Assembly: GCF_013166655.1 (NCBI RefSeq)
Contig: NZ_JABKCA010000006.1
Coordinates: forward strand, 1 to 64,000
Direction of reading: 5' to 3'
Origin: Lentimicrobium sp. L6
GTDB lineage: Bacteria > Bacteroidota > Bacteroidia > Bacteroidales > UBA12170
Length of the DNA: 64,000 nt
The position numbers and the translations under genes are program-made. A model generated the notes under the pieces. That model saw nothing but the letters and a program-made list of their open reading frames with translations. It was not told where the DNA came from and ran no database searches. Each line of letters opens with the position of its first letter. Within the stretch, counting starts at the first letter, position 1. Shown here in pieces: positions 1 through 64,000 of the stretch.

Positions 1-3000
1 GCCACCTGTCCGTCAGCAAAGGTACCTCCAGGTAAAATCCAATCATACTCTAAAGGAAGATTTGATGGAATGGCAACACCATTAAAGTTTCCTTCTTCGC
101 CAATGCAAAATTCATCATTGGTAATATCCACATCAAAATCTGGGTTTACAATAACATTATCATGGAAAAAGGTGTGAGAGCAGCCTTGTCCATTAGTAAC
201 AGTAAGATTTATTTGATAAAACCCATTGGAAGGATAAATATAGGTAAGTTCTTCTTCATCAGAATTATCTCCATTATCAAATTCCCAAAGATAGGAAACT
301 ATAGGATCATCAACAGAAGAGGCAGTAGAGGTATTGGTCAGTTCTACCACATTGGAAAGACAAGGGTTAATATAAGTAAAAGAAGATTCTGGAGAAGGAG
401 AAATGGTGATTTCAAGATCCTGATTGTCATCACATCCAAACTCTGTTATGAGTTCTAGATTCACCGTATATGTACCAGCATTAGGGAAGGTATAACTTAG
501 ATCCTCAGTATTAAAGACATTCCCATCAATAGTCCAATTATAAGAAGTGATATCACTAATGGGTGCATTTGAATTATTAGTAAAAACAGTTTCAAGACCC
601 AAACAATTATCATCTGCAGAAAAATCAGCCACTGGATTATCATAGACATTAAGCTCATGATTTTGAATACTAGAACAATTATCATCTGTGGTAACTGTAA
701 GAATAACATTTTTGGTACCATAACTGGTGTAGGTATGGCTAGGATTCACCTCATTTGAAGTTCCTCCATCGCCAAATGACCATTCCCATTGACTAATACT
801 TCCATTTATGGACTGATCGGTAAAATCTACTTGCTCTCCATCACAAATATTATACAAGCTAAATTCAGCTGTTGGGCTTTCAAATACCTCTACCGTAATA
901 CTCAAAGCATTTGACTCTCCACAACCAGGCGATTCACTACGTACAAAATACTCGGTGGTCACTAATGGAGGATCTATTAAAATTGATTTTCCAAGGGCAA
1001 TTGATGTTCCATTTAAATCGTTAGCATACCAAGTATAAGAAAGGTCTGAACCTTCACAACTTAAGGTAATCTTATTTGGTATCTCTGCAGTACAAAACGA
1101 CAGATAATCAGAAGAGATAGATGTGGGTGGACTAGGTGTAGTTTGAACAGAGATTTGTTGGTCGGCAGAACCATCACAACCTTCAGGGGTAGTGTAAAAA
1201 TATTGAAGTTCATAGGTTCCATCACCACCGACCGCAGCAGGGTCAAAAACTCCGGCAGCATTAACTCCAGGCCCTGAATACTCACCTCCAGCAGGAGAGC
1301 CCTGAGTTAAAGTAATACTACCTAAACCTGCACAAACCAATGGGATTTCACCAAAAGTAACCTCTGGCATAGCCGCAACAGTAAAGTCCTCTATACTAGA
1401 GTTTTCACATCCCGCACCATCGGTATAATGGTATTCTAAATAATAGGTTCCTGGTCCTGTTTCTGGGGAATTCGGATCAAACATAGTACCATTTGAAATC
1501 ACACCAGGGCCAGAATAATATCCGCCTGATGGTGAACCTCCATATAACATTTTGTGACCTTCGTTTACACAAAACACATTATTATTAGTGGAAAAAGTCA
1601 CTATTGGAAGACCTGTTACAGTAATATCACTGGTTTCTGTATCTATGCATCCATTGTCACCAGAAACAGTGTAAGAGATTTCATGTATAGAGTTTACTGC
1701 AAATAGACTTGGATTGAAATAATAATTCCCTCCACTTTCGGTAACTCCAGGTCCGCTATATACACCTCCACTAGGGATGCCATGGTTTAGCAAAATGGAA
1801 GAAAGAGTAACACAGGCATTGGGAAAATCTGTTAGGGTAATACTAGGTAAAGGAAGCACTGGAACCGTAACTTCTGCTAAAGCTTGACATCCATCAGAAC
1901 TTGTTACCAAACAGGTATATGTTGTTGTTACCGAAGGTGTAACCTCAAGAGTTTGTGCAGTGGAGTTATCGCCCCATAGATAGGCAGTACCTTCTGAAGC
2001 TTGCAGCTCAATTGTTTCGAGAGAACATATTTCTTGCTCGCCTGTGATGAAAGCTTCGGGTTGAATGACTTCAACATCAAAAGTATATTCATTATTATAA
2101 CCACATTCATCGTTAACGCTTATGGTATAGCTTGTGTTAGCTGTTGGTGATACATCAATAGAGCTTACATTTCCGAAGCCACTTTCAGACCATGAGTATG
2201 TATAATCGGGATAACCATCGGATACCACAACGGAAAGCTCAGTACTTTCACCACAGGCAATTTCTAAATCCCCAAGCGCCTGGATAGCAACTGGTTCATG
2301 GTCTTCAATCTGAACAGTAACAGTATCTGTTGAGCTTCCTTCACAACCCAAGTAATGGGTATACTCTACCTGAAACAATTCAGGAGCCTCAGCAATCCCA
2401 TCATCAATAGGAAGCACTTTCAATGTTTTAGAAGTTTCTCCGGCAGCATAGGTAAAACTCCCAATTGGGAAATTAGGAAGAGGAGGAACTGTAGTATAAT
2501 CAATACCATATTGAGCTTGTCCACTTCCTTGTAAAACAGTAAAATCTACTGTTGTAGCTTCAGTTCTGGCATCGATACCAAATTTTAGAGTTACATCGTT
2601 ACAACCTTCTACCGAGTTAGATATACTGGCATGGGCATATTCTGGTATAATTTCTACTTGTGCCGCAGTGAAACTATTTGATCTAAGAAATACTCCTGAA
2701 TCAAATTGACCATCTTGAGCATCTGCAATAACAATTTTAATATGATATTCTGTACAAGGAACAACAGCAGCCCAAGCCGTTAACTCAACTGTAAAACCAT
2801 CATATTCAACAGTTCCTTGTTGCTGAAAATTATTATTCACATAATACTGATTATTATCTTCAGAATTAACATTCATAATTGAAATAGCATCATCAGTATT
2901 AGGTATTAGAGCAATATTCTTTTTTACATAAACCCCTCCTGTAGGATCATCTCCAGATAAGAAAAAAGCAAACACATCATTAAAAGGTCCATTATTATAT

Positions 3001-3527
3001 TCAGGATACTCATCTGATCCAAAAACATATTGGAATTTAATAGTATCTGTTTCTGGTATAAAATCGAACTCTATCCCAGATGCATCTTTAGTTTGTACTC
3101 CAGCAATAGCAGTTAAATCAGTATCTCCACTAGTTCCATTAATTACAGTAATACCCTGTGAACTATTGAACCCTTCGGCATCTTTTGCATCACCAGAGGT
3201 TAGAACTATTCCTGAGGGCATTCCAATATTAGAGGCGTATCCCACAAAAAAACCATTGGCGTTTGATGGGCCAATTAAATTTGCATTAAAAACATTAGTC
3301 CCATAAAAAAAACCTTCTCCTAATAACTCCTCAACTATTTGAATAGCCGTTTTATTTGGTGTTACATTCAAACCAAATTTTGAATTTTCATCTTTTGGAA
3401 TGGAATTACTAGCTATTTTTTCTCTATCAATAAACTTCTGTTCATTAGAAGTACCTTGAGCATAGGATATACTAAATATAGAAATAGCCAGAAGTGTATA
3501 TAATAGACGAATGTAAAATTTCCCCAT
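1..3527 (-). CDS. Large secreted choice-of-anchor L / PKD-repeat adhesin (3' part outside window)
   Basis: An uninterrupted reading frame runs from an ATG at 3527 to the left edge, at least 1175 codons, so the C-terminus is missing. Residues 1-23 form a signal peptide ending SYA-QG. Residues about 60-290 match the choice-of-anchor L domain of Bacteroidota surface proteins (IGMPSGIVLTSGDA, FGSDEYPEYNNGPFNDVFAFFL, ending in VFLRSNSF). Three modules of about 80 residues follow, each marked GGxYSGPGV (near residues 577, 657 and 740). After these come PKD domains with WxFGDGG...HTY signatures around residues 890-1160. Such proteins are exported and usually sorted by T9SS through a C-terminal domain, which would lie beyond the edge. 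Family knowledge supports a cell-surface adhesin or gliding-associated role; the substrate cannot be read from the sequence. Short open frames on either strand here are shadows. Confidence 0.88.
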   Translation of the reverse strand, partial: MGKFYIRLLYTLLAISIFSISYAQGTSNEQKFIDREKIASNSIPKDENSKFGLNVTPNKTAIQIVEELLGEGFFYGTNVFNANLIGPSNANGFFVGYASNIGMPSGIVLTSGDAKDAEGFNSSQGITVINGTSGDTDLTAIAGVQTKDASGIEFDFIPETDTIKFQYVFGSDEYPEYNNGPFNDVFAFFLSGDDPTGGVYVKKNIALIPNTDDAISIMNVNSEDNNQYYVNNNFQQQGTVEYDGFTVELTAWAAVVPCTEYHIKIVIADAQDGQFDSGVFLRSNSFTAAQVEIIPEYAHASISNSVEGCNDVTLKFGIDARTEATTVDFTVLQGSGQAQYGIDYTTVPPLPNFPIGSFTYAAGETSKTLKVLPIDDGIAEAPELFQVEYTHYLGCEGSSTDTVTVQIEDHEPVAIQALGDLEIACGESTELSVVVSDGYPDYTYSWSESGFGNVSSIDVSPTANTSYTISVNDECGYNNEYTFDVEVIQPEAFITGEQEICSLETIELQASEGTAYLWGDNSTAQTLEVTPSVTTTYTCLVTSSDGCQALAEVTVPVLPLPSITLTDFPNACVTLSSILLNHGIPSGGVYSGPGVTESGGNYYFNPSLFAVNSIHEISYTVSGDNGCIDTETSDITVTGLPIVTFSTNNNVFCVNEGHKMLYGGSPSGGYYSGPGVISNGTMFDPNSPETGPGTYYLEYHYTDGAGCENSSIEDFTVAAMPEVTFGEIPLVCAGLGSITLTQGSPAGGEYSGPGVNAAGVFDPAAVGGDGTYELQYFYTTPEGCDGSADQQISVQTTPSPPTSISSDYLSFCTAEIPNKITLSCEGSDLSYTWYANDLNGTSIALGKSILIDPPLVTTEYFVRSESPGCGESNALSITVEVFESPTAEFSLYNICDGEQVDFTDQSINGSISQWEWSFGDGGTSNEVNPSHTYTSYGTKNVILTVTTDDNCSSIQNHELNVYDNPVADFSADDNCLGLETVFTNNSNAPISDITSYNWTIDGNVFNTEDLSYTFPNAGTYTVNLELITEFGCDDNQDLEITISPSPESSFTYINPCLSNVVELTNTSTASSVDDPIVSYLWEFDNGDNSDEEELTYIYPSNGFYQINLTVTNGQGCSHTFFHDNVIVNPDFDVDITNDEFCIGEEGNFNGVAIPSNLPLEYDWILPGGTFADGQV

Positions 3528-3547
3528 GTTGGTAATTGTTGGTGTAG

Positions 3548-3563
3548 TTTGTGTGCACACAAA
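3548..3563. promoter_or_regulatory. 16-bp perfect palindrome over the adhesin promoter
   Basis: TTTGTGTGCACACAAA is a perfect palindrome that overlaps the -7 motif and the expected transcription start of the adhesin gene. It could be an operator for a dimeric regulator or a small leader hairpin. Only the symmetry and the position are seen directly. Confidence 0.4.
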
Positions 3564-3567
3564 AATA
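3560..3567 (-). promoter_or_regulatory. -7 promoter motif of the adhesin gene
   Basis: On the minus strand this reads TATTTTTG, an exact match to the Bacteroidota TAnnTTTG element, 33 nt upstream of the ATG at 3527. No good TTG box is visible about 20 nt further up. The rest of the gap between the adhesin and the tRNA (3568-3935) is AT-rich and shows nothing else recognisable. Confidence 0.5.
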
Positions 3568-3935
3568 ACAAAATAATATCTTAATCTTAAAACCTGGTAG
3601 GGATATAAAATCTCTCCTCAGCTTTATACAATCTTCAGCATATATAATTGATAAATAGTATAACAAACTTGCGAAGATTGATTAAAAATTGTATAAATCC
3701 CAAGGAAAAACCATAAACGCATAAACTATGCATCTGAAATATCTTAAAATAGCTCGCTATTATTGCGATATTCCAAAAACAAATCTTACACATTTCTGAT
3801 TTTCTGAGAATAACATTTTAAATCTTACTCAGGTTTAAACAAAATGAAAGACCCTAATTAATTGATTATGGTTGCCTAAGCAGCAAAGGAATGAAATAAA
3901 GAGCTAGAAGAATCAAAAAATATTTAAAATGATAA

Positions 3936-3964
3936 TTGTATATTAAAAAATAATACTATTTTTG
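3936..3964 (+). promoter_or_regulatory. Promoter of tRNA-Leu
   Basis: TTG at 3936-3938, an 18-nt spacer, then TATTTTTG at 3957-3964. This is the Bacteroidota sigma-A layout and ends 10 nt before the mature tRNA 5' end. Confidence 0.7.
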
Positions 3965-3974
3965 CACTCGAATT

Positions 3975-4056
3975 GCGGATGTGGCGTAATTGGTAGCCGC
4001 GCTAGACTTAGGATCTAGTGTCGAGAGACGTGGGGGTTCGAGTCCCTTCATCCGCA
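3975..4056 (+). tRNA. tRNA-Leu (anticodon UAG)
   Basis: The 82-nt segment folds as a tRNA. The acceptor arm GCGGATG pairs with CATCCGC (4049-4055), with discriminator A at 4056. The anticodon stem CTAGA/TCTAG encloses the loop CTTAGGA, giving anticodon TAG and so leucine CUA/CUN reading. A variable arm and a GGTTCGAGTCC T-arm are present. CCA is not encoded (CGA follows). It is a stand-alone gene with its own promoter and terminator. Confidence 0.95.
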
Positions 4057-4058
4057 CG

Positions 4059-4086
4059 AAACCAGAGTTTTTACTCTGGTTTTTTT
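4059..4086 (+). terminator. Rho-independent terminator of tRNA-Leu
   Basis: AAACCAGAG (4059-4067) pairs with CTCTGGTTT (4074-4082) around a 6-nt loop and runs into a T tract. It starts 3 nt after the tRNA. Confidence 0.85.
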
Positions 4087-4746
4087 GTATATAATAATTC
4101 CTGAATCGGAGATTCACATACTATTCAGAACATCTCGATAAATACAAACTAATTTTTCTTTCTGTCTCTTACCCTTTTTTTGAAAAAGGGTAGCAAAAAC
4201 AACCGCTGTATCAAAAAGCCTACCCCACAAATAGCTTTCCGGAAAAACAATAAATGTTGACGATTGCATGTCAGCATAAACTCCTCCTTATAGCGACATT
4301 CTGCGAATTGTCACTAACGAGCGTCAAACAGTATTGTTTTTATTTCCTTCAAGCTATTTGCTCCGCTTAACGTCTTTCTGATAAGGCGGTCGTAAACTTC
4401 TTGCAGAAGTTTTTGTAAACTTTGCGTGGGTTTGTTTTTAGAATTTCTGATTTTAAACTTAATTCAATTCAATCAAAGCTAGCTTGCTATTTTGTCGGGC
4501 CACAACTATTCTTCCAGATGTTGATACTCTTCTTATTGTTAATGCTTTTCTCTGATTAAAAAGCTTAGAACTAAAAACTGCAGTATAGCACAATATTTTT
4601 AGCCCAGCGTGAAGAGCTGGGAAATAAGTTTAATATTTGTTTTATGCCACCAGATGAGAATTAGGAATATATTTACACTTCGGCAACATTATATAAGCTT
4701 GGAATTGAAATGGGGATATATTATTCCTTTTGATAGCAAAAACTTT
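4087..4746. other. 660-bp gene-free spacer with two hairpins
   Basis: No convincing coding frame; the only short plus-strand frame (4609-4812) has no recognisable protein and overlaps the 3' end of the minus-strand gene. Two hairpins stand out: TACCCTTTTT/AAAAAGGGTA (4170-4192, 3-nt loop) and AAACTTC/GAAGTTT (4394-4412) followed by T. The stretch 4196-4440 is less AT-rich than its flanks, so it could be a dispersed intergenic repeat, a degraded gene or an RNA gene. None of these is established. Confidence 0.35.
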
Positions 4747-5637
4747 CTATTCGGGCATATCAGAATAACGGTACCAAGTGTGACCTTTTATATTATTAAT
4801 GATAGGTTTTAGATCGTCGTTATCTTCTAACATCTCTAGAAATATAGGCATCACTTCGTCGATATTATGATCTTGAAGCCATGGTTTCATATGCTTATCG
4901 CGTGCGGAAAATATGGGAAAAACTTCTACTTTCGATTTTCCATCAATAATAGCTTCTATACGACTAGATTTGTATTTCGCTATATTCTTGGTGTCTTTTC
5001 TATAATAGTGAACATGGATGGTATTTAGATATTGAATGAGTTTCTGCATTTCATCTTTAGTTACATTTCCCACATAAGATTCCAGCTTGATGTCAAATTC
5101 ACTAGCGACCGTTCTAAGTACCTTTAGCTGCTCCATATAAAAATAAAAGGCTGCTGCCCTGCCACATGGATAACCTCGTTTTTCCAAATAAGTCTTACAA
5201 TAATAACCCTCTGGCTTGGTCAACTTTGAATTCCAATACTCAAATTCTAAATTAAAACCATCCACCAATTCATTTTCATTATCGATATGATTTAAATTAT
5301 ACTGCAAAATGGGATCAAAAGATGTAGCCTGCTCCCCTACTACCGAAATCCTCTTTATACCATATTGTGTTTTTGCTTTGCTGATAAAATTTGCAAAAGG
5401 ATCGTCAGTCATTTTGTTATTTAATGGAAATCGATTTCGATGAATCTTAGTGATATTATAGATAATTAAATAATTAAATCCATGACTTTGAGCATATTCT
5501 AAAAGCTTATTCTCTGACTTGGGGATATCGATGATGTCGGCAAAATCATTTACATAAAGGGCTTTTAGGGAATCCGTTTGAGAGGATGCCATGCCGATAT
5601 AGGCAAAGCTAAGGATTAAGAATATGATGTTTTTCAT
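4747..5637 (-). CDS. Secreted protein, possible glycoside-hydrolase-like barrel
   Basis: The ATG at 5637 is chosen over an upstream TTG because it begins a clean signal peptide (MKNIIFLILSFAYIGMASSQ) and lies just downstream of a TACATTTG promoter motif. The mature part, about 276 residues, alternates hydrophobic strand-like stretches (YLIIYNI, RISVVGEQ, VDGFNLEFEYWN, KVEVFPIFSA) in a way reminiscent of a TIM barrel. DGFNLEFEYWN resembles the DGxxxxxE strand of GH18-like enzymes, but the exact catalytic DxxDxDxE pattern is absent. No family can be assigned with confidence. It is monocistronic and divergent from the glycosyltransferase at 5817. A periplasmic or outer-membrane location is inferred from the signal peptide. 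Confidence 0.7.
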   Translation of the reverse strand: MKNIIFLILSFAYIGMASSQTDSLKALYVNDFADIIDIPKSENKLLEYAQSHGFNYLIIYNITKIHRNRFPLNNKMTDDPFANFISKAKTQYGIKRISVVGEQATSFDPILQYNLNHIDNENELVDGFNLEFEYWNSKLTKPEGYYCKTYLEKRGYPCGRAAAFYFYMEQLKVLRTVASEFDIKLESYVGNVTKDEMQKLIQYLNTIHVHYYRKDTKNIAKYKSSRIEAIIDGKSKVEVFPIFSARDKHMKPWLQDHNIDEVMPIFLEMLEDNDDLKPIINNIKGHTWYRYSDMPE

Positions 5638-5663
5638 AAGGTTTTCATTAGTCAATTAAGTTT

Positions 5664-5671
5664 CAAATGTA
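5664..5671 (-). promoter_or_regulatory. -7 promoter motif for the 4747-5637 gene
   Basis: The minus strand reads TACATTTG, an exact TAnnTTTG match 27 nt before the ATG. No clear -33 box. It supports the ATG start rather than the earlier TTG. Confidence 0.5.
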
Positions 5672-5775
5672 CAAAAGCTTTTCTTATTATAAATACCTAT
5701 TTATATGTAGAATTATCTTCAAAAAATCATTTTCCGAAAATTTTAAATATATTTCGATAAAGCTCTTAATTGATT

Positions 5776-5783
5776 TACTTTTG
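5776..5783 (+). promoter_or_regulatory. -7 promoter motif for the glycosyltransferase at 5817
   Basis: TACTTTTG, an exact TAnnTTTG match, 33 nt before the ATG at 5817. The upstream element is only TTTCG near 5752. Confidence 0.55.
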
Positions 5784-5816
5784 TACAATAATTAAGCCAT
5801 TAAAATATTATTGAAT

Positions 5817-7001
5817 ATGAAAATAGGAATGATACTGGACAGCCATTTCCCACCCGACCCACGAGTGGAAAACGAAGCCTTATCTTTAATAGAAGCTGGA
5901 CATGAGATTCATCTCTATTGTATTGATTATTCAAAAAAACAAAAAGCTGAAGAAAACATAAAAGGAATTCATGTTCACAGAGTATCTCCACCAACATTAT
6001 TATATAAATTTTCGGCCCTAGCTTACGATCTTCCTATTTATCATTTATTCTTTAAACAAAGTTTGAAAAAGTTTATTGAGAATACTAAAATTGAAGCCAT
6101 CCACATTCACGATCTCCCTATTGCTAAAAGCGTATTTGATATTAATAAGACTTTCAAGCTCCCCATCACTTTCGATTTACATGAGAACAGGCCTGAGATT
6201 ATGAAATTTTATTCTCATACCCATTCCCTACTTGGTAAATTGTTAATCAGCCCTAAAAGGTGGAAGAGTGGCGAATATAAATATATAAAGAAAGCTGATA
6301 AAGTAATCGTAATAACCAACGCTGCTAAAGATTATTATTGTAAAGAAATGGATGTCGACCCCAGTAAATTTTATGTGGTTCCAAATTCTGTTCAATCGAG
6401 ATTTTATACTGACTACACTATTGACGCAAATATTACCGAGAAATATAAAGGTCATTATACCTTATTATACTTAGGGGATACAGGATTAAGAAGAGGTCTG
6501 GAAACAGCCATAAAAGCCATGAATAATCTCATTTTAAAAATCCCCAATATTAAATTAGTCATTGTTGGAAAAAGCAGGACAGATCAGATTTTAAAGAATC
6601 TAATCAATGAGAACCACCTTGAGAATTATGTTGATTTTGTGGGTTGGCAAAATTTTGAATTATTCCCTTCTTATATTTTAGCAAGCAATATAGGAATATG
6701 TCCCCTCCATAGAAATATCCATCATGACACCACCTATGCCAATAAGATATTTCAATCTTTGTCTTTCGGAAAACCAATTATTGTGAGTGACTGTACTGCT
6801 CAAAAAGATATTGCAATAGATTATGAATGTGGCTTAGTATTTAAGGATAGAGATATTGACGATTATTCGGCTCAGGTTCTAAAATTATACGAGCAAAAAG
6901 ACCTATATACAAAAATGTCGGAGAATGCCATGGTGGCCATAAAAGAACATCTAAATTGGGAGGTACTCTCTAGGGATCTAAAGAAAATATATCCAATATA
7001 A
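5817..7001 (+). CDS. Family 4 glycosyltransferase (GT-B fold)
   Basis: 394 residues. The frame can be opened at a TTG six bases upstream, but the ATG at 5817 gives the usual beta-1 start (MKIGMILDSHFPPDPRVENEA). The N-terminal acceptor half occupies about 1-185, with FDLHENRPE in the middle. The nucleotide-sugar half starts near residue 215 (LLYLGDTGLRRGLETA) and includes the FGKPIIVSD...CGLVFKD segment near 317-345, which lines the donor site in GT4 enzymes. Donor and acceptor are unknown. It is isolated from the main polysaccharide locus, with its own promoter, and converges on a sulfotransferase. It probably acts at the cytoplasmic face of the inner membrane on a surface glycan. Confidence 0.88.
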   Translation: MKIGMILDSHFPPDPRVENEALSLIEAGHEIHLYCIDYSKKQKAEENIKGIHVHRVSPPTLLYKFSALAYDLPIYHLFFKQSLKKFIENTKIEAIHIHDLPIAKSVFDINKTFKLPITFDLHENRPEIMKFYSHTHSLLGKLLISPKRWKSGEYKYIKKADKVIVITNAAKDYYCKEMDVDPSKFYVVPNSVQSRFYTDYTIDANITEKYKGHYTLLYLGDTGLRRGLETAIKAMNNLILKIPNIKLVIVGKSRTDQILKNLINENHLENYVDFVGWQNFELFPSYILASNIGICPLHRNIHHDTTYANKIFQSLSFGKPIIVSDCTAQKDIAIDYECGLVFKDRDIDDYSAQVLKLYEQKDLYTKMSENAMVAIKEHLNWEVLSRDLKKIYPI

Positions 7002-7023
7002 TTGTAATTTCTGTCAAGAGAAA

Positions 7024-7662
7024 TCAGTTCTTTTTAAATAGATGATGCTTTATATATTTAAACTCATGAATTAGTATCATCTTATATCTGGTTACGACTT
7101 CATTAAATCCACTTTGTTCGGTTGCATTATGCCGGGTTTTAATATCGATCATTGCTTTTTCAAAATCTCCCTCTGCTCCTATTTTATTCCAAAACACTTG
7201 AAAATCCTCTGCTAAGTTCTCGAGGCTCATTTCCATAGTTTTGGTTTTATTAGCCAAAAAAGCTTCTATGTTTATATTAACAGTATCAATATAATCGTAA
7301 CAAGCCTGAAGTTTTTGAGCTTCATTAAGCTTAATGGTAGGAGTCAATCTTATTCCTTCACAAAAAGCCTCGATGATACTATATTTTTTATAAAATCTAC
7401 TCATATGACTTTTAGCCACAGCATCACGATCTCTTTTTAAATGTACATAGAAAGCATTATCACCAAATAATAAATCCAATTGGCCTAGGTGCCAACTTAA
7501 ACGATTATCAGACTCTATATGATTTTGGGGATATTGAAACCGTTCTTTGCCAAATTTCTTAGTCAAAGTCTCATGACCAGAACTGTAATTGGTAATATGG
7601 TGACAAGCTCTAGCGATGGTGGTAGAACCATTTCTACCTGTACTTAAAATAAAAACTCGCAT
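7024..7662 (-). CDS. Sulfotransferase-family protein
   Basis: 212 residues starting MRVFILSTGRNGSTTIARAC. This is the 5'-phosphosulfate-binding loop of sulfotransferases at residues 3-15, in the GRNGST form. The later FYVHLKRDRDAVAKSHMSRFY segment resembles the 3'-phosphate-binding strand and helix (R...S). It is shorter than typical carbohydrate sulfotransferases (250-350), so it is a compact member. Expected reaction: transfer of sulfate from PAPS to a sugar hydroxyl; the substrate is unknown. It converges on the glycosyltransferase with a 22-bp gap and has its own promoter motif at 7737-7744. Confidence 0.75.
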   Translation of the reverse strand: MRVFILSTGRNGSTTIARACHHITNYSSGHETLTKKFGKERFQYPQNHIESDNRLSWHLGQLDLLFGDNAFYVHLKRDRDAVAKSHMSRFYKKYSIIEAFCEGIRLTPTIKLNEAQKLQACYDYIDTVNINIEAFLANKTKTMEMSLENLAEDFQVFWNKIGAEGDFEKAMIDIKTRHNATEQSGFNEVVTRYKMILIHEFKYIKHHLFKKN

Positions 7663-7736
7663 TAAGGAATATGTTTTCTGTTTGTAATTCTTTTATGATG
7701 ATATCCCAATCGAAAAACACCAACAAAAGGAAAACA

Positions 7737-7744
7737 CAAATGTA
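7737..7744 (-). promoter_or_regulatory. -7 promoter motif for the sulfotransferase at 7662
   Basis: The minus strand reads TACATTTG, giving a leader of about 70 nt. No clear -33 box. Confidence 0.4.
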
Positions 7745-7770
7745 AAAATTATTTTGTGCCTAGACCTATT

Positions 7771-7812
7771 AATAATTATAGCTTTAGAGTTCTCTCCAAA
7801 GCTATAATTATT
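7771..7812. terminator. 15-bp perfect hairpin in the spacer, terminator-like
   Basis: AATAATTATAGCTTT (7771-7785) pairs perfectly with AAAGCTATAATTATT (7798-7812) around a 12-nt loop that can itself form GAG/CTC. The T-rich flank (TTTATTT) lies on the plus-strand side, yet the gene ending upstream of it is on the minus strand (stop at 7904). It may end transcription in either direction. Confidence 0.55.
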
Positions 7813-7903
7813 TTTATTTATGAGAAAGTAGTATAGAAGCCCTCAAAGAATTGAGTATTTTTTTTTAGCCCCAATGTTTTCTTAGAACTTCTTAATAGAG
7901 CGG

Positions 7904-9007
7904 TTATTTCGCCAAAGGTCTAGCACATACTCTATCAGAAAAACTAGTCATTTGAAATAACTGAGTACCATCTAATGCCATTCGATATAAATGCCAAGGA
8001 TTGCTATAATCTTGAGTTATTCCATTGACAAAGAAAACAGCTTTATTATCATCCGACAAACTAGCCCAAAGTGGATAATCATCAACTGGCAATCTTAATT
8101 CATGAATTATTCTTTTTCGCTTTATATCATAAAATACAATATAACCATTCCCATCAATATATTTGGGTGTGATTAAAAATTTTCCATCAGCACTTACATT
8201 AAAAGCATGTAGGTTAAATTCAGCATCTTCATAAACCACTTCCTCATTTGAACCATCATATTTTCTTCGATATATATCTTTTGTGCCATTTACTAGCTTA
8301 CTAAAATAAATCCAATCATCAACTTTACTACAAGTTGGATTATCTTCATGAGCACCTGGAGGTGATAATTCTTTTACGGTCCCCAAATTATAGTTATAAG
8401 CCAATAATCTATATTTACCATTTTCTTTATATTGAAACAAAAAAGCACCTAAAACTTCATGATGTTTTAAAAAACTTACATTTCTATCAATTTCATAAAC
8501 AAGCTCACCAGGGTCATTGTGGTTAATAGTACTTTTCTTGATCACCCCCGTCCTGTTATAATCAATATAATAGACATGCTCACCATCTTCTGACCATACT
8601 GGATAACAAACAATCCCCTGATCAATAACCTCATAGCCAATCTGATCACTGTTCATTTTACAAATCTCATAAGAAGACTTATTTGTGGGGAAGGTATAAA
8701 ACAATACTTCATAAGTGTCCAACTCATAATGCTTAAAAAGGTATGCAAACTCATTGGTATCATTAATAATCACTGTGTCATGAATAATGATAGTATCTAT
8801 TAATACGACGGTATCTTGAAAAATAATACTGTCGATTAAAAACAGAGTATCATTATTCGAAATAGTATCGTGCAAAAAAAGCGTGTCCTTTAAAAAAACA
8901 GTATCGTGAATAATTGTTTCTATGGTCTCTGTTTTCGTCTTTTCACATGATAAAAAACTGGTGGCAACCATCACAGATAACAAGATTAATGTAGGAATCT
9001 TTTTCAT
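7904..9007 (-). CDS. Lipoprotein with hexapeptide xDT ladder and beta-propeller-like domain
   Basis: 367 residues from the ATG at 9007. A longer frame back to 9166 would overlap the upstream dehydrogenase and the promoter, so it is rejected. The N-terminus is a lipoprotein signal with lipobox SFLSC (Cys21). Residues 34-84 are a strict 6-residue repeat, xDT plus three mostly hydrophobic residues, about eight copies, ending HDTVIINDT. The remaining 270 residues contain repeated short blades (VWSEDGEHVYYIDY, VSADGKFLITPKY, LSDDNKAVFFVNG) typical of TolB/WD40-like propellers. Probably anchored to the outer membrane. The ladder would form an extended stalk or beta ribbon holding the propeller away from the membrane; this is inference. 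Function unknown. Confidence 0.8.
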   Translation of the reverse strand: MKKIPTLILLSVMVATSFLSCEKTKTETIETIIHDTVFLKDTLFLHDTISNNDTLFLIDSIIFQDTVVLIDTIIIHDTVIINDTNEFAYLFKHYELDTYEVLFYTFPTNKSSYEICKMNSDQIGYEVIDQGIVCYPVWSEDGEHVYYIDYNRTGVIKKSTINHNDPGELVYEIDRNVSFLKHHEVLGAFLFQYKENGKYRLLAYNYNLGTVKELSPPGAHEDNPTCSKVDDWIYFSKLVNGTKDIYRRKYDGSNEEVVYEDAEFNLHAFNVSADGKFLITPKYIDGNGYIVFYDIKRKRIIHELRLPVDDYPLWASLSDDNKAVFFVNGITQDYSNPWHLYRMALDGTQLFQMTSFSDRVCARPLAK

Positions 9008-9036
9008 AATTATAAGTGGTAAAATTAATAATACCA

Positions 9037-9044
9037 CAAACTTA
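9037..9044 (-). promoter_or_regulatory. -7 promoter motif for the ladder lipoprotein
   Basis: The minus strand reads TAAGTTTG, an exact TAnnTTTG match 30 nt before the ATG at 9007, supporting that start. A TTTG lies 15 nt further up, closer than the usual spacing. Confidence 0.45.
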
Positions 9045-9084
9045 GCAAAAATAACTATACAAACGTTATAGGGATAATATATTT

Positions 9085-12015
9085 TTATCTCACTAGTGCT
9101 GCATACAAAACTTCTACTGGATGCTCTGCTTCTTTTTGAGTTCCATCTTTTATCTGATGGCGGCAAGAGGTACCAGGAGCAGCGATAATTGTAGCCTGCT
9201 TGGCTTCTCTTACGGCTGGAAACAATACCAATTCTCCTACCTTCATAGATAAGTCATAATGCTCTTCTTCGTAGCCAAAACTACCTGCCATACCACAACA
9301 GCCACTAGGGATTTCTTCAGCAATATAATTCTCGGGAATACTCAACATGGTTTTTGTGGCACTCGTTCCACTCAACGCTTTTTGCTGGCAATGGCCATGA
9401 AACTTGATTTCTTTCGCATCTTTAGTAAACTGATTTTTACTAATTCTTCCTGCTCCAAACTCTTTTGTAATAAACTCCTCAATGGTAAAAGTAGACTTAG
9501 CTAATTTTTTGGCCTCCTCCATTAAAGATTCATCTACTAATTCAGGATATTCATCTCTAAAAGTTAATATGGTGGAAGGCTCCACACCTACTAAGGGAAT
9601 CTGCTCTGTAATCACAGGAGATAGTAATTTTACATTTTTCTCTGCTATCTTTTTTGCCTTACGTATTAAACCCTTTGACAAAAATGTCCTTCCACTTTCA
9701 TCATGCTTTGGAATAATGACCTGATAGCCCAATGAATTCAATAATAAAATGGTTTTTATTCCAATCTCCGTATCGTTAAATCTCGTAAACTCATCATTAA
9801 ACAAATACACCTTCTTATCTAAATTAATATTAGAATTTCCATTCTTCTTAAACCACTTATCTAGGGTGGTTTTATATAATGATGGCAAGCTTCTTTTGGT
9901 AGAGAAACCCATTTTCTTCATAAAGAAGGCCGCAAGAGCAGATTTCATTAATGCATTATATAGAGATGGAAAAACAGAAACCAATTGATTTACAGTAGTG
10001 ATATTGGCAATCATATTACTCCGTAATGGCACTCCATTGGCATCGTAATAATGCTGAAGGAATTCGGCTTTTAGTTTTGAAACATCCACATTTGAAGGAC
10101 ATTCCGACTTACAAGCCTTACAGCTTAAACACAAATCCATGATGTCATAAATCTCTTCATGATCGAAAGGATTTTTTTTATCAGAACGGCTTAAGAATTC
10201 TCTCAATACGTTGGCTCTTGCTCTTGTGGCATTTCTTTCATCACGAGTAGCCTGAAAACTGGGGCACATGGTTCCACCAATAGCAGCCGATTTTCTACAA
10301 TCCCCTGAACCATTACAACGCTCGGCAGCTCTTAAAATTCCTGGGCCATTATCAAAACGGAAAATCGTCTCTATTTTTCTCTCCTGATTAATCCCCTCAT
10401 AGCGCAAGGAGGTATTCATTGGAGGAGTCTTGATAATTTTATTTGGATTGAAAATGTGCTTCGGATCCCAAGTCTCTTTTAATTCCTCAAAAATTCTCAT
10501 GAGCTTATCACCCATCATTAATGGAATAAAAGCTCCTCTCAATCTACCATCGCCATGCTCTCCTGATAAAGATCCTCTATATTTTTTTACAATTACTGCT
10601 GTATCATGAGCTATTTTATGAAAGAGGTCTACATCACCAGCATCCTTTAAATTTAATACCGGACGCAAATGCAATTCGCCAGTAGCAATGTGGGCATAAT
10701 AAACACAGGACTTGCCATATTTCTCCAGCATCAAATTAATTTCAGCTATAAATTCTGGCAATACTTGAGGATTAACAGCAGTATCTTCAATTACTGGAGC
10801 TGGCTTACCATCACCCGGCATATTCGACAAAACACCTAATCCTGCTTTTCGGAGGTTCCACACTTTGGTCATGTCTTTACCAGTAACAATAGGAAAATGA
10901 AAACCATAATTAGCGGCCTTCATTTCTTTTTCCATATCAGCTGCTTTTTTGATAATCACATCCGGATTTTCATCGGCAAATTCCACAATGAGGATAGCAC
11001 CGGGATCTCCCACCATAAAAAAGCGGTTTTTATCTTGCTCTTTATTGGTTTTAGTCATATCCATAATGGCCTTATCCATTAACTCTACAGAAAAAGGCTG
11101 ATATTTCAGCGCTATCAAATTGGCTTTTAAAGACTCTTCCACACTATTCAAATGAACACAGACCAAAGCCTTATGTTTTGGAGGAAGAGGAACCACATTC
11201 AGTTTAATCTCTGTTGTAAAAGCTAAAGTCCCTTCAGAACCAGCGAGTAAACTGGAAAAATTAAAAGGTATTTGAGTATTTGAGTATTTTTGTGTTTCGA
11301 GTAATAAATCCAAAGCATATCCAGTATTCCTTCTTTCAATTTCAGGATCCGGATAATTGTCCTTTATTTCTTTTTGGTTTTCAGGGCTACTTAACACCTT
11401 GTGGACATTCTGATAAATTTTCGATTCTAAAGAATTACCTTTAAGTTTGTTAACAAATTCTTCATTGCTTAATTCCCCAAAAGCAACTTCGGACCCATCA
11501 CTTAGAATCGTTTTTACTTCTAAGGTATGATCTCGAGTACTGCCATAAACCAAACTATGTGCACCACAGGCATTATTACCCAACATCCCTCCCATCATAC
11601 AACGATTACTCGTACTCGTTTCTGGGCCAAAGAATAAGCCATAAGGTTCTAAAAACTGATTCAACTCATCCCGAACGACACCCGGCTGAACTCTCACCCA
11701 CTTTTCTTTCTCGTTGAGCTCAATAATTTTAGTGAAGTATTTAGAAATATCGACTATAATCCCATTCCCAACTACTTGTCCAGCCAAACTCGTTCCAGCA
11801 GCTCTTGGAATCAATGAAAGCAGATTTTCATCAGCAAAACGAATTAGGAGTTTTAAATCCTCCTCTGTTTTTGGAATTGCAACAGCTAAAGGCTTTTCCC
11901 GGTAAGCAGAAGCATCAGTAGCATATAAAATCTTATAGGTTTCATCATAATGGAATTCACCAGAAAAATCCTTTTCTAGTTGCTTGAATAGTTGTATAAG
12001 GTGGGTTTCTTGCAT
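9085..12015 (-). CDS. FAD- and Fe-S-containing D-2-hydroxyacid dehydrogenase (YdiJ/GlcD-GlpC type)
   Basis: 976 residues, the usual size for the fused FAD-oxidase/Fe-S family. The FAD-binding_4 domain (about 35-280) carries PRAAGTSLAGQ and GGMLGNNACGA. The FAD-oxidase C domain follows to about 550 with the SGEHGDGR signature. Cysteine motifs CNGSGDC...MCPSF (near 563) and CLSCKACKSECP (near 627) are ferredoxin-like 4Fe-4S sites. Two CCG-type motifs close the protein (HGHCQQK near 872, SGCCGMAGSFGYE near 903). Relatives oxidise D-lactate, D-2-hydroxyglutarate or glycolate and pass electrons to the respiratory chain at the inner membrane. The exact substrate cannot be decided. It is a single gene; the lipoprotein downstream has its own promoter. 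Confidence 0.92.
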   Translation of the reverse strand: MQETHLIQLFKQLEKDFSGEFHYDETYKILYATDASAYREKPLAVAIPKTEEDLKLLIRFADENLLSLIPRAAGTSLAGQVVGNGIIVDISKYFTKIIELNEKEKWVRVQPGVVRDELNQFLEPYGLFFGPETSTSNRCMMGGMLGNNACGAHSLVYGSTRDHTLEVKTILSDGSEVAFGELSNEEFVNKLKGNSLESKIYQNVHKVLSSPENQKEIKDNYPDPEIERRNTGYALDLLLETQKYSNTQIPFNFSSLLAGSEGTLAFTTEIKLNVVPLPPKHKALVCVHLNSVEESLKANLIALKYQPFSVELMDKAIMDMTKTNKEQDKNRFFMVGDPGAILIVEFADENPDVIIKKAADMEKEMKAANYGFHFPIVTGKDMTKVWNLRKAGLGVLSNMPGDGKPAPVIEDTAVNPQVLPEFIAEINLMLEKYGKSCVYYAHIATGELHLRPVLNLKDAGDVDLFHKIAHDTAVIVKKYRGSLSGEHGDGRLRGAFIPLMMGDKLMRIFEELKETWDPKHIFNPNKIIKTPPMNTSLRYEGINQERKIETIFRFDNGPGILRAAERCNGSGDCRKSAAIGGTMCPSFQATRDERNATRARANVLREFLSRSDKKNPFDHEEIYDIMDLCLSCKACKSECPSNVDVSKLKAEFLQHYYDANGVPLRSNMIANITTVNQLVSVFPSLYNALMKSALAAFFMKKMGFSTKRSLPSLYKTTLDKWFKKNGNSNINLDKKVYLFNDEFTRFNDTEIGIKTILLLNSLGYQVIIPKHDESGRTFLSKGLIRKAKKIAEKNVKLLSPVITEQIPLVGVEPSTILTFRDEYPELVDESLMEEAKKLAKSTFTIEEFITKEFGAGRISKNQFTKDAKEIKFHGHCQQKALSGTSATKTMLSIPENYIAEEIPSGCCGMAGSFGYEEEHYDLSMKVGELVLFPAVREAKQATIIAAPGTSCRHQIKDGTQKEAEHPVEVLYAALVR

Positions 12016-12086
12016 TGAATTTTAATTAGATTGTAAAATTAGAAAAAATCGATGGCCCACTCTGGAATTAACGGACTTTTATGCAA

Positions 12087-12122
12087 ATAAAAAAAGCCAT
12101 TGATCTAAATGACCAATGGCTT
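12087..12122 (-). terminator. Rho-independent terminator of rny
   Basis: Read on the minus strand, AAGCCATTG (12114-12122) pairs with CAATGGCTT (12094-12102) and runs into a U tract. It begins 25 nt after the rny stop. Confidence 0.8.
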
Positions 12123-12146
12123 CTATAAATTAAGGTAGAGATTTTT

Positions 12147-13691
12147 CTATTTTGCGTAACTAATCGCTCTAGTTTCTCTAATTACTGTAATTTTAATTTG
12201 TCCAGGATACTTCATTTCATCTTGGATTTTCTTAGAAAGGTCATAAGAAAGTTCAGCCGCTTTTGCATCGTCTATTTGCTCTGCACCTACTATTACTCTT
12301 AATTCACGACCAGCTTGAATAGCATAGGTTTTCACTACACCATCATACTCACGAGCCATGCTCTCTAATTTCTTCAATCGTTGAATATAAGCTTCTACTA
12401 CTTCTCTACGCGCACCTGGGCGGGCTCCAGAAATAGCATCACAAACTTGAACTATTGGAGACAATAAACTTGTCATTTCAATTTCGTCGTGGTGAGCAGC
12501 AATAGCATTTACCACATCAGCACTTTCCTTGAATTTCTCAGCTAACTTACCACCTAATAATGCATGAGGTAATTCTGGCTCATTATCTGGCACTTTTCCA
12601 ATATCGTGCAGTAAGCCAGCACGTTTTGCTTTCTTAGGATCTAAGCCAAGCTCACTAGCCATCGTTGCACAAAGATTGGCCACTTCGCGGCTATGTTGCA
12701 ATAAATTCTGACCATAAGAAGAACGATATTTCATTCTACCCACCATACGCATCAATTCTGGATGCATATTATGAATACCAAGGTCGATTAGTGTACGCTT
12801 ACCAGTTTCTAAAATATCTTTTTCAAGGTGCTTTTTGGTTTTATTTACTACCTCCTCAATACGAGCTGGGTGAATTCTACCATCAGTAACAAGTTTATGA
12901 AGAGCCAAGCGAGCCACTTCTCTTCTTACCGGATCGAAACCAGAAAGAATAATAGCATCTGGTGAATCATCGATGATGATTTCAATACCAGTTAAAGACT
13001 CTAATGCCCTAATATTTCTACCTTCTCGTCCAATGATTCGACCTTTCACCTCATCACTTTCCAATGGGAATACTGAAACACTATTTTCAATAGCATGTTC
13101 AGCAGCAGTACGCTGAATAGATTCTATTACAATTTTCTTGGCTTCAGCATCAGCAGAAAGCTTTGCTTCTTCAATGATATCATTAACATAAACCATGGCA
13201 TTGGCCTTGGCTTCGTCCTTAACAGTTTCAATTAATATGTCTTTTGCTTCTTGTGCAGATAAACCAGAAAGTGCTTCCAATTGCTGAACCTGTTGGTTCA
13301 CCATTTTATCTAGACTTTCTTCTTTATTCATTACAATTTCGAGCTGTTGACTTAAATTGGCACGAATGGCCTTTACTTCCGCATTTTTTTTATTTAAGTC
13401 TTCTAATTTTTGGTTTAGGGCGGTTTCTTTTTGTTTAATTCTAGATTCTGCTTTTCCGATAGCACTGTTTTTTCCTTGAATATACTTTTCGTGCTCAGAT
13501 TTCAGTTGAAGAAATTTCTCTTTTGCTTGGAGCATTTTCTCCTTTTTGATTACTTCTCCTTTTTCTTCAGCTTCCGTAATTAGGTGAATGCTTTTCTTTT
13601 CAAGGGCTTTTCTAACTATAATAGTAGCTATAAAAAAGCCTAGACCAACACCTCCCAATAAGAAAACCGAGTAAAATATTATCTCAGTCAT
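12147..13691 (-). CDS. rny: Ribonuclease Y
   Basis: 514 residues from the ATG at 13691, close to the usual 520. A frame extending to 13799 is rejected because it would read through the candidate 6S RNA. Order of parts: an N-terminal transmembrane helix (about 3-25), a long charged coiled coil (30-200, rich in K/E/Q), a KH domain with [15 protein letters not shown] near 215, and an HD domain with LLHDIGK near 355 and HHDE. This is the membrane-anchored endoribonuclease that starts mRNA decay, a 5'-monophosphate-sensitive phosphodiesterase using the HD metal centre. The zapA-6S-rny order suggests a shared neighbourhood, but rny is preceded by an RNA terminator and probably has its own start signal. 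Confidence 0.97.
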
Positions 13692-13736
13692 TTCAAATGT
13701 TTTAATAAGTTCAGAATATGCGTTGGGGAGAGGCAG

Positions 13737-13923
13737 AAAAAAAAACCGCACAATTCCCGGAGTTGTAAACCCCTTTATAGACACGTATAGGGCTGCCAAA
13801 TTCCTCGAAAGTCCACTGACCGGTAAACCGATACCCGTGAGGGTTGAGGCCTTTTCTAAAAATTTATGAGCTTATCCCTAATTGTTGTAATGTTGAATTT
13901 ACATACTGTTGAGAACTGCGCGG
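13737..13923 (-). ncRNA. ssrS: Candidate 6S RNA
   Basis: Between zapA and rny lies about 187 nt with the hallmarks of 6S RNA. Its ends pair through a 13-bp closing stem (CCGCGCAGTTCTC at 13911-13923 against GGGAATTGTGCGG at 13746-13758, with G-U wobbles), immediately followed by nine U residues (13737-13745). The size fits 6S (about 180-190 nt). The interior can form a broken rod with strong GC pieces around 13770-13850. TATAAT sits just before the 5' end. Association of 6S with zapA is known in proteobacteria. Expected role: a promoter mimic that binds the housekeeping RNA polymerase holoenzyme in slow growth. The central bubble was not modelled, so the family call is inference. Confidence 0.65.
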
Positions 13924-13954
13924 ATTATATTTTCAAAGAACTATGTTTAAATAT

Positions 13955-14245
13955 TTAGGAGACTTTTGAACTTAAAAATTCATCTATCTCTTGCAAATGA
14001 CTAGTCATCTCATTATCTCTATAGTCGATTTGCTTTTGTAAAGATAAGGAATTATTTGCTAATTGTAAAGAAATCATGGCCAATAAATCTTGAAAATCAT
14101 TATAATGGAAGGTTCCACTATAGTCATTTATCAGTTTTTCAATATGTTCTGCCGATTTCCTAATTATTTCTTCCTCTTCTTCAGATTGTATTTTTAGTCT
14201 GTAGGGGCGATTTGCTATATTCACTTTTATGGTATGATCGCTCAT
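13955..14245 (-). CDS. zapA: Cell division protein ZapA
   Basis: 96 residues, typical ZapA length. The N-terminal beta-hairpin region begins IKVNIANRPYRLKI, followed by an acidic helix (EEEEEIIRKSAEHIEKLI) and a C-terminal coiled coil (LLAMISLQLANNSLSLQKQ). ZapA binds FtsZ and bundles protofilaments at the division ring. It lies 4 nt downstream of the small coiled-coil gene, so the two are co-transcribed from the promoter at 14565-14595. Confidence 0.9.
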   Translation of the reverse strand: MSDHTIKVNIANRPYRLKIQSEEEEEIIRKSAEHIEKLINDYSGTFHYNDFQDLLAMISLQLANNSLSLQKQIDYRDNEMTSHLQEIDEFLSSKVS

Positions 14246-14249
14246 CAGA

Positions 14250-14537
14250 CTATTTATTTAAAAGATTTAAACTATTATCAATTCTCCGCACCAACTCATC
14301 GATGACAATTTTTGTACTTTCCTTGTCATCTTCCGAACTCATGGTTTTAGTTATTTTTATCACATCTAAATCTTGCTGAAGCTTTACTAAATGCTCGTCT
14401 TGGCTAATTAGCTCGTCTTTCAGTTTAGAATTTTGATGCTTTAAACTCTCGATTTCTTCTGTCAATCGGGTATTTGATTCCACTAGCAATTTGATTTTGT
14501 AATAGATACCCGAAATCAATGTACTTGCGTCTTTCAT
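14250..14537 (-). CDS. Small coiled-coil protein upstream of zapA
   Basis: 95 residues from the ATG at 14537. The earlier in-frame start at 14567 falls inside the promoter -7 motif and is rejected. Residues about 17-65 form a leucine-rich heptad coiled coil (IKLLVESNTRLTEEIESLKHQ). There is no signal peptide or membrane segment. Small coiled-coil proteins beside zapA in Bacteroidota are presumed division partners of ZapB-like character; this rests on position and shape, not on a recognised domain. Confidence 0.75.
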   Translation of the reverse strand: MKDASTLISGIYYKIKLLVESNTRLTEEIESLKHQNSKLKDELISQDEHLVKLQQDLDVIKITKTMSSEDDKESTKIVIDELVRRIDNSLNLLNK

Positions 14538-14564
14538 ATACTGTTTTTGACCAAATCTTCCCTG

Positions 14565-14595
14565 CAAATATAAATGACATTATTCATTAATGCAA
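14565..14595 (-). promoter_or_regulatory. Promoter of the coiled coil-zapA operon
   Basis: On the minus strand: TTG (14593-14595), a 20-nt spacer, TATATTTG (14565-14572). It ends 28 nt before the ATG at 14537. Confidence 0.7.
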
Positions 14596-14925
14596 GCCTA
14601 TAATAAATGTTAAAAATCATCAAATTAAAAGAGTAAAATGTTTTATTCACTGTTAAAACTCTTTTCACTTTTATAATAATAAGCTCATTATTAAAGGGTA
14701 TAAAACTCAATGGTAGAAACAATTGCACTGTAAAATCGATTACAACCTACAATGGTTCTATCAATAGTAAGATTAGGTTAATAATGTATCTAAAAACAAA
14801 AACGAAGATGCCTATGTCTATTTATTTCTAAAAAAAACCAATCTCAATGGGATTAATTATCACAAATAATAAATATTTTCTCCATCTTTTTTAATTCTGT
14901 AAATTTTTATGGAATCAAACACGAC

Positions 14926-14958
14926 TTTGATAAATATTTATCTTAGTTTTACCTTTTG
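14926..14958 (+). promoter_or_regulatory. Promoter of the Omp28-like gene
   Basis: TTTG (14926-14929), a 20-nt spacer, then TACCTTTTG (14950-14958), one base longer than TAnnTTTG. It ends 40 nt before the ATG. The remaining gap 14596-14925 is AT-rich with nothing else recognised. Confidence 0.55.
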
Positions 14959-14998
14959 AAACAACACTCTATTTATTTAATACTAAAACATTCAAAAC

Positions 14999-17086
14999 AT
15001 GAGAAAATTTACTTTATTATTAGCTCTAAGTTTAATCACACTTGGAGGTATAATGGCGCAAACATTAGTCTCTACCAATGTGGAAACTAGAAATGCTATG
15101 CTAGAAGAATACACAGGAATCCATTGTGTTTATTGTCCTGAAGGTCATGCTATTGCCGCTCAGCTTCATCACGATTATCCTACTCAAATTTTTCCAATCG
15201 CTATTCACCAAGGAAGTTTTGCAAACCCAAGTGGTGGTGAACCAGATTTCAGAACAGAATTTGGTGACGCCTTAGCAAATCAAACTGGATTAACTGGATA
15301 TCCATCTGGTACAGTAAACCGTCACGTTTTCACAGCGCCAAATACTGCTTTAGGTCGTTCTGGTTGGGCTCCTGCGGCTATGGAAATCATCGAGATGAAT
15401 TCTGTTGTTAACGTTGGTGCCGAGACGAGCTATAATGAAGCTACTCGTGAATTAACAGTTAATGTAGAGTTATATTATACAGCAAATAGCCCAGAAGGAA
15501 GTAATTTCCTTAATGTAGCTATTTTACAAAATGAAATTCTAGGCCCTCAAACAGGTGGTGGAGCTGGTAATAATTACGAGCACAACCATATGCTTAGACA
15601 TTTAATCACTGGTCAGTGGGGTGAAGAAATCACTACTACAACAGAAGGAACTTTTGTAGAGCGAACATACGTTTACACCATGCCTATGGATTATACAAGC
15701 ATTCCTGTGATTGTAGAGAATTGTGATATAGCTGTTTTCGTTAGCGAGTCGCATCAAGAAATTTATTCTGGAGTTACTATTCCCGCCATTGATGGAACTA
15801 CTCTAATAACAGCTTCTCTAACTGCTCCTAGCATCATAGTTGCTCAAGGAACTCCAAATACTACTACTTCTTTTACAATGGATTTCACTAATTTGCTTAC
15901 TACTGATGAAGATTTTGAATTCACATTGACTAAAGAAAATGCTCCTGAAGCATGGACAAGCTCTTTCATTGTAAATGGAAACAATTACGAAACAACAGCT
16001 ACAGAAACTATGACAGCAGGGACAGCTTCTACAATTAGCATTGATATAACTCCAGATTCTGAAACTGGATTTGCAAAATTCTTCTTAAGTATCCAGTCTG
16101 TTTCTCAACCTAATACTAATCCCATCACTCAAGAAGTATATGTGGTTTCAAATGTGGTTAACTTATTATTACACAACCAAGGAACATGGAATGGTGGAAC
16201 TCCTGCCGATTTAGAGGAGGATTATTATGCAGCATTTGAAGTAGCTGGAGTTGAAAATTATACTTCTTGTTCTTATAAATCCTTCTTATTGGCTGCAAAC
16301 GAGGCTGATGTGGTGAATAGCTTTTCAAATATCTTCTTTAATGTAGCATGGACTTTTCCTGGTCTTACTAATGGAAATGTTGAAATTTTAAGTGACTTTA
16401 TCGACAATGGTGGTAACTTATTTATAGCTGGTCAAGATATGGGCTGGGACACATGGGAATCAGGTGGAAACGGAACCGACGAAACAAAAGCATTTTATAC
16501 TAATTATTTGAATGCAGACTATAAAGGCGACGGAAGTACCTCTAATAATAGCATCAACCCTAATACTGAAGACGAATTCTTTGGTGACTTAGGCACTTCT
16601 TCTATCGTTGATATTTATGGTGGAAATATGTATCCAGATGAGATTGACCCCATTGGAACTGGTGAGCAAATCATCTATTATAACGGTGGAACAAGTAAAG
16701 GTGCTGGTGTAAGATCTATGACAGGCTCAGCAAAAGTGGTTTATTTAGGTTTTGACCCAAGCATGGTCACTGATGTTGATGTTAGAAACGATATCATTGT
16801 TAAAACTTTTGACTGGTTTATGAATGGTGTCGGATTTGAAGAAATGAATCAAACTGCTATCAATATTTATCCTAACCCATTCAAAGACCAATTGAATATC
16901 AATATGACTCTTGATGGAAAAACTCAAGTTGATTTGGTTAATGTATTAGGTGCTACTGTTTATTCTCAAGAATTCAATACCCCAAATATTAGCATGAATA
17001 CTAAAAACTTAGAAAATGGTGTTTATATTCTAGTTGTTAAAAATGCTGGTCAACAATATACTCAACAAGTAATGATTCAGAGATAA
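14999..17086 (+). CDS. Omp28-like secreted protein with T9SS type A sorting domain
   Basis: 695 residues. Signal peptide 1-20 (GGIMA-QT). Residues about 30-250 resemble the Omp28/thioredoxin-like family of Bacteroidota outer-membrane proteins, with LEEYTGIHCVYCPEG giving a CxxC at Cys43/Cys46. A beta-rich middle follows, with a segment like a DJ-1/ThuA-type or Ig-like fold (NLFIAGQDMGWDTW). The last 75 residues are a T9SS type A sorting domain (NIYPNPFKDQLNI...LENGVYILVV), so the protein should cross the outer membrane and be anchored or released with that domain removed. CxxC in this family suggests a redox or structural disulfide role. It has its own promoter and a terminator at 17182-17222. 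Confidence 0.88.
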   Translation: MRKFTLLLALSLITLGGIMAQTLVSTNVETRNAMLEEYTGIHCVYCPEGHAIAAQLHHDYPTQIFPIAIHQGSFANPSGGEPDFRTEFGDALANQTGLTGYPSGTVNRHVFTAPNTALGRSGWAPAAMEIIEMNSVVNVGAETSYNEATRELTVNVELYYTANSPEGSNFLNVAILQNEILGPQTGGGAGNNYEHNHMLRHLITGQWGEEITTTTEGTFVERTYVYTMPMDYTSIPVIVENCDIAVFVSESHQEIYSGVTIPAIDGTTLITASLTAPSIIVAQGTPNTTTSFTMDFTNLLTTDEDFEFTLTKENAPEAWTSSFIVNGNNYETTATETMTAGTASTISIDITPDSETGFAKFFLSIQSVSQPNTNPITQEVYVVSNVVNLLLHNQGTWNGGTPADLEEDYYAAFEVAGVENYTSCSYKSFLLAANEADVVNSFSNIFFNVAWTFPGLTNGNVEILSDFIDNGGNLFIAGQDMGWDTWESGGNGTDETKAFYTNYLNADYKGDGSTSNNSINPNTEDEFFGDLGTSSIVDIYGGNMYPDEIDPIGTGEQIIYYNGGTSKGAGVRSMTGSAKVVYLGFDPSMVTDVDVRNDIIVKTFDWFMNGVGFEEMNQTAINIYPNPFKDQLNINMTLDGKTQVDLVNVLGATVYSQEFNTPNISMNTKNLENGVYILVVKNAGQQYTQQVMIQR

Positions 17087-17181
17087 TACAGATGACTTAT
17101 CAAAATGGCTTAAGGCACTTTTTGACTTACATTTGGTATCATTCTGAAAATATAGACTCTTAAGAGGAGGCCTAATTTGGA

Positions 17182-17222
17182 AACGCAGGGCAAGGAATTA
17201 ATTTTTCTGCTTTGCGTTTTTT
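17182..17222 (+). terminator. Rho-independent terminator of the Omp28-like gene
   Basis: AACGCAGGGCA (17182-17192) pairs with TGCTTTGCGTT (17208-17218, two G-U pairs) and is followed by T residues. It overlaps the last codons of the convergent GDPD gene. Confidence 0.65.
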
Positions 17223-18460
17223 GTTTGCTCAAAATATTGGATAGTCAAATCGGTTCGATTGGTAAACATCCCATCTGAGTCAGCACCATACTGCAGCATT
17301 TGTAAACGAGTATCAAAAGAGTATGGGTGAATGAGAAAACCTTGACTTTTTATCCATTCTACATTTTGCTCGGTAAGCAAATCAGAATAATTATTTGGTG
17401 GACCTGCAATACTGGGCCCTATAATATGAGCTCCATTTTGCTTAGCAAAAGCCAAGTTTTCAAAATAGGTGATGCTATCATTTTTCATCATATTATCATC
17501 TCCTAGCCACAACAAGAAAGTCATTGGAACGCTTCCCTTAAATATATGATTCAGCTTCACCAAACTTTCTGGAGAAAAGGTTTGTAAGATGACTTTCGCA
17601 CTCGTATTCCCCATATTTACTTTTCCTTCTCGACTAACTAAAGTATCAGAATCTGATTTCGTGCGCACATTCCAATTTAATCTAGACAGTTCTTGATATA
17701 AATCCTCCTCTATTCCCTGAAAAAGCTGGGGTTCTTTGATTTCTATATAAACCCCGGGTCTATGACCTGAATCTTCTTCATCCTTCACATAAAAGAAACG
17801 ATAATGTATTACTCCTTCCTCTTCTATTATTTCATAGATTCTATTTCCCAATGAATCTTTAGCAATTCTATATCCTTCTGCAATTCTAATTGCATCCTCT
17901 AAAGTTGAAACTCCTTGACTTCCTCCAACATAAATGTTTTCACCTTCAAACAATACTTTCTCGCCTTCAGAATTGAAATAGAAAGCAGGTTTGTCCGTCT
18001 TCTTCAAATAAATCTCAGATGAATAATAATCTGTCCCTACTTGCGAAGCGCTCTCATAAAACCAAGCACCAGCATCCAAGCTCATCAATTCTTCAAAAGC
18101 GAAATATGAGGAGGGCCTTTCAGATAATTCTGGATAAATATTTTCAATATTGGTGGTTCGAGTTAGCAAGTCATCATGTAATGCAAGTAATACACCATCT
18201 TTTGTCCTTTGCACATCCACTTCTAAATAATCGGCCCCAATATCTCTAGCCCAGCGGTAAGCCATTTCTGTTTCTTCAGGGGCCCAATAGGTCGTTCCTC
18301 GGTGGGCAATCACTATATCTTTTGGAATAAATATTTTTTTCACTTCTTTCGAATCACTATTATATTTCTCTTCTACTAAACTTAAGACAAAGGACATAAC
18401 GAATCCCACTATCAAAAACAATAGCAAAAGTGCAAGGTAAGAAAACCAATTTTTTCTCAT
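17198..18460 (-). CDS. Membrane-anchored glycerophosphodiester phosphodiesterase (GDPD)
   Basis: 420 residues from the ATG at 18460. That start overlaps the stop of the upstream transporter as TAATG, implying translational coupling; a longer frame inside the transporter is rejected. A single transmembrane helix (about 6-30) is followed by the GDPD barrel. Active-site residues are in place: HRG (53-55), PEET (61-64), Glu80 and Asp82 in LEVDVQRTKDG, and His95 in LHDD. The enzyme hydrolyses glycerophosphodiesters to glycerol-3-phosphate and an alcohol, probably in the periplasm. An extra stretch of about 90 residues (around 145-235) separates the first catalytic half from the second, larger than in common GDPDs. 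The neighbouring GlpT would import the product. Confidence 0.9.
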   Translation of the reverse strand: MRKNWFSYLALLLLFLIVGFVMSFVLSLVEEKYNSDSKEVKKIFIPKDIVIAHRGTTYWAPEETEMAYRWARDIGADYLEVDVQRTKDGVLLALHDDLLTRTTNIENIYPELSERPSSYFAFEELMSLDAGAWFYESASQVGTDYYSSEIYLKKTDKPAFYFNSEGEKVLFEGENIYVGGSQGVSTLEDAIRIAEGYRIAKDSLGNRIYEIIEEEGVIHYRFFYVKDEEDSGHRPGVYIEIKEPQLFQGIEEDLYQELSRLNWNVRTKSDSDTLVSREGKVNMGNTSAKVILQTFSPESLVKLNHIFKGSVPMTFLLWLGDDNMMKNDSITYFENLAFAKQNGAHIIGPSIAGPPNNYSDLLTEQNVEWIKSQGFLIHPYSFDTRLQMLQYGADSDGMFTNRTDLTIQYFEQTKNAKQKN

Positions 18461-19776
18461 TATTTCGATGGTTTTATGGTAAATAGTAAAAGAAAAATAG
18501 AAATGATGGCAGCAGCTATCAACACATAGAATCCACCGTCCCAACCATATAAATCAACAATATGACCCATGGCAATATTAGCAAATAGTGCACCACCTAA
18601 ATATCCAAAAAGACCGGTAAATCCGGCGGCAGTTCCGGCGGCTTTTTTAGGCGCTAAATCTAAAGCATGAACTCCAATCAACATAACGGGGCCATAAACC
18701 AAAAATCCAATAGCGATTAAAGAAATATTGATAAGCATTAAGCTAGAAGAGAACCAATAAACGAAAACAAATATCAGCACAAAAAACATATAAATAATAC
18801 TCACCTGAGCTCTTTGCCCTTTAAAAGCTTTATCACTTAACCAACCAGCTAACAATGTTCCTGGAATCCCTGCCCATTCGTATAAAAAATAAGCCCAACC
18901 ACTTGTGGTGATATCCAAACCTTTGGTTTCCGAGAGGTAGGTTGGTGCCCAATCGAGCACGCCATAACGAATGAGATAAACAAAGGCATTAGCTATAGCG
19001 ATAGCCCAAAGCATCCTGTTTTTTAAAACATAAGTGATAAAGATATCTTTGGCTTTTAATTCCTGCTCTGACTTCTCTTGATCATAATTTTCAGGATAAT
19101 CATTTTTCCATTTCTCAATACTAGGCAAACCACAGCTTTGAGGGGTGTCTTCCATTAAATAGTAAACTAAAATCGCAATAACAAAAGCTATGATAGCCGG
19201 AAAATATAAAGCACTGTGCCAATCATTAAATATAGCCAAACCCAAAATAGCCAGAGGGCCAATGAGACCTCCACCCACATTATGAGCCACATTCCAAATA
19301 GACATTTTTGTTCCACGCTCTTTATTGGAAAACCAATGAACCATTATCCTTCCACAAGCCGGCCATCCCATTCCTTGAAACCATCCATTTAGAAATAGTA
19401 GAACAAACATAATAACAACTGAACTGGTAAAGAAAGGAATCAGCCCCATGACCATCATCGTCACAGCTGACAATATCAAACCTAAACTCAAAAATACTTT
19501 TGGATTACTCCTGTCACTCACACTTCCCATTACAAACTTACTGATTCCATAGGCAATACTAATAGCCGACAAGGCCCAACCCAATTGCGCTTTGGTATAG
19601 CCCTCCTCTATTAGATCGGGCATGATTAAAGAAAAGTTCTTTCTAACAAGATAATAGGCTGCATAGCCCAAGAATATTCCTAGAAATACTCGCAAGCGCA
19701 TGATTTTATAATCTTCATCTGCTTGCTGGGCTTCTTTTAAAGGCTGGGCAGGTTTTGTCTTTAGAAATCCAATCAT
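18460..19776 (-). CDS. glpT: Glycerol-3-phosphate:phosphate antiporter, GlpT-like MFS
   Basis: 438 residues from the ATG at 19776 ([16 protein letters not shown]); the N-terminal extension to 19863 lacks family character. Twelve hydrophobic segments follow. Organophosphate:phosphate antiporter signatures are visible: [15 protein letters not shown] after helix 1, [14 protein letters not shown] in loop 2-3, [26 protein letters not shown], and VGGGLIGPL. The family exchanges glycerol-3-phosphate for phosphate across the inner membrane. Overlap with the GDPD start makes a two-gene scavenging unit. UhpT or PgtP-like specificity is not excluded, but the GDPD partner favours glycerol-3-phosphate. 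Confidence 0.88.
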
Positions 19777-19904
19777 AATTATTATTTGATTTTTTCTAGC
19801 ATGAATATCGATACGAATATTTAGTATCGCGAATTTAATTGAATTTCTAGAAATTAAAAGCAATGATATTCAACCAATATAGCATTAAAAACTTCCACAT
19901 CAGA

Positions 19905-19939
19905 TAACGTACATGTATATATTTATTTCACTACCTTAG
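19905..19939 (+). promoter_or_regulatory. Promoter region of the first T9SS paralog, duplicated upstream of the second
   Basis: TAACGTACA (19905-19913), an 18-nt gap, then TACCTTAG (19932-19939), a TAnnTTTG variant with A for T. The same two blocks and the following CCTAAGCACAT leader recur before the paralog at 21617. Confidence 0.5.
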
Positions 19940-19964
19940 CACATTATATCCTAAGCACATTATT

Positions 19965-21464
19965 ATGAAAAAGTTATTCTTTTTATTTGGCATCCTATTT
20001 TTCTCTATTCCTTCATTCTCTCAAGATGCAGATTATACAATCATCAGAAGTGAGATGGAAAATTACTTTAGCGGAAACCTTAATAACAACAGCTATTACA
20101 GCCCTCGAAAAATGGAGATTGACCATGTGAAAAATCTTGAAGATGGTAAAATGATTTATTCTTATGCCTCGGCCTATCTATTTGATCAAGATGAATTTAA
20201 TACCATATATCCCAATACTAATATTTTTGGGGATTCTGCTTTTGTTGATGCAGAAGGGAATACCACCTTTTATAATTGTAGAGACAAACAACTTACTTTC
20301 AACAAATATAATGGCGAAGCTGAAGAGTGGATAATCTATGAAGAAGATGGTATTAAATTAATGGGTAGCTACCAAAGTCCCTCCTATGAAGAAATCATGG
20401 AAGGCGTTTCTGATAGGGCAGCCATCATCCAGTTGCAGGTTATCGATAATGACGGATTAATAATAGACGACCATTATTATCATGGAAAAGAAGTAATCAT
20501 CAGTAAAAATTATGGAATAGGTGATCATTTTCAAATCAATGAATTCGATGGCCTACTATCCTCTCATTACGCTTCTGATTTCCATTTGATAGGTATAGAG
20601 AAAGGTGATGAAATAATGGGAATGAATAATTATTATAGTGATTTAATTTCAGGCTTAGAGATTGGAAATGAAGTTCATTCTACCATTGAAAATTCTGACA
20701 ACCAAATCATCAATAGAATTAAAAGAGTGATTCAGAAAGAAATAGGCTATTCCGATTTTATCTACACCTTCCAAATTTGTGATTATTATCCTCTTGAAGA
20801 CACTATAATTTCCCATGAAACAACAGAAACCTATCTTTATCTGATGGATTTGAGAGAAAGTATTCCAGCACTAGATCCAGATGACAATAATTCCTATTGG
20901 GCCATTAATTATTTCTTCAAAAACAATTGGGAAAGTACCAATAATAGATATTTTGAATATCAAATTTGGGAAAGTGAAGAAACCGAAATGATAAACCAAA
21001 GAGTGGTCTGGTCTTTTGACACTTGGGGACCATTGGGCATGGGGGCTTTTGCAAAACATCAATTTATTGAGAATATTGGCAGCACTTGCTCCTACCAAGG
21101 TGAATATCTTATGGCGGATGAAATACAGTATTATAAAACCGAAACAGAAGAATGGGGAATACCATTCACCCTTGAATGCATCAATTCGACCGGTCTTATC
21201 GAAAATCAAGTGGAGCCAATTAATATCTACCCAAACCCAGCGGAGGATCGTATCGAAATTAATTGCGGCGAAACTCAAATTACTAAAGTCTCCCTATTTA
21301 ATTTTCAAGGAAAAAAAGTAATGGAGCGAGTTATTAATAGTCAAGCTAGCGATTTGAGTTTTGATATTTCGAATCTAGAAAATGGCGTTTATTTAGTTGA
21401 GATAATGAGCCAAAATGGAACCATCAGTCAACATAAAATCATTAAAAGTAAACTATTCAAATAA
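19965..21464 (+). CDS. Secreted protein of unknown function with T9SS sorting domain (paralog A)
   Basis: 499 residues. Signal peptide at about 1-19 (MKKLFFLFGILFFSIPSFS). The 390-residue middle is not recognised; it is rich in Tyr, Asp and Glu with many short strands (MIYSYASAYLFDQDEF, TNIFGDSAFVD, IIYEEDGIKL). The last 80 residues are a T9SS type A sorting domain (NIYPNPAEDRIEI...SNLENGVYLVEIM). A tandem paralog follows after 152 bp with the same architecture. Their 3' ends share 114 identical bases. Expected location is the cell surface or medium. It is preceded by a conserved promoter region. Confidence 0.82.
   Translation: MKKLFFLFGILFFSIPSFSQDADYTIIRSEMENYFSGNLNNNSYYSPRKMEIDHVKNLEDGKMIYSYASAYLFDQDEFNTIYPNTNIFGDSAFVDAEGNTTFYNCRDKQLTFNKYNGEAEEWIIYEEDGIKLMGSYQSPSYEEIMEGVSDRAAIIQLQVIDNDGLIIDDHYYHGKEVIISKNYGIGDHFQINEFDGLLSSHYASDFHLIGIEKGDEIMGMNNYYSDLISGLEIGNEVHSTIENSDNQIINRIKRVIQKEIGYSDFIYTFQICDYYPLEDTIISHETTETYLYLMDLRESIPALDPDDNNSYWAINYFFKNNWESTNNRYFEYQIWESEETEMINQRVVWSFDTWGPLGMGAFAKHQFIENIGSTCSYQGEYLMADEIQYYKTETEEWGIPFTLECINSTGLIENQVEPINIYPNPAEDRIEINCGETQITKVSLFNFQGKKVMERVINSQASDLSFDISNLENGVYLVEIMSQNGTISQHKIIKSKLFK
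21334..21447 (+). repeat. 114-bp direct repeat, copy 1
   Basis: Every base matches 22995-23108. It lies in the coding part of the sorting domain, from TTAATAGTCAAGC to CATTAAAA. Confidence 0.95.
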
Positions 21465-21492
21465 TTATTTACATTGAATCTACGAAATGAAA

Positions 21493-21550
21493 AATTACAT
21501 CGAAAAACAATAAATGCTGTTTATTGACTAAGTAAATTAAAAATGTAATT
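21493..21550. repeat. Nested inverted repeats between the paralogs
   Basis: Outer arms AATTACAT (21493-21500) and ATGTAATT (21543-21550) enclose an inner hairpin CAATAAA/TTTATTG (21508-21526). There is no T tract, so it is not an obvious terminator. Confidence 0.4.
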
Positions 21551-21558
21551 ACCAAAAC

Positions 21559-21591
21559 TAACGTACAATATTATATTTTTAATTAATTTAG
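21559..21591 (+). promoter_or_regulatory. Promoter region of the second T9SS paralog
   Basis: TAACGTACA (21559-21567), a 16-nt gap, then TAATTTAG (21584-21591). The layout matches the region at 19905-19939, and both are followed by CCTAAGCACAT and the start. Confidence 0.5.
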
Positions 21592-21616
21592 CATATAGTA
21601 CCCTAAGCACATAATT

Positions 21617-23113
21617 ATGAAAAAATTGGTTCTTCTAATCTTTATTATTGTAATCTCCTTACCGTCATTTTCACAAGTTTCAGACTATACCATCATCAGA
21701 AGTGATATAATAAGTTACTTTAGTGAATTTGTAATGGATTACAAAATCTACAACCCTAGAAAAATGGTCATTGAGAAGGAAAAAATGGTAGAGAACGGGA
21801 AAATGTTCTATTCTTATCCCTATGCATACCAATATGACCGAAATCCAAATATAACAATATACCCATATACTAATATTTTTGGAGATTCTGCATTCGTTGA
21901 CTTGCAAGGTAATACTACTTTTTATAATTGTCGAGAAAAAGTAATTACACTAAACATGTATTCTCGTCAATCTGAAGAATGGATAATATATGAAAATGAT
22001 GAGGATGAAGCTATACTAATCGGCAAATACCAAACTCCTATTTATATTGAAATTATGGATGGAGTTTGGGACAGTGTAGTTATTATCAGTTTAAAAGTAG
22101 AAGATTTCAATGGAAATATTCTAGAAGAGAGTTATTACCATAATAAAGAAATAATTATTAGTAAAAATTATGGCATTACTAAACACCTTCAGATTAATGA
22201 ACTTGATGGTCTATCACAGCATGAAATCAATTACCCTTTTCATTTAATTGGAATTGAGAAAGGTGATGAAACTCATGGATTTTATAATTACTATAAAGAT
22301 TTGATACGAGGATTAGAAATAGGAAATGAAGTACATTCCGAAATTGAAATCTCAAATAATAAAATTGTCAATAGAATAAAAAGGGTCATTCAAAAAGAAA
22401 TAGGCTATTCTGACATTATCTACTCATTCCGAATATGTGACTATTATCCTGCTACAGACAGCAACATTCAATATGAAACAACAGAATCATATCCATATTT
22501 AATAGAATTACGAGAAAGCATCCCCACATTAAATCAAGATGAGACAAACTCTTATTGGGATTTTAATTATTTCTTTAAAATTGGTTGGAATCAAACAAAT
22601 AAAAAGTATTTCCAGTATCAAATATGGGAAACTCAAAATGCAGATACCATTAGTGGACGAATAGTCTGGTTTTTCGAAACTATGGATAATTCAGGTTCAG
22701 CAACAACTCCTGCTGGCTATCATTTCATAGAGAATATAGGTAAGACATGTGTCTTTAAAGGAGGTTTTTTAATGGCTGATAAAATAAAATACTACAAAAC
22801 TGAGACTGAAGAATGGGGAACACCATTCTCTCATGATTGCCTAAATGCATCTGGTGTTGATGATAAACAACTAAATCGAATTAATATCTACCCAAACCCC
22901 GCAGAGGATCGCATCGAAATTAGTTTTGGAGAAAGTCAAATGATTAGTGCTTCTATCATTAATATTCAAGGACAAAAAGTGGTAGAGCGAGTTTTTAATA
23001 GTCAAGCTAGCGATTTGAGTTTTGATATTTCGAATCTAGAAAATGGCGTTTATTTAGTTGAGATAATGAGCCAAAATGGAACCATCAGTCAACATAAAAT
23101 CATTAAAAAATAG
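21617..23113 (+). CDS. Secreted protein of unknown function with T9SS sorting domain (paralog B)
   Basis: 498 residues, colinear with the preceding paralog throughout: signal peptide 1-19, then shared blocks such as YTIIRSD, YTNIFGDSAFVD, IISKNYGI, NRIKRVIQKEIGYSD, NSYW and YYKTETEEWG, and a C-terminal T9SS type A sorting domain (NIYPNPAEDRIEI). The middle has diverged in many positions while the last 114 coding bases are identical to paralog A, a sign of recent conversion or of strong copying at the sorting domain. Function unknown. No internal stops or shifts, so both copies look intact. Confidence 0.82.
   Translation: MKKLVLLIFIIVISLPSFSQVSDYTIIRSDIISYFSEFVMDYKIYNPRKMVIEKEKMVENGKMFYSYPYAYQYDRNPNITIYPYTNIFGDSAFVDLQGNTTFYNCREKVITLNMYSRQSEEWIIYENDEDEAILIGKYQTPIYIEIMDGVWDSVVIISLKVEDFNGNILEESYYHNKEIIISKNYGITKHLQINELDGLSQHEINYPFHLIGIEKGDETHGFYNYYKDLIRGLEIGNEVHSEIEISNNKIVNRIKRVIQKEIGYSDIIYSFRICDYYPATDSNIQYETTESYPYLIELRESIPTLNQDETNSYWDFNYFFKIGWNQTNKKYFQYQIWETQNADTISGRIVWFFETMDNSGSATTPAGYHFIENIGKTCVFKGGFLMADKIKYYKTETEEWGTPFSHDCLNASGVDDKQLNRINIYPNPAEDRIEISFGESQMISASIINIQGQKVVERVFNSQASDLSFDISNLENGVYLVEIMSQNGTISQHKIIKK
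22995..23108 (+). repeat. 114-bp direct repeat, copy 2
   Basis: Identical to 21334-21447, in the same frame of the paralogous gene. Confidence 0.95.
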
Positions 23114-23121
23114 AGCTTAAA

Positions 23122-24513
23122 CTATAGTTTGATAAACTTTTCTGAATAGATAAATTGATCAGAACTCAGCTTTATAAAATACAAGCCAATGGATAAATCG
23201 TGTATATCTATTCTACCATCTTCCATATCTTGAAATTCAAGAACCACTTCTCCTTTGATATTATAAATAGATATAGAATCGATTTGTTTGAGGTCGATAA
23301 ATAGCAAATCTTTCGCTGGATTAGGAGATAGCAATAGTTTTTTTGAGGATGCTAATTCAGAAATATCATTTGCAAAATCGGAGAATAGCCAAAGGTAAGC
23401 CTCCTCAAATTCTGAGCGCCAAAAGGCCTCATTATGACCTTGATTTGACACCACTTTTGAGACTAATTTAGATTCACTAAAACCATAACTGATCAGATTA
23501 TCGTGCATGGTCTCCATATCATTGACCATACTCGCTCCTTCTAACGCTCCAACCAATTGAAAAATCCTTTGGTTTTGAGGATTGGCATTTTCCGCAGTGA
23601 ATGTCCAAACACTATCCGAATACCAATAGCTGGGACTAAACAAACCCGCTTTAGTGAAAACATCAGAATGCTCAAAAACTCCAAACTGAGAAATCAATCC
23701 TCCTAAGGAGCTTCCCATAATTCCTGTACTTTCTTTATTTGGTAGGGTCCGGTAATTTTCATCCACATAAGGCTTTAAGGTTTCTACAACGAACTCCATA
23801 TATTCTCGTCCTTCCCCACCACCATATTGACTGTTTACCCAAGCAGAGTATTCATCTAATCGATGGCCTCCTCCATTATCTATTCCAATAACAATAGGCA
23901 CTTGATAACCTTGACTCGCCAATTCATTTAAAGTCTCATCCACTTCCCATTCTCCGCTAAAAGAAGTAAAGCTATCGAATAGATTTTGTCCATCATGCAT
24001 ATATAATACTGGATATCTCATCTGACTTTCTTCATAACCTGGAGGAAGGTAAAGCCAAACTCTTCTGTTTCTATCTAGTTGGGGCATATAAAAATCCTCT
24101 GATAATATGCTTACATTTTCTGTAGCTGTAGAACCTCCTCCTCCACTTCCGCCATCGGCCCAAGTGGCAATTTGAAAGCTGATGGTTTCATTATTTCCAT
24201 AGGTAAACTGACGATTTCCCATTTCTTGGCCATTTTCATCTTTCTCTACTGTTCCCCAATCGCCACGGGTAAATTTAAATTCTAGTAATGTTCCTTCTGA
24301 TTGTTCTTCTAATATAATTTGAAATTTCCCATCAGCATTCTTCTCTAGTTTGAAGTTTTCATCTCCAGGGTTCCAGCCATTCATATTTCCAGCAATATAA
24401 ATAAAATCCTGCTCTGGGGTATTATCAGGTATAGTCTCTATAACGAATGTGACTTGAGCTATGGAGACCAAGGAAATCCCAAGCAACCATAGAGTAAATA
24501 TTTTTTTTTTCAT
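23122..24513 (-). CDS. Secreted CE1-like esterase with N-terminal starch-binding-like domain and T9SS sorting domain
   Basis: 463 residues. Signal peptide 1-19. Residues about 20-117 resemble a CBM20/CBM48-type E-set domain (IYIAGNMNGWNPGDENFKL). A Gly/Ser linker (121-129) leads to an alpha/beta hydrolase of the esterase D/CE1 family at about 135-385: the oxyanion-side YMHDGQNLFD, nucleophile Ser269 in GSSLGG, and catalytic His360 in GHNEAFW. The last 70 residues are a T9SS sorting domain (LLLSPNPAKDLLFIDL). Likely role: removal of acyl, feruloyl or acetyl groups from polysaccharide outside the cell, or a related ester hydrolysis. It converges on paralog B with an 8-bp gap, and the broken gene lies upstream on the same strand. 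Confidence 0.9.
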   Translation of the reverse strand: MKKKIFTLWLLGISLVSIAQVTFVIETIPDNTPEQDFIYIAGNMNGWNPGDENFKLEKNADGKFQIILEEQSEGTLLEFKFTRGDWGTVEKDENGQEMGNRQFTYGNNETISFQIATWADGGSGGGGSTATENVSILSEDFYMPQLDRNRRVWLYLPPGYEESQMRYPVLYMHDGQNLFDSFTSFSGEWEVDETLNELASQGYQVPIVIGIDNGGGHRLDEYSAWVNSQYGGGEGREYMEFVVETLKPYVDENYRTLPNKESTGIMGSSLGGLISQFGVFEHSDVFTKAGLFSPSYWYSDSVWTFTAENANPQNQRIFQLVGALEGASMVNDMETMHDNLISYGFSESKLVSKVVSNQGHNEAFWRSEFEEAYLWLFSDFANDISELASSKKLLLSPNPAKDLLFIDLKQIDSISIYNIKGEVVLEFQDMEDGRIDIHDLSIGLYFIKLSSDQFIYSEKFIKL

Positions 24514-24548
24514 ACTTTAAGTCTATATTATATCAGTATTTAAAAAGC

Positions 24549-25571
24549 TTAATTAACATTATATTCATGATACAATCTCAACCACAAGGCATATGGTAAA
24601 TCCCATGACCAAAATGTAGAATTCACTTCTGCAGTTATATCATTATGATGCATTAAGAGCGGGAACTCAGTAAAATATTTAAAATCTTCTTTAGCTAAAG
24701 CAATGAGCATTTCTAATGCCTTTTCTTTAGCCTTTTCGTTTTTTTCGTTTAAAGATAATTCCCGAATTAATTTTGCCATCTCAGAATAATAAACCTGAGA
24801 TTTGATACTTTTGATTTTATCAGTAGATTTACTTTTAATCCCACAATCACAATTATCCATATCAATTTGTCCAATATAAAATAGCCATGGAGCCCTGTTG
24901 TTAAATACCCAATAATCAGAATTATTAACAATCTTATTCGATTTTATACTTAAACATAATTCTTTTGCCTCAGCAGGAGCAAATTTATATAAAAACAAAT
25001 AAGCATGAATATTTGATATTAGATCCAACGGATTATTTTTCTCACCAACCTCTGGAAAGCCTTTTAGTCCATCTTTTCGAAACCAAGTATAATACAATCC
25101 ATTCTCACTTTTATATTGTTTTAATGTGTCTAAGACTGATTGTATTAAAGAAGAATCGACATCAAAGCAAGTCCACCAAAACAAACTCGTAACATCCAAA
25201 TCCTCAGGCAGATTCACATATCTTTTATAATACTTCAAAAGACCACTCTTACTATCCACCTGTGGCTTCACATATTGATACACATTTGAAATTAACGATG
25301 ATACATCAAATTCATTAGAGAGAGGCTTAATCAAATTTGAAATTAGCATTCCAGTATATACCTCTAATTCATGACATAGGTTTCTGGGTATTGTATCAAA
25401 ATTATAATCCTCCCTCCAGGTCCCGCATTTTAGCTGGCTTTATTGGAGTTTTTCAAATGCTTTATCGGCTAGATTTCCTAACTTATTTTGAGCATTCAAT
25501 TTAGAACAGAATACAAATAACATACTAAATAGTAATGTTAAAAATGCGATTTTTCTTGCCAAATCTTTCAT
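24549..25571 (-). pseudogene. Secreted alpha-helical protein interrupted by an in-frame stop
   Basis: One reading frame runs from the ATG at 25571 to 24549 (341 codons) but holds TAA at codon 44 (25440-25442). Before the stop is a signal peptide with FCSKLNAQ. After it the frame continues immediately as SQLKCGTWREDYNFDTIPRN and then the 266-residue remainder beginning MLISNLIKPL. The ATG overlaps the UbiA stop as ATGA, so the full frame was evidently the original gene. The remainder is helical, with LFWWTCFDVDSS, YYTWFRKDGLKGFPEVG and TFWSWDLPYALWLRLY, which suggests an alpha/alpha-toroid-like fold acting on prenyl or sugar substrates; no family is certain. Restart at 25349 would give a protein lacking its export signal. 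A sequencing error remains possible. Confidence 0.75.
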
Positions 25572-26437
25572 AATAAAGTTTTAAGTAATACTTCGAAAAT
25601 CATATAAGAGCCGAAAATTAAATAAATGAATCGATATAAAGCTCTTAGTTTAGATACAACTTTAAAACCTAAATAATAACTCCTTATGTACACAATAATT
25701 GCAATAATAACAATTGCAGTGACTGTATTAGCCCAGATCAACATTGATAAATCAAGATTATCAATCAAGAAGTACAACATCGAATGTCCAAAGGTAAAAA
25801 ATATTAATGCTGCATTTAAACTTGTTTTTTTTCCAAGTATTACAACATTAGTTCCAACACCGTTTATTCTATCTCCTTCATTATCCTGCAATTCCTGAAT
25901 TAAATGCCCCCCTGCCAAAAAGAACCCTATGATAAACCCTATAAATATAGATAAACTTGAGATATCTCCAAAAATAGAAACGCCTAATTGAAAAGAAAAC
26001 ACACCTCCTAAAATATGTAGAAATGAAGAATATGTTGGTATTCCTTTTCCATGGTAACTCTGCCAAGAAGCAGAATATAAAAAACTTAATATTACCAAAA
26101 CGATTCCAACAAACACAGAAGTGTAGGATAAGAAACTCAAAAAAACGAAAGCTCCAAAACCTGAAATGACGGATAATATCAATATGGCCTTTCGTGAAAC
26201 CATATCAGCTCTAGACCTTTTGTTTTGATCTTTTAAATCTCTAGGATAATCAAACCAATCATTAATAGCGAACACGTGTACCGCAAGCAAGTATACGGCT
26301 ACGATTGAAAACGCCAACTTAAATAGATTAACCTCCAAACCAACTTCTGATAAAAAAAACAATAAACCATCAATAGGAGAGGCTGCAAATACAGCGGAAT
26401 CGATAAACCTTATTATTTTTATAACTTGAATAAACAT
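25568..26437 (-). CDS. UbiA-family prenyltransferase
   Basis: 289 residues from the ATG at 26437; ATGs at 26476, 26503 and 26521 are also possible, so the start is uncertain. Eight or nine hydrophobic segments. The two aspartate motifs are present: NDWFDYPRDLKDQNKRSR in the first half and LQDNEGDRINGVGT in the second, which bind Mg-diphosphate in UbiA enzymes. These proteins transfer a prenyl chain to quinone, haem, chlorin or sugar-phosphate acceptors in the inner membrane; the acceptor cannot be read here. The stop overlaps the start of the broken secreted gene, so they formed one unit. A role in making a polyprenyl-linked precursor is possible because of the neighbouring glycan locus, but unproven. 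Confidence 0.85.
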   Translation of the reverse strand: MFIQVIKIIRFIDSAVFAASPIDGLLFFLSEVGLEVNLFKLAFSIVAVYLLAVHVFAINDWFDYPRDLKDQNKRSRADMVSRKAILILSVISGFGAFVFLSFLSYTSVFVGIVLVILSFLYSASWQSYHGKGIPTYSSFLHILGGVFSFQLGVSIFGDISSLSIFIGFIIGFFLAGGHLIQELQDNEGDRINGVGTNVVILGKKTSLNAALIFFTFGHSMLYFLIDNLDLSMLIWANTVTAIVIIAIIVYIRSYYLGFKVVSKLRALYRFIYLIFGSYMIFEVLLKTLL

Positions 26438-26668
26438 AATTATCAAACATTCCTTATAAATTTGGTCAAGGGCCATCGATAGTTCATATGACTGTGTCAG
26501 CATTCCAGTTTTTCGAGCCACTCCAAAGTAAGCTTTCTAACCCAAATTCCAAACATTTTCAAGGGAATTTAATTGTTTATAATCACATACTAATGCTAAA
26601 AAATATTCTTTTTCCATTTACTATATCAAAAGCGTCAAACCTTTATTCATATATTTACCAAAATAATA

Positions 26669-27544
26669 ATGCGAATGGACTATTTAGACCTCATCATAAA
26701 TTTCACCCCCACTGGTATGATTCCTACCAAACAAAGCAATAGGAATGCCCCAATTTCAATTACGGAAATTATTGAAGATACACACCGAGCCTATGAGATT
26801 GGAATTAGCATGGTTCACATACATGCTCGCGAATACATATCAGGTGAACCTAGTTTTAAAAGTGAAATCTATGCTAAAATTATTGAAGGAATAAGAAAAA
26901 TAAGTCCTGAACTAATTATATGCGCTTCTTTGAGTGGAAGAAATCATAAAGCTTTTGAACAAAGAGCTGAAGTTTTATCCTTAGATGGGAATTTAAAACC
27001 AGACATGGGAAGTTTAACATTAAGCTCCTTAAATTTTAGCCAAACAGAAAGCATGAATTCTCCGGAAATGATTCAAAATCTCGCGTTGGAAATGCAGAAA
27101 AAGAAAATACTTCCTGAACTTGAAGCCTTTGATTTGGGTATGGTTAACTACGCCAAATATTTAGAGCAAAAAGGACTTTTAGGGAATGCTCATTATTTTA
27201 ATATCATATTAGGAAATATTGCAGGTGCGCAATCAGATTTATTGCATTCAGGCCTATTGATTAATAGCCTACCAAAGCATTCATTATGGAGTTTGGGAGG
27301 AATTGGGAATACACAATTACCCATGAATGCGCTTTCTATAGCTATGGGAGGAGGAGTTAGAGTTGGATTAGAGGATAACAATTGGTTTGATTGTGATAAG
27401 AAGACTTTAGCCACAAATATAGATTTATTGTCACGAATTCATTCTTTGGCAAAAATCCATCAAAGGAAGTTAATGACTTCTAAAAAACTTAGAGAATTAT
27501 TAAATTTGGAAAGAGGATTTGGAGCTTACGGGCTTCAATCTTAA
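26669..27544 (+). CDS. BKACE-family (beta-keto acid cleavage, DUF849-type) enzyme
   Basis: 291 residues; a second ATG lies two codons downstream. The N-terminus INFTPTGMIPTK and the metal-binding segment MVHIHAR (His50, His52) match the Zn-dependent BKACE family, which cleaves beta-keto acids with acetyl-CoA (the type enzyme acts on 3-keto-5-aminohexanoate). Further family blocks are ICASLSGR, PELEAFDLGM and, near the end, GGGVRVGLEDN. Length is typical (270-310). Lysine fermentation genes are absent around it. Instead an acyltransferase follows 15 bp downstream on the same strand, so the enzyme may supply or process an acyl group for a sugar. That link is inference from position. Confidence 0.85.
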   Translation: MRMDYLDLIINFTPTGMIPTKQSNRNAPISITEIIEDTHRAYEIGISMVHIHAREYISGEPSFKSEIYAKIIEGIRKISPELIICASLSGRNHKAFEQRAEVLSLDGNLKPDMGSLTLSSLNFSQTESMNSPEMIQNLALEMQKKKILPELEAFDLGMVNYAKYLEQKGLLGNAHYFNIILGNIAGAQSDLLHSGLLINSLPKHSLWSLGGIGNTQLPMNALSIAMGGGVRVGLEDNNWFDCDKKTLATNIDLLSRIHSLAKIHQRKLMTSKKLRELLNLERGFGAYGLQS

Positions 27545-27559
27545 GAAAACAAAGAAGCA

Positions 27560-28063
27560 ATGAGAATGATTAGAAATCTAATACTTAGGGCTAGACACAA
27601 AAAAGTCAAATTTTACAATATTAGTCTTACTGAAATACAAGATGATGTGGAGATTGGGGAAGGTAGTAGAATAGGATCCTTCACCTTAATTCAATCAGGG
27701 GCTAAAATTGGGAAAAACTGTACGATTGGTTCTTTTTGTAATATTTGTGGGGATGTGGAAATAGGTGATAATGTCTCTATTCAAACAGGATGCCATATTA
27801 CTAGAGGAGTCAAAATAGATTCTGATACTTTCATAGGCCCTGGAGTGGTGACAATGAATGATAAGTATATGAATGATATTATTAGTCCACCAAGTATTGG
27901 TAGTCATACGAGAGTTGGAGGCGGAAGCTGTATCTTACCTGATTTACATATTGGAAAGAATGTTTTAATAGGCTCGGGATGTGTAGTTACCAAAAGCATT
28001 GCTGATGGTGAAAGAGTTTATGGCAATCCTGCTAAATCAGCCATTAAAAAAGCAAATAACTAG
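27560..28063 (+). CDS. Left-handed beta-helix (hexapeptide repeat) acyltransferase
   Basis: 167 residues, mostly isoleucine-patch hexapeptides (VEIGEG SRIGSF, AKIGKN CTIGSF, VEIGDN VSIQTG, LHIGKN VLIGSG) and the terminal GNPAK loop common to sugar O- or N-acetyltransferases. Such enzymes use acetyl- or other acyl-CoA to modify a nucleotide-linked amino sugar or sugar hydroxyl in the cytoplasm. The catalytic-type His is probably in GCHITRG. It lies 15 bp behind the BKACE gene on the same strand and is likely co-transcribed. Confidence 0.87.
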   Translation: MRMIRNLILRARHKKVKFYNISLTEIQDDVEIGEGSRIGSFTLIQSGAKIGKNCTIGSFCNICGDVEIGDNVSIQTGCHITRGVKIDSDTFIGPGVVTMNDKYMNDIISPPSIGSHTRVGGGSCILPDLHIGKNVLIGSGCVVTKSIADGERVYGNPAKSAIKKANN

Positions 28064-28070
28064 CACAAAC

Positions 28071-28089
28071 AATACTGAAGTATTTTTTT
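28071..28089 (+). terminator. Short terminator-like hairpin between convergent genes
   Basis: AATACT/AGTATT followed by five T, just after the acyltransferase stop. The stem is only 5-6 bp, so it is weak. Confidence 0.35.
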
Positions 28090-29338
28090 ACTTTACTTTC
28101 AGCAAATCATAAACAACACGAAACGGAAAAGTAAGGCCAAGCCCAATACGGTATGACCAGGATTTACTGATAGCCTCAATCCTGTCCTCTTTATTTTTTA
28201 TTATTGCTAATCGATACTCCAGCAATTGGGCTTGTGTTCTAATTTCACTTCTAAGTTTCTTAAGTTCTGCGACCGAACTGATTCTTACTAATTCTTCTCT
28301 ATGCAACTCCTTTAACTGATTAACCTTCTGTTCAAAAAGCGTAATTCTCAAACTTTTGTATTCTCTAATTACCCTAGCATCCTCCATTTTTTCAAAGTCA
28401 GATAGTGGTTCCGAAGATTCGATTACAGATTGATACATAGGAATCAAGGCATCCATAAACTGAGTAACTGATGCATCATTACGAATTTTCTCAGAAAGAA
28501 CTTTATTCTCCTCTACATTATACTTTCTTATTTCCTCTCTAAGCAAATGAACATCATTCTGCTTCGTCATCGTTTTCATGCCAAAGTTCAGTCGCCTACA
28601 TTGATCATAATTCTCACTAGTAACCATGCCGCCTAGTCCTCGGAAATCACTAATAATAACAGCAGCTCCACTTGACAAAGCTTCGATTGCTGCTTTTGCT
28701 TTTGCAAAAATAAGGTCATAATTATTCAATACCATCTCAGGATTAGAAAGAGATTCACCCAAGCCTGAGCCAATACCATCAAGCTCTATTCCTTCTGCTA
28801 AACATGCTTCTTGAATATTCCTGAAATGATTATCACTTGTAGCATAATTACTAAAAACCAGTGCTCTTAATGGTTTCTTCTTAAACTGGATCCTTCTTTT
28901 AAAACGATCAGTATCAACCCAATTATACAAAACTCCTGTCTTTTCCTTTTCAATTCTATTGTCAATCAATAGCCTATCTAGGCAATTATAATCTACGGCC
29001 ATATATTTTCGTATTCCAAAATATCTAGGTGGGTGATCAACTAGGTGGATTCTATCGTGCTGGAAATAAACCACAGGAACATCTGGAAATCGACAAATGG
29101 CCTCCATTGTTGATATATAGTGATGAGCATGAATAAGATCTGGCTTAATCAACAATTTATCTATATCATCAACCACATTTATGCCCGCATTTCTAATGGC
29201 CTTAGACGTCTCACCTATAACTGGTGAAAAAACTTCAACATCAACCCCTCGATCCAATAAATTAATTGCTAAATCTCGAATATATACTTCTGTCCCAGTT
29301 AGATTTGCAAGCCAAATATTTACTAATAAGATATTCAT
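28088..29338 (-). CDS. Family 4 glycosyltransferase with C-terminal coiled coil
   Basis: 416 residues. GT-B N-half starts MNILLVNIWLANLTGTEVYIRDLA, with PDLIHAHHY near 68-76. The C-half has the donor-site stretch AAIEALSSGAAVIISDFRGLGGMV. Residues about 335-395 are a charged coiled coil. The protein ends with SWSYRIGLGLTFPFRVVYDL, a short aromatic/basic tail also seen as SWRITKVFRLPIF in the 1762-residue protein, and probably a membrane- or complex-docking element. It is a single minus-strand gene between plus-strand blocks. Donor and acceptor unknown. Confidence 0.83.
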   Translation of the reverse strand: MNILLVNIWLANLTGTEVYIRDLAINLLDRGVDVEVFSPVIGETSKAIRNAGINVVDDIDKLLIKPDLIHAHHYISTMEAICRFPDVPVVYFQHDRIHLVDHPPRYFGIRKYMAVDYNCLDRLLIDNRIEKEKTGVLYNWVDTDRFKRRIQFKKKPLRALVFSNYATSDNHFRNIQEACLAEGIELDGIGSGLGESLSNPEMVLNNYDLIFAKAKAAIEALSSGAAVIISDFRGLGGMVTSENYDQCRRLNFGMKTMTKQNDVHLLREEIRKYNVEENKVLSEKIRNDASVTQFMDALIPMYQSVIESSEPLSDFEKMEDARVIREYKSLRITLFEQKVNQLKELHREELVRISSVAELKKLRSEIRTQAQLLEYRLAIIKNKEDRIEAISKSWSYRIGLGLTFPFRVVYDLLKVK

Positions 29339-29677
29339 ATGCTGATTTTAAGGGAAATTTCCGATGTAAATACTGTATTGTGGATAATTAGGGTATGCAA
29401 AACTAAATCCAACACAAATTTACACTAATAAATCTAGGTAATTATAGAAGATTCATTTAAAAATTCTTGAAATAAATAGACTATAAGATTATCATTATTG
29501 AGTTTAGGCCGAACAGGTTTTTGTAAAATCTTTATTAAAAGGTATATTTTTATACAAATCTATAAAACAAAATAGTTATAGTATTTTTTCAAAAAAAGTA
29601 TTAATATTGTTTATAAATAATGGAATACCATTCTATTTATACATAGCAAAAGAAACATGACTACCTAAACTCAATCA
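29339..29677. other. 339-bp AT-rich divergent spacer
   Basis: It separates divergent genes and must contain both promoters. No exact TAnnTTTG motif fits either gene. One small hairpin GTATA/TATAC (29542-29555) is visible. Nothing else is recognised. Confidence 0.3.
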
Positions 29678-31726
29678 ATGTCAAAAAGAAAAAAGCGAGC
29701 ATCGAATATAGATTTTTTCAAAAAACACATTACACCATTAATGATTTCCATTATTGCTGTTTTAGGTTTTCTCATATATTCCAACACTTATCATGCTACG
29801 TTTCATTTCGACGACTTCTTTTTTATAAAAAATAATGATACCATTAAGAAACTATCTACCTTTTTAAGTTTAGATTATTGGTCAAACATCTATCAAAGGC
29901 CTCTTTCATCCTTTACTTTTGCCATAAATTATTGGCTCCATGACTTTTCCCTCTTTGGCTATCATTTCGTAAATATAGTAATGCATATATTAACTTCTAT
30001 TTCAGTATATTTTCTTAGCATACTTCTTCTTCAAAATACAAAACAGTTTTCCAATCAAAACCAATCTATATCAAGGGCTATCGCTCTGTTTACCGCTCTT
30101 CTTTTCCTGAGCCATCCTATTCAAACACAGAGTGTCAATTACATTGTACAGAGAATGACTTTGATGGCTGGTCTGTTTTTCATTTTGGCATGCATCAGTT
30201 ATTTCAAAGCCAGAATCCATTATTTCCACGGTGGAATTAAAAAGAGTTGGCCATACTATTTACTAACACTCATACTCTTTTATGCTTCTAGTTTTTCAAA
30301 GCAAAATGGTTTTGTTCTTCCTCTCTTATTATTATTAATGGAAATTGTTTTCATTAGAAAGCCCAACGGAGAGATGGCAAAAAAAACTATTTATAGTCTA
30401 TCAGCACTCTATACCATTATTGGACTTGTAGTTTTAACTATAGATATTCTACCACAAGAAACCAATGATATTACAAGGTTTGAATATTTGGCCACACAAA
30501 CCAAGGTGGTTTTTAATTACATCTACCTATTAATTCTACCTATCAATCAAAATTTCGACCCCTATATCATCGTTTCAAATAGTTTCTTGGGAACTTACGA
30601 ATTAATTGCTACTATAGGACATTTAGGAATTATGACTTTAGGAATTCTTGTTTTCAAGAAAAACAAGCTCATCACTTTTGGTATATTTTGGTTTTACATT
30701 ACACTTTTGGTGGAATCTTCTATTATTCCCATTAGGGATGTAATGTTTGAACACAGACTTTATCTACCTTCTTTTGGATATTATTTTATTTTCACCACCT
30801 TATTATTTCCATTATCTCTTCAGAAAACCTCTAAAACTAATACCATTTTAATATTTTCAACCATCATCTTAATCTTTAGTATGATGAGCTACAATAGGAA
30901 CAAGGTTTGGCAAAACGAATTTTCTTTATGGTATGATGTCACAACCAATCCTCCCGTTAAGTCGAGGCCCTATAGATATTTGGGAGTAGAATACATTAGA
31001 ATGCAAAAATATAATGAAGCTTTAAACGCACTTGATGAAGCTCTAAAAAGAGATCCAAGTCGTTGGCAAGAACACAATAATAAATCTACTATTTACCAAA
31101 TCAAGAAAAACTACCCTGCTGCCATTAAGGAGTTGAATATTTGTATAGATATTGAACCCAATAAGGAAGAATTTTACATTGATCGTGCTTCATTATATCT
31201 TAAAATTAACAAATCAGACGAGTGTAAATCTGATTTACAGAGAGCAGTGTCAATCAACCCTAAAAATGTAAAAGCCCATTTTAATCTGGCCGTCTATTAT
31301 CTGAATAAAGAAAAATACAGGAAAGCCTTTAAACATTTAAGTAAAGTGATAGCCCTTGACCCAAATCATATTGACGCTTATAACAATAGAGGAATCGCCA
31401 TGCTAAATCTAGAAAAAAACACAAAAGCTATTTCTGATTTTTCAAAAGTAATTGAATTAGACCCTAGTAGAGTAAGTGCCTATAAAAACCGAGCAAAAGC
31501 TTACTTCATTCTTGAACAATATGGAAAAGCATCAAAGGATTACAGCAGTTTGATTTTCATTGACAGAAAAGATGGGAACGCATATATGAATAGAGCAACT
31601 TGTTATATTAAACTTAAAGACTTTAAATCGGCCTTTTTGGATCTTCAAAACGCAAAAAAACATGGTCAACAAATTTCGACAAAACTATATAACGAGGTAG
31701 AAGCATACAGTAAACAACAAAAATAA
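29678..31726 (+). CDS. TMTC-like O-mannosyltransferase with TPR repeats
   Basis: 682 residues. Residues about 18-410 are polytopic (around ten hydrophobic segments). The first loop contains TFHFDDFFFIKNN, the acidic catalytic-type loop of GT-C enzymes, followed by YQRPLSSFTFAINYWL and LSHPIQTQSVNYIVQRM, which match the TMTC/GT105 protein family. About six tetratricopeptide repeats follow (430-675; for example YNNRGIAMLNLEKNTKAISDFSK). Relatives transfer mannose from a polyprenyl-phosphate to protein Ser/Thr in the secretory pathway. The plus-strand neighbour at 31759, a polyprenyl-phosphate sugar synthase type GT2, could supply the donor. Confidence 0.82.
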   Translation: MSKRKKRASNIDFFKKHITPLMISIIAVLGFLIYSNTYHATFHFDDFFFIKNNDTIKKLSTFLSLDYWSNIYQRPLSSFTFAINYWLHDFSLFGYHFVNIVMHILTSISVYFLSILLLQNTKQFSNQNQSISRAIALFTALLFLSHPIQTQSVNYIVQRMTLMAGLFFILACISYFKARIHYFHGGIKKSWPYYLLTLILFYASSFSKQNGFVLPLLLLLMEIVFIRKPNGEMAKKTIYSLSALYTIIGLVVLTIDILPQETNDITRFEYLATQTKVVFNYIYLLILPINQNFDPYIIVSNSFLGTYELIATIGHLGIMTLGILVFKKNKLITFGIFWFYITLLVESSIIPIRDVMFEHRLYLPSFGYYFIFTTLLFPLSLQKTSKTNTILIFSTIILIFSMMSYNRNKVWQNEFSLWYDVTTNPPVKSRPYRYLGVEYIRMQKYNEALNALDEALKRDPSRWQEHNNKSTIYQIKKNYPAAIKELNICIDIEPNKEEFYIDRASLYLKINKSDECKSDLQRAVSINPKNVKAHFNLAVYYLNKEKYRKAFKHLSKVIALDPNHIDAYNNRGIAMLNLEKNTKAISDFSKVIELDPSRVSAYKNRAKAYFILEQYGKASKDYSSLIFIDRKDGNAYMNRATCYIKLKDFKSAFLDLQNAKKHGQQISTKLYNEVEAYSKQQK

Positions 31727-31758
31727 TATATCGCAATCAAACAATAATCCATTCAATA

Positions 31759-32484
31759 TTGAAGAATAAAAACAAGGTATTGATCATTATCCCAGCTTAT
31801 AATGAAGCAGACAATATTGTTGGGGTTATCAATTCTATTTGGAATTTGGTTCCCGAATATGATATTGTGGTCATAGATGACGGCTCAAGTGATAATACTG
31901 CTTCTTTAGCTAAAGCTACTCAAAAAGCATTCGTAATATCTCTACCTTATAATATAGGAATTGGGGGGAGTGTACAAACAGGGTTTAAATTTGCTGAGAA
32001 ACATGATTTTCAATATGCCATTCAATTCGATGGAGATGGACAACATCTAGTAGAAGAAATAGATAAAATACTGGATCCTGTAATAAATAGAGAATGCGAC
32101 TGTGTCATTGGATCACGTTTTGTTCAAAACACCGAGAACTATAAGCCTGATTTTTTTCGAAAATTAGGAATATATATTTTGCGCTTTTTCAGTTATCTAT
32201 ATATGGGCCAAATAATTACCGATCAAACCTCAGGATTTAGAGCTTATAATGAAAAATGTATAGGATTATTAGCCGCCTATTATCCTAAAGATTATCCAGA
32301 ACCTGAGCTTATTATTTTATTAGGAAGAAACAGATTAAAGATTAATGAAATACATACCCAAATGCGTGAACGACAAGGAGGAGTTTCCTCGATTCCAGTT
32401 TGGAAAGGCCCATATTATATCATTAAAGTTCTTGTGGCCATGTCGATGGCACGACTGAGAAAAAAAGAGATTGACCATAAGTAA
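31759..32484 (+). CDS. GT2 polyprenyl-phosphate glycosyltransferase (DPM1-like)
   Basis: 241 residues starting at a TTG codon (MKNKNKVLIIIPAYNEADN), since no ATG precedes the conserved strand. The GT-A signatures are clear: PAYNE near residue 11, VIDDGSSDNT, and QFDGDGQH carrying the DxD. No C-terminal membrane pair, so it is a soluble DPM1-type enzyme making polyprenyl-phosphate-mannose or a similar donor at the cytoplasmic face. It lies 32 nt after the TMTC-like gene and 10 nt before the DUF2304 gene, forming an operon with a plausible donor-transferase pairing. Confidence 0.88.
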   Translation: MKNKNKVLIIIPAYNEADNIVGVINSIWNLVPEYDIVVIDDGSSDNTASLAKATQKAFVISLPYNIGIGGSVQTGFKFAEKHDFQYAIQFDGDGQHLVEEIDKILDPVINRECDCVIGSRFVQNTENYKPDFFRKLGIYILRFFSYLYMGQIITDQTSGFRAYNEKCIGLLAAYYPKDYPEPELIILLGRNRLKINEIHTQMRERQGGVSSIPVWKGPYYIIKVLVAMSMARLRKKEIDHK

Positions 32485-32494
32485 AAACTAAGTC

Positions 32495-32884
32495 ATGGAT
32501 AAAATTCAAATCATTACAATAACAGGAAGTATTGCTTTAATTATTTTCATCATTTCGTTAATCAGAAATAGAAAACTCAAAGAAGAATATTCATTATTAT
32601 GGTTGTTCTTTTCCTTTCTATTTTTAGCATTATCCATTTGGAAAGATGCATTGGATTGGTTTGCTGCAAAAATTGGAATATCTTATGCTCCTGCTGCACT
32701 ATTCCTAATTTTGATCATGAGTATTTTTATTATGATGATAGAATTCTCTTTAATTATTTCGAAACAAAGCGAATGGATAAAGCAATCGGCACAAGATATT
32801 GGATTGATGAAGTCAGAAATTGAAAAACTGGAAGTAAAACAAAAAAAACTTGAAGAAGAGTTGAATAAAAAACCTAGAGCTTAA
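32495..32884 (+). CDS. DUF2304-family small membrane protein
   Basis: 129 residues. Three hydrophobic helices (about 5-21, 33-50, 64-88) are followed by a charged coiled coil (EIEKLEVKQKKLEEELN). The family typically sits directly behind a DPM1-like GT2 in polysaccharide loci, as here, and is thought to help the glycosyltransferase or its lipid product at the membrane; its activity is not established. It converges on the next minus-strand gene with a 5-bp gap. Confidence 0.82.
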   Translation: MDKIQIITITGSIALIIFIISLIRNRKLKEEYSLLWLFFSFLFLALSIWKDALDWFAAKIGISYAPAALFLILIMSIFIMMIEFSLIISKQSEWIKQSAQDIGLMKSEIEKLEVKQKKLEEELNKKPRA

Positions 32885-32889
32885 TAACT

Positions 32890-33972
32890 CTACATTAATC
32901 TCTCATAAAACTCAAGATATTCTTGCACACTATTTTCCAATAAAAACAGACGTCGATCTTTATAAGTATATTTCTTCTGATAAGCTAGTTCTAAAGCCTC
33001 TAACAAACCTTGCTCGTTATGACTCCTCATCTCAATAAACCTTGTACTTACGGTCTCCTTTAAAGCTCCTTTTGCTGAAGTAATTACCGGTACATTAAGC
33101 ATATTAGCCTCCACTGCAGCAAAACAAAAACCTTCACTATAGGAAGGAATCAATACACAACTGGAAGCAGAAACTTCCTTTTTAAGCTCCTCAAAACTTA
33201 AATGATGATATAGAGATAGCTGAGAACCTATATCTTTAAGCACATGGAGAATCTTAAGATAAAATGCTTTTGGTGTCTTAGGTATAATGAGTTTGAATTT
33301 AGCTTCTGGATGGTTATGAAGAAATTTCTGAGCTGATGGAATCATTAAATCTAATCCTTTAGATACGCCCAGTCGACCAAAGTAGGTAAAAGTAAAATCA
33401 TTGGGTTCAATCTTCTCTTTCTGTTGATAATGTTCTGGACATATTCCATTATAAATCCTTATGATTTTTTCTGGAGATATATTTGCTTTGACCAATTCAC
33501 CTTTTGTAAATTCAGAAACAGCAATATAATGATTGAATTTCAATTGCAGAATAAACCATTCATAAAAGGAAAAGAGTTTCTTTTGCAAAGCACTTAAGTA
33601 GGGTAATTCATTCCAAAGGTCTCCCCATACTTCATGAAAAGTAATAATGGACTTCTTTCTCTGGATTTTGGCTACCAACCAAGCTGGGAAAGCGGCATTA
33701 TATGAAGTAGTATGAATGATATCATAGGACTTAGCAATGGCTAGAATTCTAAAAATACTAAAAAAAGTGAACAGGAAACGATTCGACAGGTTAAGCCTTG
33801 TGATCTTAACGCCATTTAGCATTTCGTCAATAGCAAGATTCTTATCAAATCGAGAGGTGACCACTTGAATATCATGACCCTCTTTGGCCAAGCTTTCACA
33901 AAGCTCCTTAAAAAGCTTTTCCACTCCACCAATATTGGGATAATAATACTCAAGGACAAATAGTATCTTCAT
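32890..33972 (-). CDS. Family 4 glycosyltransferase
   Basis: 360 residues. The N-half opens MKILFVLEYYYPNIGGVEKLFKELCESL, with glycine-rich YPNIGGVE. Later TYFGRLGVSKGLDLMI marks the start of the donor half, and SYSEGFCFAAVEANMLNVPVITS is the nucleotide-sugar EX7E-like segment. This is a retaining GT-B enzyme. The start overlaps the stop of the upstream gene by 4 nt (ATGA), so it belongs to a minus-strand operon with three further glycosyltransferases up to 38054. Confidence 0.9.
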   Translation of the reverse strand: MKILFVLEYYYPNIGGVEKLFKELCESLAKEGHDIQVVTSRFDKNLAIDEMLNGVKITRLNLSNRFLFTFFSIFRILAIAKSYDIIHTTSYNAAFPAWLVAKIQRKKSIITFHEVWGDLWNELPYLSALQKKLFSFYEWFILQLKFNHYIAVSEFTKGELVKANISPEKIIRIYNGICPEHYQQKEKIEPNDFTFTYFGRLGVSKGLDLMIPSAQKFLHNHPEAKFKLIIPKTPKAFYLKILHVLKDIGSQLSLYHHLSFEELKKEVSASSCVLIPSYSEGFCFAAVEANMLNVPVITSAKGALKETVSTRFIEMRSHNEQGLLEALELAYQKKYTYKDRRLFLLENSVQEYLEFYERLM

Positions 33973-35084
33973 GGATTCACTCCTTCTAATTTTTCTATGG
34001 CCAATAAAAAATCCTCAGCATACCTATCCCAAGAAAACTTCGCAGCCTGTATGATTCCCAATTGAATTAATTCTTCTCGCTTTGATTCATCATTATTTAT
34101 CAAGCTCATTCTTTCTGCCAAGTCATTTGCATTTAAGCTGTTAAAATACAAAGCCCCTCTACCTCCCACTTCTGGTAAGCTGGAATTATTTGCTGCAATA
34201 CATGCAGCTCCACATGACATAGCCTCTAATAATGGCAAACCAAAACCTTCATATAAGCTAGGATAAACAAATGCTCTGGATTGCGAATAAAGGGCAGGCA
34301 TTTCTTCTCGTTCCACAAACCCTGTACAAATGATATCTCTTTTATTTGCGTGATTGGCTATAGCTTTGTCGAACTTTTCATTCATCCAACCTCCTCCGCC
34401 TATTATAACTAATTTATTATTAGAAGATTTGCTTTTCCTATATATGGCATAAGCTTCTAGTAAGGTCAACAAATTTTTTCGTGGCTCTAGAGTCCCAACA
34501 TTTAGAATATAGGGAGCATCGATTTTGTACTTTTGTAAAACGTCTTGGTTTTGTGAAGGTTTGAAAAAAGTCTCTTTACCCAATAATATTGTCTTGGTTT
34601 TCCTTTTGCTATTCTCGCAATATCGGTTTACATCTCTAGTAGTATGCCTTGAATTGGTTATAATTAAATCTGCTCTTTTTAAAATACCTGGAAGAAATAA
34701 TTTCTGGAGGAATCTGCTCAAGAAAGGGTGATAATGTGGAAATAGAATGGGTGTCAAATCATGAATAATTGTGATTCTTTTTATTCGTTTCTTTAGGTTA
34801 AACGGGCCAAAATGAGCTGGTTCAACAACCACATCAGGATTTAGCTTGTTTAAATATCGAGGTAAGGTGATAAACTGGCGAATGGGATCGTTGGACAAGA
34901 ACCTAATGAAATTTGGGAAGGTAACTGCCGGAATATCTCCATCAATAAACTTAGAATGTATGGTTACAAAAGTAATCCTATATTTTGTATTGTGTTTATA
35001 AATATGACGTGCAACCTGCAGGGTATACTGAAATATTCCAGCAGTTTGCTTATCGATAGGATCACAAATAAATACAATATGCAT
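33969..35084 (-). CDS. Family 4 glycosyltransferase
   Basis: 371 residues. Typical GT4 blocks: ITIIHDLTPILFP, LNVGTLEPRKNLLTLLEAY, and YPSLYEGFGLPLLEAMSCGAACIAANNSSLPEV with the two acidic residues of the donor site. The GTLEPRKNL form is common in mannosyl- and rhamnosyl-type transferases of O-antigen loci, but specificity cannot be assigned. It overlaps the next gene by 4 nt and follows the GT2 gene by 5 nt. Confidence 0.92.
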   Translation of the reverse strand: MHIVFICDPIDKQTAGIFQYTLQVARHIYKHNTKYRITFVTIHSKFIDGDIPAVTFPNFIRFLSNDPIRQFITLPRYLNKLNPDVVVEPAHFGPFNLKKRIKRITIIHDLTPILFPHYHPFLSRFLQKLFLPGILKRADLIITNSRHTTRDVNRYCENSKRKTKTILLGKETFFKPSQNQDVLQKYKIDAPYILNVGTLEPRKNLLTLLEAYAIYRKSKSSNNKLVIIGGGGWMNEKFDKAIANHANKRDIICTGFVEREEMPALYSQSRAFVYPSLYEGFGLPLLEAMSCGAACIAANNSSLPEVGGRGALYFNSLNANDLAERMSLINNDESKREELIQLGIIQAAKFSWDRYAEDFLLAIEKLEGVNP

Positions 35085-35089
35085 AGGTT

Positions 35090-36121
35090 TTATTTTTCGA
35101 AATATGACTTTTGTCCCTTGATGATAAATTTATAAAAACTTTGAATATCTCGTTTTAAAAAGAATTCTTGTTTTCGTAGCAGTTTTCTCCAATTTATCCT
35201 CCTCAGCTTTTCCGATTCCTTTCTGGCCTTCATGACACGTTTCCAATCTTTAAATAAGATAATATATAGGGCATGATATTGAACTTTCAGATACTTAGGC
35301 CGCCAAAAAACAATATCAACAATAGTGATAAGAATAAACCTCAATATAAAAGGAAGGAAATATATAGCTATAATCTGCCAATGAACTAGTTTCAGATAAG
35401 TATAAAAAATATTGGTTTGTACTTTGAGGGTATAATTATAGTTAAATACTTTTTTTATGGATTGTCCCATTTTATGGAACACTATAAACTCTGGATTAAA
35501 AATACTTTTATAACCAGCAACAACTGCTCGTAATCCTAGTTCCGCATCCTCATAACCGGTCTCAAAATACTCATCAAAAACTCCAATATCTTGCAGCATT
35601 GTTACTGAATATAAAGTGGCACCAGCGCAAGCGCCCATATTTTCAAATAAACTTTCATAAGCTTCAATAGGTTCTTCATGACCGATTGGAATAATCTCTC
35701 CACTGGAGAGCATTTTATGTCCAGCATTGTCCATTTTTTCTCTATCCCAATAGCTCTGCATTTTAAATGCAATCATACCGACTTCAGTACCCAAATGATA
35801 ATCCTTTACCTTTTCCAAACTATCTTTAGGTAAAAAAGTATCATTATTCAGAACAAAGATAAAAGGGTAACCTTCTGTTATCAGCTCTTTAAACATTCGA
35901 TTATGGGCTCTTGCAAAACCAAGATTCTCCTCATAAAAAACACTTGTAATGATATTAATATTAGAAAACGCATTCTTCAACAGTGATAATTCCTCTTCTT
36001 TAGAATTATTATCCATCAAATAAATATGAAACCCACCATTATGATATGGTAAAATGGACTCAATACATTCTTTTGTATCTAAGAAACTATTCCAGTTTAA
36101 TATGACGATAGGAATTTTCAT
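35090..36121 (-). CDS. Family 2 glycosyltransferase (rhamnosyltransferase-like)
   Basis: 343 residues. GT-A domain 1-230: VILNWNSFLDT, YLMDNNSKEEE, the metal motif region FVLNNDTFLP, and the acceptor-side GYEDAELGLRA. C-terminal residues about 235-300 include hydrophobic segments (IIAIYFLPFILRFILIT) that would hold it at the membrane. NND in place of DxD is common in this subgroup. Part of the 32890-38054 operon; probably adds one sugar to a lipid-linked glycan. Confidence 0.88.
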   Translation of the reverse strand: MKIPIVILNWNSFLDTKECIESILPYHNGGFHIYLMDNNSKEEELSLLKNAFSNINIITSVFYEENLGFARAHNRMFKELITEGYPFIFVLNNDTFLPKDSLEKVKDYHLGTEVGMIAFKMQSYWDREKMDNAGHKMLSSGEIIPIGHEEPIEAYESLFENMGACAGATLYSVTMLQDIGVFDEYFETGYEDAELGLRAVVAGYKSIFNPEFIVFHKMGQSIKKVFNYNYTLKVQTNIFYTYLKLVHWQIIAIYFLPFILRFILITIVDIVFWRPKYLKVQYHALYIILFKDWKRVMKARKESEKLRRINWRKLLRKQEFFLKRDIQSFYKFIIKGQKSYFEK

Positions 36122-36128
36122 TTACTTT

Positions 36129-38054
36129 TTATTCAGTATTAGGATTTTTTTGTTCTTGAATTTCCTCCAGCTCTTCTCTCCTTGAAGGCCAAACAATTGA
36201 GAAATCCTCAGAACCTAGAGTAAGGTTTGGTGAATATGCAGGATCTTTTTCAATCCAATTTCTCCATTTATTCTGCATATAAGCTATCTCCTTGTCAAAA
36301 CGTTCTTTTCTCTCCCCTTCTAGATCTTCACCTCTCGATACACTTTCGTGATGATATAATTCAGCAAAAGGAGTCCAAACAATTCTATGACCCATTTCTC
36401 GTATTCTCAAGCACAAATCTACATCATTAAAAGCAACCACTAAGTCCTTCTCGTTAAATCCTCCAATTTCCTTAAAGAGCCTTTTAGACAAAAGCATGCA
36501 AGCCGCAGTAACAGCAGAAAACTCTTGCATTAAGGCAGCTCTGTTAAAATAGCCTCCATTGGCTCTATACACCCCTTTGTGGGAATGGACGGCTAAACCA
36601 CCAGGACCCAAAATAACTCCCCCATGCTGAATAGTTTCATTAGAATAATAAAGTTTAGCACCAACAGCTCCTACTTTATCTTGAATGGCAATACTCAACA
36701 TCTCGGCCAACCAATTTGAAGAAATAATCTCTGTATCATCATTAAGGAAACATATATAAGTTCCTCTACTCTGCACAACCGCTCTATTATTAATAGCGGA
36801 ATAATTAAACTCACTATTATCTATTATAATTTTGATTTCCTTGTATTGTTTAATCTCTTCCAGATACTTAAGCGCATTAGTATCAGTAGAACCGTTGTCA
36901 ACAATTAATATCTCAAAATCCACATGAGCTGTTTTTTCCAGAATACTGGGGATACATTTTCTCAAATACTTAAAATTATTCTTGGTTGGGATAATGATAC
37001 TCACCAATATTGATGTTTCAGGCAAATGATATTTGACTCTATACATTTGGTTTTTGAGAATCTCTACCGAAGCATGCAACTTCATTCTTCCGATATGCTC
37101 CTCAAGAGCTGCTTTGGCTGAGGTAAGGGCATATGGTTTCTCATCAATTCCCGATGCAGTGCTGTCTTTATGAAGGCGCCAATGGTATAACACCCTTGGT
37201 ATATGAGCAATTTGAGAAGCCTCAATTTTCTCAATAAATCGAAGCGCCAAATCATAATCCTGAGAACCTTCGAATCCCTTTCTGAAGCCTCCAATTTCTT
37301 TCATGATTCTAGTATCATATACACCTAAATGACTGACTAAATTTTGGGATAAGAATAGACTATAATTCCAATCACATTTAAAATATGGATCGGAATATTT
37401 GCTTTTTTCATCCATCTTGTCTTCATCAGAATAGATTATTTTAACACCAGGTTTATCATTTATTTCTTTTACCACCCAGAATAAAGCATCTGAAGCTAAA
37501 ATATCATCATGGTCTAACAAAGCTACATATTCTCCCTTCACAATTTCTAAAGCACTATTCGAAGCTTCAGATATATGCCCATTTTCCTTACGAAAAACCA
37601 CATTAATTTTCACATCCTCCTCTTGGTACTTTTTTAATAAGGAAATAATATTTTCATTAGTTGAAGCATCATCAGCTATACACAATTCCCAATTAGAATA
37701 GCTTTGATTTCTAATGGAATCAATGGCTTCAATCAACCATTCTTCTTTAGGATTATATGTGGGCATTAAAACAGAAATCAAAGGCTTATTGGAAAAACTA
37801 TCAAGGTAGTTTTCCATAAGGTTCTTGCTAGTTTCAGTTTCTATATATTGCTTATAAATATAAGATGTAGCCTGTTTATGATTGGAATAAGCAATAGCAC
37901 TCTCTTTCAAATGGAGTATTATAAATCTAGACTTGGACAATACTGCTTTTAAGCCGCCGACTTTATAGGTTTCCATAATACTTTTAAAAAACACCCGGGA
38001 ACCAAAAGTATTACAAATAAAGGAGTAAATAAACCTATAGAATTTTATAATCAT
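36129..38054 (-). CDS. Dual-domain family 2 glycosyltransferase
   Basis: 641 residues with two GT-A domains in tandem. Domain 1 (about 93-325): VLMPTYNPKEEWL, CIADDASTNENI, LLDHDDILA and the EIGGFRKGFEGSQDYDLALR acceptor block. Domain 2 (about 345-600): IIIPTKNNFKYL, VDNGSTDTNAL, FLNDDTEI and NDVDLCLRIREMGHR. Such proteins can polymerise an alternating backbone or add two sugars in succession. It is the first gene of its operon, opposite the DUF2142 gene at 38257. Confidence 0.9.
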   Translation of the reverse strand: MIIKFYRFIYSFICNTFGSRVFFKSIMETYKVGGLKAVLSKSRFIILHLKESAIAYSNHKQATSYIYKQYIETETSKNLMENYLDSFSNKPLISVLMPTYNPKEEWLIEAIDSIRNQSYSNWELCIADDASTNENIISLLKKYQEEDVKINVVFRKENGHISEASNSALEIVKGEYVALLDHDDILASDALFWVVKEINDKPGVKIIYSDEDKMDEKSKYSDPYFKCDWNYSLFLSQNLVSHLGVYDTRIMKEIGGFRKGFEGSQDYDLALRFIEKIEASQIAHIPRVLYHWRLHKDSTASGIDEKPYALTSAKAALEEHIGRMKLHASVEILKNQMYRVKYHLPETSILVSIIIPTKNNFKYLRKCIPSILEKTAHVDFEILIVDNGSTDTNALKYLEEIKQYKEIKIIIDNSEFNYSAINNRAVVQSRGTYICFLNDDTEIISSNWLAEMLSIAIQDKVGAVGAKLYYSNETIQHGGVILGPGGLAVHSHKGVYRANGGYFNRAALMQEFSAVTAACMLLSKRLFKEIGGFNEKDLVVAFNDVDLCLRIREMGHRIVWTPFAELYHHESVSRGEDLEGERKERFDKEIAYMQNKWRNWIEKDPAYSPNLTLGSEDFSIVWPSRREELEEIQEQKNPNTE

Positions 38055-38256
38055 TGACCATTTTTAAGAAAATAAATTTGTTTATTGAGCCACTAAAGGA
38101 GGTAAAGGTAATATTTATATTTTTTTTCAAAGTAAAAAAAACATCAAAATATTATATTTTAAATTGAATACTACAAACTGCCAAATAACTACAAAGAACA
38201 TTCGATTCTAATAAAAGAAAAATTATTTTTACCATTATTTATTAGCAAGCTCATTT

Positions 38257-39663
38257 ATGACATTACAATCTCTACTAAATAACATATCAGCACAAAGGAT
38301 ATTTCTAATTGCTTCAATTATCTGGGGAAGTATCATGGTGTTTTTGCTCCCTCCATTTATGGTTCCTGATGAACCTGCACATTTCTACAGATCTTATCAA
38401 GTTTCAAATCTAGAGTTTGAAGCACAAGTAACTGACAACAGATTAGGAGGTGAAATACCCAAAGGTTTGATTGAATTTAGTCAATTAATACATGAAACAT
38501 TATTAAATGGGCAAAAAGCTAATCAAGAATTTTATCAAAATGCATTAAATATACCTTTACAAAAAAATAAATTAGTATTCGTTTCTTTCCCAAACACCTC
38601 TCTTTATAGCCCTATTGCATATTTGCCACAAGTTATTGGGATTTCCATTGGCAAGATTTTCGATGCTTCTCCACTAGTTTTATTGTATTTAGGACGTATT
38701 TTCAATCTAACTTTCTGGATAGGGATTATTTATTTTGCTTTAAAAATTATCCCAATATATAGATGGCTATTTCTACTATTGGCTCTATTGCCTATGTCTG
38801 TTAACCAAGCAGCTTCACTGAGTGCTGATACTTTTGTGAATGGATTATCCTTTTTATTTATTGCCTATATTTTTCGATTAGCATTTGACTCTGAGAAATA
38901 TTTTAAAAAAAAGGACTATTTTTCACTTTTAATCATCATTATACTCATAGCCTTTGCCAAAAATATATATTTTTTCTTGCTCCTTCTATTCTATATTATT
39001 CCCCGGGAGAGGTTCAATTCCAGAAGAGAACAAAACTTATTTTTCATTTACCTACTCATTCCGACGCTAATAACTCTAGCCGTCAATTCATTATGGGTCA
39101 ACCATCTATTATCACTAATTCACCCTATTGAATCCTTCCATGGTTCTGCTCCTGAGTTTCCTCAAATAAATCCTGCTGAACAGACAAAAGGAATCCTTGC
39201 CAATATTCCAGGCTTTATACTTCTGGTTATCAAATCATTTTACCATTATTTCGACATGTGTTCAAAATCATATATTGGAATTTTAGGATGGATGAATATT
39301 TTGCTAATGAACCCATTTTATATATTCGCATATGTGTCGATAATTGTCTTGGCCATATTTGAATCATCAAAAGATGTAGTAATAAATATCCGACAGAAAA
39401 CTATCATGTTCCTTACCTTCTTAGGAATCATATTCATCTTTTCATTTACCATGTATTTAAGCTGGTGTAATGTTGACGACCCTATGATAGGCAACCTTCA
39501 AGGCAGATATTTTATACCTATCATGCCATTGTTTTTCTTTTTGCTCTACAACAATAGAATTAGGATTAATCATGCAATAATCAAAATAGGTTCTATTTTT
39601 TTTATATGTGCCTCATTTACTGTTAGCTTTTTTGCTATCCTAAATTTTTACTATCAGTATTAA
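38257..39663 (+). CDS. DUF2142-family polytopic membrane protein (GT-C-like)
   Basis: 468 residues, about ten hydrophobic helices. The first periplasmic loop has FMVPDEPAHFYRSYQVS, the DEPxHFYRS motif of DUF2142, with acidic residues in the catalytic-like position of GT-C enzymes. SPIAYLPQVIGI and SLSADTFVNGLSFL are further family blocks. Members occur in polysaccharide loci and are presumed polyprenyl-phosphate-dependent sugar transferases; no activity is assigned here. First gene of a plus-strand run to 43218. Confidence 0.85.
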   Translation: MTLQSLLNNISAQRIFLIASIIWGSIMVFLLPPFMVPDEPAHFYRSYQVSNLEFEAQVTDNRLGGEIPKGLIEFSQLIHETLLNGQKANQEFYQNALNIPLQKNKLVFVSFPNTSLYSPIAYLPQVIGISIGKIFDASPLVLLYLGRIFNLTFWIGIIYFALKIIPIYRWLFLLLALLPMSVNQAASLSADTFVNGLSFLFIAYIFRLAFDSEKYFKKKDYFSLLIIIILIAFAKNIYFFLLLLFYIIPRERFNSRREQNLFFIYLLIPTLITLAVNSLWVNHLLSLIHPIESFHGSAPEFPQINPAEQTKGILANIPGFILLVIKSFYHYFDMCSKSYIGILGWMNILLMNPFYIFAYVSIIVLAIFESSKDVVINIRQKTIMFLTFLGIIFIFSFTMYLSWCNVDDPMIGNLQGRYFIPIMPLFFFLLYNNRIRINHAIIKIGSIFFICASFTVSFFAILNFYYQY

Positions 39664-39702
39664 GCTCCATCAAACTTTATTATCAATAGTGAGATAAAAA
39701 GC

Positions 39703-39710
39703 TATCTTTG
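39703..39710 (+). promoter_or_regulatory. -7 promoter motif for gmd
   Basis: TATCTTTG, an exact TAnnTTTG match, 37 nt before the ATG. No good -33 box. It suggests gmd can be transcribed separately from the DUF2142 gene. Confidence 0.5.
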
Positions 39711-39747
39711 ATTATCAAAATAGCAAAAACAACCCACAAGTAATTAC

Positions 39748-40767
39748 ATGAAGAAAAAAGCATTTATAACTGGAGTTACAGGTCAAGATGGTGCATATTT
39801 AGCCCAATTTCTATTAGAAAAGGGATATGATGTAGCTGGTGGATATAGAAGGCTGAGTAATATTAATTTTTCTCGACTCGATAAATTAAACATTACAAAC
39901 GATATTAAACTAGTTGAGACCGACTTACAAGATACTAGCAATTTAGTAAGAGTTATTCAAGAAGAACAACCAGATGAGGTATATAATTTAGCAGCTCAAA
40001 GTTTTGTTGCGCATTCTTTTAAAAACCCTATTTTAACAGGAAATGTTACTGGAATAGGTGTTACAAATATTTTAGAAGCTATTAGAATTATCAATACTGA
40101 TATAAAATTCTATCAAGCATCAACTTCTGAATTATTTGGGAATGCAAAAGAATCTCCACAAAATGAAAACACTCCATTTTTCCCCCGAAGCCCATATGGA
40201 GTATCAAAACAATATGGCCATTATGCCACTATAAACTACCGAGAATCATATGATATTTTTGCTGTGGCGGGAATATTATTCAATCATGAATCTCCTTTAA
40301 GAGGCTTAGAGTTTGTGACAAGAAAAATCACCAATGCTGTTGCTCGTATTCATTTGGGGAAACAAGACTATTTTGAAATTGGTAACCTTGATGTAAAAAG
40401 AGACTGGGGTTATGCCAAAGAATACGTGGAAGCTATGTGGCTAATGCTGCAAACAGAAAAACCCGAAAATTATGTATTGGCTACAGGAGAAAACCATTCT
40501 GTTAGAGAATGGATAATTAGGTGTTTTGAACTCTTAGGTAGAAAAATAGTTTGGCAAGGAGAAGGTGAAAACGAAGTGGGAAAGGATGCTAACACAGGGA
40601 AAATACTTGTAAAGGTAAACCCTGAATTTTATAGACCTGCTGAAATATACAATCTAGTTGGAGATTATTCTAAGGCAAAAAAAGAATTGGGTTGGGAGCC
40701 TGTAGTCAAGTATCAAAAACTGGTAGAAATAATGTTAAAAGCCGATATCGATAAAGAAAGTAAATAG
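39748..40767 (+). CDS. gmd: GDP-mannose 4,6-dehydratase
   Basis: 339 residues, usual length. Rossmann motif TGVTGQDGAYLAQ at about 8-20 binds NADP. AAQSFVAHSF, STSELFG and the catalytic YGVSK (Tyr-x-x-x-Lys) follow, then NHESPLRG and NLDVKRDWGYAKEYVEAMW, strongly diagnostic of the family. It turns GDP-mannose into GDP-4-keto-6-deoxymannose, the precursor of GDP-fucose, GDP-D-rhamnose, perosamine and others. No fucose synthase or aminotransferase is in the window, so the final sugar is unknown. Positioned before a GT4 gene with a 6-bp gap. Confidence 0.95.
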   Translation: MKKKAFITGVTGQDGAYLAQFLLEKGYDVAGGYRRLSNINFSRLDKLNITNDIKLVETDLQDTSNLVRVIQEEQPDEVYNLAAQSFVAHSFKNPILTGNVTGIGVTNILEAIRIINTDIKFYQASTSELFGNAKESPQNENTPFFPRSPYGVSKQYGHYATINYRESYDIFAVAGILFNHESPLRGLEFVTRKITNAVARIHLGKQDYFEIGNLDVKRDWGYAKEYVEAMWLMLQTEKPENYVLATGENHSVREWIIRCFELLGRKIVWQGEGENEVGKDANTGKILVKVNPEFYRPAEIYNLVGDYSKAKKELGWEPVVKYQKLVEIMLKADIDKESK

Positions 40768-40773
40768 ACGAGC

Positions 40774-42366
40774 ATGTCCATAATAACGTTTTTCAATAAG
40801 AAAATTCTTGCTCTAAAGCCAAATAAAGGAAATCCCTACAATTATCATTTAGATCGAGTTATTAGAACAAAATATCGGCACACAACCCATGATAGAATTT
40901 TAATAAATGGATGGTTTCATAATGGAGTATGTCCCAGTAAACCTTTCCTTGAATTATTCTATGATGAGAAACTTTCTGGTAAAATCCGACTGAATCAAGT
41001 CCGAATAGATGTTGAAGATATATTTGGCAAATGCAATTATGATACTGGCTTTTTAAGCATTTTTGATGTTCCTGCTGGAGCTAAAAATATTCAAATTATT
41101 GAGCCAAAATCTAAGCAAGTCTTATATGAGCAAAATATTGCAGATTTAATGCATGAAGAAATATCTGATTACGAGTATCGCAGTCAAAAAGCCATACAAG
41201 ACATCCCCCTCAAATTAAGACAGGATATGGCCAAAAAGCTTGACGATTTTGAATTTGAGTCTGGTGGAGGAAGCTATCAGCAAACATATTTTTCCTTGCT
41301 AAAATACTTTTCCCAAACCAAAAGCACAGAGAAAGGATATAATATTTTTGGATATATTTCTGGAGTATTTGGTTTGAGTGAAGCAGCTAGAGCTTATATT
41401 GATTCATTATTTGAAGCAAAAGAGAATTTTATATTAGTGGATTATGCGGAACCTTCACATGCTAAGATATCACCAGAAGAAGAGGCCAAATATATAAGTC
41501 GATTTTATCAGCCTTTTAAATACGACACCAATATCTTCCTTCTAGATGCAGGAATCATAAGAATATTACTAGATAACTGTCCAGAGATATTTGAGAATAA
41601 AAAGAATATTCTCTCTTTTTGGTGGGAGTTTGAAACAGGCTTTGAAGATCGAGTTCCACTCCTGAATACATTTGATGAAATTCTAGTATTTAGTGACTTT
41701 ATTAAAGAAGTGCTCAACAAGGTTCCGAATCGGAAATTTAAAGTCCGTAAAATAAAATACCCTTTTTATATAAAATGGCAAATTGAAGAAAATGCTTCTA
41801 TAATCAAATCAAGATATGGCTTGGAAAACAAATTCTGTTTCTTTTTTAATTTTGACTATGCCAGTGGCTATAACAGGAAAAACCCAGAGGCATCTTTAAG
41901 AGCATTTTTTGAGGAGTTTAAGAACGAAGATGATGTTCTAATACTATATAAAACCAATAGTAATAATACACATCAGGAAAGGTTAGAAAAGTTCAACAAG
42001 CTGATTGAGCAATACCAATTAGAAGACAAGGTTCTTATTCTAGATAAATCATTTACTAAAAATGGTATAATGACCTTGCTAAATGCTATGGATTGTTATA
42101 TATCACTTCACAGAGGCGAAGGGTTAGGGCTTGGTATTTTGGAAGCATTGCATTTAAATATTCCAGTAATAGCAACAGATTACGGTGGAAACGCTGAGTA
42201 TATGAATCATCACTTGGCACATCCTGTTTCCTTTGAGTTAATACCCACCAAAGATGACTATGAGATATACAAAAATGTAAAGGAATGGGCAGAGCCCAGT
42301 CATGAAATGGCCAAAAAGCTGATGAGAGAGGTCTATGAGAACGCGAATACGCGGTTCAATAACTAA
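40774..42366 (+). CDS. Family 4 glycosyltransferase with N-terminal GW module
   Basis: 530 residues. Residues about 41-125 form a beta-rich module (ILINGW...VRIDVEDIF...YDTGF) resembling modules in the SGNH-like protein and membrane protein at 44204-48168. The GT-B part begins near 195 (YNIFGYISGVFGLSEAARAY), with FWWEFETGFEDR in the middle and HRGEGLGLGILEALHLNIPVIATDYGGNAEYM as the donor-binding segment. Likely co-transcribed with gmd, so it may use a GDP-6-deoxysugar. The N-terminal module might bind the growing glycan; this is inference. Confidence 0.85.
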   Translation: MSIITFFNKKILALKPNKGNPYNYHLDRVIRTKYRHTTHDRILINGWFHNGVCPSKPFLELFYDEKLSGKIRLNQVRIDVEDIFGKCNYDTGFLSIFDVPAGAKNIQIIEPKSKQVLYEQNIADLMHEEISDYEYRSQKAIQDIPLKLRQDMAKKLDDFEFESGGGSYQQTYFSLLKYFSQTKSTEKGYNIFGYISGVFGLSEAARAYIDSLFEAKENFILVDYAEPSHAKISPEEEAKYISRFYQPFKYDTNIFLLDAGIIRILLDNCPEIFENKKNILSFWWEFETGFEDRVPLLNTFDEILVFSDFIKEVLNKVPNRKFKVRKIKYPFYIKWQIEENASIIKSRYGLENKFCFFFNFDYASGYNRKNPEASLRAFFEEFKNEDDVLILYKTNSNNTHQERLEKFNKLIEQYQLEDKVLILDKSFTKNGIMTLLNAMDCYISLHRGEGLGLGILEALHLNIPVIATDYGGNAEYMNHHLAHPVSFELIPTKDDYEIYKNVKEWAEPSHEMAKKLMREVYENANTRFNN

Positions 42367-42453
42367 TTTTTAACGCTATTGGCTGACAATAACCTATTCG
42401 CAAATCAATCTTTCATTAATCTATTCCTACATTTGGTGAACAAAATATAAGGT

Positions 42454-43218
42454 ATGCCAAGAAAAAGAATTCTTTCAAAAAACAAAATGGTTTCCATGTC
42501 AGATGATTGGTATGAATTAACCGATATTGATCATTTTTGGCTTCAATGGAGATTTCGCATTTTCGCTCAACTGATTCATCCTTTTCTAAAAAACGATTCA
42601 CAAGTTTTTGAAATCGGCTGTGGCAATGGAATTGTCATGAAACAATTTGAGAATACTTATCATCAAAGTATTGCTGGTTGTGATTTAAATCAATTTGCCA
42701 TTGACCATATAATTGAAGATTTGAAAGGCACTGTTTATACTTATGACATTCACGATAGGCATAAAGATTTATTAGAAAAATTCGATATCATCATTCTTTT
42801 TGATGTGATAGAACATATTGAAGATGAAAAATACTTTATTGAAAGTGCATTAGCCCATTTAAAAAAAGGAGGGAAATTAATCATTAATGTTCCTGCACAT
42901 CAGTGGCTCTATTCTAGGTATGATAAAATTGTTGGCCACCTAAAAAGATATAACAAGAAAGATATTAATGCCATAGTCAACCAAATAGATGGCAGTTCTG
43001 TAAATCATAAATACTGGGGATTCAGTCTTATACCACTTCTGTTAGTCAGAAAGCTCTACCTGGTTTTTCAGAAAGAAGAAAATGTGATTAGCAAAGGATT
43101 CAAACCTCCTCATCCATTAGTTAATAGTATAACAAAACTCATCATGAAACTAGAAACTGCTATTCCGCTAAATCTTCCAATTGGAGCATCTTTAATGTCA
43201 GTTATTGACAAAGAATAA
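42454..43218 (+). CDS. Class I SAM-dependent methyltransferase
   Basis: 254 residues; a second possible ATG lies 11 codons in. SAM motif I is VFEIGCGNGIVMKQF (near 51), motif II the acidic end of CDLNQFA, and IILFDVIEHIED is the post-I strand typical of ubiE-like/Methyltransf_11/23 enzymes. KKGGKLIINVPAHQWLYSRYD follows. Acts on an unknown acceptor, presumably a glycan or lipid-linked sugar. Last gene of the plus-strand block, 87 nt after the GT4 gene. Confidence 0.85.
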   Translation: MPRKRILSKNKMVSMSDDWYELTDIDHFWLQWRFRIFAQLIHPFLKNDSQVFEIGCGNGIVMKQFENTYHQSIAGCDLNQFAIDHIIEDLKGTVYTYDIHDRHKDLLEKFDIIILFDVIEHIEDEKYFIESALAHLKKGGKLIINVPAHQWLYSRYDKIVGHLKRYNKKDINAIVNQIDGSSVNHKYWGFSLIPLLLVRKLYLVFQKEENVISKGFKPPHPLVNSITKLIMKLETAIPLNLPIGASLMSVIDKE

Positions 43219-43231
43219 CAAAGTTTGATTT

Positions 43232-44185
43232 CTATTCACTTGTTACTTCTTTATTTTTAATTCTCTGCTGAACAATATAATGAGGCCTATTTTTCACCTG
43301 AAAGAAAATGCGTAATATATATTCTCCAATGACTCCAATGGCCATTAACTGAAGTCCACCGAAGAGAATAATAACAAATAATAGCGCTGTAAATCCAGAC
43401 GGGACATCCCCAATAAATATTTTCCTAAACAAGGTGATTATAAAATATATCATAGAAATAGTAAAGGCCGAGGTACCTAAAACCATAGTAAAGCGTATGG
43501 GATATTTACTAAAATTAAATATTCCGTTCATAGCTAAACTGGTCAAATTCTTCAAGCTATACTTAGAATCTCCATTTTTCCGTTCTTCCCTATGATATGG
43601 AATACCAATTTGCTTAAAACCAACCCAAGCTCGTATTCCTCGCAGAAACCTACCCTCTTCAGGTAGCTTGTTAATTTCGTCTACAACTCGCCTACTTAAA
43701 AATGAAAAATCGCCGCTATCCAGAGGAATATGAATGTAGGCAAATCGTTTCATAATTTTATAAAACCATTGGTAGGCTATCCTCAACAACAATGCACCTT
43801 TTCTCTCTTCCCTAATAGCATAAACCACATCATTACCTTTTTTATATTCTGCATAAAAAGCATCTAACATTTCGGGTGGATCTTGAAGATCACCATCAAT
43901 AATCATCACCCCCTTTGTTGCATTTACAGATTCTAAACCTGCAGTTAATGCCATTTGATGGCCAAAGTTTCTAGATAAAAATATCGATTGATATGTGGAG
44001 TTTTTAAATGAAAGCTCCTCCATCATTCTTGTGGTAGCATCTCTACTTCCATCATCTACAAGAATAACTTCTATTCGAAACTCGCTATTTTCTATCAAAT
44101 CATCTATTCTTTTAATGAGTTTTTTAAAGCTATCCTCCTCATTATACAATGGAATTATTATATTTATCTCAGGTGTTGATATCAT
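43232..44185 (-). CDS. Membrane GT2 of the bactoprenyl glucosyltransferase (GtrB/ArnC-like) type
   Basis: 317 residues. GT-A motifs: IIPLYNEEDSF, LVDDGSRDAT, DGDLQDPPEML, and the family-typical REERKGALLLRIAYQWFYKIM and FRGIRAWVGFK-like segment (FLRGIRAWVGFKQIG). Two transmembrane helices close the protein (about 230-295). Such enzymes charge undecaprenyl-phosphate with a single sugar for later transfer by a GT-C protein; the polytopic protein 18 bp upstream is a natural partner. Last gene of the long minus-strand run. Confidence 0.9.
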   Translation of the reverse strand: MISTPEINIIIPLYNEEDSFKKLIKRIDDLIENSEFRIEVILVDDGSRDATTRMMEELSFKNSTYQSIFLSRNFGHQMALTAGLESVNATKGVMIIDGDLQDPPEMLDAFYAEYKKGNDVVYAIREERKGALLLRIAYQWFYKIMKRFAYIHIPLDSGDFSFLSRRVVDEINKLPEEGRFLRGIRAWVGFKQIGIPYHREERKNGDSKYSLKNLTSLAMNGIFNFSKYPIRFTMVLGTSAFTISMIYFIITLFRKIFIGDVPSGFTALLFVIILFGGLQLMAIGVIGEYILRIFFQVKNRPHYIVQQRIKNKEVTSE

Positions 44186-44203
44186 GATATTAAGTTTTCT
44201 CAG

Positions 44204-45925
44204 TTATTTAATTACCACACTACGTTCTGTTTCTTTAACCTCCAATATATTACCATCATCATTATACAGAACTATGGCAATCTTGTAATCTCCGGGTTTT
44301 AATTGCGACAAAAATTTGAAATAGGAAAAATCAAATCCACATTTTTCACTTACATGAGAATAGGTGTTTCTAAAATGCCCAACAACCCCTTTTCTAAGGA
44401 CAAGATTTGTTTTAAAGTATTTCTGATTTTCATGGCCAATAAAAGCAATTCCTATTTGGGCTTTCTTCACATTGGAATCACTCGAAAATGCCCATCCATC
44501 TATCTGCAAATGCTGCTCTGAATCCTCATATCGATCAAATACCATTACCACATTAGAGCTTGCAGAATCAAAACCAAACAATTCAATCTCCCCTGTTACA
44601 AATTGAAGTTCTTCCATTTTTGGTGGATGATAATATCCATTTTTAATAGCATTACTGATAAGTTCTGATGCAAATTCATTATTTGGAGATTGTAAAATAG
44701 TGTTTGAAGGATCTTTATAGTAACTTATTAAACCATTAACCTGCTTGGTCTTATGTATATCAAGAGCAATCATATGATGTTGTAATCTCAAGAAATAAAA
44801 AGCACTACTTATTCCTAGAAGGAAAATGATTACAAACTTCTTAGGCCTCTTTAAATCACCAATAATAATTAAATATAAAACGATGATAAACATTACCGAA
44901 CGTAATGCATACCTTGGTGCAGTTGCCCCATAAAACCCTCCTCCGGAACGTGAAATTGCAGCTGCCATAGCTGATAATGCTATAAAAAACAAAAATGCAA
45001 AAGCGACAGAATATTTATCCATCACTTTCCATTTCTTCCAAAACATTAGTGCAGAAATTGATATAACTACGGCTCCAATTAATGGTAAAAACCGCAAATG
45101 ATATGGAATAATGGGGATGCTAATTCTAGCGAAAAAAGCCAAGAAATACTGTAGAGTTTGAAACGGGTGATTGAGAAATGCCAATTTTGAACCTGTGCCA
45201 GCAATAAAGTTATAATTGGAAAAATAGAATATCAAAGATAAAATCATGAACAGCGCCCAAATTAATAGCTTTTTATATGATTTATCTTTAGCAAACCCTA
45301 ACACAACAAATCCAGCAAAAAACACAAACATTCCACTTCCGAAAGAAAACGTAGCTAGCATAGCAAAGAAAATAGAACCCATAAAATGTGTAGCCTTTGG
45401 CTTAGACAACAAGTATAAGGATGATATAGCAAATAAATATTGATTTATTCCACTTATGGTTAACATTGACCAATCTGATATTTCGTGTATAGGAATAAAT
45501 AATAAGAATATAATAGGAAGAAATAAGAACAGATCACCATTATACATTTTGTTGATTCTATACAACACATATAATAGTCCAAACATTCCCAGATTCCCTA
45601 TAATAGCCAGCTGCCTGTAGTCTAGTTCTCCGTTAATTAAAAATTGCAAGGCTATGGAGAAGAAATAGGAGAATATTCTATGTTCATTTGCTTGACTAAA
45701 AAGCAATTTAATTTTTTGTAAAAAGCTTTGGTTATCAAATTTCTCAATCCATGCTAAAGAACAATAGTACTCGTCGAAAAATGGTATATTAGTAGTATAA
45801 TGAAACACTAAATAATAGTATACTATAATGGCAATTGAGGATAAAAACAGAGCCATTAGAAAAAAAGCATCTCTCTGTTTATACTTCATCTTCAAACTGG
45901 AGATTAATTGTTTCATCGCTTTCAT
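44204..45925 (-). CDS. Polytopic membrane protein with C-terminal GW module (GT-C-like)
   Basis: 573 residues. About 11-12 hydrophobic segments span residues 20-390. The first external loop has TTNIPFFDEYYCSLAW, with a DE pair like the catalytic loop of GT-C sugar transferases. Residues 472-573 are a beta-rich module (HLQIDGWAFSSDS...KCGFDFSYF...LKPGDYKIAI) also present twice in the adjacent protein. Its start overlaps that gene's stop by 4 nt. Together with the GtrB-like gene it could form a polyprenyl-P-sugar-dependent side-chain transferase. No family name is certain. Confidence 0.75.
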   Translation of the reverse strand: MKAMKQLISSLKMKYKQRDAFFLMALFLSSIAIIVYYYLVFHYTTNIPFFDEYYCSLAWIEKFDNQSFLQKIKLLFSQANEHRIFSYFFSIALQFLINGELDYRQLAIIGNLGMFGLLYVLYRINKMYNGDLFLFLPIIFLLFIPIHEISDWSMLTISGINQYLFAISSLYLLSKPKATHFMGSIFFAMLATFSFGSGMFVFFAGFVVLGFAKDKSYKKLLIWALFMILSLIFYFSNYNFIAGTGSKLAFLNHPFQTLQYFLAFFARISIPIIPYHLRFLPLIGAVVISISALMFWKKWKVMDKYSVAFAFLFFIALSAMAAAISRSGGGFYGATAPRYALRSVMFIIVLYLIIIGDLKRPKKFVIIFLLGISSAFYFLRLQHHMIALDIHKTKQVNGLISYYKDPSNTILQSPNNEFASELISNAIKNGYYHPPKMEELQFVTGEIELFGFDSASSNVVMVFDRYEDSEQHLQIDGWAFSSDSNVKKAQIGIAFIGHENQKYFKTNLVLRKGVVGHFRNTYSHVSEKCGFDFSYFKFLSQLKPGDYKIAIVLYNDDGNILEVKETERSVVIK

Positions 45926-48168
45926 TTCTCTATTTTTATTTTATAATTTGTATCATCCTTGTAATATGTGGTTTCATCTTTAGAAAGAATATACACCGAT
46001 AATTCATACTCCCCCTCCTCCAATTCTTTTGTAGGAATAATAACATTCCATCCACTAAACTCAAACTCCTGATTGGTAAAAGCTTTAGCCACATCTGCCC
46101 GTGGTAGTCCATAATCACTAGGAAAATATTTCTCCCCAATTCTTATGACCATACCCAAAGCTGATGAGTTGTGCAGATCATCCACAGCCCAACCTCGAAT
46201 CTCAATGCTTTCTCCTTTGATTTCAACGGCCTCCTCAAAATTATTAGCTCTGTTTATATTATCAATTACATATCTGGTCTTCATAGGAGATTCAATAAGG
46301 TCGGCTAATAATTCCTTAGAATGCGCCTCAATAAACCTTACAGTGTATTTGTTTTCCGGAACCCAAAAGCTTTTCTTGTCTTTATTCACCACCTTAAAAT
46401 CAATATCATAACAGCCCCTATCAAAGTGTATTGGTATTTTTACCGACCAACCTGACATCATCAAACTATTATCTTCATACCTATCAACAACATCTTTTCT
46501 TGGATTGACAAACTGTATTGGATATTCTTTATCTGCAATACTCACAAATACATTATTCATAGGGTTTTGACCTGTTTCATTTTTCACCCAACCATTTATC
46601 TCCAAAAAGTTTTCTTTGTGATGCGGAAGTATATAATTCCCATTTTGTCCACCAATATTATCTACCACAAACTCTGCTGACTCACCCCCACTAGTCATTT
46701 CTAAATTATTAACACTCACTTGATTTGGCATAACATAAATTTCTTCGCTACCCTCCCCAAAAACAAACTTGTTATCAATCAATAGGGCTAGTTCAATATT
46801 CTGTATACCCCTTTGTAAAAGATTTGTTTTTATTTCAGCTTTCCAAATCAAACCTAAAGAATCGCATTCTTTCACCTTACATGCTTCAAAGTACTGTTCA
46901 TTAATTTTAATAAATACCTTCTTGGGTTTATTTGAAAAATCTTTAACAATTGCTCTGCCAGCTATTTGAAGCAAAGGAATGGAATGAACAAATGGTTTTT
47001 GAACATGAGCATTACCTATTCCATTTAAAGCATCGACACTCCAAAAAACGCTATCTTTCGAGTTTAAATAATCTGATTTCTCATATATAGGTGAAATATA
47101 ATCCTCAACTTCTATTTTATGAAAATATCTTTTCACTTGTGCTTTATGATGCTCAATATGATCGATAATATTTAATTTACTTACTTTCCTCCCAAAATCA
47201 TTCGGTAATTGAGGATGGTACTGATTAAATATCCTAGCAATAACTAAATCACCTACTCCTTGAGTAAAATGTGAAGTTTCAAAGTAATTGAGGTTATTAG
47301 TTGTAATGGAGTTCAAGTCACTGAAATCGTAGAAATCAGTAAGCTCCGACAACATCTCCAATCCTCGATAATATCTTTCCAAATCTAGGTTTAGAATTGT
47401 AGTGGCATGAACTGGATTGATAAAAAATTGGATGTTAATTTCATGTTCTTTTGCAAGATTCACAATGTTTTCAATTTCCTTTATTGTGATATTTAAACGG
47501 CTTGGAAATTTCCTAGCACCCGAAGGTTTTAAAAATCGTGAACTAGAATTATGTGCTAACTTGCCTTTATTGCTAAGGCTTTCGAAAAAACTATTATAAG
47601 TAATTCCATTTTCAAATACTAAAGACCTATCTATTAATGGACTGCCCTTGGTATAAAAAAGGTTAATATAGTTCCAGGATGGCAGATAAAAAATATAGGA
47701 CTGGAAAAATTTGATTTTTTCTATGAAGGTTGAAGGCGGTTTCTTTCTCAATAAATCATTTTCACTAGCTTCAACACCATAGAGTATGCCTTCAAAATCT
47801 AGCGATATCAATAAATTCTCAATCTTAACACCATGCGATATTAAATTACATATATCCTGATAATGAGCTTTTGGAATTCCTGCACTATAGGTCATATTGT
47901 AATATTTGGAATTATTAATTCTTGCTGGGTTCAAAGCATTAACACGTGATGATCCAAAGATAAAAGAATGATACCTATCAGGACTATTTAATACGTGTTT
48001 CATCTTCATGTATCGTTTATTTGGTTCCAATTTCGAATTTCTGTAATTACCAAAAAAGACTCCATAAGGATCAACAATGATATTGAAATATAGAATTGGC
48101 GCCGTGACGATAAAAAGAACGAGTACTACTTTAGCCAAACTGATATAAAAAGTTTTAAAATCAGGCAT
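45922..48168 (-). CDS. SGNH-like partner of the MBOAT acyltransferase with two C-terminal GW modules
   Basis: 748 residues. One N-terminal transmembrane helix (about 10-30). Residues 40-320 resemble the SGNH/AlgX-AlgJ-like partner proteins: FIFGSSRVNALNP carries the GSS block, and YFETSHFTQGVGDLVIARI near 295-315 is a His-containing block-V-like segment. A linking beta region follows, then two copies of the GW module at 521-613 and 654-748 (ending GWAVDD...GLPRADVA...FSGWNVIIP). In related pairs the MBOAT passes an acyl group across the membrane and the SGNH protein places it on polysaccharide. It lies 3 nt after the MBOAT gene. The catalytic assignment is by pattern only. Confidence 0.78.
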   Translation of the reverse strand: MPDFKTFYISLAKVVLVLFIVTAPILYFNIIVDPYGVFFGNYRNSKLEPNKRYMKMKHVLNSPDRYHSFIFGSSRVNALNPARINNSKYYNMTYSAGIPKAHYQDICNLISHGVKIENLLISLDFEGILYGVEASENDLLRKKPPSTFIEKIKFFQSYIFYLPSWNYINLFYTKGSPLIDRSLVFENGITYNSFFESLSNKGKLAHNSSSRFLKPSGARKFPSRLNITIKEIENIVNLAKEHEINIQFFINPVHATTILNLDLERYYRGLEMLSELTDFYDFSDLNSITTNNLNYFETSHFTQGVGDLVIARIFNQYHPQLPNDFGRKVSKLNIIDHIEHHKAQVKRYFHKIEVEDYISPIYEKSDYLNSKDSVFWSVDALNGIGNAHVQKPFVHSIPLLQIAGRAIVKDFSNKPKKVFIKINEQYFEACKVKECDSLGLIWKAEIKTNLLQRGIQNIELALLIDNKFVFGEGSEEIYVMPNQVSVNNLEMTSGGESAEFVVDNIGGQNGNYILPHHKENFLEINGWVKNETGQNPMNNVFVSIADKEYPIQFVNPRKDVVDRYEDNSLMMSGWSVKIPIHFDRGCYDIDFKVVNKDKKSFWVPENKYTVRFIEAHSKELLADLIESPMKTRYVIDNINRANNFEEAVEIKGESIEIRGWAVDDLHNSSALGMVIRIGEKYFPSDYGLPRADVAKAFTNQEFEFSGWNVIIPTKELEEGEYELSVYILSKDETTYYKDDTNYKIKIEK

Positions 48169-48171
48169 AGG

Positions 48172-49620
48172 CTAGAATTGAAAGTAAATAAACTGTTGAG
48201 AACTAGAAAACTGACCTAGATACACAAGACTTGCTATCGCTAAAAGATAAACTGTCCACCTCATAAAGAATGGAAGGTTTTCAATTTGAAGGAAATATTG
48301 TTTTCTTCTTTGAACCCATTCAACTATAATCAACAATATAACAAACACGAATGAGGGTGACAAAACCCAGTTAAAAATAAGCTCTGGTCTAACTCCAATA
48401 TTCAACACCGATAATTTTAAATAGCTGAAAGCTTCAGATAAACTTGCCGACCTAAAGAACACCATCGAGAAGGTAAACAAAGCAAATGTTATTAAAATTT
48501 GCAGGGTCTCTTTTAGGCTTGGAAGTTTTCTATCATATGCCACAATATTAGTGTATTTTCTCTTTTTAGATGATAATAACAAGGGCAAATAATACAATCC
48601 ATTAAGAAATCCCCAAATCACAAAAGTCCAATTTGCTCCATGCCAAAAACCACTGATGGTAAATGTGATTATTATATTTCTTACTTGCTTAGATTTAGAA
48701 CAATAGCTCCCACCCAATGGAATAAATACATAATCGCGAAACCAAGTAGAAAGTGAAATATGCCAACGCTGCCAAAACTCATTTATATTTCTGGAGAAAA
48801 AGGGATAGGCGAAATTCCTCATCAAATCGAAGCCAAAAAGTCTTGCTGTACCTATTGCAATATCTGTATATCCAGAAAAATCACCATAAATTTGAAATAC
48901 GAATAAAATAGCTCCAAATATCAAAACAAGCCCAGGTGTTGCAGCTAAATCTCCACCAAAAATTAAGTCAACTTGGATGGCTAAGGTATCGGCAATCACC
49001 ACCTTCTTAATTAATCCTGCTAATATTTGTCTAAGGCCATCTTTGGCTTTTACAACATTAAAAACTCTCGCATTCTGAAATTGAGGTAAAAGTTTTGAAG
49101 CCCGTTCTATAGGTCCCGCTACCAATTGTGGAAAAAAGCTGACAAAAGCAAAAAATGAAATTATCTGTGTAGTGGGTTCTATTTTCTTTCTATATATATC
49201 TATGGTATAACTCAGAGTTTGAAAAGTATAGAAGCTAATTCCAACAGGTAAAATAATATTCAAACTCGATTCATGTAGATGAATTCCCACGTATCTAAAC
49301 GCCTCAATAAGTGATTCTGAAAAGAAATTATAGTATTTAAAAAAGCCCAGAAAACCCAAGTTGATGGCTAAACTAAGCCATAGTAATAGTTTCCTACCTA
49401 GCTTCCCTTTTTGTTTTGCTAAAAAATATCCTATGGTATAGTCTGAAATTGAGCTGATAAAAATCAATGATAAAAAACGCCAATCCCACCAACCATAAAA
49501 CACATAGCTTGCCACAACTAGTAAAAGGTTTTGTACTTTGAGGTTTTTATTGAAAACAAACCAATACAGCACAAAAACAATAGGCAAAAACAAGGCAAAG
49601 GTGAGTGAATTAAATATCAT
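48172..49620 (-). CDS. MBOAT-family O-acyltransferase (AlgI-like)
   Basis: 482 residues, about eleven transmembrane segments, the normal AlgI size. Diagnostic blocks: YVFYGWWDWRFL, FFPQLVAGPIERAS, YGDFSGYTDIAIGTARLFGF, FWQRWHISLSTWFRDYVFIPLGG, and the catalytic histidine in SGFWHGANWTF. It would move an acetyl (or other acyl) group from a cytoplasmic donor to the periplasmic side for O-acylation of the glycan. The following SGNH-like gene is its expected partner, 3 nt downstream. Confidence 0.95.
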   Translation of the reverse strand: MIFNSLTFALFLPIVFVLYWFVFNKNLKVQNLLLVVASYVFYGWWDWRFLSLIFISSISDYTIGYFLAKQKGKLGRKLLLWLSLAINLGFLGFFKYYNFFSESLIEAFRYVGIHLHESSLNIILPVGISFYTFQTLSYTIDIYRKKIEPTTQIISFFAFVSFFPQLVAGPIERASKLLPQFQNARVFNVVKAKDGLRQILAGLIKKVVIADTLAIQVDLIFGGDLAATPGLVLIFGAILFVFQIYGDFSGYTDIAIGTARLFGFDLMRNFAYPFFSRNINEFWQRWHISLSTWFRDYVFIPLGGSYCSKSKQVRNIIITFTISGFWHGANWTFVIWGFLNGLYYLPLLLSSKKRKYTNIVAYDRKLPSLKETLQILITFALFTFSMVFFRSASLSEAFSYLKLSVLNIGVRPELIFNWVLSPSFVFVILLIIVEWVQRRKQYFLQIENLPFFMRWTVYLLAIASLVYLGQFSSSQQFIYFQF

Positions 49621-49623
49621 AAT

Positions 49624-50673
49624 TTAGTTTTTTGCACTCTTTATAGATATTAATTCCCGCTTCAATTTCTTAATTTCATCAGATTGTAGTTTTAGTTTTT
49701 CCATCAACAAAGGAATTACTAGTTCTAAATTTAAACCTGAATATGGTTCCCAAGCATCTGTTTCCGAGGGTAAAGAATCGTTAAACAATGTGTTGCTATT
49801 ATCTAAAAACAATTCTGCAATTCTATTATTCGACTGGGTATATTTATTGATTATAGCAATGCTTTCTAAAGGAGATAGAAAACCCTTAGTACTTGTATTA
49901 TTTTTTCGCTGTTTTTCGTTTATTATATCATGCATGAGATCGAGGTAGCTATGATCGTGCTGATCTTTAACCAATTCCTTACTAAGTCTCAATAACTCTA
50001 TGGTATCTCTATCGAAGCCAATATTGAAATTCTCATTGGAAAACGGAGGATTCTGAAATTCCGTATCCCTCTTAACACCTAAAACACCTAGAAAATGCTC
50101 AACAACATCTTCTCCAATTGTTGATTTTTCATAGGGAAAAACCTGAAATTCAGAAGGTTCAAATTTATCTAGCCACATATTCAAATTATCTAACCAGTCT
50201 AGGTTAAGGGTTTCATAATAATCTTGAATATTATTGCACTCAGGAAGCTTATGACCCCATTGCTTCCAGGCAGATTCTAAATATTTATCTTGTCGTCTTA
50301 GGTATAATATAATGCTCAGATCAAAACCCAATTTCTCGATTATATCTTTCATTAAACCAGACCACCAGTGCCAAAAGAAACCCTCGTTACTTATCACAAT
50401 CTTTTTTATCCTATTTTTCTGACAATACCTTTTTATGTCGCTAAAAAGCTCAATACACTCTTTATCAGCATGCTTAACAAAGGTATTCATAAAATAGGGT
50501 GCATGATTATGCTGATTTCCATTTGAATAGTCATTAGAGTTAAGATTTGGATACAAAATGGAATGCTTATTAAATAAGTGTTTTCTATTGGTGTTTAAAA
50601 AACTTTGAATGGCACTACTCCCTGTTTTAGGTTGTCCAATATGTAAGTAAATCTTTATCCTCTTTTTAAACAT
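49624..50673 (-). CDS. Sulfotransferase-like protein
   Basis: 349 residues from the ATG at 50673; a TTG two codons upstream is less likely. The phosphosulfate loop is IYLHIGQPKTGSSAIQSFL at residues 8-26. IILYLRRQDKYLESAWKQW near 127 is the 3'-phosphate-binding strand and helix, as in bacterial capsule-type sulfotransferases. The C-terminal third is helical with a terminal coiled coil (MEKLKLQSDEIKKLKREL). It sits between the MBOAT gene and the 1762-residue fusion gene in one operon, so it probably sulfates the glycan of this locus; the site is unknown. Confidence 0.8.
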   Translation of the reverse strand: MFKKRIKIYLHIGQPKTGSSAIQSFLNTNRKHLFNKHSILYPNLNSNDYSNGNQHNHAPYFMNTFVKHADKECIELFSDIKRYCQKNRIKKIVISNEGFFWHWWSGLMKDIIEKLGFDLSIILYLRRQDKYLESAWKQWGHKLPECNNIQDYYETLNLDWLDNLNMWLDKFEPSEFQVFPYEKSTIGEDVVEHFLGVLGVKRDTEFQNPPFSNENFNIGFDRDTIELLRLSKELVKDQHDHSYLDLMHDIINEKQRKNNTSTKGFLSPLESIAIINKYTQSNNRIAELFLDNSNTLFNDSLPSETDAWEPYSGLNLELVIPLLMEKLKLQSDEIKKLKRELISIKSAKN

Positions 50674-50727
50674 GATCAATTTGTTTGATGATTGATTGTT
50701 TTTAAAAAACTAATTATTGTCTGGTTA

Positions 50728-53700
50728 TTATATCCTGTTTTGTAAAATCATCTTGCTATCATATAGCTCTGCAAATTCCTTGTCATTTAAATCTGGCCAT
50801 ATATTTCTAAGATCACAAGTTACACTATTAATCATTAAATCTATAACCTTTGGCGAAAGTTTGTTTTCCTGAACCACCTTTAAATGGATTTTATAATAAT
50901 CGGGAAGTGTATTTTTCGCTAAAATCTTATTTGTAACTACAACTGATGTGGAATGAACACGATGATAGTTGAGGTGAGCAGGATGATAATATATTTCCCC
51001 TGTTTTTAATATGGATAGGTATGAATACCAGTCTCCACCATTTTTAAACTCAGCTGCTTTTTCAAAATCAACAGATTTAATAGCTTGTGCTTCAAAAATA
51101 ACTGCACTAACATTTGGAATGGTATTTCTAATGGCAAGAGCAGATTCTATTTCATTTTTACCCTCCTCATAATATTCTTTTTGCCACCTCTCTTTGGGAA
51201 ACCCAAGGTTACTGTAATGACCAATATTGATATAATGTTCCTTTTCCACTTCGCCAATTTGATCAACTTGATGAGAAGCACTATAAGCCATCCGTACATT
51301 AGGATTGCTAAAAGCTACCAATAGACTCTCAATAAATTCGGGGGTTGCCACATCATCTCCTTCGGCAATCCATATATATTTCCCTTGTGCTTGTTCCACA
51401 CCTTTTCCCCATTGCTTAAAAGGGGAACCAGTATTTACTTCATTAGTAATAATTCGAATACTGGAATTCGTTTCATACTTTCTAATTAATGATAAACTAT
51501 TGTCAGTGGAACAATCATCAAGTATAATTATCTCAAAATCCTTAAATGTTTGATTTAAAATACTCTCAATCCTTTCTACCACAAAATCACCATGATTAAA
51601 AACAGGAACCACAACACTCACCAATGGTTGTGTTTTCATTTCCTTATGGCAAGCCTTCAATATTTGAGGAACAGCAATATCAGTAGTATATGATGAGAAC
51701 ACCTTCTCTCGGGCTTTGGCACCAAGTTTTTGCTTTAGCTTTTCATCAGAAATCAATTTAGAAATAACATCAGCAGCTTTCTCCACATCAAGAAAAGGAA
51801 CGGAAAAACCAGCATCATCGCCAACTAAGGTAGGAATGCCACCAGCTTTTTCAAAACAAACTATTGGCAAGCCACACTCAGCTGCCTCTAAACACACTAA
51901 TGGAAACGGATCCTCTCTAGAAGGTAAGAAAAATAAATCTCCAGCGGCAAAATATTCAGATGGATTATTTCGTGATGGAATAATGTTAATCAGCTTTTCT
52001 AACTTATACTTCTTGATATACTCTTCCCACTCGGTCCAGTCTCCCCAGTCTGCATGCTCAATATTCCAATAATTATCACCAATCCAATTAAACTCAAAAT
52101 TCTCAACCCCTCTCTTTTTTAATTCATGAGCTACTTTAATAAAAACATCGGTGCCTTTCCTCCAGTTAATAGTTCCACAAGCCCAAATAATGGTTTTATG
52201 TTCTGGCAAAGCAAGCATTTCCCTTCGGTCCAACTTGTTTGGTTCTACTATATAATGAGGCTTAATAAATTCATGTATGCATAAAATATCCGTAGGTTTT
52301 ATATTATGATTTTCTTGAAGGTTTATTTCTACAGGTTCTGAACAAGCAATATGTAAATTAGTTTTGTTTTTCCAGACTTCACGTGTTTTGTCGAGTGTGT
52401 ACTTTTGTATTGATTTTTCGAGCTCGTGTATATGAGTGATAAATGGAGCATTAAAAGCTGAAAGGAAAGAATATATCTGAGTAGAAACTATGGTGTTTCC
52501 ATATATTAAATCAACCGTTCCTACCTTATTCTCGAGCTGATGTATGGCCTCCTCTCCATATTCGTTTTCTAATTGATCCCACATATAAAGGTCAGCTACA
52601 CTTTCAATAGCAAACTTTAACTTTCCACCATCATCTCCAAGTTTTAAGGCCACAACACTCATTTTAATACTGGTATTATGATACAACCAATTTAAAATAT
52701 TCAATAAAATCTGTTGAGCTCCAGCTTGAAACAAATCGTGAGTTATGAATAAAATGCTTGGGCCTGTGGGAAGTTTTTTACGATGTTCAGATTGGTCAAT
52801 TCTCATTTTATCGCTAAAATAAGATTTCTGAATACTGAATGAACTATCTTTCACAAACTGTGGCCAAAGTCTTTCTAAATAATGTGCCAAGGTGTAGTCC
52901 AACTGATTTTTCTCCTCTTCAAAATCTTCCATCTGAATATTTAACTGGAGTAGTTCCTTAAAGGATTGGGGGCGAAACCAAAACATTGATCCTGTTGGAA
53001 ATTCAAAATTGAAATCACTTCTAGTTGATCGAATTTTAGGTAATTTACTGTGGGATTGGTAAAACTTCGCAGATGCATCATCATTAATCCAATCATTATC
53101 TTTATAAACAACTGATAGATAAGGGTATTCAATTGGCCAAACGACACCAAGTTTTTTATCACTTTTAAATGAATGTAAAATTTTCTTAATGGGAGCTTTT
53201 CCGCCAATCAATTGCTCTAGAAGGTATTTTCGCCACCCCTCTAAATGTAAGTTGTGTGGACTTTTCTTAGAGTGTATTTTACATACCAAATCATAGTTTT
53301 GTAAATGACTTTTATAATAACTCACAAAAGGAAATATATCTCGCCCTTTATTGGAGAATGATTTAACTAATACCTGGCTTCCTTTAAATTTTGAACTAAA
53401 CAATACATTCACTTTTTCAATATAATTTGCTCTTGTACTAATAAAAATATCAAAAGAAATGGGTATATTTTTAAGATACTCTATTATTTCATCGGCCAAA
53501 TCAAAATAGTATAAATGACATACTATTGCAACTTTCTGTTCTGTCCAAGAATCATCATCTATTTCTACATTGTTAATATCTGCAAGGCTCAAACTATGAT
53601 TTTCATCTACCTTTATCGCTTTGGGTAAGCGATTCTCATTAATACCATATTTCAAATAATGTAATAATGGATTTATTCCGAAACTTACTACATCAGGATT

Positions 53701-56016
53701 TGTTTCTAAATAAAACTGATTATCAAAGTCTTTGCTTGGGTTTCTTTTTTCCTTATATCCCCAATATAAATAGTGTTCATGTGGCTCAATGCCTGCTTCT
53801 TTTACATCTTTATTCTTATGAATATAATATTCGGCATTGAATAAATCACTTTCTTTTATAAGCTTCAGTGTATCATTATCAGACATCTCTGTGATTACAT
53901 TTGGAGTATCTGTTTGTCGTTCTAATATTCTTTGGTATTCTGTGTTGGTCAGCTCATTTCCCTCAACATCAATATTCACACATTTTCGAGTTTCTTTTTT
54001 GCCAAACAATAAATAATGATACAAGGGATTTATTCCAGCCTCCTTAACATCAGGATTTTGCTCTAAATAGAGTTTACTATTAAATATTTCAGAGGGATTT
54101 CTTCCCTCTATGCCTCCATGAAAAAGAAAATGTTTGATTGGGGAAACTCCAGACACCTCCACATCCTCATTATTTGAAAGATAATAATTTGCATCGAAAA
54201 GCTCAGTGTTTTTGAGCAGTTTATCAAAACGATATTTAAGAATAATATTTGTTATAGCCTCAAATATTGGCAACCTAAATACCTTTGTTATTCTCCACGA
54301 TATAGAGTTTTTAATCATTTTGGCATTTATTTCTAAGTTTAATTTTTCACTGTGAAGGTTTTGAACCTGACTCTCTTTATCTTGAATTACTCGCTCCAAC
54401 TCAACTACACTTTCCTCTGTACTGTTTATTATGGCACGATTATCCTGATTCTTACTTTCTAATATTTCTATTTGCTTTAAATATTTATTGATTGAGAGGT
54501 TCAACTTTTCATTTTTCTTCTTAAACCTGATATTATCATCCTTAAGCAGTTGCGAACCATAGTTCAAGAATTCAAAGTACATTTCTGGAGATATCTTGTT
54601 TTTCCATTTATTCTTTAGAGAAATATCCATCTCATGAATTTTTTTCGCATTACTCCTTACTCCAGATGAATTGGTATCAATATATTTTCCTGTAAGTTTA
54701 TTCATATGAATAATAGAACCCAACATTGATACTTGTATTATAAAATTCCAATCCTCATATAATTCAAAATCCTCATCAAACTCACATTCTTTGAGAACAG
54801 AATTGCTAAACATTATTGCGTTTAATGGAATATAATTCCCCCATAAAAGCTTTATAAAATCGAAGTCATCATTGTAAACATTTAAGACATCATGATTAGC
54901 ATCTACTCTTTCTATATTAGAATATGCAGCAACAGAATTGCTTCCTTGTAAAACATTAATTAAAGCCCCACAATGAAAGCTATACAACAGATCATCTTCA
55001 TCAAGGAAACAGAAATAGGTGCCGTTTACATGTTTTAAACCAACATTTGCAGCTTGTGGCCTCGATAATGGTCTGTTCTCAGAAATTACTCTCAATGGAA
55101 AATTCCCACAAGAATCCCCTAAAACAATTGAATTCTTCCCCAATGCATCTATCACTAGAACTTCAATATTTGAATAGCTTTGTTCACTTATAGACTTTAA
55201 GGCTTGAGCTAAATCTCTCCTGTTCATTGTTCGAACAACAATAGAAATCAATGGATTATTATCATTTGGTAGATTTGAATCAATATTAATTGGACCCTTT
55301 TTTTGGTTTGTTTTTTGCCAAACTTCACTTCCAGAAAACAAATCTGTTGATGGCAAATAAAAATAAGCTTCGGCATATTTTATATTTTTCCCCAAAGTAT
55401 AAGTTCTATAGGCATGAAGTGCATTTATATGATATTTATAATCCTGAGCTTCAAGTTGACTTTTGAAACAGTCCATGGCTTGGTTTAATTGAGCATAAAA
55501 ACCTGATATATCGAGAAGTCTATTGGCTTTCTGCATTTGCCCAATTTCATAAAAATACAACTCTATTTGATGAGAACACCTTTTTACTGATTCAACAAGA
55601 ACCTGAAAAACAGAAATATGGTCAGGGTGTATTTCTGAAGAAGAAGGGAGATATATTATAGCTGGATGATGAGTTTCTAGTAATTGTAAAATATGTAAAA
55701 TACTACTTTCATTAAAAAGGAATCCTCTATCTGGATAATCTAGAAAGATAGGCTCTCCATATCCTAAAACACACGCTGCATTTATAGATTCTTGCTGCCT
55801 AATGGATTTATACAGACTTGACTTCTGACTCTCAATCACCGGTGAAGCACCATCGGTAATAATAATCACTTCTACCTGATCTCCTTGGGCCAAATGTTTT
55901 AGAATAGCACCTCCACAGCCGAATACTTCATCATCGGGATGTGGAGCAAATACCAGAACATTTCCTTTTTGCCAATCATTAGTTGTTTTATAAGGAATAA
56001 AGTCTTGCTCTTCCAT
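50728..56016 (-). CDS. Giant fusion: PIG-L deacetylase, GT2, coiled coil, NPDV repeats, RgpF-like, GT4, GT2
   Basis: 1762 residues in one uninterrupted frame. 1-225: PIG-L/LmbE deacetylase, with the Zn motif HPDDE at 26-30 and HPDH at 130-133. 255-470: GT2 domain (SIVVRTMNRRD, FLDEDDLL). 495-565: coiled coil. 571-586: SWRITKVFRLPIF tail motif. 606-800: four repeats of about 40 residues in two pairs (YYLSNNEDV..HFLFHGG, YLEQNPDV..HYLLFGK, YYIHKNKDV..HYLYWGY, YLETNPDV..HYLKYGI). 826-1075: RgpF-like domain (SNKGRDIFPF, CKIHSKKSP). 1087-1455: GT4 (GTINWRKGTDVFI, PSREDPFPLVCLEAAECGLP). 1464-1720: second GT2 (VPVFNHGDF, AEGDDVAT). It probably builds several linkages and N-deacetylates a sugar. No signal peptide, so cytoplasmic. 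Confidence 0.88.
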   Translation of the reverse strand: MEEQDFIPYKTTNDWQKGNVLVFAPHPDDEVFGCGGAILKHLAQGDQVEVIIITDGASPVIESQKSSLYKSIRQQESINAACVLGYGEPIFLDYPDRGFLFNESSILHILQLLETHHPAIIYLPSSSEIHPDHISVFQVLVESVKRCSHQIELYFYEIGQMQKANRLLDISGFYAQLNQAMDCFKSQLEAQDYKYHINALHAYRTYTLGKNIKYAEAYFYLPSTDLFSGSEVWQKTNQKKGPINIDSNLPNDNNPLISIVVRTMNRRDLAQALKSISEQSYSNIEVLVIDALGKNSIVLGDSCGNFPLRVISENRPLSRPQAANVGLKHVNGTYFCFLDEDDLLYSFHCGALINVLQGSNSVAAYSNIERVDANHDVLNVYNDDFDFIKLLWGNYIPLNAIMFSNSVLKECEFDEDFELYEDWNFIIQVSMLGSIIHMNKLTGKYIDTNSSGVRSNAKKIHEMDISLKNKWKNKISPEMYFEFLNYGSQLLKDDNIRFKKKNEKLNLSINKYLKQIEILESKNQDNRAIINSTEESVVELERVIQDKESQVQNLHSEKLNLEINAKMIKNSISWRITKVFRLPIFEAITNIILKYRFDKLLKNTELFDANYYLSNNEDVEVSGVSPIKHFLFHGGIEGRNPSEIFNSKLYLEQNPDVKEAGINPLYHYLLFGKKETRKCVNIDVEGNELTNTEYQRILERQTDTPNVITEMSDNDTLKLIKESDLFNAEYYIHKNKDVKEAGIEPHEHYLYWGYKEKRNPSKDFDNQFYLETNPDVVSFGINPLLHYLKYGINENRLPKAIKVDENHSLSLADINNVEIDDDSWTEQKVAIVCHLYYFDLADEIIEYLKNIPISFDIFISTRANYIEKVNVLFSSKFKGSQVLVKSFSNKGRDIFPFVSYYKSHLQNYDLVCKIHSKKSPHNLHLEGWRKYLLEQLIGGKAPIKKILHSFKSDKKLGVVWPIEYPYLSVVYKDNDWINDDASAKFYQSHSKLPKIRSTRSDFNFEFPTGSMFWFRPQSFKELLQLNIQMEDFEEEKNQLDYTLAHYLERLWPQFVKDSSFSIQKSYFSDKMRIDQSEHRKKLPTGPSILFITHDLFQAGAQQILLNILNWLYHNTSIKMSVVALKLGDDGGKLKFAIESVADLYMWDQLENEYGEEAIHQLENKVGTVDLIYGNTIVSTQIYSFLSAFNAPFITHIHELEKSIQKYTLDKTREVWKNKTNLHIACSEPVEINLQENHNIKPTDILCIHEFIKPHYIVEPNKLDRREMLALPEHKTIIWACGTINWRKGTDVFIKVAHELKKRGVENFEFNWIGDNYWNIEHADWGDWTEWEEYIKKYKLEKLINIIPSRNNPSEYFAAGDLFFLPSREDPFPLVCLEAAECGLPIVCFEKAGGIPTLVGDDAGFSVPFLDVEKAADVISKLISDEKLKQKLGAKAREKVFSSYTTDIAVPQILKACHKEMKTQPLVSVVVPVFNHGDFVVERIESILNQTFKDFEIIILDDCSTDNSLSLIRKYETNSSIRIITNEVNTGSPFKQWGKGVEQAQGKYIWIAEGDDVATPEFIESLLVAFSNPNVRMAYSASHQVDQIGEVEKEHYINIGHYSNLGFPKERWQKEYYEEGKNEIESALAIRNTIPNVSAVIFEAQAIKSVDFEKAAEFKNGGDWYSYLSILKTGEIYYHPAHLNYHRVHSTSVVVTNKILAKNTLPDYYKIHLKVVQENKLSPKVIDLMINSVTCDLRNIWPDLNDKEFAELYDSKMILQNRI

Positions 56017-56047
56017 TTTTTCAATAATTTTACAATGGTTTAATTCA

Positions 56048-56896
56048 CTAAAGAAAACGTATACCGCACAATTCTTCGAGAAGTTCTTGATCCTTATGAT
56101 ACCTTTTAATTAGAGTATTATAAGTATCTTCTTGAATTTCGGGAATTTCAAATTTATTAAACCCCATTATTTGCTGAGAAATACTCTTGGAATATTTTTG
56201 GGTTTTGTACATTGCTTTCTGAAGATTCACATATTTAATTGCATAGCCCTGATTAATGATTTTTCCACTTTGGCTTGGTATAATATCGACTTTTAAGAAA
56301 TTAAAAATTTTATTCATTACTCCTTGAAAGTCCATTTGTAATTCATTCATTGTTATAATATGAAATTGGCTTTTCTCAAAAAGACTAAAATATCTATTTA
56401 ATTGTTCACCAAATAAGCCTGATCGAAAATAAAAATAATTATAAGGATATTGTTTGTTTTCTTTCCGAAACTTTACGGAATGATATCTTTCCTCTTCTAG
56501 GTGAATTGCTTTTTCGAAAGTCTTAGTTTCCTCCAAACCAACCCTTCTCATAAAATGAAATAAGGAATGTGCCCTTTCAACTGGGTTCCTCAAAATCAAC
56601 AGGAATTTAGCTTTAGGGAAAAGGGCATGTATAATCCTAGGAGATTCTGGATCGGTAAAATAGGCATGCGAAGCTTCTCCAATTATAGTTTCTTTTTCAA
56701 CTTGATCAAACAGTTTGAAATATTCAACAGTATTTTTTATCAATTGAAAATCCTCGCAAAAAAAAGTTGGTTCTTTTTCTTTGCTTAAAAATATTTGTGG
56801 ATGTTGCATCAAATAATAATACAAAGTAGATGTTCCTGATTTTGCAGCCCCAAGTATAAAAAAGTTTGGCTTGTTTAGTTTGGTTTGTTTCTCCAT
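56048..56896 (-). CDS. Carbohydrate sulfotransferase (NDST-like)
   Basis: 282 residues. 5'-phosphosulfate loop FFILGAAKSGTSTLYYYL at about 12-29. EASHAYF follows, and the 3'-phosphate site FLLILRNPVERAHSLFHFM near 98-116 has the Arg and Ser of the RxPxERAxS pattern. These are the canonical motifs of heparan-sulfate-type and bacterial glycan sulfotransferases, and the length is typical. Uses PAPS to sulfate a sugar hydroxyl or amine. It sits 31 nt upstream of the giant fusion; the fusion's deacetylase could free an amine, and a sulfotransferase next to it raises the possibility of N-sulfation. That is inference. Confidence 0.9.
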   Translation of the reverse strand: MEKQTKLNKPNFFILGAAKSGTSTLYYYLMQHPQIFLSKEKEPTFFCEDFQLIKNTVEYFKLFDQVEKETIIGEASHAYFTDPESPRIIHALFPKAKFLLILRNPVERAHSLFHFMRRVGLEETKTFEKAIHLEEERYHSVKFRKENKQYPYNYFYFRSGLFGEQLNRYFSLFEKSQFHIITMNELQMDFQGVMNKIFNFLKVDIIPSQSGKIINQGYAIKYVNLQKAMYKTQKYSKSISQQIMGFNKFEIPEIQEDTYNTLIKRYHKDQELLEELCGIRFL

Positions 56897-56930
56897 CTTT
56901 TCAAGTTAACACAATACTAATTATTTCATT

Positions 56931-57752
56931 TTAAGATTTCCTCCAATACACTCCTGTCCAGTCTATCTTTACAACTGGATCAGTAATATTCATTTTGCTT
57001 CGATAATCTAGAACCGCTTTTTTACATGCTTTTACCGCTCCCCAATCGTCAATAATAACAAAACCACCAATCGATAATTTGGGATATAAATTTACAAGAG
57101 CATCCATGGTAGACTCATACATATCTCCATCTAACCTTAATATAGAAAGTTTATTAATTGGTGCAAAAACTAAGGATTCACTAAACCATCCTTCAATAAA
57201 CCCCACTTGTTTATCAAGAAGTCTATAATTTTCAAAGTTCTTTTTCACTTGTTCTTTAGATACAATTAACTCTTTAAAACCATGATGTATATCATTAATA
57301 TCTTCTTTATATTTACCTGATGGCTTTGGTAAACCAGCAAATGAATCAGCAACCCATACTTTCCTATTTTTAATGTCTGCTTCTTTTAATAAAGCCCTCA
57401 TAAATATAGTTGCTCCTCCTCTCCAAACACCAGTTTCAATAAAGTCACCAGGAATATCATCCTCTATTATTTTTTCGAAACAGTATTCAATATTCTCAAG
57501 CCGCTTTAATCCTATCATTGTTTCAGCATAAAGAGGCCAATCCCCTCCTTGTAAGCGATGTTCTTTAGATGCTATTTTTTCCCTGCAAATCACATATCCT
57601 TTTTTTTCTAAATACCTGGCTATATACCTAATAAAAAAAGGTTGTTTTGCCTTGTGTTCATAGCTCCAATCCAAGGGTTCATAAACAGTTTTATCCATCC
57701 TGTTCATCCCTGTCAGTACATCTTTCAACAAGTTTATATATAATTTTCCCAT
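56931..57752 (-). CDS. TylF/MycF-type O-methyltransferase
   Basis: 273 residues from the ATG at 57752. Earlier ATGs at 57791 and 57824 lie inside the upstream gene, and family alignments usually begin at LYINLLKDVLTG. Diagnostic blocks: YAETMIGLKRLENI, GDFIETGVWRGGATIFM, WVADSFAGLPKP, LRLDGDMYESTMDAL and VIIDDWGAVKACKKAV, which include the Mg-binding aspartates. TylF-like enzymes methylate sugar hydroxyls using SAM and Mg. Here the acceptor is probably a nucleotide sugar or nascent glycan of the locus. Confidence 0.88.
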   Translation of the reverse strand: MGKLYINLLKDVLTGMNRMDKTVYEPLDWSYEHKAKQPFFIRYIARYLEKKGYVICREKIASKEHRLQGGDWPLYAETMIGLKRLENIEYCFEKIIEDDIPGDFIETGVWRGGATIFMRALLKEADIKNRKVWVADSFAGLPKPSGKYKEDINDIHHGFKELIVSKEQVKKNFENYRLLDKQVGFIEGWFSESLVFAPINKLSILRLDGDMYESTMDALVNLYPKLSIGGFVIIDDWGAVKACKKAVLDYRSKMNITDPVVKIDWTGVYWRKS

Positions 57753-57774
57753 TTCCTTTTGAAGTCTATCATGT

Positions 57775-58785
57775 TTAAAAAAGATCCCCATCTGCCATTG
57801 TAAAAAACATGTTTTTTGATGCATGGTCTAATGGAATTTCTTTATGGAAAGTTCTACCAACAATAGTTAGACCTAATGGCTCCTTTTTGGCAATAAAACC
57901 GATTTGTATGAGTTTTTGGGTTACTCCATGATTTGGAGGTAACCAAGATTGAATTTGTGTTACTCCTCTCTTCTTTAATTCTTTAGTTATTTCAGAAACT
58001 AAACAGGCAATATCATCAACTCTAGGTTTAACCAAAATATCTACCAATGTTGCAATTTTATTATTGATCTGAATGATACCATAGGCCTTCGGTTGATGCA
58101 AAATATTTCTTGATACAAAAACAAGATATTTTTTGGTTGGATGATCAAAATACCTCCATTTGATAAAATCAGCATTTCGGCTAATAGAAAAAGGATAGTA
58201 CCAATTTAGTGAATTCCAAATACGATTGAATATAGTTGTATCAAATGAATGGACTAATCTAGTTTTTTTAAAATACCCACTTCTATTTTTTACTTGTTCT
58301 ATATCGGCAGAAACAAATTGAACACCTTGAGAAATCTCATTGTATTGTAAAAACAATTTCCCCAACCGATAAGCCCTAATCCCTGGATAGCCATAATAAA
58401 AAACAGACTCTGGAGGAACGGCAAAAACATCAAAAAAATGCTCCGCTGTTTGTATAAATAATCCTTTGCGCCCTTGAGTTGTACTTCTATAGGCAGGGTG
58501 AGACATACTATCAGTCATATGCACCATTCGTATAGCTTGTCCTTTATAAAATGATTTATACGGAAGCCCTCCATACATAACAACTGGCTCCTCCTTTTCA
58601 TTTAAACAAAGCATAATCTGATATCCAAAAGGATTTTTATGATATTTCCATCGCCATACTTTCTGATCCATTTCATGGTTAAAAGCAAGCTCCCAAAGTT
58701 CCATTACTTTTTCTTGGTCATCAGAAGTATATGGCCTCAATTTAAACTTTCCCTGATCTGTTTTTAGAATTTTTTCCATCTCCAT
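57775..58785 (-). CDS. GNAT-like acyltransferase
   Basis: 336 residues; ATGs at 58785 and 58779 both overlap the end of the upstream GT2 gene. The N-terminus KFKLRPYTSDDQEKVMELWELAF is a GNAT strand-helix start, and MTDSMSHPAYRSTTQGRKGLF resembles the acyl-CoA pyrophosphate loop (Q/RxxGxG/A variant). FIKWRYFDHPTKKYLVF begins a second GNAT-like half, so the fold may be a tandem GNAT of the kind seen in FemAB-like proteins. It probably N-acylates an amino sugar; no direct evidence for the substrate. Overlap with neighbours shows operon membership. Confidence 0.75.
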   Translation of the reverse strand: MEMEKILKTDQGKFKLRPYTSDDQEKVMELWELAFNHEMDQKVWRWKYHKNPFGYQIMLCLNEKEEPVVMYGGLPYKSFYKGQAIRMVHMTDSMSHPAYRSTTQGRKGLFIQTAEHFFDVFAVPPESVFYYGYPGIRAYRLGKLFLQYNEISQGVQFVSADIEQVKNRSGYFKKTRLVHSFDTTIFNRIWNSLNWYYPFSISRNADFIKWRYFDHPTKKYLVFVSRNILHQPKAYGIIQINNKIATLVDILVKPRVDDIACLVSEITKELKKRGVTQIQSWLPPNHGVTQKLIQIGFIAKKEPLGLTIVGRTFHKEIPLDHASKNMFFTMADGDLF

Positions 58786-59816
58786 AAAGCTTTTGTTTTT
58801 CCAAATCTATCTTTTACACGTGAAAAATAATAACCATTAGCAAGAAGTTTCCAAACTGAGGAGGATATTTTAAAGCTACCCTCCTCAACCTTAACCTTTA
58901 TAGCTGGAATCAACACTCGATTAACTCCGATTTCGAAATCTAATTTCTCATTACTTGAATTTTCGAAATAAAAGCTTGGAGGAGCTTCGAATTCACCTAG
59001 GTCGTTAATTGATATTGGGAAATCTTCAATGACTAAATTAGAATATTCGAGCTGTTCATAATATTTATTCCAATACAATTGATGAGATTGCATCATTAGT
59101 TCTCCTTTTTTACTCGAGGGTGATTGGTTCCAATAATGCACCACCTCTGCATCTGGAACACAAACTATTCTGTAATCATTTTCAGCTGCTAAAACACACA
59201 AATCGGTGTCTTCATAATACAGGAAAAACCTTTCATCAAAGATTTTTCCTGTAGGAAATATGCTTTTATCATTTCTCACTAACAAACATGCTCCTGACAG
59301 AAATGGCTCATAAAAAGGCTCTTTTTCCATCCAAAATTTTTCAAATCTTATATCCCAATAATAGCATAATAGTTTAGCATCCAATTCTGATTTAGTAGAT
59401 AAATCGAGTGCTGTTTGCATCCACCAATTTGCTCCAAGTGCTGGTGGTATTTTATATTGTCTTTCTTCATCAAGATAAAACCTAGGCCCTGCTATTATCG
59501 CATTTGAACTAATAGCTCCATTCAACAACTTCTTTAAAAAACCAGGCACTGGCATGGTATCTGGGTTGAGTATTAAATACCATTCAGATTCACTCGATTT
59601 ACTCGCTTGATTTACGGCTTTCCCAAAACCAACATTTTCATTATTAGAAATGAGCTTTGTGTTCCGAAACTTTGACACCATTTCATCTAAACCCTCCTCC
59701 ATACTATTATCAACAATAATAATCTCCTTCAGTTCCTCTTCACTTTCTAACAATCTTAAAAGAGAAGGAAGAAACTTAGATGTATAATAATTAACTATAA
59801 TAACACTTATCTTCAT
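58764..59816 (-). CDS. Family 2 glycosyltransferase
   Basis: 350 residues. GT-A motifs: SVIIVNYYTSKFLPSLL, IIVDNSMEEGLDEM, NENVGFGKAVNQ, LILNPDTMPVPGFL (DxD region) and FFLYYEDTDLCVLAAE. The C-terminal 90 residues are an extra beta-rich region without recognised family. An inverting transferase adding one sugar, specificity unknown. It overlaps the GNAT-like gene by 22 nt and the upstream methyltransferase by 4 nt. Confidence 0.9.
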   Translation of the reverse strand: MKISVIIVNYYTSKFLPSLLRLLESEEELKEIIIVDNSMEEGLDEMVSKFRNTKLISNNENVGFGKAVNQASKSSESEWYLILNPDTMPVPGFLKKLLNGAISSNAIIAGPRFYLDEERQYKIPPALGANWWMQTALDLSTKSELDAKLLCYYWDIRFEKFWMEKEPFYEPFLSGACLLVRNDKSIFPTGKIFDERFFLYYEDTDLCVLAAENDYRIVCVPDAEVVHYWNQSPSSKKGELMMQSHQLYWNKYYEQLEYSNLVIEDFPISINDLGEFEAPPSFYFENSSNEKLDFEIGVNRVLIPAIKVKVEEGSFKISSSVWKLLANGYYFSRVKDRFGKTKALWRWKKF

Positions 59817-60961
59817 CTTTTCTTTGCTTTGATAAGAAACTCATTTGTCATTAATGATTTTTTGTTCCCTAATTTAAGCTCTACTATTTTTTCGATAAAC
59901 TGTTGGCCTTTTGGTGAGGGTGGAATTTGCTCATAGCTTATATTTTCTATTTCAAAACCAGCCGATTCTATAGCTTCTTTTATTGACTTCTCAGTAAACC
60001 ATCTAATATGTGTTACACAACTTAATCCCCAAGGTAGATATTCAAACTTCCCATTGAGTTGATCGGAAACTAAAGTCCAATGTCCTGCATTAGGTATACT
60101 CAAAATTAAACAACCATCTGTTCGTATAAAATTGGAAATCCTTTTAAGTTGAAACCAAGGATCATTCAGATGTTCCAAAATATCTCCGCATACAATTGCA
60201 TCATACTTTTTTTCTGTCTTGAAATCTTCAAGGTATCCATTAAACACATCATTATAATATTTAGATGCTACTTTTGCGGAGGTTTCGCAAGGCTCTATTC
60301 CATCAATTTTTATGTTGTCACTTTTACTTAATAGAAACTTCCCCATATTTCCATCAAAACAACCAACATCTAAAATATTCTGGGCATCATTTGGTATGTT
60401 CTGAACCAAGTCTGTTCTAACCCTATTATAGAATGATTTAAAAGTAAATACAAAGGAATTTAATAATAGTCCAGCATTTGATTTATAGAAAGAAGAATGA
60501 TTATTTTTTCTCTTTAAAAAAGACTTACTTGAATATAGAATGCATCTATCGTCAAGCTTGTCTACTTTTTGAATTTTCAAGGCTTGACTTTGATATAACT
60601 CTTGTAATTCTTCATAGGTAGTTGTGTTTAAGGGAGCAAACAAGGGTGATGAAACTTGATAAGAAAAATCGCTAAAATTAAACATAGGCCCACATTCATC
60701 ATATCCTTTATCAATGAGAGTTACCATCCTTTTCATCATTTGCCAATTAATAATCAAAAGAGGGTCCTTAATAGTTATTACGTATTGCGATTCTTTAATT
60801 TTATGAAAATTATCCTCACTTAAATCTTCTGGCAACCAATAAAACTGAACATTATTTTGTTCTAACGATTTTCTAAGATAAGATTCACAAAATTGATAAG
60901 CATAGTTCAACTCAAAATTGTTTATCGCTAAAAACGTTGCCCTAACTATTGCTATCACCAT
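59813..60961 (-). CDS. Class I methyltransferase with N-terminal extension
   Basis: 382 residues. The C-terminal half (about 190-370) is a Methyltransf_23-type enzyme: ILDVGCFDGNMGKFLLS (motif I), GIEPCETSAKVA, YDAIVCGDILEHLNDPW, and LILSIPNAGHWTLV. The first 190 residues are not recognised; they contain FKTIKDPLL-like and FAPLNTTTYEEL segments and look like part of a glycosyltransferase-like domain, but without its motifs. It may be a remnant or an acceptor-binding part. Likely role: O- or C-methylation of a sugar. First member of the tightly overlapping set that runs down to 56931. Confidence 0.8.
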   Translation of the reverse strand: MVIAIVRATFLAINNFELNYAYQFCESYLRKSLEQNNVQFYWLPEDLSEDNFHKIKESQYVITIKDPLLIINWQMMKRMVTLIDKGYDECGPMFNFSDFSYQVSSPLFAPLNTTTYEELQELYQSQALKIQKVDKLDDRCILYSSKSFLKRKNNHSSFYKSNAGLLLNSFVFTFKSFYNRVRTDLVQNIPNDAQNILDVGCFDGNMGKFLLSKSDNIKIDGIEPCETSAKVASKYYNDVFNGYLEDFKTEKKYDAIVCGDILEHLNDPWFQLKRISNFIRTDGCLILSIPNAGHWTLVSDQLNGKFEYLPWGLSCVTHIRWFTEKSIKEAIESAGFEIENISYEQIPPSPKGQQFIEKIVELKLGNKKSLMTNEFLIKAKKR

Positions 60962-61014
60962 TTATTTCTTTCTACATTCAACAATTTATTTACCACTTCA
61001 TAAGAACACTAATG

Positions 61015-61848
61015 CTATCTTACAGCATAAATAACAGATTTAACCTCTTCAACTCCATTAGGTATATAGGCATCAGAAAACTCATTAACAACTTCCACTT
61101 TAGAGAACCCCAATTTCTTTAAAACTTGAAAAAACCAAGATGCATTTGGTCTCCACCAAACAGACATATCGTCTTCCATACTATCGCCTCCAACATAATT
61201 CATTATTGCTCTATTTTCGTTTGAGTTCGGCATATATTGGGCTATGACAAGGGTACCAGAACAAAATTCTACAATTGATGCCAATGCTTGTAAAGGATTA
61301 ATAGTATGCAACAACACATCACCAATAAAAACAAAGTCGAAGGAGGCTTTTCCCAATTTTTCAAATGAAAAATCATAAACATTTACAAAACGTCTTTTTA
61401 TTGGAATGTTTAATCTTTGCGAACAAAACTCAAATGGCTCTTTGAGCATTAAATTATAAAATAGTTCGTGGTTTAATGCTTTTGGTTCTTCATAGGAGTA
61501 ACCCTTGGAATACTTAATGCCTTTATTAACAACATCCTTAATATCTTGGCCGGGAAAAACATCTAACTCTAAGAGCGAAGGTAGTTCTGTAGCTGTAACA
61601 TCTGCACCTCTTTTTGCAAATTCAAATGAAAAAAAACCTGTAGCTGCTCCTACATCTAAAACTGTGAGCCCCTCCATGGAATTGGGGAAATTATAAAAAG
61701 GCAATTTATTTCGCAAATCGAAAACACCTGGAGTGAGAAGTCCATTTCCCAAATCGATTGTATGATACCAGTAATAATCTTTTGGTACTTCAATATTGAG
61801 TCGTTCACTTAATCTATAAAATTCCTGCTGTCTATTTAATTGTATCAT
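61015..61848 (-). CDS. CmoB-like class I methyltransferase
   Basis: 277 residues. The N-terminal YYWYHTIDLGNGLLTPGVFDLR block and motif I TVLDVGAATGFFSFEFAKRGADVTATEL match the DUF1698/CmoB-like SAM-dependent fold. FDFVFIGDVLLHTINPLQAL is the post-I strand. Although CmoB itself modifies tRNA wobble uridine, many relatives occur in glycan loci; given its place here, a sugar or lipid acceptor is more likely. First minus-strand gene after the promoter at 61905-61912. Confidence 0.82.
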   Translation of the reverse strand: MIQLNRQQEFYRLSERLNIEVPKDYYWYHTIDLGNGLLTPGVFDLRNKLPFYNFPNSMEGLTVLDVGAATGFFSFEFAKRGADVTATELPSLLELDVFPGQDIKDVVNKGIKYSKGYSYEEPKALNHELFYNLMLKEPFEFCSQRLNIPIKRRFVNVYDFSFEKLGKASFDFVFIGDVLLHTINPLQALASIVEFCSGTLVIAQYMPNSNENRAIMNYVGGDSMEDDMSVWWRPNASWFFQVLKKLGFSKVEVVNEFSDAYIPNGVEEVKSVIYAVR

Positions 61849-61904
61849 GGAAAATACTTAATTGGTTATCCTTTTATAAAATAAAATCCTCAAGTTTATT
61901 CCTT

Positions 61905-61912
61905 CAAAAATA
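61905..61912 (-). promoter_or_regulatory. -7 promoter motif for the long minus-strand operon
   Basis: The minus strand reads TATTTTTG, with TTG 16 nt upstream. It gives a leader of about 50 nt and may drive the run from 61848 to 43232. Confidence 0.45.
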
Positions 61913-61958
61913 GTTTTTTTAATTTTCTCAACCTAATTAGAAACTTCTTTCATTTTGT

Positions 61959-61966
61959 TAACTTAG
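61959..61966 (+). promoter_or_regulatory. -7 promoter motif for the gene at 61990
   Basis: TAACTTAG, the TAnnTTAG variant also seen before the T9SS paralogs, 24 nt before the ATG. Confidence 0.4.
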
Positions 61967-61989
61967 CCTCACCTAATAAAACACAATTT

Positions 61990-62619
61990 ATGAAATGTAA
62001 CACTTATCATGAAGTTTATTCAGAATACCAAGAAATTGCCTCACAAACGCTAGAGGGTAAATCCGATTTAGAAATCCTTAGAACAGATTGTTATAATGAA
62101 TCAGGAATCTCTTCCATTCCAAAAACTATAGTCCCATTTATTTTGCCACATTGTTCATTGCTTCAAATATTTGAGATAGATCCCAATGTTATAAAAGAAG
62201 CTAAGAAGAAAGATTACATGAATAATAAAAAGGTTTTCATTAAAGAGCAAAACATTATTACTTTTAATGAAAATGAGAGGAAATATGATGTTATTTTCGA
62301 TTTTAGCACCATAGATCATATGGAATTTGAGGAGGCTATTATTGTTTTGAAGAAATACAAGTATGCGCTTAAAGAAAAGGGAATCTTATCATTAGTAGTT
62401 TGGTTGAACGAGTTTGAACATAAACACATGCCTATTGATAAGCAATACTATTTCAAGAGGGATCTGTTTGACAAGGCCATTAAGAAAAATTTTCATATTA
62501 GCAAACAAGAACATTTGTTTAGCGACCACAATTCGGAACTATGGTATTATAAACTTAGTCTCAAGAAAATGACTCTTTGGAAAAAACTTCTATTGTTTCT
62601 AAAACTAATGAAAACTTAA
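61990..62619 (+). CDS. Degenerate methyltransferase-like protein
   Basis: 209 residues. The fold looks like a class I methyltransferase: IFEIDPNVIKEAK is a motif II-like strand, KYDVIFDFSTIDHMEFEEAI the post-I strand, and LKEKGILSLVVWL follows. The glycine-rich SAM loop is not present; its place is taken by LEILRTDCYNESGISSIP, so it may use a variant site or have lost SAM binding. It is a lone plus-strand gene between two minus-strand units, with its own promoter motif, and converges on the ABC ATPase with 7 bp between stops. Confidence 0.7.
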   Translation: MKCNTYHEVYSEYQEIASQTLEGKSDLEILRTDCYNESGISSIPKTIVPFILPHCSLLQIFEIDPNVIKEAKKKDYMNNKKVFIKEQNIITFNENERKYDVIFDFSTIDHMEFEEAIIVLKKYKYALKEKGILSLVVWLNEFEHKHMPIDKQYYFKRDLFDKAIKKNFHISKQEHLFSDHNSELWYYKLSLKKMTLWKKLLLFLKLMKT

Positions 62620-62626
62620 ACAAAAA

Positions 62627-63364
62627 CTACTGAATTTCATGATATTTTTGAATCACCTCCTCAGGTTTCCCTACCATTATAGGTTTTCCTCCTGATAATA
62701 ATAAAACACGATCACAATATGCTTGAATGGTATTTAAATCGTGACTCACATGAATAATGGTTTTCCCTTTAATGATTGACTCTTTAAATGAATTCTCAGA
62801 TTTAGTTTTAAAGCTTTCATCCCCAACCCCTCCAAACTCATCAAGAAATAGGATATCGGCATCTACATTAATGGCAATTGCAAAAGCCAAACGACTCACC
62901 ATTCCCGAAGAAAAGTATTTTACTTTAGTATCTACAAAACTCTCAAGTTCGGCATATTCTATAATTTGATTAAAGATACTGCCTATTTTTTTAAAAGTTA
63001 ATCCAAACAAGGAACCATTCAGATAAATATTCTCTCTTACTGTTAACTCCAAATCGAATCCTGTACCAAGCGCTAATCGTTGGAAACTTCCTTGAATATC
63101 AATCACTCCTCCTTTATCAGGCTGATAAACAGAAGTCATTACTTTCAGCAATGTAGATTTCCCACTTCCATTGTGTCCAATGACTCCAAAAAACTCTCCC
63201 TTCCGAATTTCTAGGTTTATATTTTCCAAAGCCTTGATAACACGGTTCTGATTGGGATTAAATATACCTGTTACTTTAGACCGAATAGAATTTGTATTTC
63301 TGTCTTTTATTTTAAAAGTCTTGCCAATATCCTTTAGCTTTATTATTGTTTCACTTGATTTCAT
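62627..63364 (-). CDS. Polysaccharide ABC exporter ATP-binding subunit (KpsT/Wzt/TagH-type)
   Basis: 245 residues from the ATG at 63364, one base after the permease stop; an earlier start at 63379 is inside the permease. Walker A GVIGHNGSGKSTLLKV at about 72, signature YFSSGMVSRLAFAIA, Walker B DILFLDEFGGVGDESF and switch HVSHDL are all intact. The stretch NLEIRKGEFFGVIG is typical of the O-antigen/teichoic/capsule exporter subgroup. It ends soon after the nucleotide-binding domain, so no C-terminal sugar-binding domain as in long Wzt. It powers export of a lipid-linked glycan with the permease upstream. Confidence 0.93.
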   Translation of the reverse strand: MKSSETIIKLKDIGKTFKIKDRNTNSIRSKVTGIFNPNQNRVIKALENINLEIRKGEFFGVIGHNGSGKSTLLKVMTSVYQPDKGGVIDIQGSFQRLALGTGFDLELTVRENIYLNGSLFGLTFKKIGSIFNQIIEYAELESFVDTKVKYFSSGMVSRLAFAIAINVDADILFLDEFGGVGDESFKTKSENSFKESIIKGKTIIHVSHDLNTIQAYCDRVLLLSGGKPIMVGKPEEVIQKYHEIQ

Positions 63365-63365
63365 A

Positions 63366-64000
63366 TTATAATACCTCAATTACTTTTTTAGAATAATGCT
63401 TAAACAAAAAATAACCAATGATAAAAACCAGAAGAGCGTAGGCAAAATTCCATGCCAACAATTGAAAATCTGGAGCTTGGCCATATAATAGTACATTATG
63501 TAAATTCATAATGATTCCAGCTACTGGATTTAGCCATAAGACAATTTTATATTCTAATAACACAGATTCAGGATAAACTATCGGGTTTGCCCAAAAAGCT
63601 GCAATTAGAAAAATATCCCAAAAATGATCGAAATCGCGCAAATAGATATAAATAATGGAAAGAATATAGCTTAGACCAAATATAAGTATGATAATATTGA
63701 TTAAAATAAGCGGCAGGTAGAGTACATTCAAAGTATATTCTATTTTAAAAAATAGAGATATAATAAAGTATACCAAGAAGTTAAATGATAGTGCAAATGA
63801 ATTGCTCAACAATCCTGCTGATATTATATTTGATTTATCAATTTGTACCTGTTCTAGAAGATACCGATTAGAGTGCATTGAATACATTCCTTTTTTCGTT
63901 GACTCTGCAAAAAACATCCAAAATATCAGGCCTGAAAAAAGATAAAGACTAAAATTGGGAATATCTGTTTTAAAGAAAATTGTGAATACAAAATAGTAAA
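63366..64000 (-). CDS. ABC-2 polysaccharide exporter permease (5' part outside window)
   Basis: The frame stays open to the right edge, at least 211 codons, so the ATG at 63917 is internal and the N-terminus is missing. Visible part: FKTDIPNFSLYLFSGLIFWMFF, then ESTKKGMYSMHSNRYLLEQVQIDKS and four or five transmembrane helices, ending GYFLFKHYSKKVIEVL. This matches the ABC-2 permease (Wzm/KpsM/TagG) family, in which YLFSGL..W.FF and the NPV-like FWANPIVYPES/LNPVAGI segments are conserved. It exports the finished or lipid-linked glycan through the inner membrane with the ATPase that follows. Confidence 0.9.
   Translation of the reverse strand, partial: YYFVFTIFFKTDIPNFSLYLFSGLIFWMFFAESTKKGMYSMHSNRYLLEQVQIDKSNIISAGLLSNSFALSFNFLVYFIISLFFKIEYTLNVLYLPLILINIIILIFGLSYILSIIYIYLRDFDHFWDIFLIAAFWANPIVYPESVLLEYKIVLWLNPVAGIIMNLHNVLLYGQAPDFQLLAWNFAYALLVFIIGYFLFKHYSKKVIEVL

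Follow-up and report, generated by a model that had tools for sequence, protein, structure and literature searches.

We found that the minus strand of the window (the whole stretch of 64,000 nucleotides of Lentimicrobium sp. L6 analysed here) carries, at 50728..56016, an intact and real glycan-assembly gene, whose 1762-residue product is probably a multi-module enzyme that assembles, in the cytoplasm, a capsule- or O-antigen-like surface polysaccharide for export through an ABC transporter. The order of its modules is PIG-L, GT2, a likely coiled coil, an SWRIT segment, two pairs of repeats, the C-terminal half of RgpF, GT4 and a second GT2. Pfam matches above the curated cut-offs back every named catalytic part, that is PIG-L, both GT2 stretches, RgpF and GT4, and no transmembrane segment was found in the protein by hydropathy. 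An earlier note made from the sequence had described an uninterrupted frame with a glycan-assembly role. The frame is indeed a single one without stop, on a strand that the note did not give, and the role is supported by the modules, their motifs and an ABC-exporter cluster. Its count of seven parts does not stand, as its own list comprised eight items.

Modules of the 1762-residue protein

The N-terminal head, on the minus strand like all the modules described below, consists of a PIG-L/LmbE-type de-N-acetylase domain (55282..56016, residues 1-245) and a GT2 module (54577..55254, residues 255-480). In the former, the HPDDE (26-30) and HPDH (130-133) motifs are intact, the corresponding columns are invariant in an alignment of three fused PIG-L-GT2 homologues, and Pfam PF02585 matches residues 21-141 with an E-value of 4.8e-25 (89 bits vs a curated cut-off of 28.2). 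Its relatives in the PDB are BshB1 6p2t and 2ixd, and the solved relatives include named deacetylases of GlcNAc glycosides, BshB1 and diacetylchitobiose deacetylase. The GT2 module contains FLDEDD at 337 and ED at 421 and was confirmed via alignment to a Methyloprofundus homologue, where the Pfam GT2 match reaches 7.6e-23. In the window protein, PF00535 (Glycos_transf_2) gives 1.1e-36 for the whole chain in two GT2 stretches, the best being 1467-1604. Pfam, motifs and homologue alignment thus bear out the PIG-L and GT2 calls made previously.

The head is followed by an 85-residue run without Pro or Gly, charged and polar and rich in E, K, Q and N (54301..54555, residues 488-572), where a coiled coil is likely, although not proven. 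By the length of this run alone, the stretch does not exceed shuffles of this Pro/Gly-poor protein. Directly past it lies SWRITKVFR (54274..54300, residues 573-581), which has counterparts in other chains: SWKITSPIR in the Methyloprofundus protein (L072), also past a charged helix, and SWRMTKPVR/IR in L079-L081, described below. A strongly amphipathic membrane helix at SWRIT is not supported, as its hydrophobic moment lies at the 74th-93rd percentile among windows taken from the protein itself.

Two pairs of NPDV/HYL repeats come next, at 53971..54198 (residues 607-682) and 53614..53841 (residues 726-801), separated by a linker of 43 residues. The four units announced earlier are there, but they measure 38 residues instead of 40 and are paired, and exact NPDV occurs in two of the four, the literal motifs being, in order, NEDV, NPDV, NKDV and NPDV with HFL, HYL, HYL and HYL. 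The repeats are helical in an AlphaFold2 model (pLDDT about 81-90), and they matched no Pfam model and, in a profile search, no PDB sequence relative; an open-access literature search gave no paper on NPDV repeats. They also occur in Enterobacterales plasmids, at capsule loci, and, without the GT modules tested, in two or more proteins of genome G462 (L077:5589-6554 and L077:8389-15219); glycosyltransferases are therefore not the only proteins that bear the repeat.

The following segment (52843..53571, residues 816-1058) is the C-terminal module of RgpF and not a full-length RgpF protein: it matches PF05045 with 7.2e-44 (150.7 bits vs a cut-off of 25), covers positions 259-501 of the 503-position model and holds the conserved motifs NKGRDI, HSKK, GSMFW and AHYLER. 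The RgpF-like part of the former description is thus confirmed, though for the C-terminal half alone. An AlphaFold2 model covering the repeats and RgpF (mean pLDDT 72.8) predicts short helices followed by an alpha/beta domain, whose best solved matches in Foldseek are GT-A enzymes (E 2.5e-4 to 1e-3, with low whole-chain TM-scores), among them hyaluronan synthase, PcManGT and chondroitin polymerase. PDB sequence profiles gave no relative of this module. Because the fold model matches GT-A enzymes, RgpF is probably a fourth glycosyltransferase module.

The chain ends with a GT4 module (51649..52764, residues 1085-1456; REDPFPLVCLEA at 1367), matched by PF00534 (Glycos_transf_1) over residues 1265-1437 with 3.7e-26, and with the second GT2 (50731..51648, residues 1457-1762; AEGDD at 1551). 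Pfam matches and acidic motifs are present for both the GT2 and the GT4 assignments, and the SWRIT, GT4 and second GT2 calls hold, by the motif at 573 and by Pfam.

Gene cluster and relatives

The gene belongs to a minus-strand run from 64160 to 43232 that encodes an ABC permease (63366-64160, starting past the window edge), a TagH/Wzt-like exporter ATPase (62627..63364, with no space for a Wzt C-terminal domain), two methyltransferases, a GT2, a GNAT (57775-58785, a weak match of 4e-7), a TylF-type O-methyltransferase, a Sulfotransfer_1 protein, the large protein itself, a second sulfotransferase-like protein, an MBOAT, a GT2-like protein recognised by eye and two large proteins without Pfam family. 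A methyltransferase-like gene at 61990-62619 is on the plus strand, and a GDP-mannose 4,6-dehydratase is encoded at 39748. From this content we infer that the cluster makes a heavily decorated, ABC-exported polysaccharide. The two large proteins at 44204-45925 and 45922-48168 (minus strand), with no Pfam match above cut-off, have similar C-terminal segments round a GW motif which, by eye, look like a small beta-domain.

Two other chains start with the same head, and their PIG-L-GT2 units align over the full length with that of the window protein, at 41% and 33% identity. One is BCG66087.1 (L072), annotated as hypothetical, a protein of 1327 residues with PIG-L, GT2, coil, SWKIT, WbsX and RgpF encoded in the Methyloprofundus plasmid pINp10. 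This plasmid, from a mussel-gill methanotroph, carries a complete polysaccharide export and assembly set. The other, of 1341 residues, comes from a genome (G276) of the same phylum as the window but of a different class, and comprises PIG-L, GT2, a short coil, two repeats, GT2 and GT4. The C-terminal modules therefore differ among the fused PIG-L-GT2 chains. Parts of the remaining order are found elsewhere, as repeats-RgpF-GT4 in one chain of Rhizobium (L049) and as repeats-GT4-GT2 in Phaeobacter (L156), which matches the window GT4 with 1e-37 and the second GT2 with 3e-43. The survey of order recurrence that the earlier note called for was thus positive for overlapping sub-orders, but it yielded no second copy of the full eight-item order and no recognisable sulfotransferase near the other PIG-L-GT2 chains.

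The fused PIG-L-GT2 chain is scarce: two of 396 genomes drawn from the phylum have it and, among 395 of the class, that of the window alone. None of ten genomes of genus relatives has the chain, nor was a PIG-L-GT2 chain found in viral contigs. Whole-protein searches of 60 relatives returned mainly generic GT2 matches, and a peptide-pattern search of genome contigs generic GT2 only. Of 247 genomes of the order, six gave an RgpF match, four of them above the cut-off. The gene likely originated by transfer between lineages. An open-access literature search gave no paper on PIG-L fused to a glycosyltransferase with RgpF.

The RgpF C-terminal module has varied partners, being joined to an FkbM methyltransferase (L076), WsaF (L048), GT61 (L104), GT2 (L050), WbsX (L072, L148, L152, L153 and L157) or GT4 on either side (L049, L075), and RgpF relatives repeatedly lie beside ABC capsule exporters. 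Within the phylum of the window, L079 (genome G638) comprises a methyltransferase, a charged helix, SWRMT and RgpF, and corresponds to the window protein with its head exchanged; L080 and L081 (genomes G483 and G537) are close relatives of this chain. Very large glycosyltransferase chains are not rare in the phylum, as seen in open frames of 3066, 2479 and 2628 residues with several GT2 modules each (G316:C47, G601:C69 and G641:C2; L090, L091 and L093).

Proposed mechanism and alternatives

In the explanation that we consider best, the catalytic roles of the modules are predicted. The C-terminal RgpF, GT4 and GT2 modules would extend the chain, one linkage each, while the N-terminal GT2 would add an N-acetylated amino sugar from which PIG-L, in the same head, would strip the acetyl group in cis and leave a free amine. 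The likely coiled coil, the SWRIT segment and the helical repeats would act as a spacer between the head and the modules that extend the chain. The freed amine has three conceivable fates, to persist as such, to be acylated by the GNAT or to receive a sulfate, and the head may act on each repeat unit or just cap the finished chain. PIG-L could also process a small precursor and not the chain.

A narrower form of this explanation, which we regard as tentative, is that the PIG-L-GT2 head terminates the chain by placing a single de-N-acetylated amino sugar at its non-reducing end, and that the coil measures chain length, in the manner of WbbB and WbdD. Capping is a serious option because relatives from the phylum (L079) with a methyltransferase head in the matching position resemble polymerase-terminator enzymes. 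The position of the head and the methyltransferase heads of L079-L081, with their head-SWxMT-RgpF layout, favour it, and the Methyloprofundus version has a longer Pro/Gly-free helix of 128 residues and a Wzt bearing the C-terminal domain. In the window protein and its cluster, a head, GT modules and an exporter are present as in WbbB/WbdD-type enzymes, and the coil is likely, with a length not beyond shuffles. However, a cap is disfavoured by the short coil (about 85 residues, and about 48 in the G276 protein) and by the lack of a Wzt C-terminal domain in the exporter ATPase, and the heads of WbbB and WbdD are not deacetylases.

Rather unlikely, in our opinion, is that the GNAT of the cluster re-acylates the freed amine to give an unusual N-acyl amino sugar. 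The enzyme is encoded in the same gene run, a GNAT is found in the Methyloprofundus cluster too, and a core-LPS locus of Pseudomonas (PA5001-PA5003) contains a GT-PIG-L-GNAT trio, whose PIG-L and GNAT members are without known function (PMC8005017). Nevertheless, the match to GNAT is weak, and the freed amine is a putative substrate.

The remaining fate of the amine concerns the sulfotransferases. The upstream neighbour (56048..56896, minus strand) encodes a Sulfotransfer_1 protein of 282 residues (Pfam 4.1e-16) with the PAPS loop AAKSGTST and R103-x7-S, so that the adjoining sulfotransferase mentioned earlier is real. The label "NDST-like" given to it is unjustified, because the generic bacterial sulfotransferase 3RNL is far closer (2.5e-27) and NDST1 (4.7e-10) and the 3-O-sulfotransferase 3-OST-1 (4.7e-9) are about equally distant, N- and O-sulfotransferases being thus resembled alike. 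Another sulfotransferase-like gene, absent from the earlier note, follows immediately downstream of the large one (49624..50679, minus strand, likely ATG at 50673), with HIGQPKTGSSAIQ and R128-x7-S136. Its product has no Pfam match even at E 5, and a single-sequence AlphaFold2 model has a pLDDT of 38, unusable for fold comparison. In its family, the HIGxxKTGSS-type PAPS loop and R-x7-S are conserved in Rhodobacterales homologues, and the 5'-PSB P-loop [KR]T[GA][ST][ST] and the 3'-PB R-x7-S occur in nine of nine aligned members. In Qingshengfaniella, a domain of this type is fused to GT2 in a 1261-residue chain.

The association with RgpF was assessed at seven plasmid loci chosen on their repeat-RgpF match alone (H8, H10, H22, H28, H30, H31 and H33). 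A member of the downstream family lies within 12 kb of repeat-RgpF in five of them, all from Rhodobacterales, and is the adjacent gene in four. The family had no match at the other two, from Shinella and Azospirillum, nor at L048-L053, and its profile had none among 685 ORFs of 129 other loci. RgpF assembly proteins are thus repeatedly accompanied by sulfotransferase-like genes, whether PIG-L is present or not. As these genes flank PIG-L-free repeat-RgpF genes, sulfation needs no deacetylation, and this recurrence supports sulfation while weakening a sequence of deacetylation and N-sulfation. The genome also encodes an APS kinase; therefore, PAPS can be made, and it is plausible, judging from these genes, that the polysaccharide product is sulfated.

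N-deacetylation followed by N-sulfation, as in heparan sulfate, had been put forward. In such a heparan-like route, PIG-L would de-N-acetylate a hexosamine of the growing chain and the adjoining sulfotransferase would N-sulfate the amine, as in the two-domain NDST. The sulfation part is backed by the APS kinase and the two sulfotransferase-type neighbours; the analogy with NDST is improbable, since the deacetylase domain of the latter is Agd3-like (PMC10864358), placed with CE18 (PMC13353177), and not PIG-L. No Agd3-like deacetylase fused to an N-sulfotransferase was found here, but PIG-L and a separate generic gene. In the 5.1-Mb genome, PIG-L and Sulfotransfer_1 domains occur once each, in adjacent genes with 31 bases between them, PAPS can be made and the sulfotransferase has its distant likeness to NDST1. 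Nonetheless, 3-O-sulfotransferases are equally similar, the two other PIG-L-GT2 chains have no recognisable sulfotransferase nearby (the G276 contig being short), repeat-RgpF genes free of PIG-L are flanked by sulfotransferases as well and the GNAT could take the amine instead, which makes this route quite improbable. That head and neighbour make an N-sulfated amino sugar in a bacterial surface polysaccharide, by a route that evolved separately from NDST of animals and couples deacetylation to growth of the chain on one polypeptide, seems more doubtful still.

Finally, an assembly artefact, by which separate genes were merged through misassembly or a lost stop, is highly improbable: the genome is a draft of 195 contigs and the whole module order has no second copy, but every junction recurs within a single chain of an unrelated genome, and G+C and third-position G+C are alike among the modules.

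Comparison with known assembly enzymes

Our preferred reading, a multi-module assembly enzyme, can be compared with several known systems. NDST shares the N-deacetylation chemistry and a related sulfotransferase nearby, but its deacetylase family is unrelated, it has no glycosyltransferases and the sulfotransferase is here a separate gene. WbbB from Klebsiella pneumoniae O12 (a terminating GT, a coil and two polymerase GTs) has a head GT, a coil (in the window protein a likely one) and C-terminal GTs in one chain, as here; it differs in having no deacetylase and a head GT that is not GT2 but a beta-Kdo transferase. Bacterial N-deacetylating and N-sulfating enzymes are sought for the production of heparin-like glycans (PMC13353177); the window protein would be a speculative member of this group. 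It is named here as a candidate for coupled transfer and N-deacetylation, and its locus points to a nameless sulfotransferase-like family linked to RgpF loci.

The enzymes for ABC-exported O-antigens are often chains in which a coiled coil separates GTs that polymerise from a head that modifies or terminates (PMC11231755; WsaE, PMC2943079). In K. pneumoniae O7, ORF6 joins a methyltransferase-kinase, a coiled coil and two GT2 for ABC-transporter-dependent O-antigen assembly (PMC11231755). The window protein also combines a predicted modifying head, a likely coiled coil and GT modules in an ABC-exporter cluster, but its head is PIG-L plus GT2, likened to that of ORF6 by layout and not by homology, and it adds RgpF, GT4 and the NPDV/HYL repeats. 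The methyltransferase-SWRMT-RgpF chain of L079 parallels the ORF6 layout (PMC11231755). WsaE from Geobacillus stearothermophilus, a methyltransferase with two rhamnosyltransferases (PMC2943079), similarly couples modification with several transfers in one chain, with an ABC exporter, but has no PIG-L, repeats, RgpF or GT4. BCG66087.1 shares PIG-L, GT2, the likely coil, SWxIT and RgpF in one chain at an ABC exporter locus, with WbsX in place of the repeats and without GT4 or the second GT2. Multi-module polysaccharide assembly enzymes are put together, across phyla, from a few interchangeable modules, and a deacetylase can hold the position that methyltransferases or terminating GTs have in the known ones.
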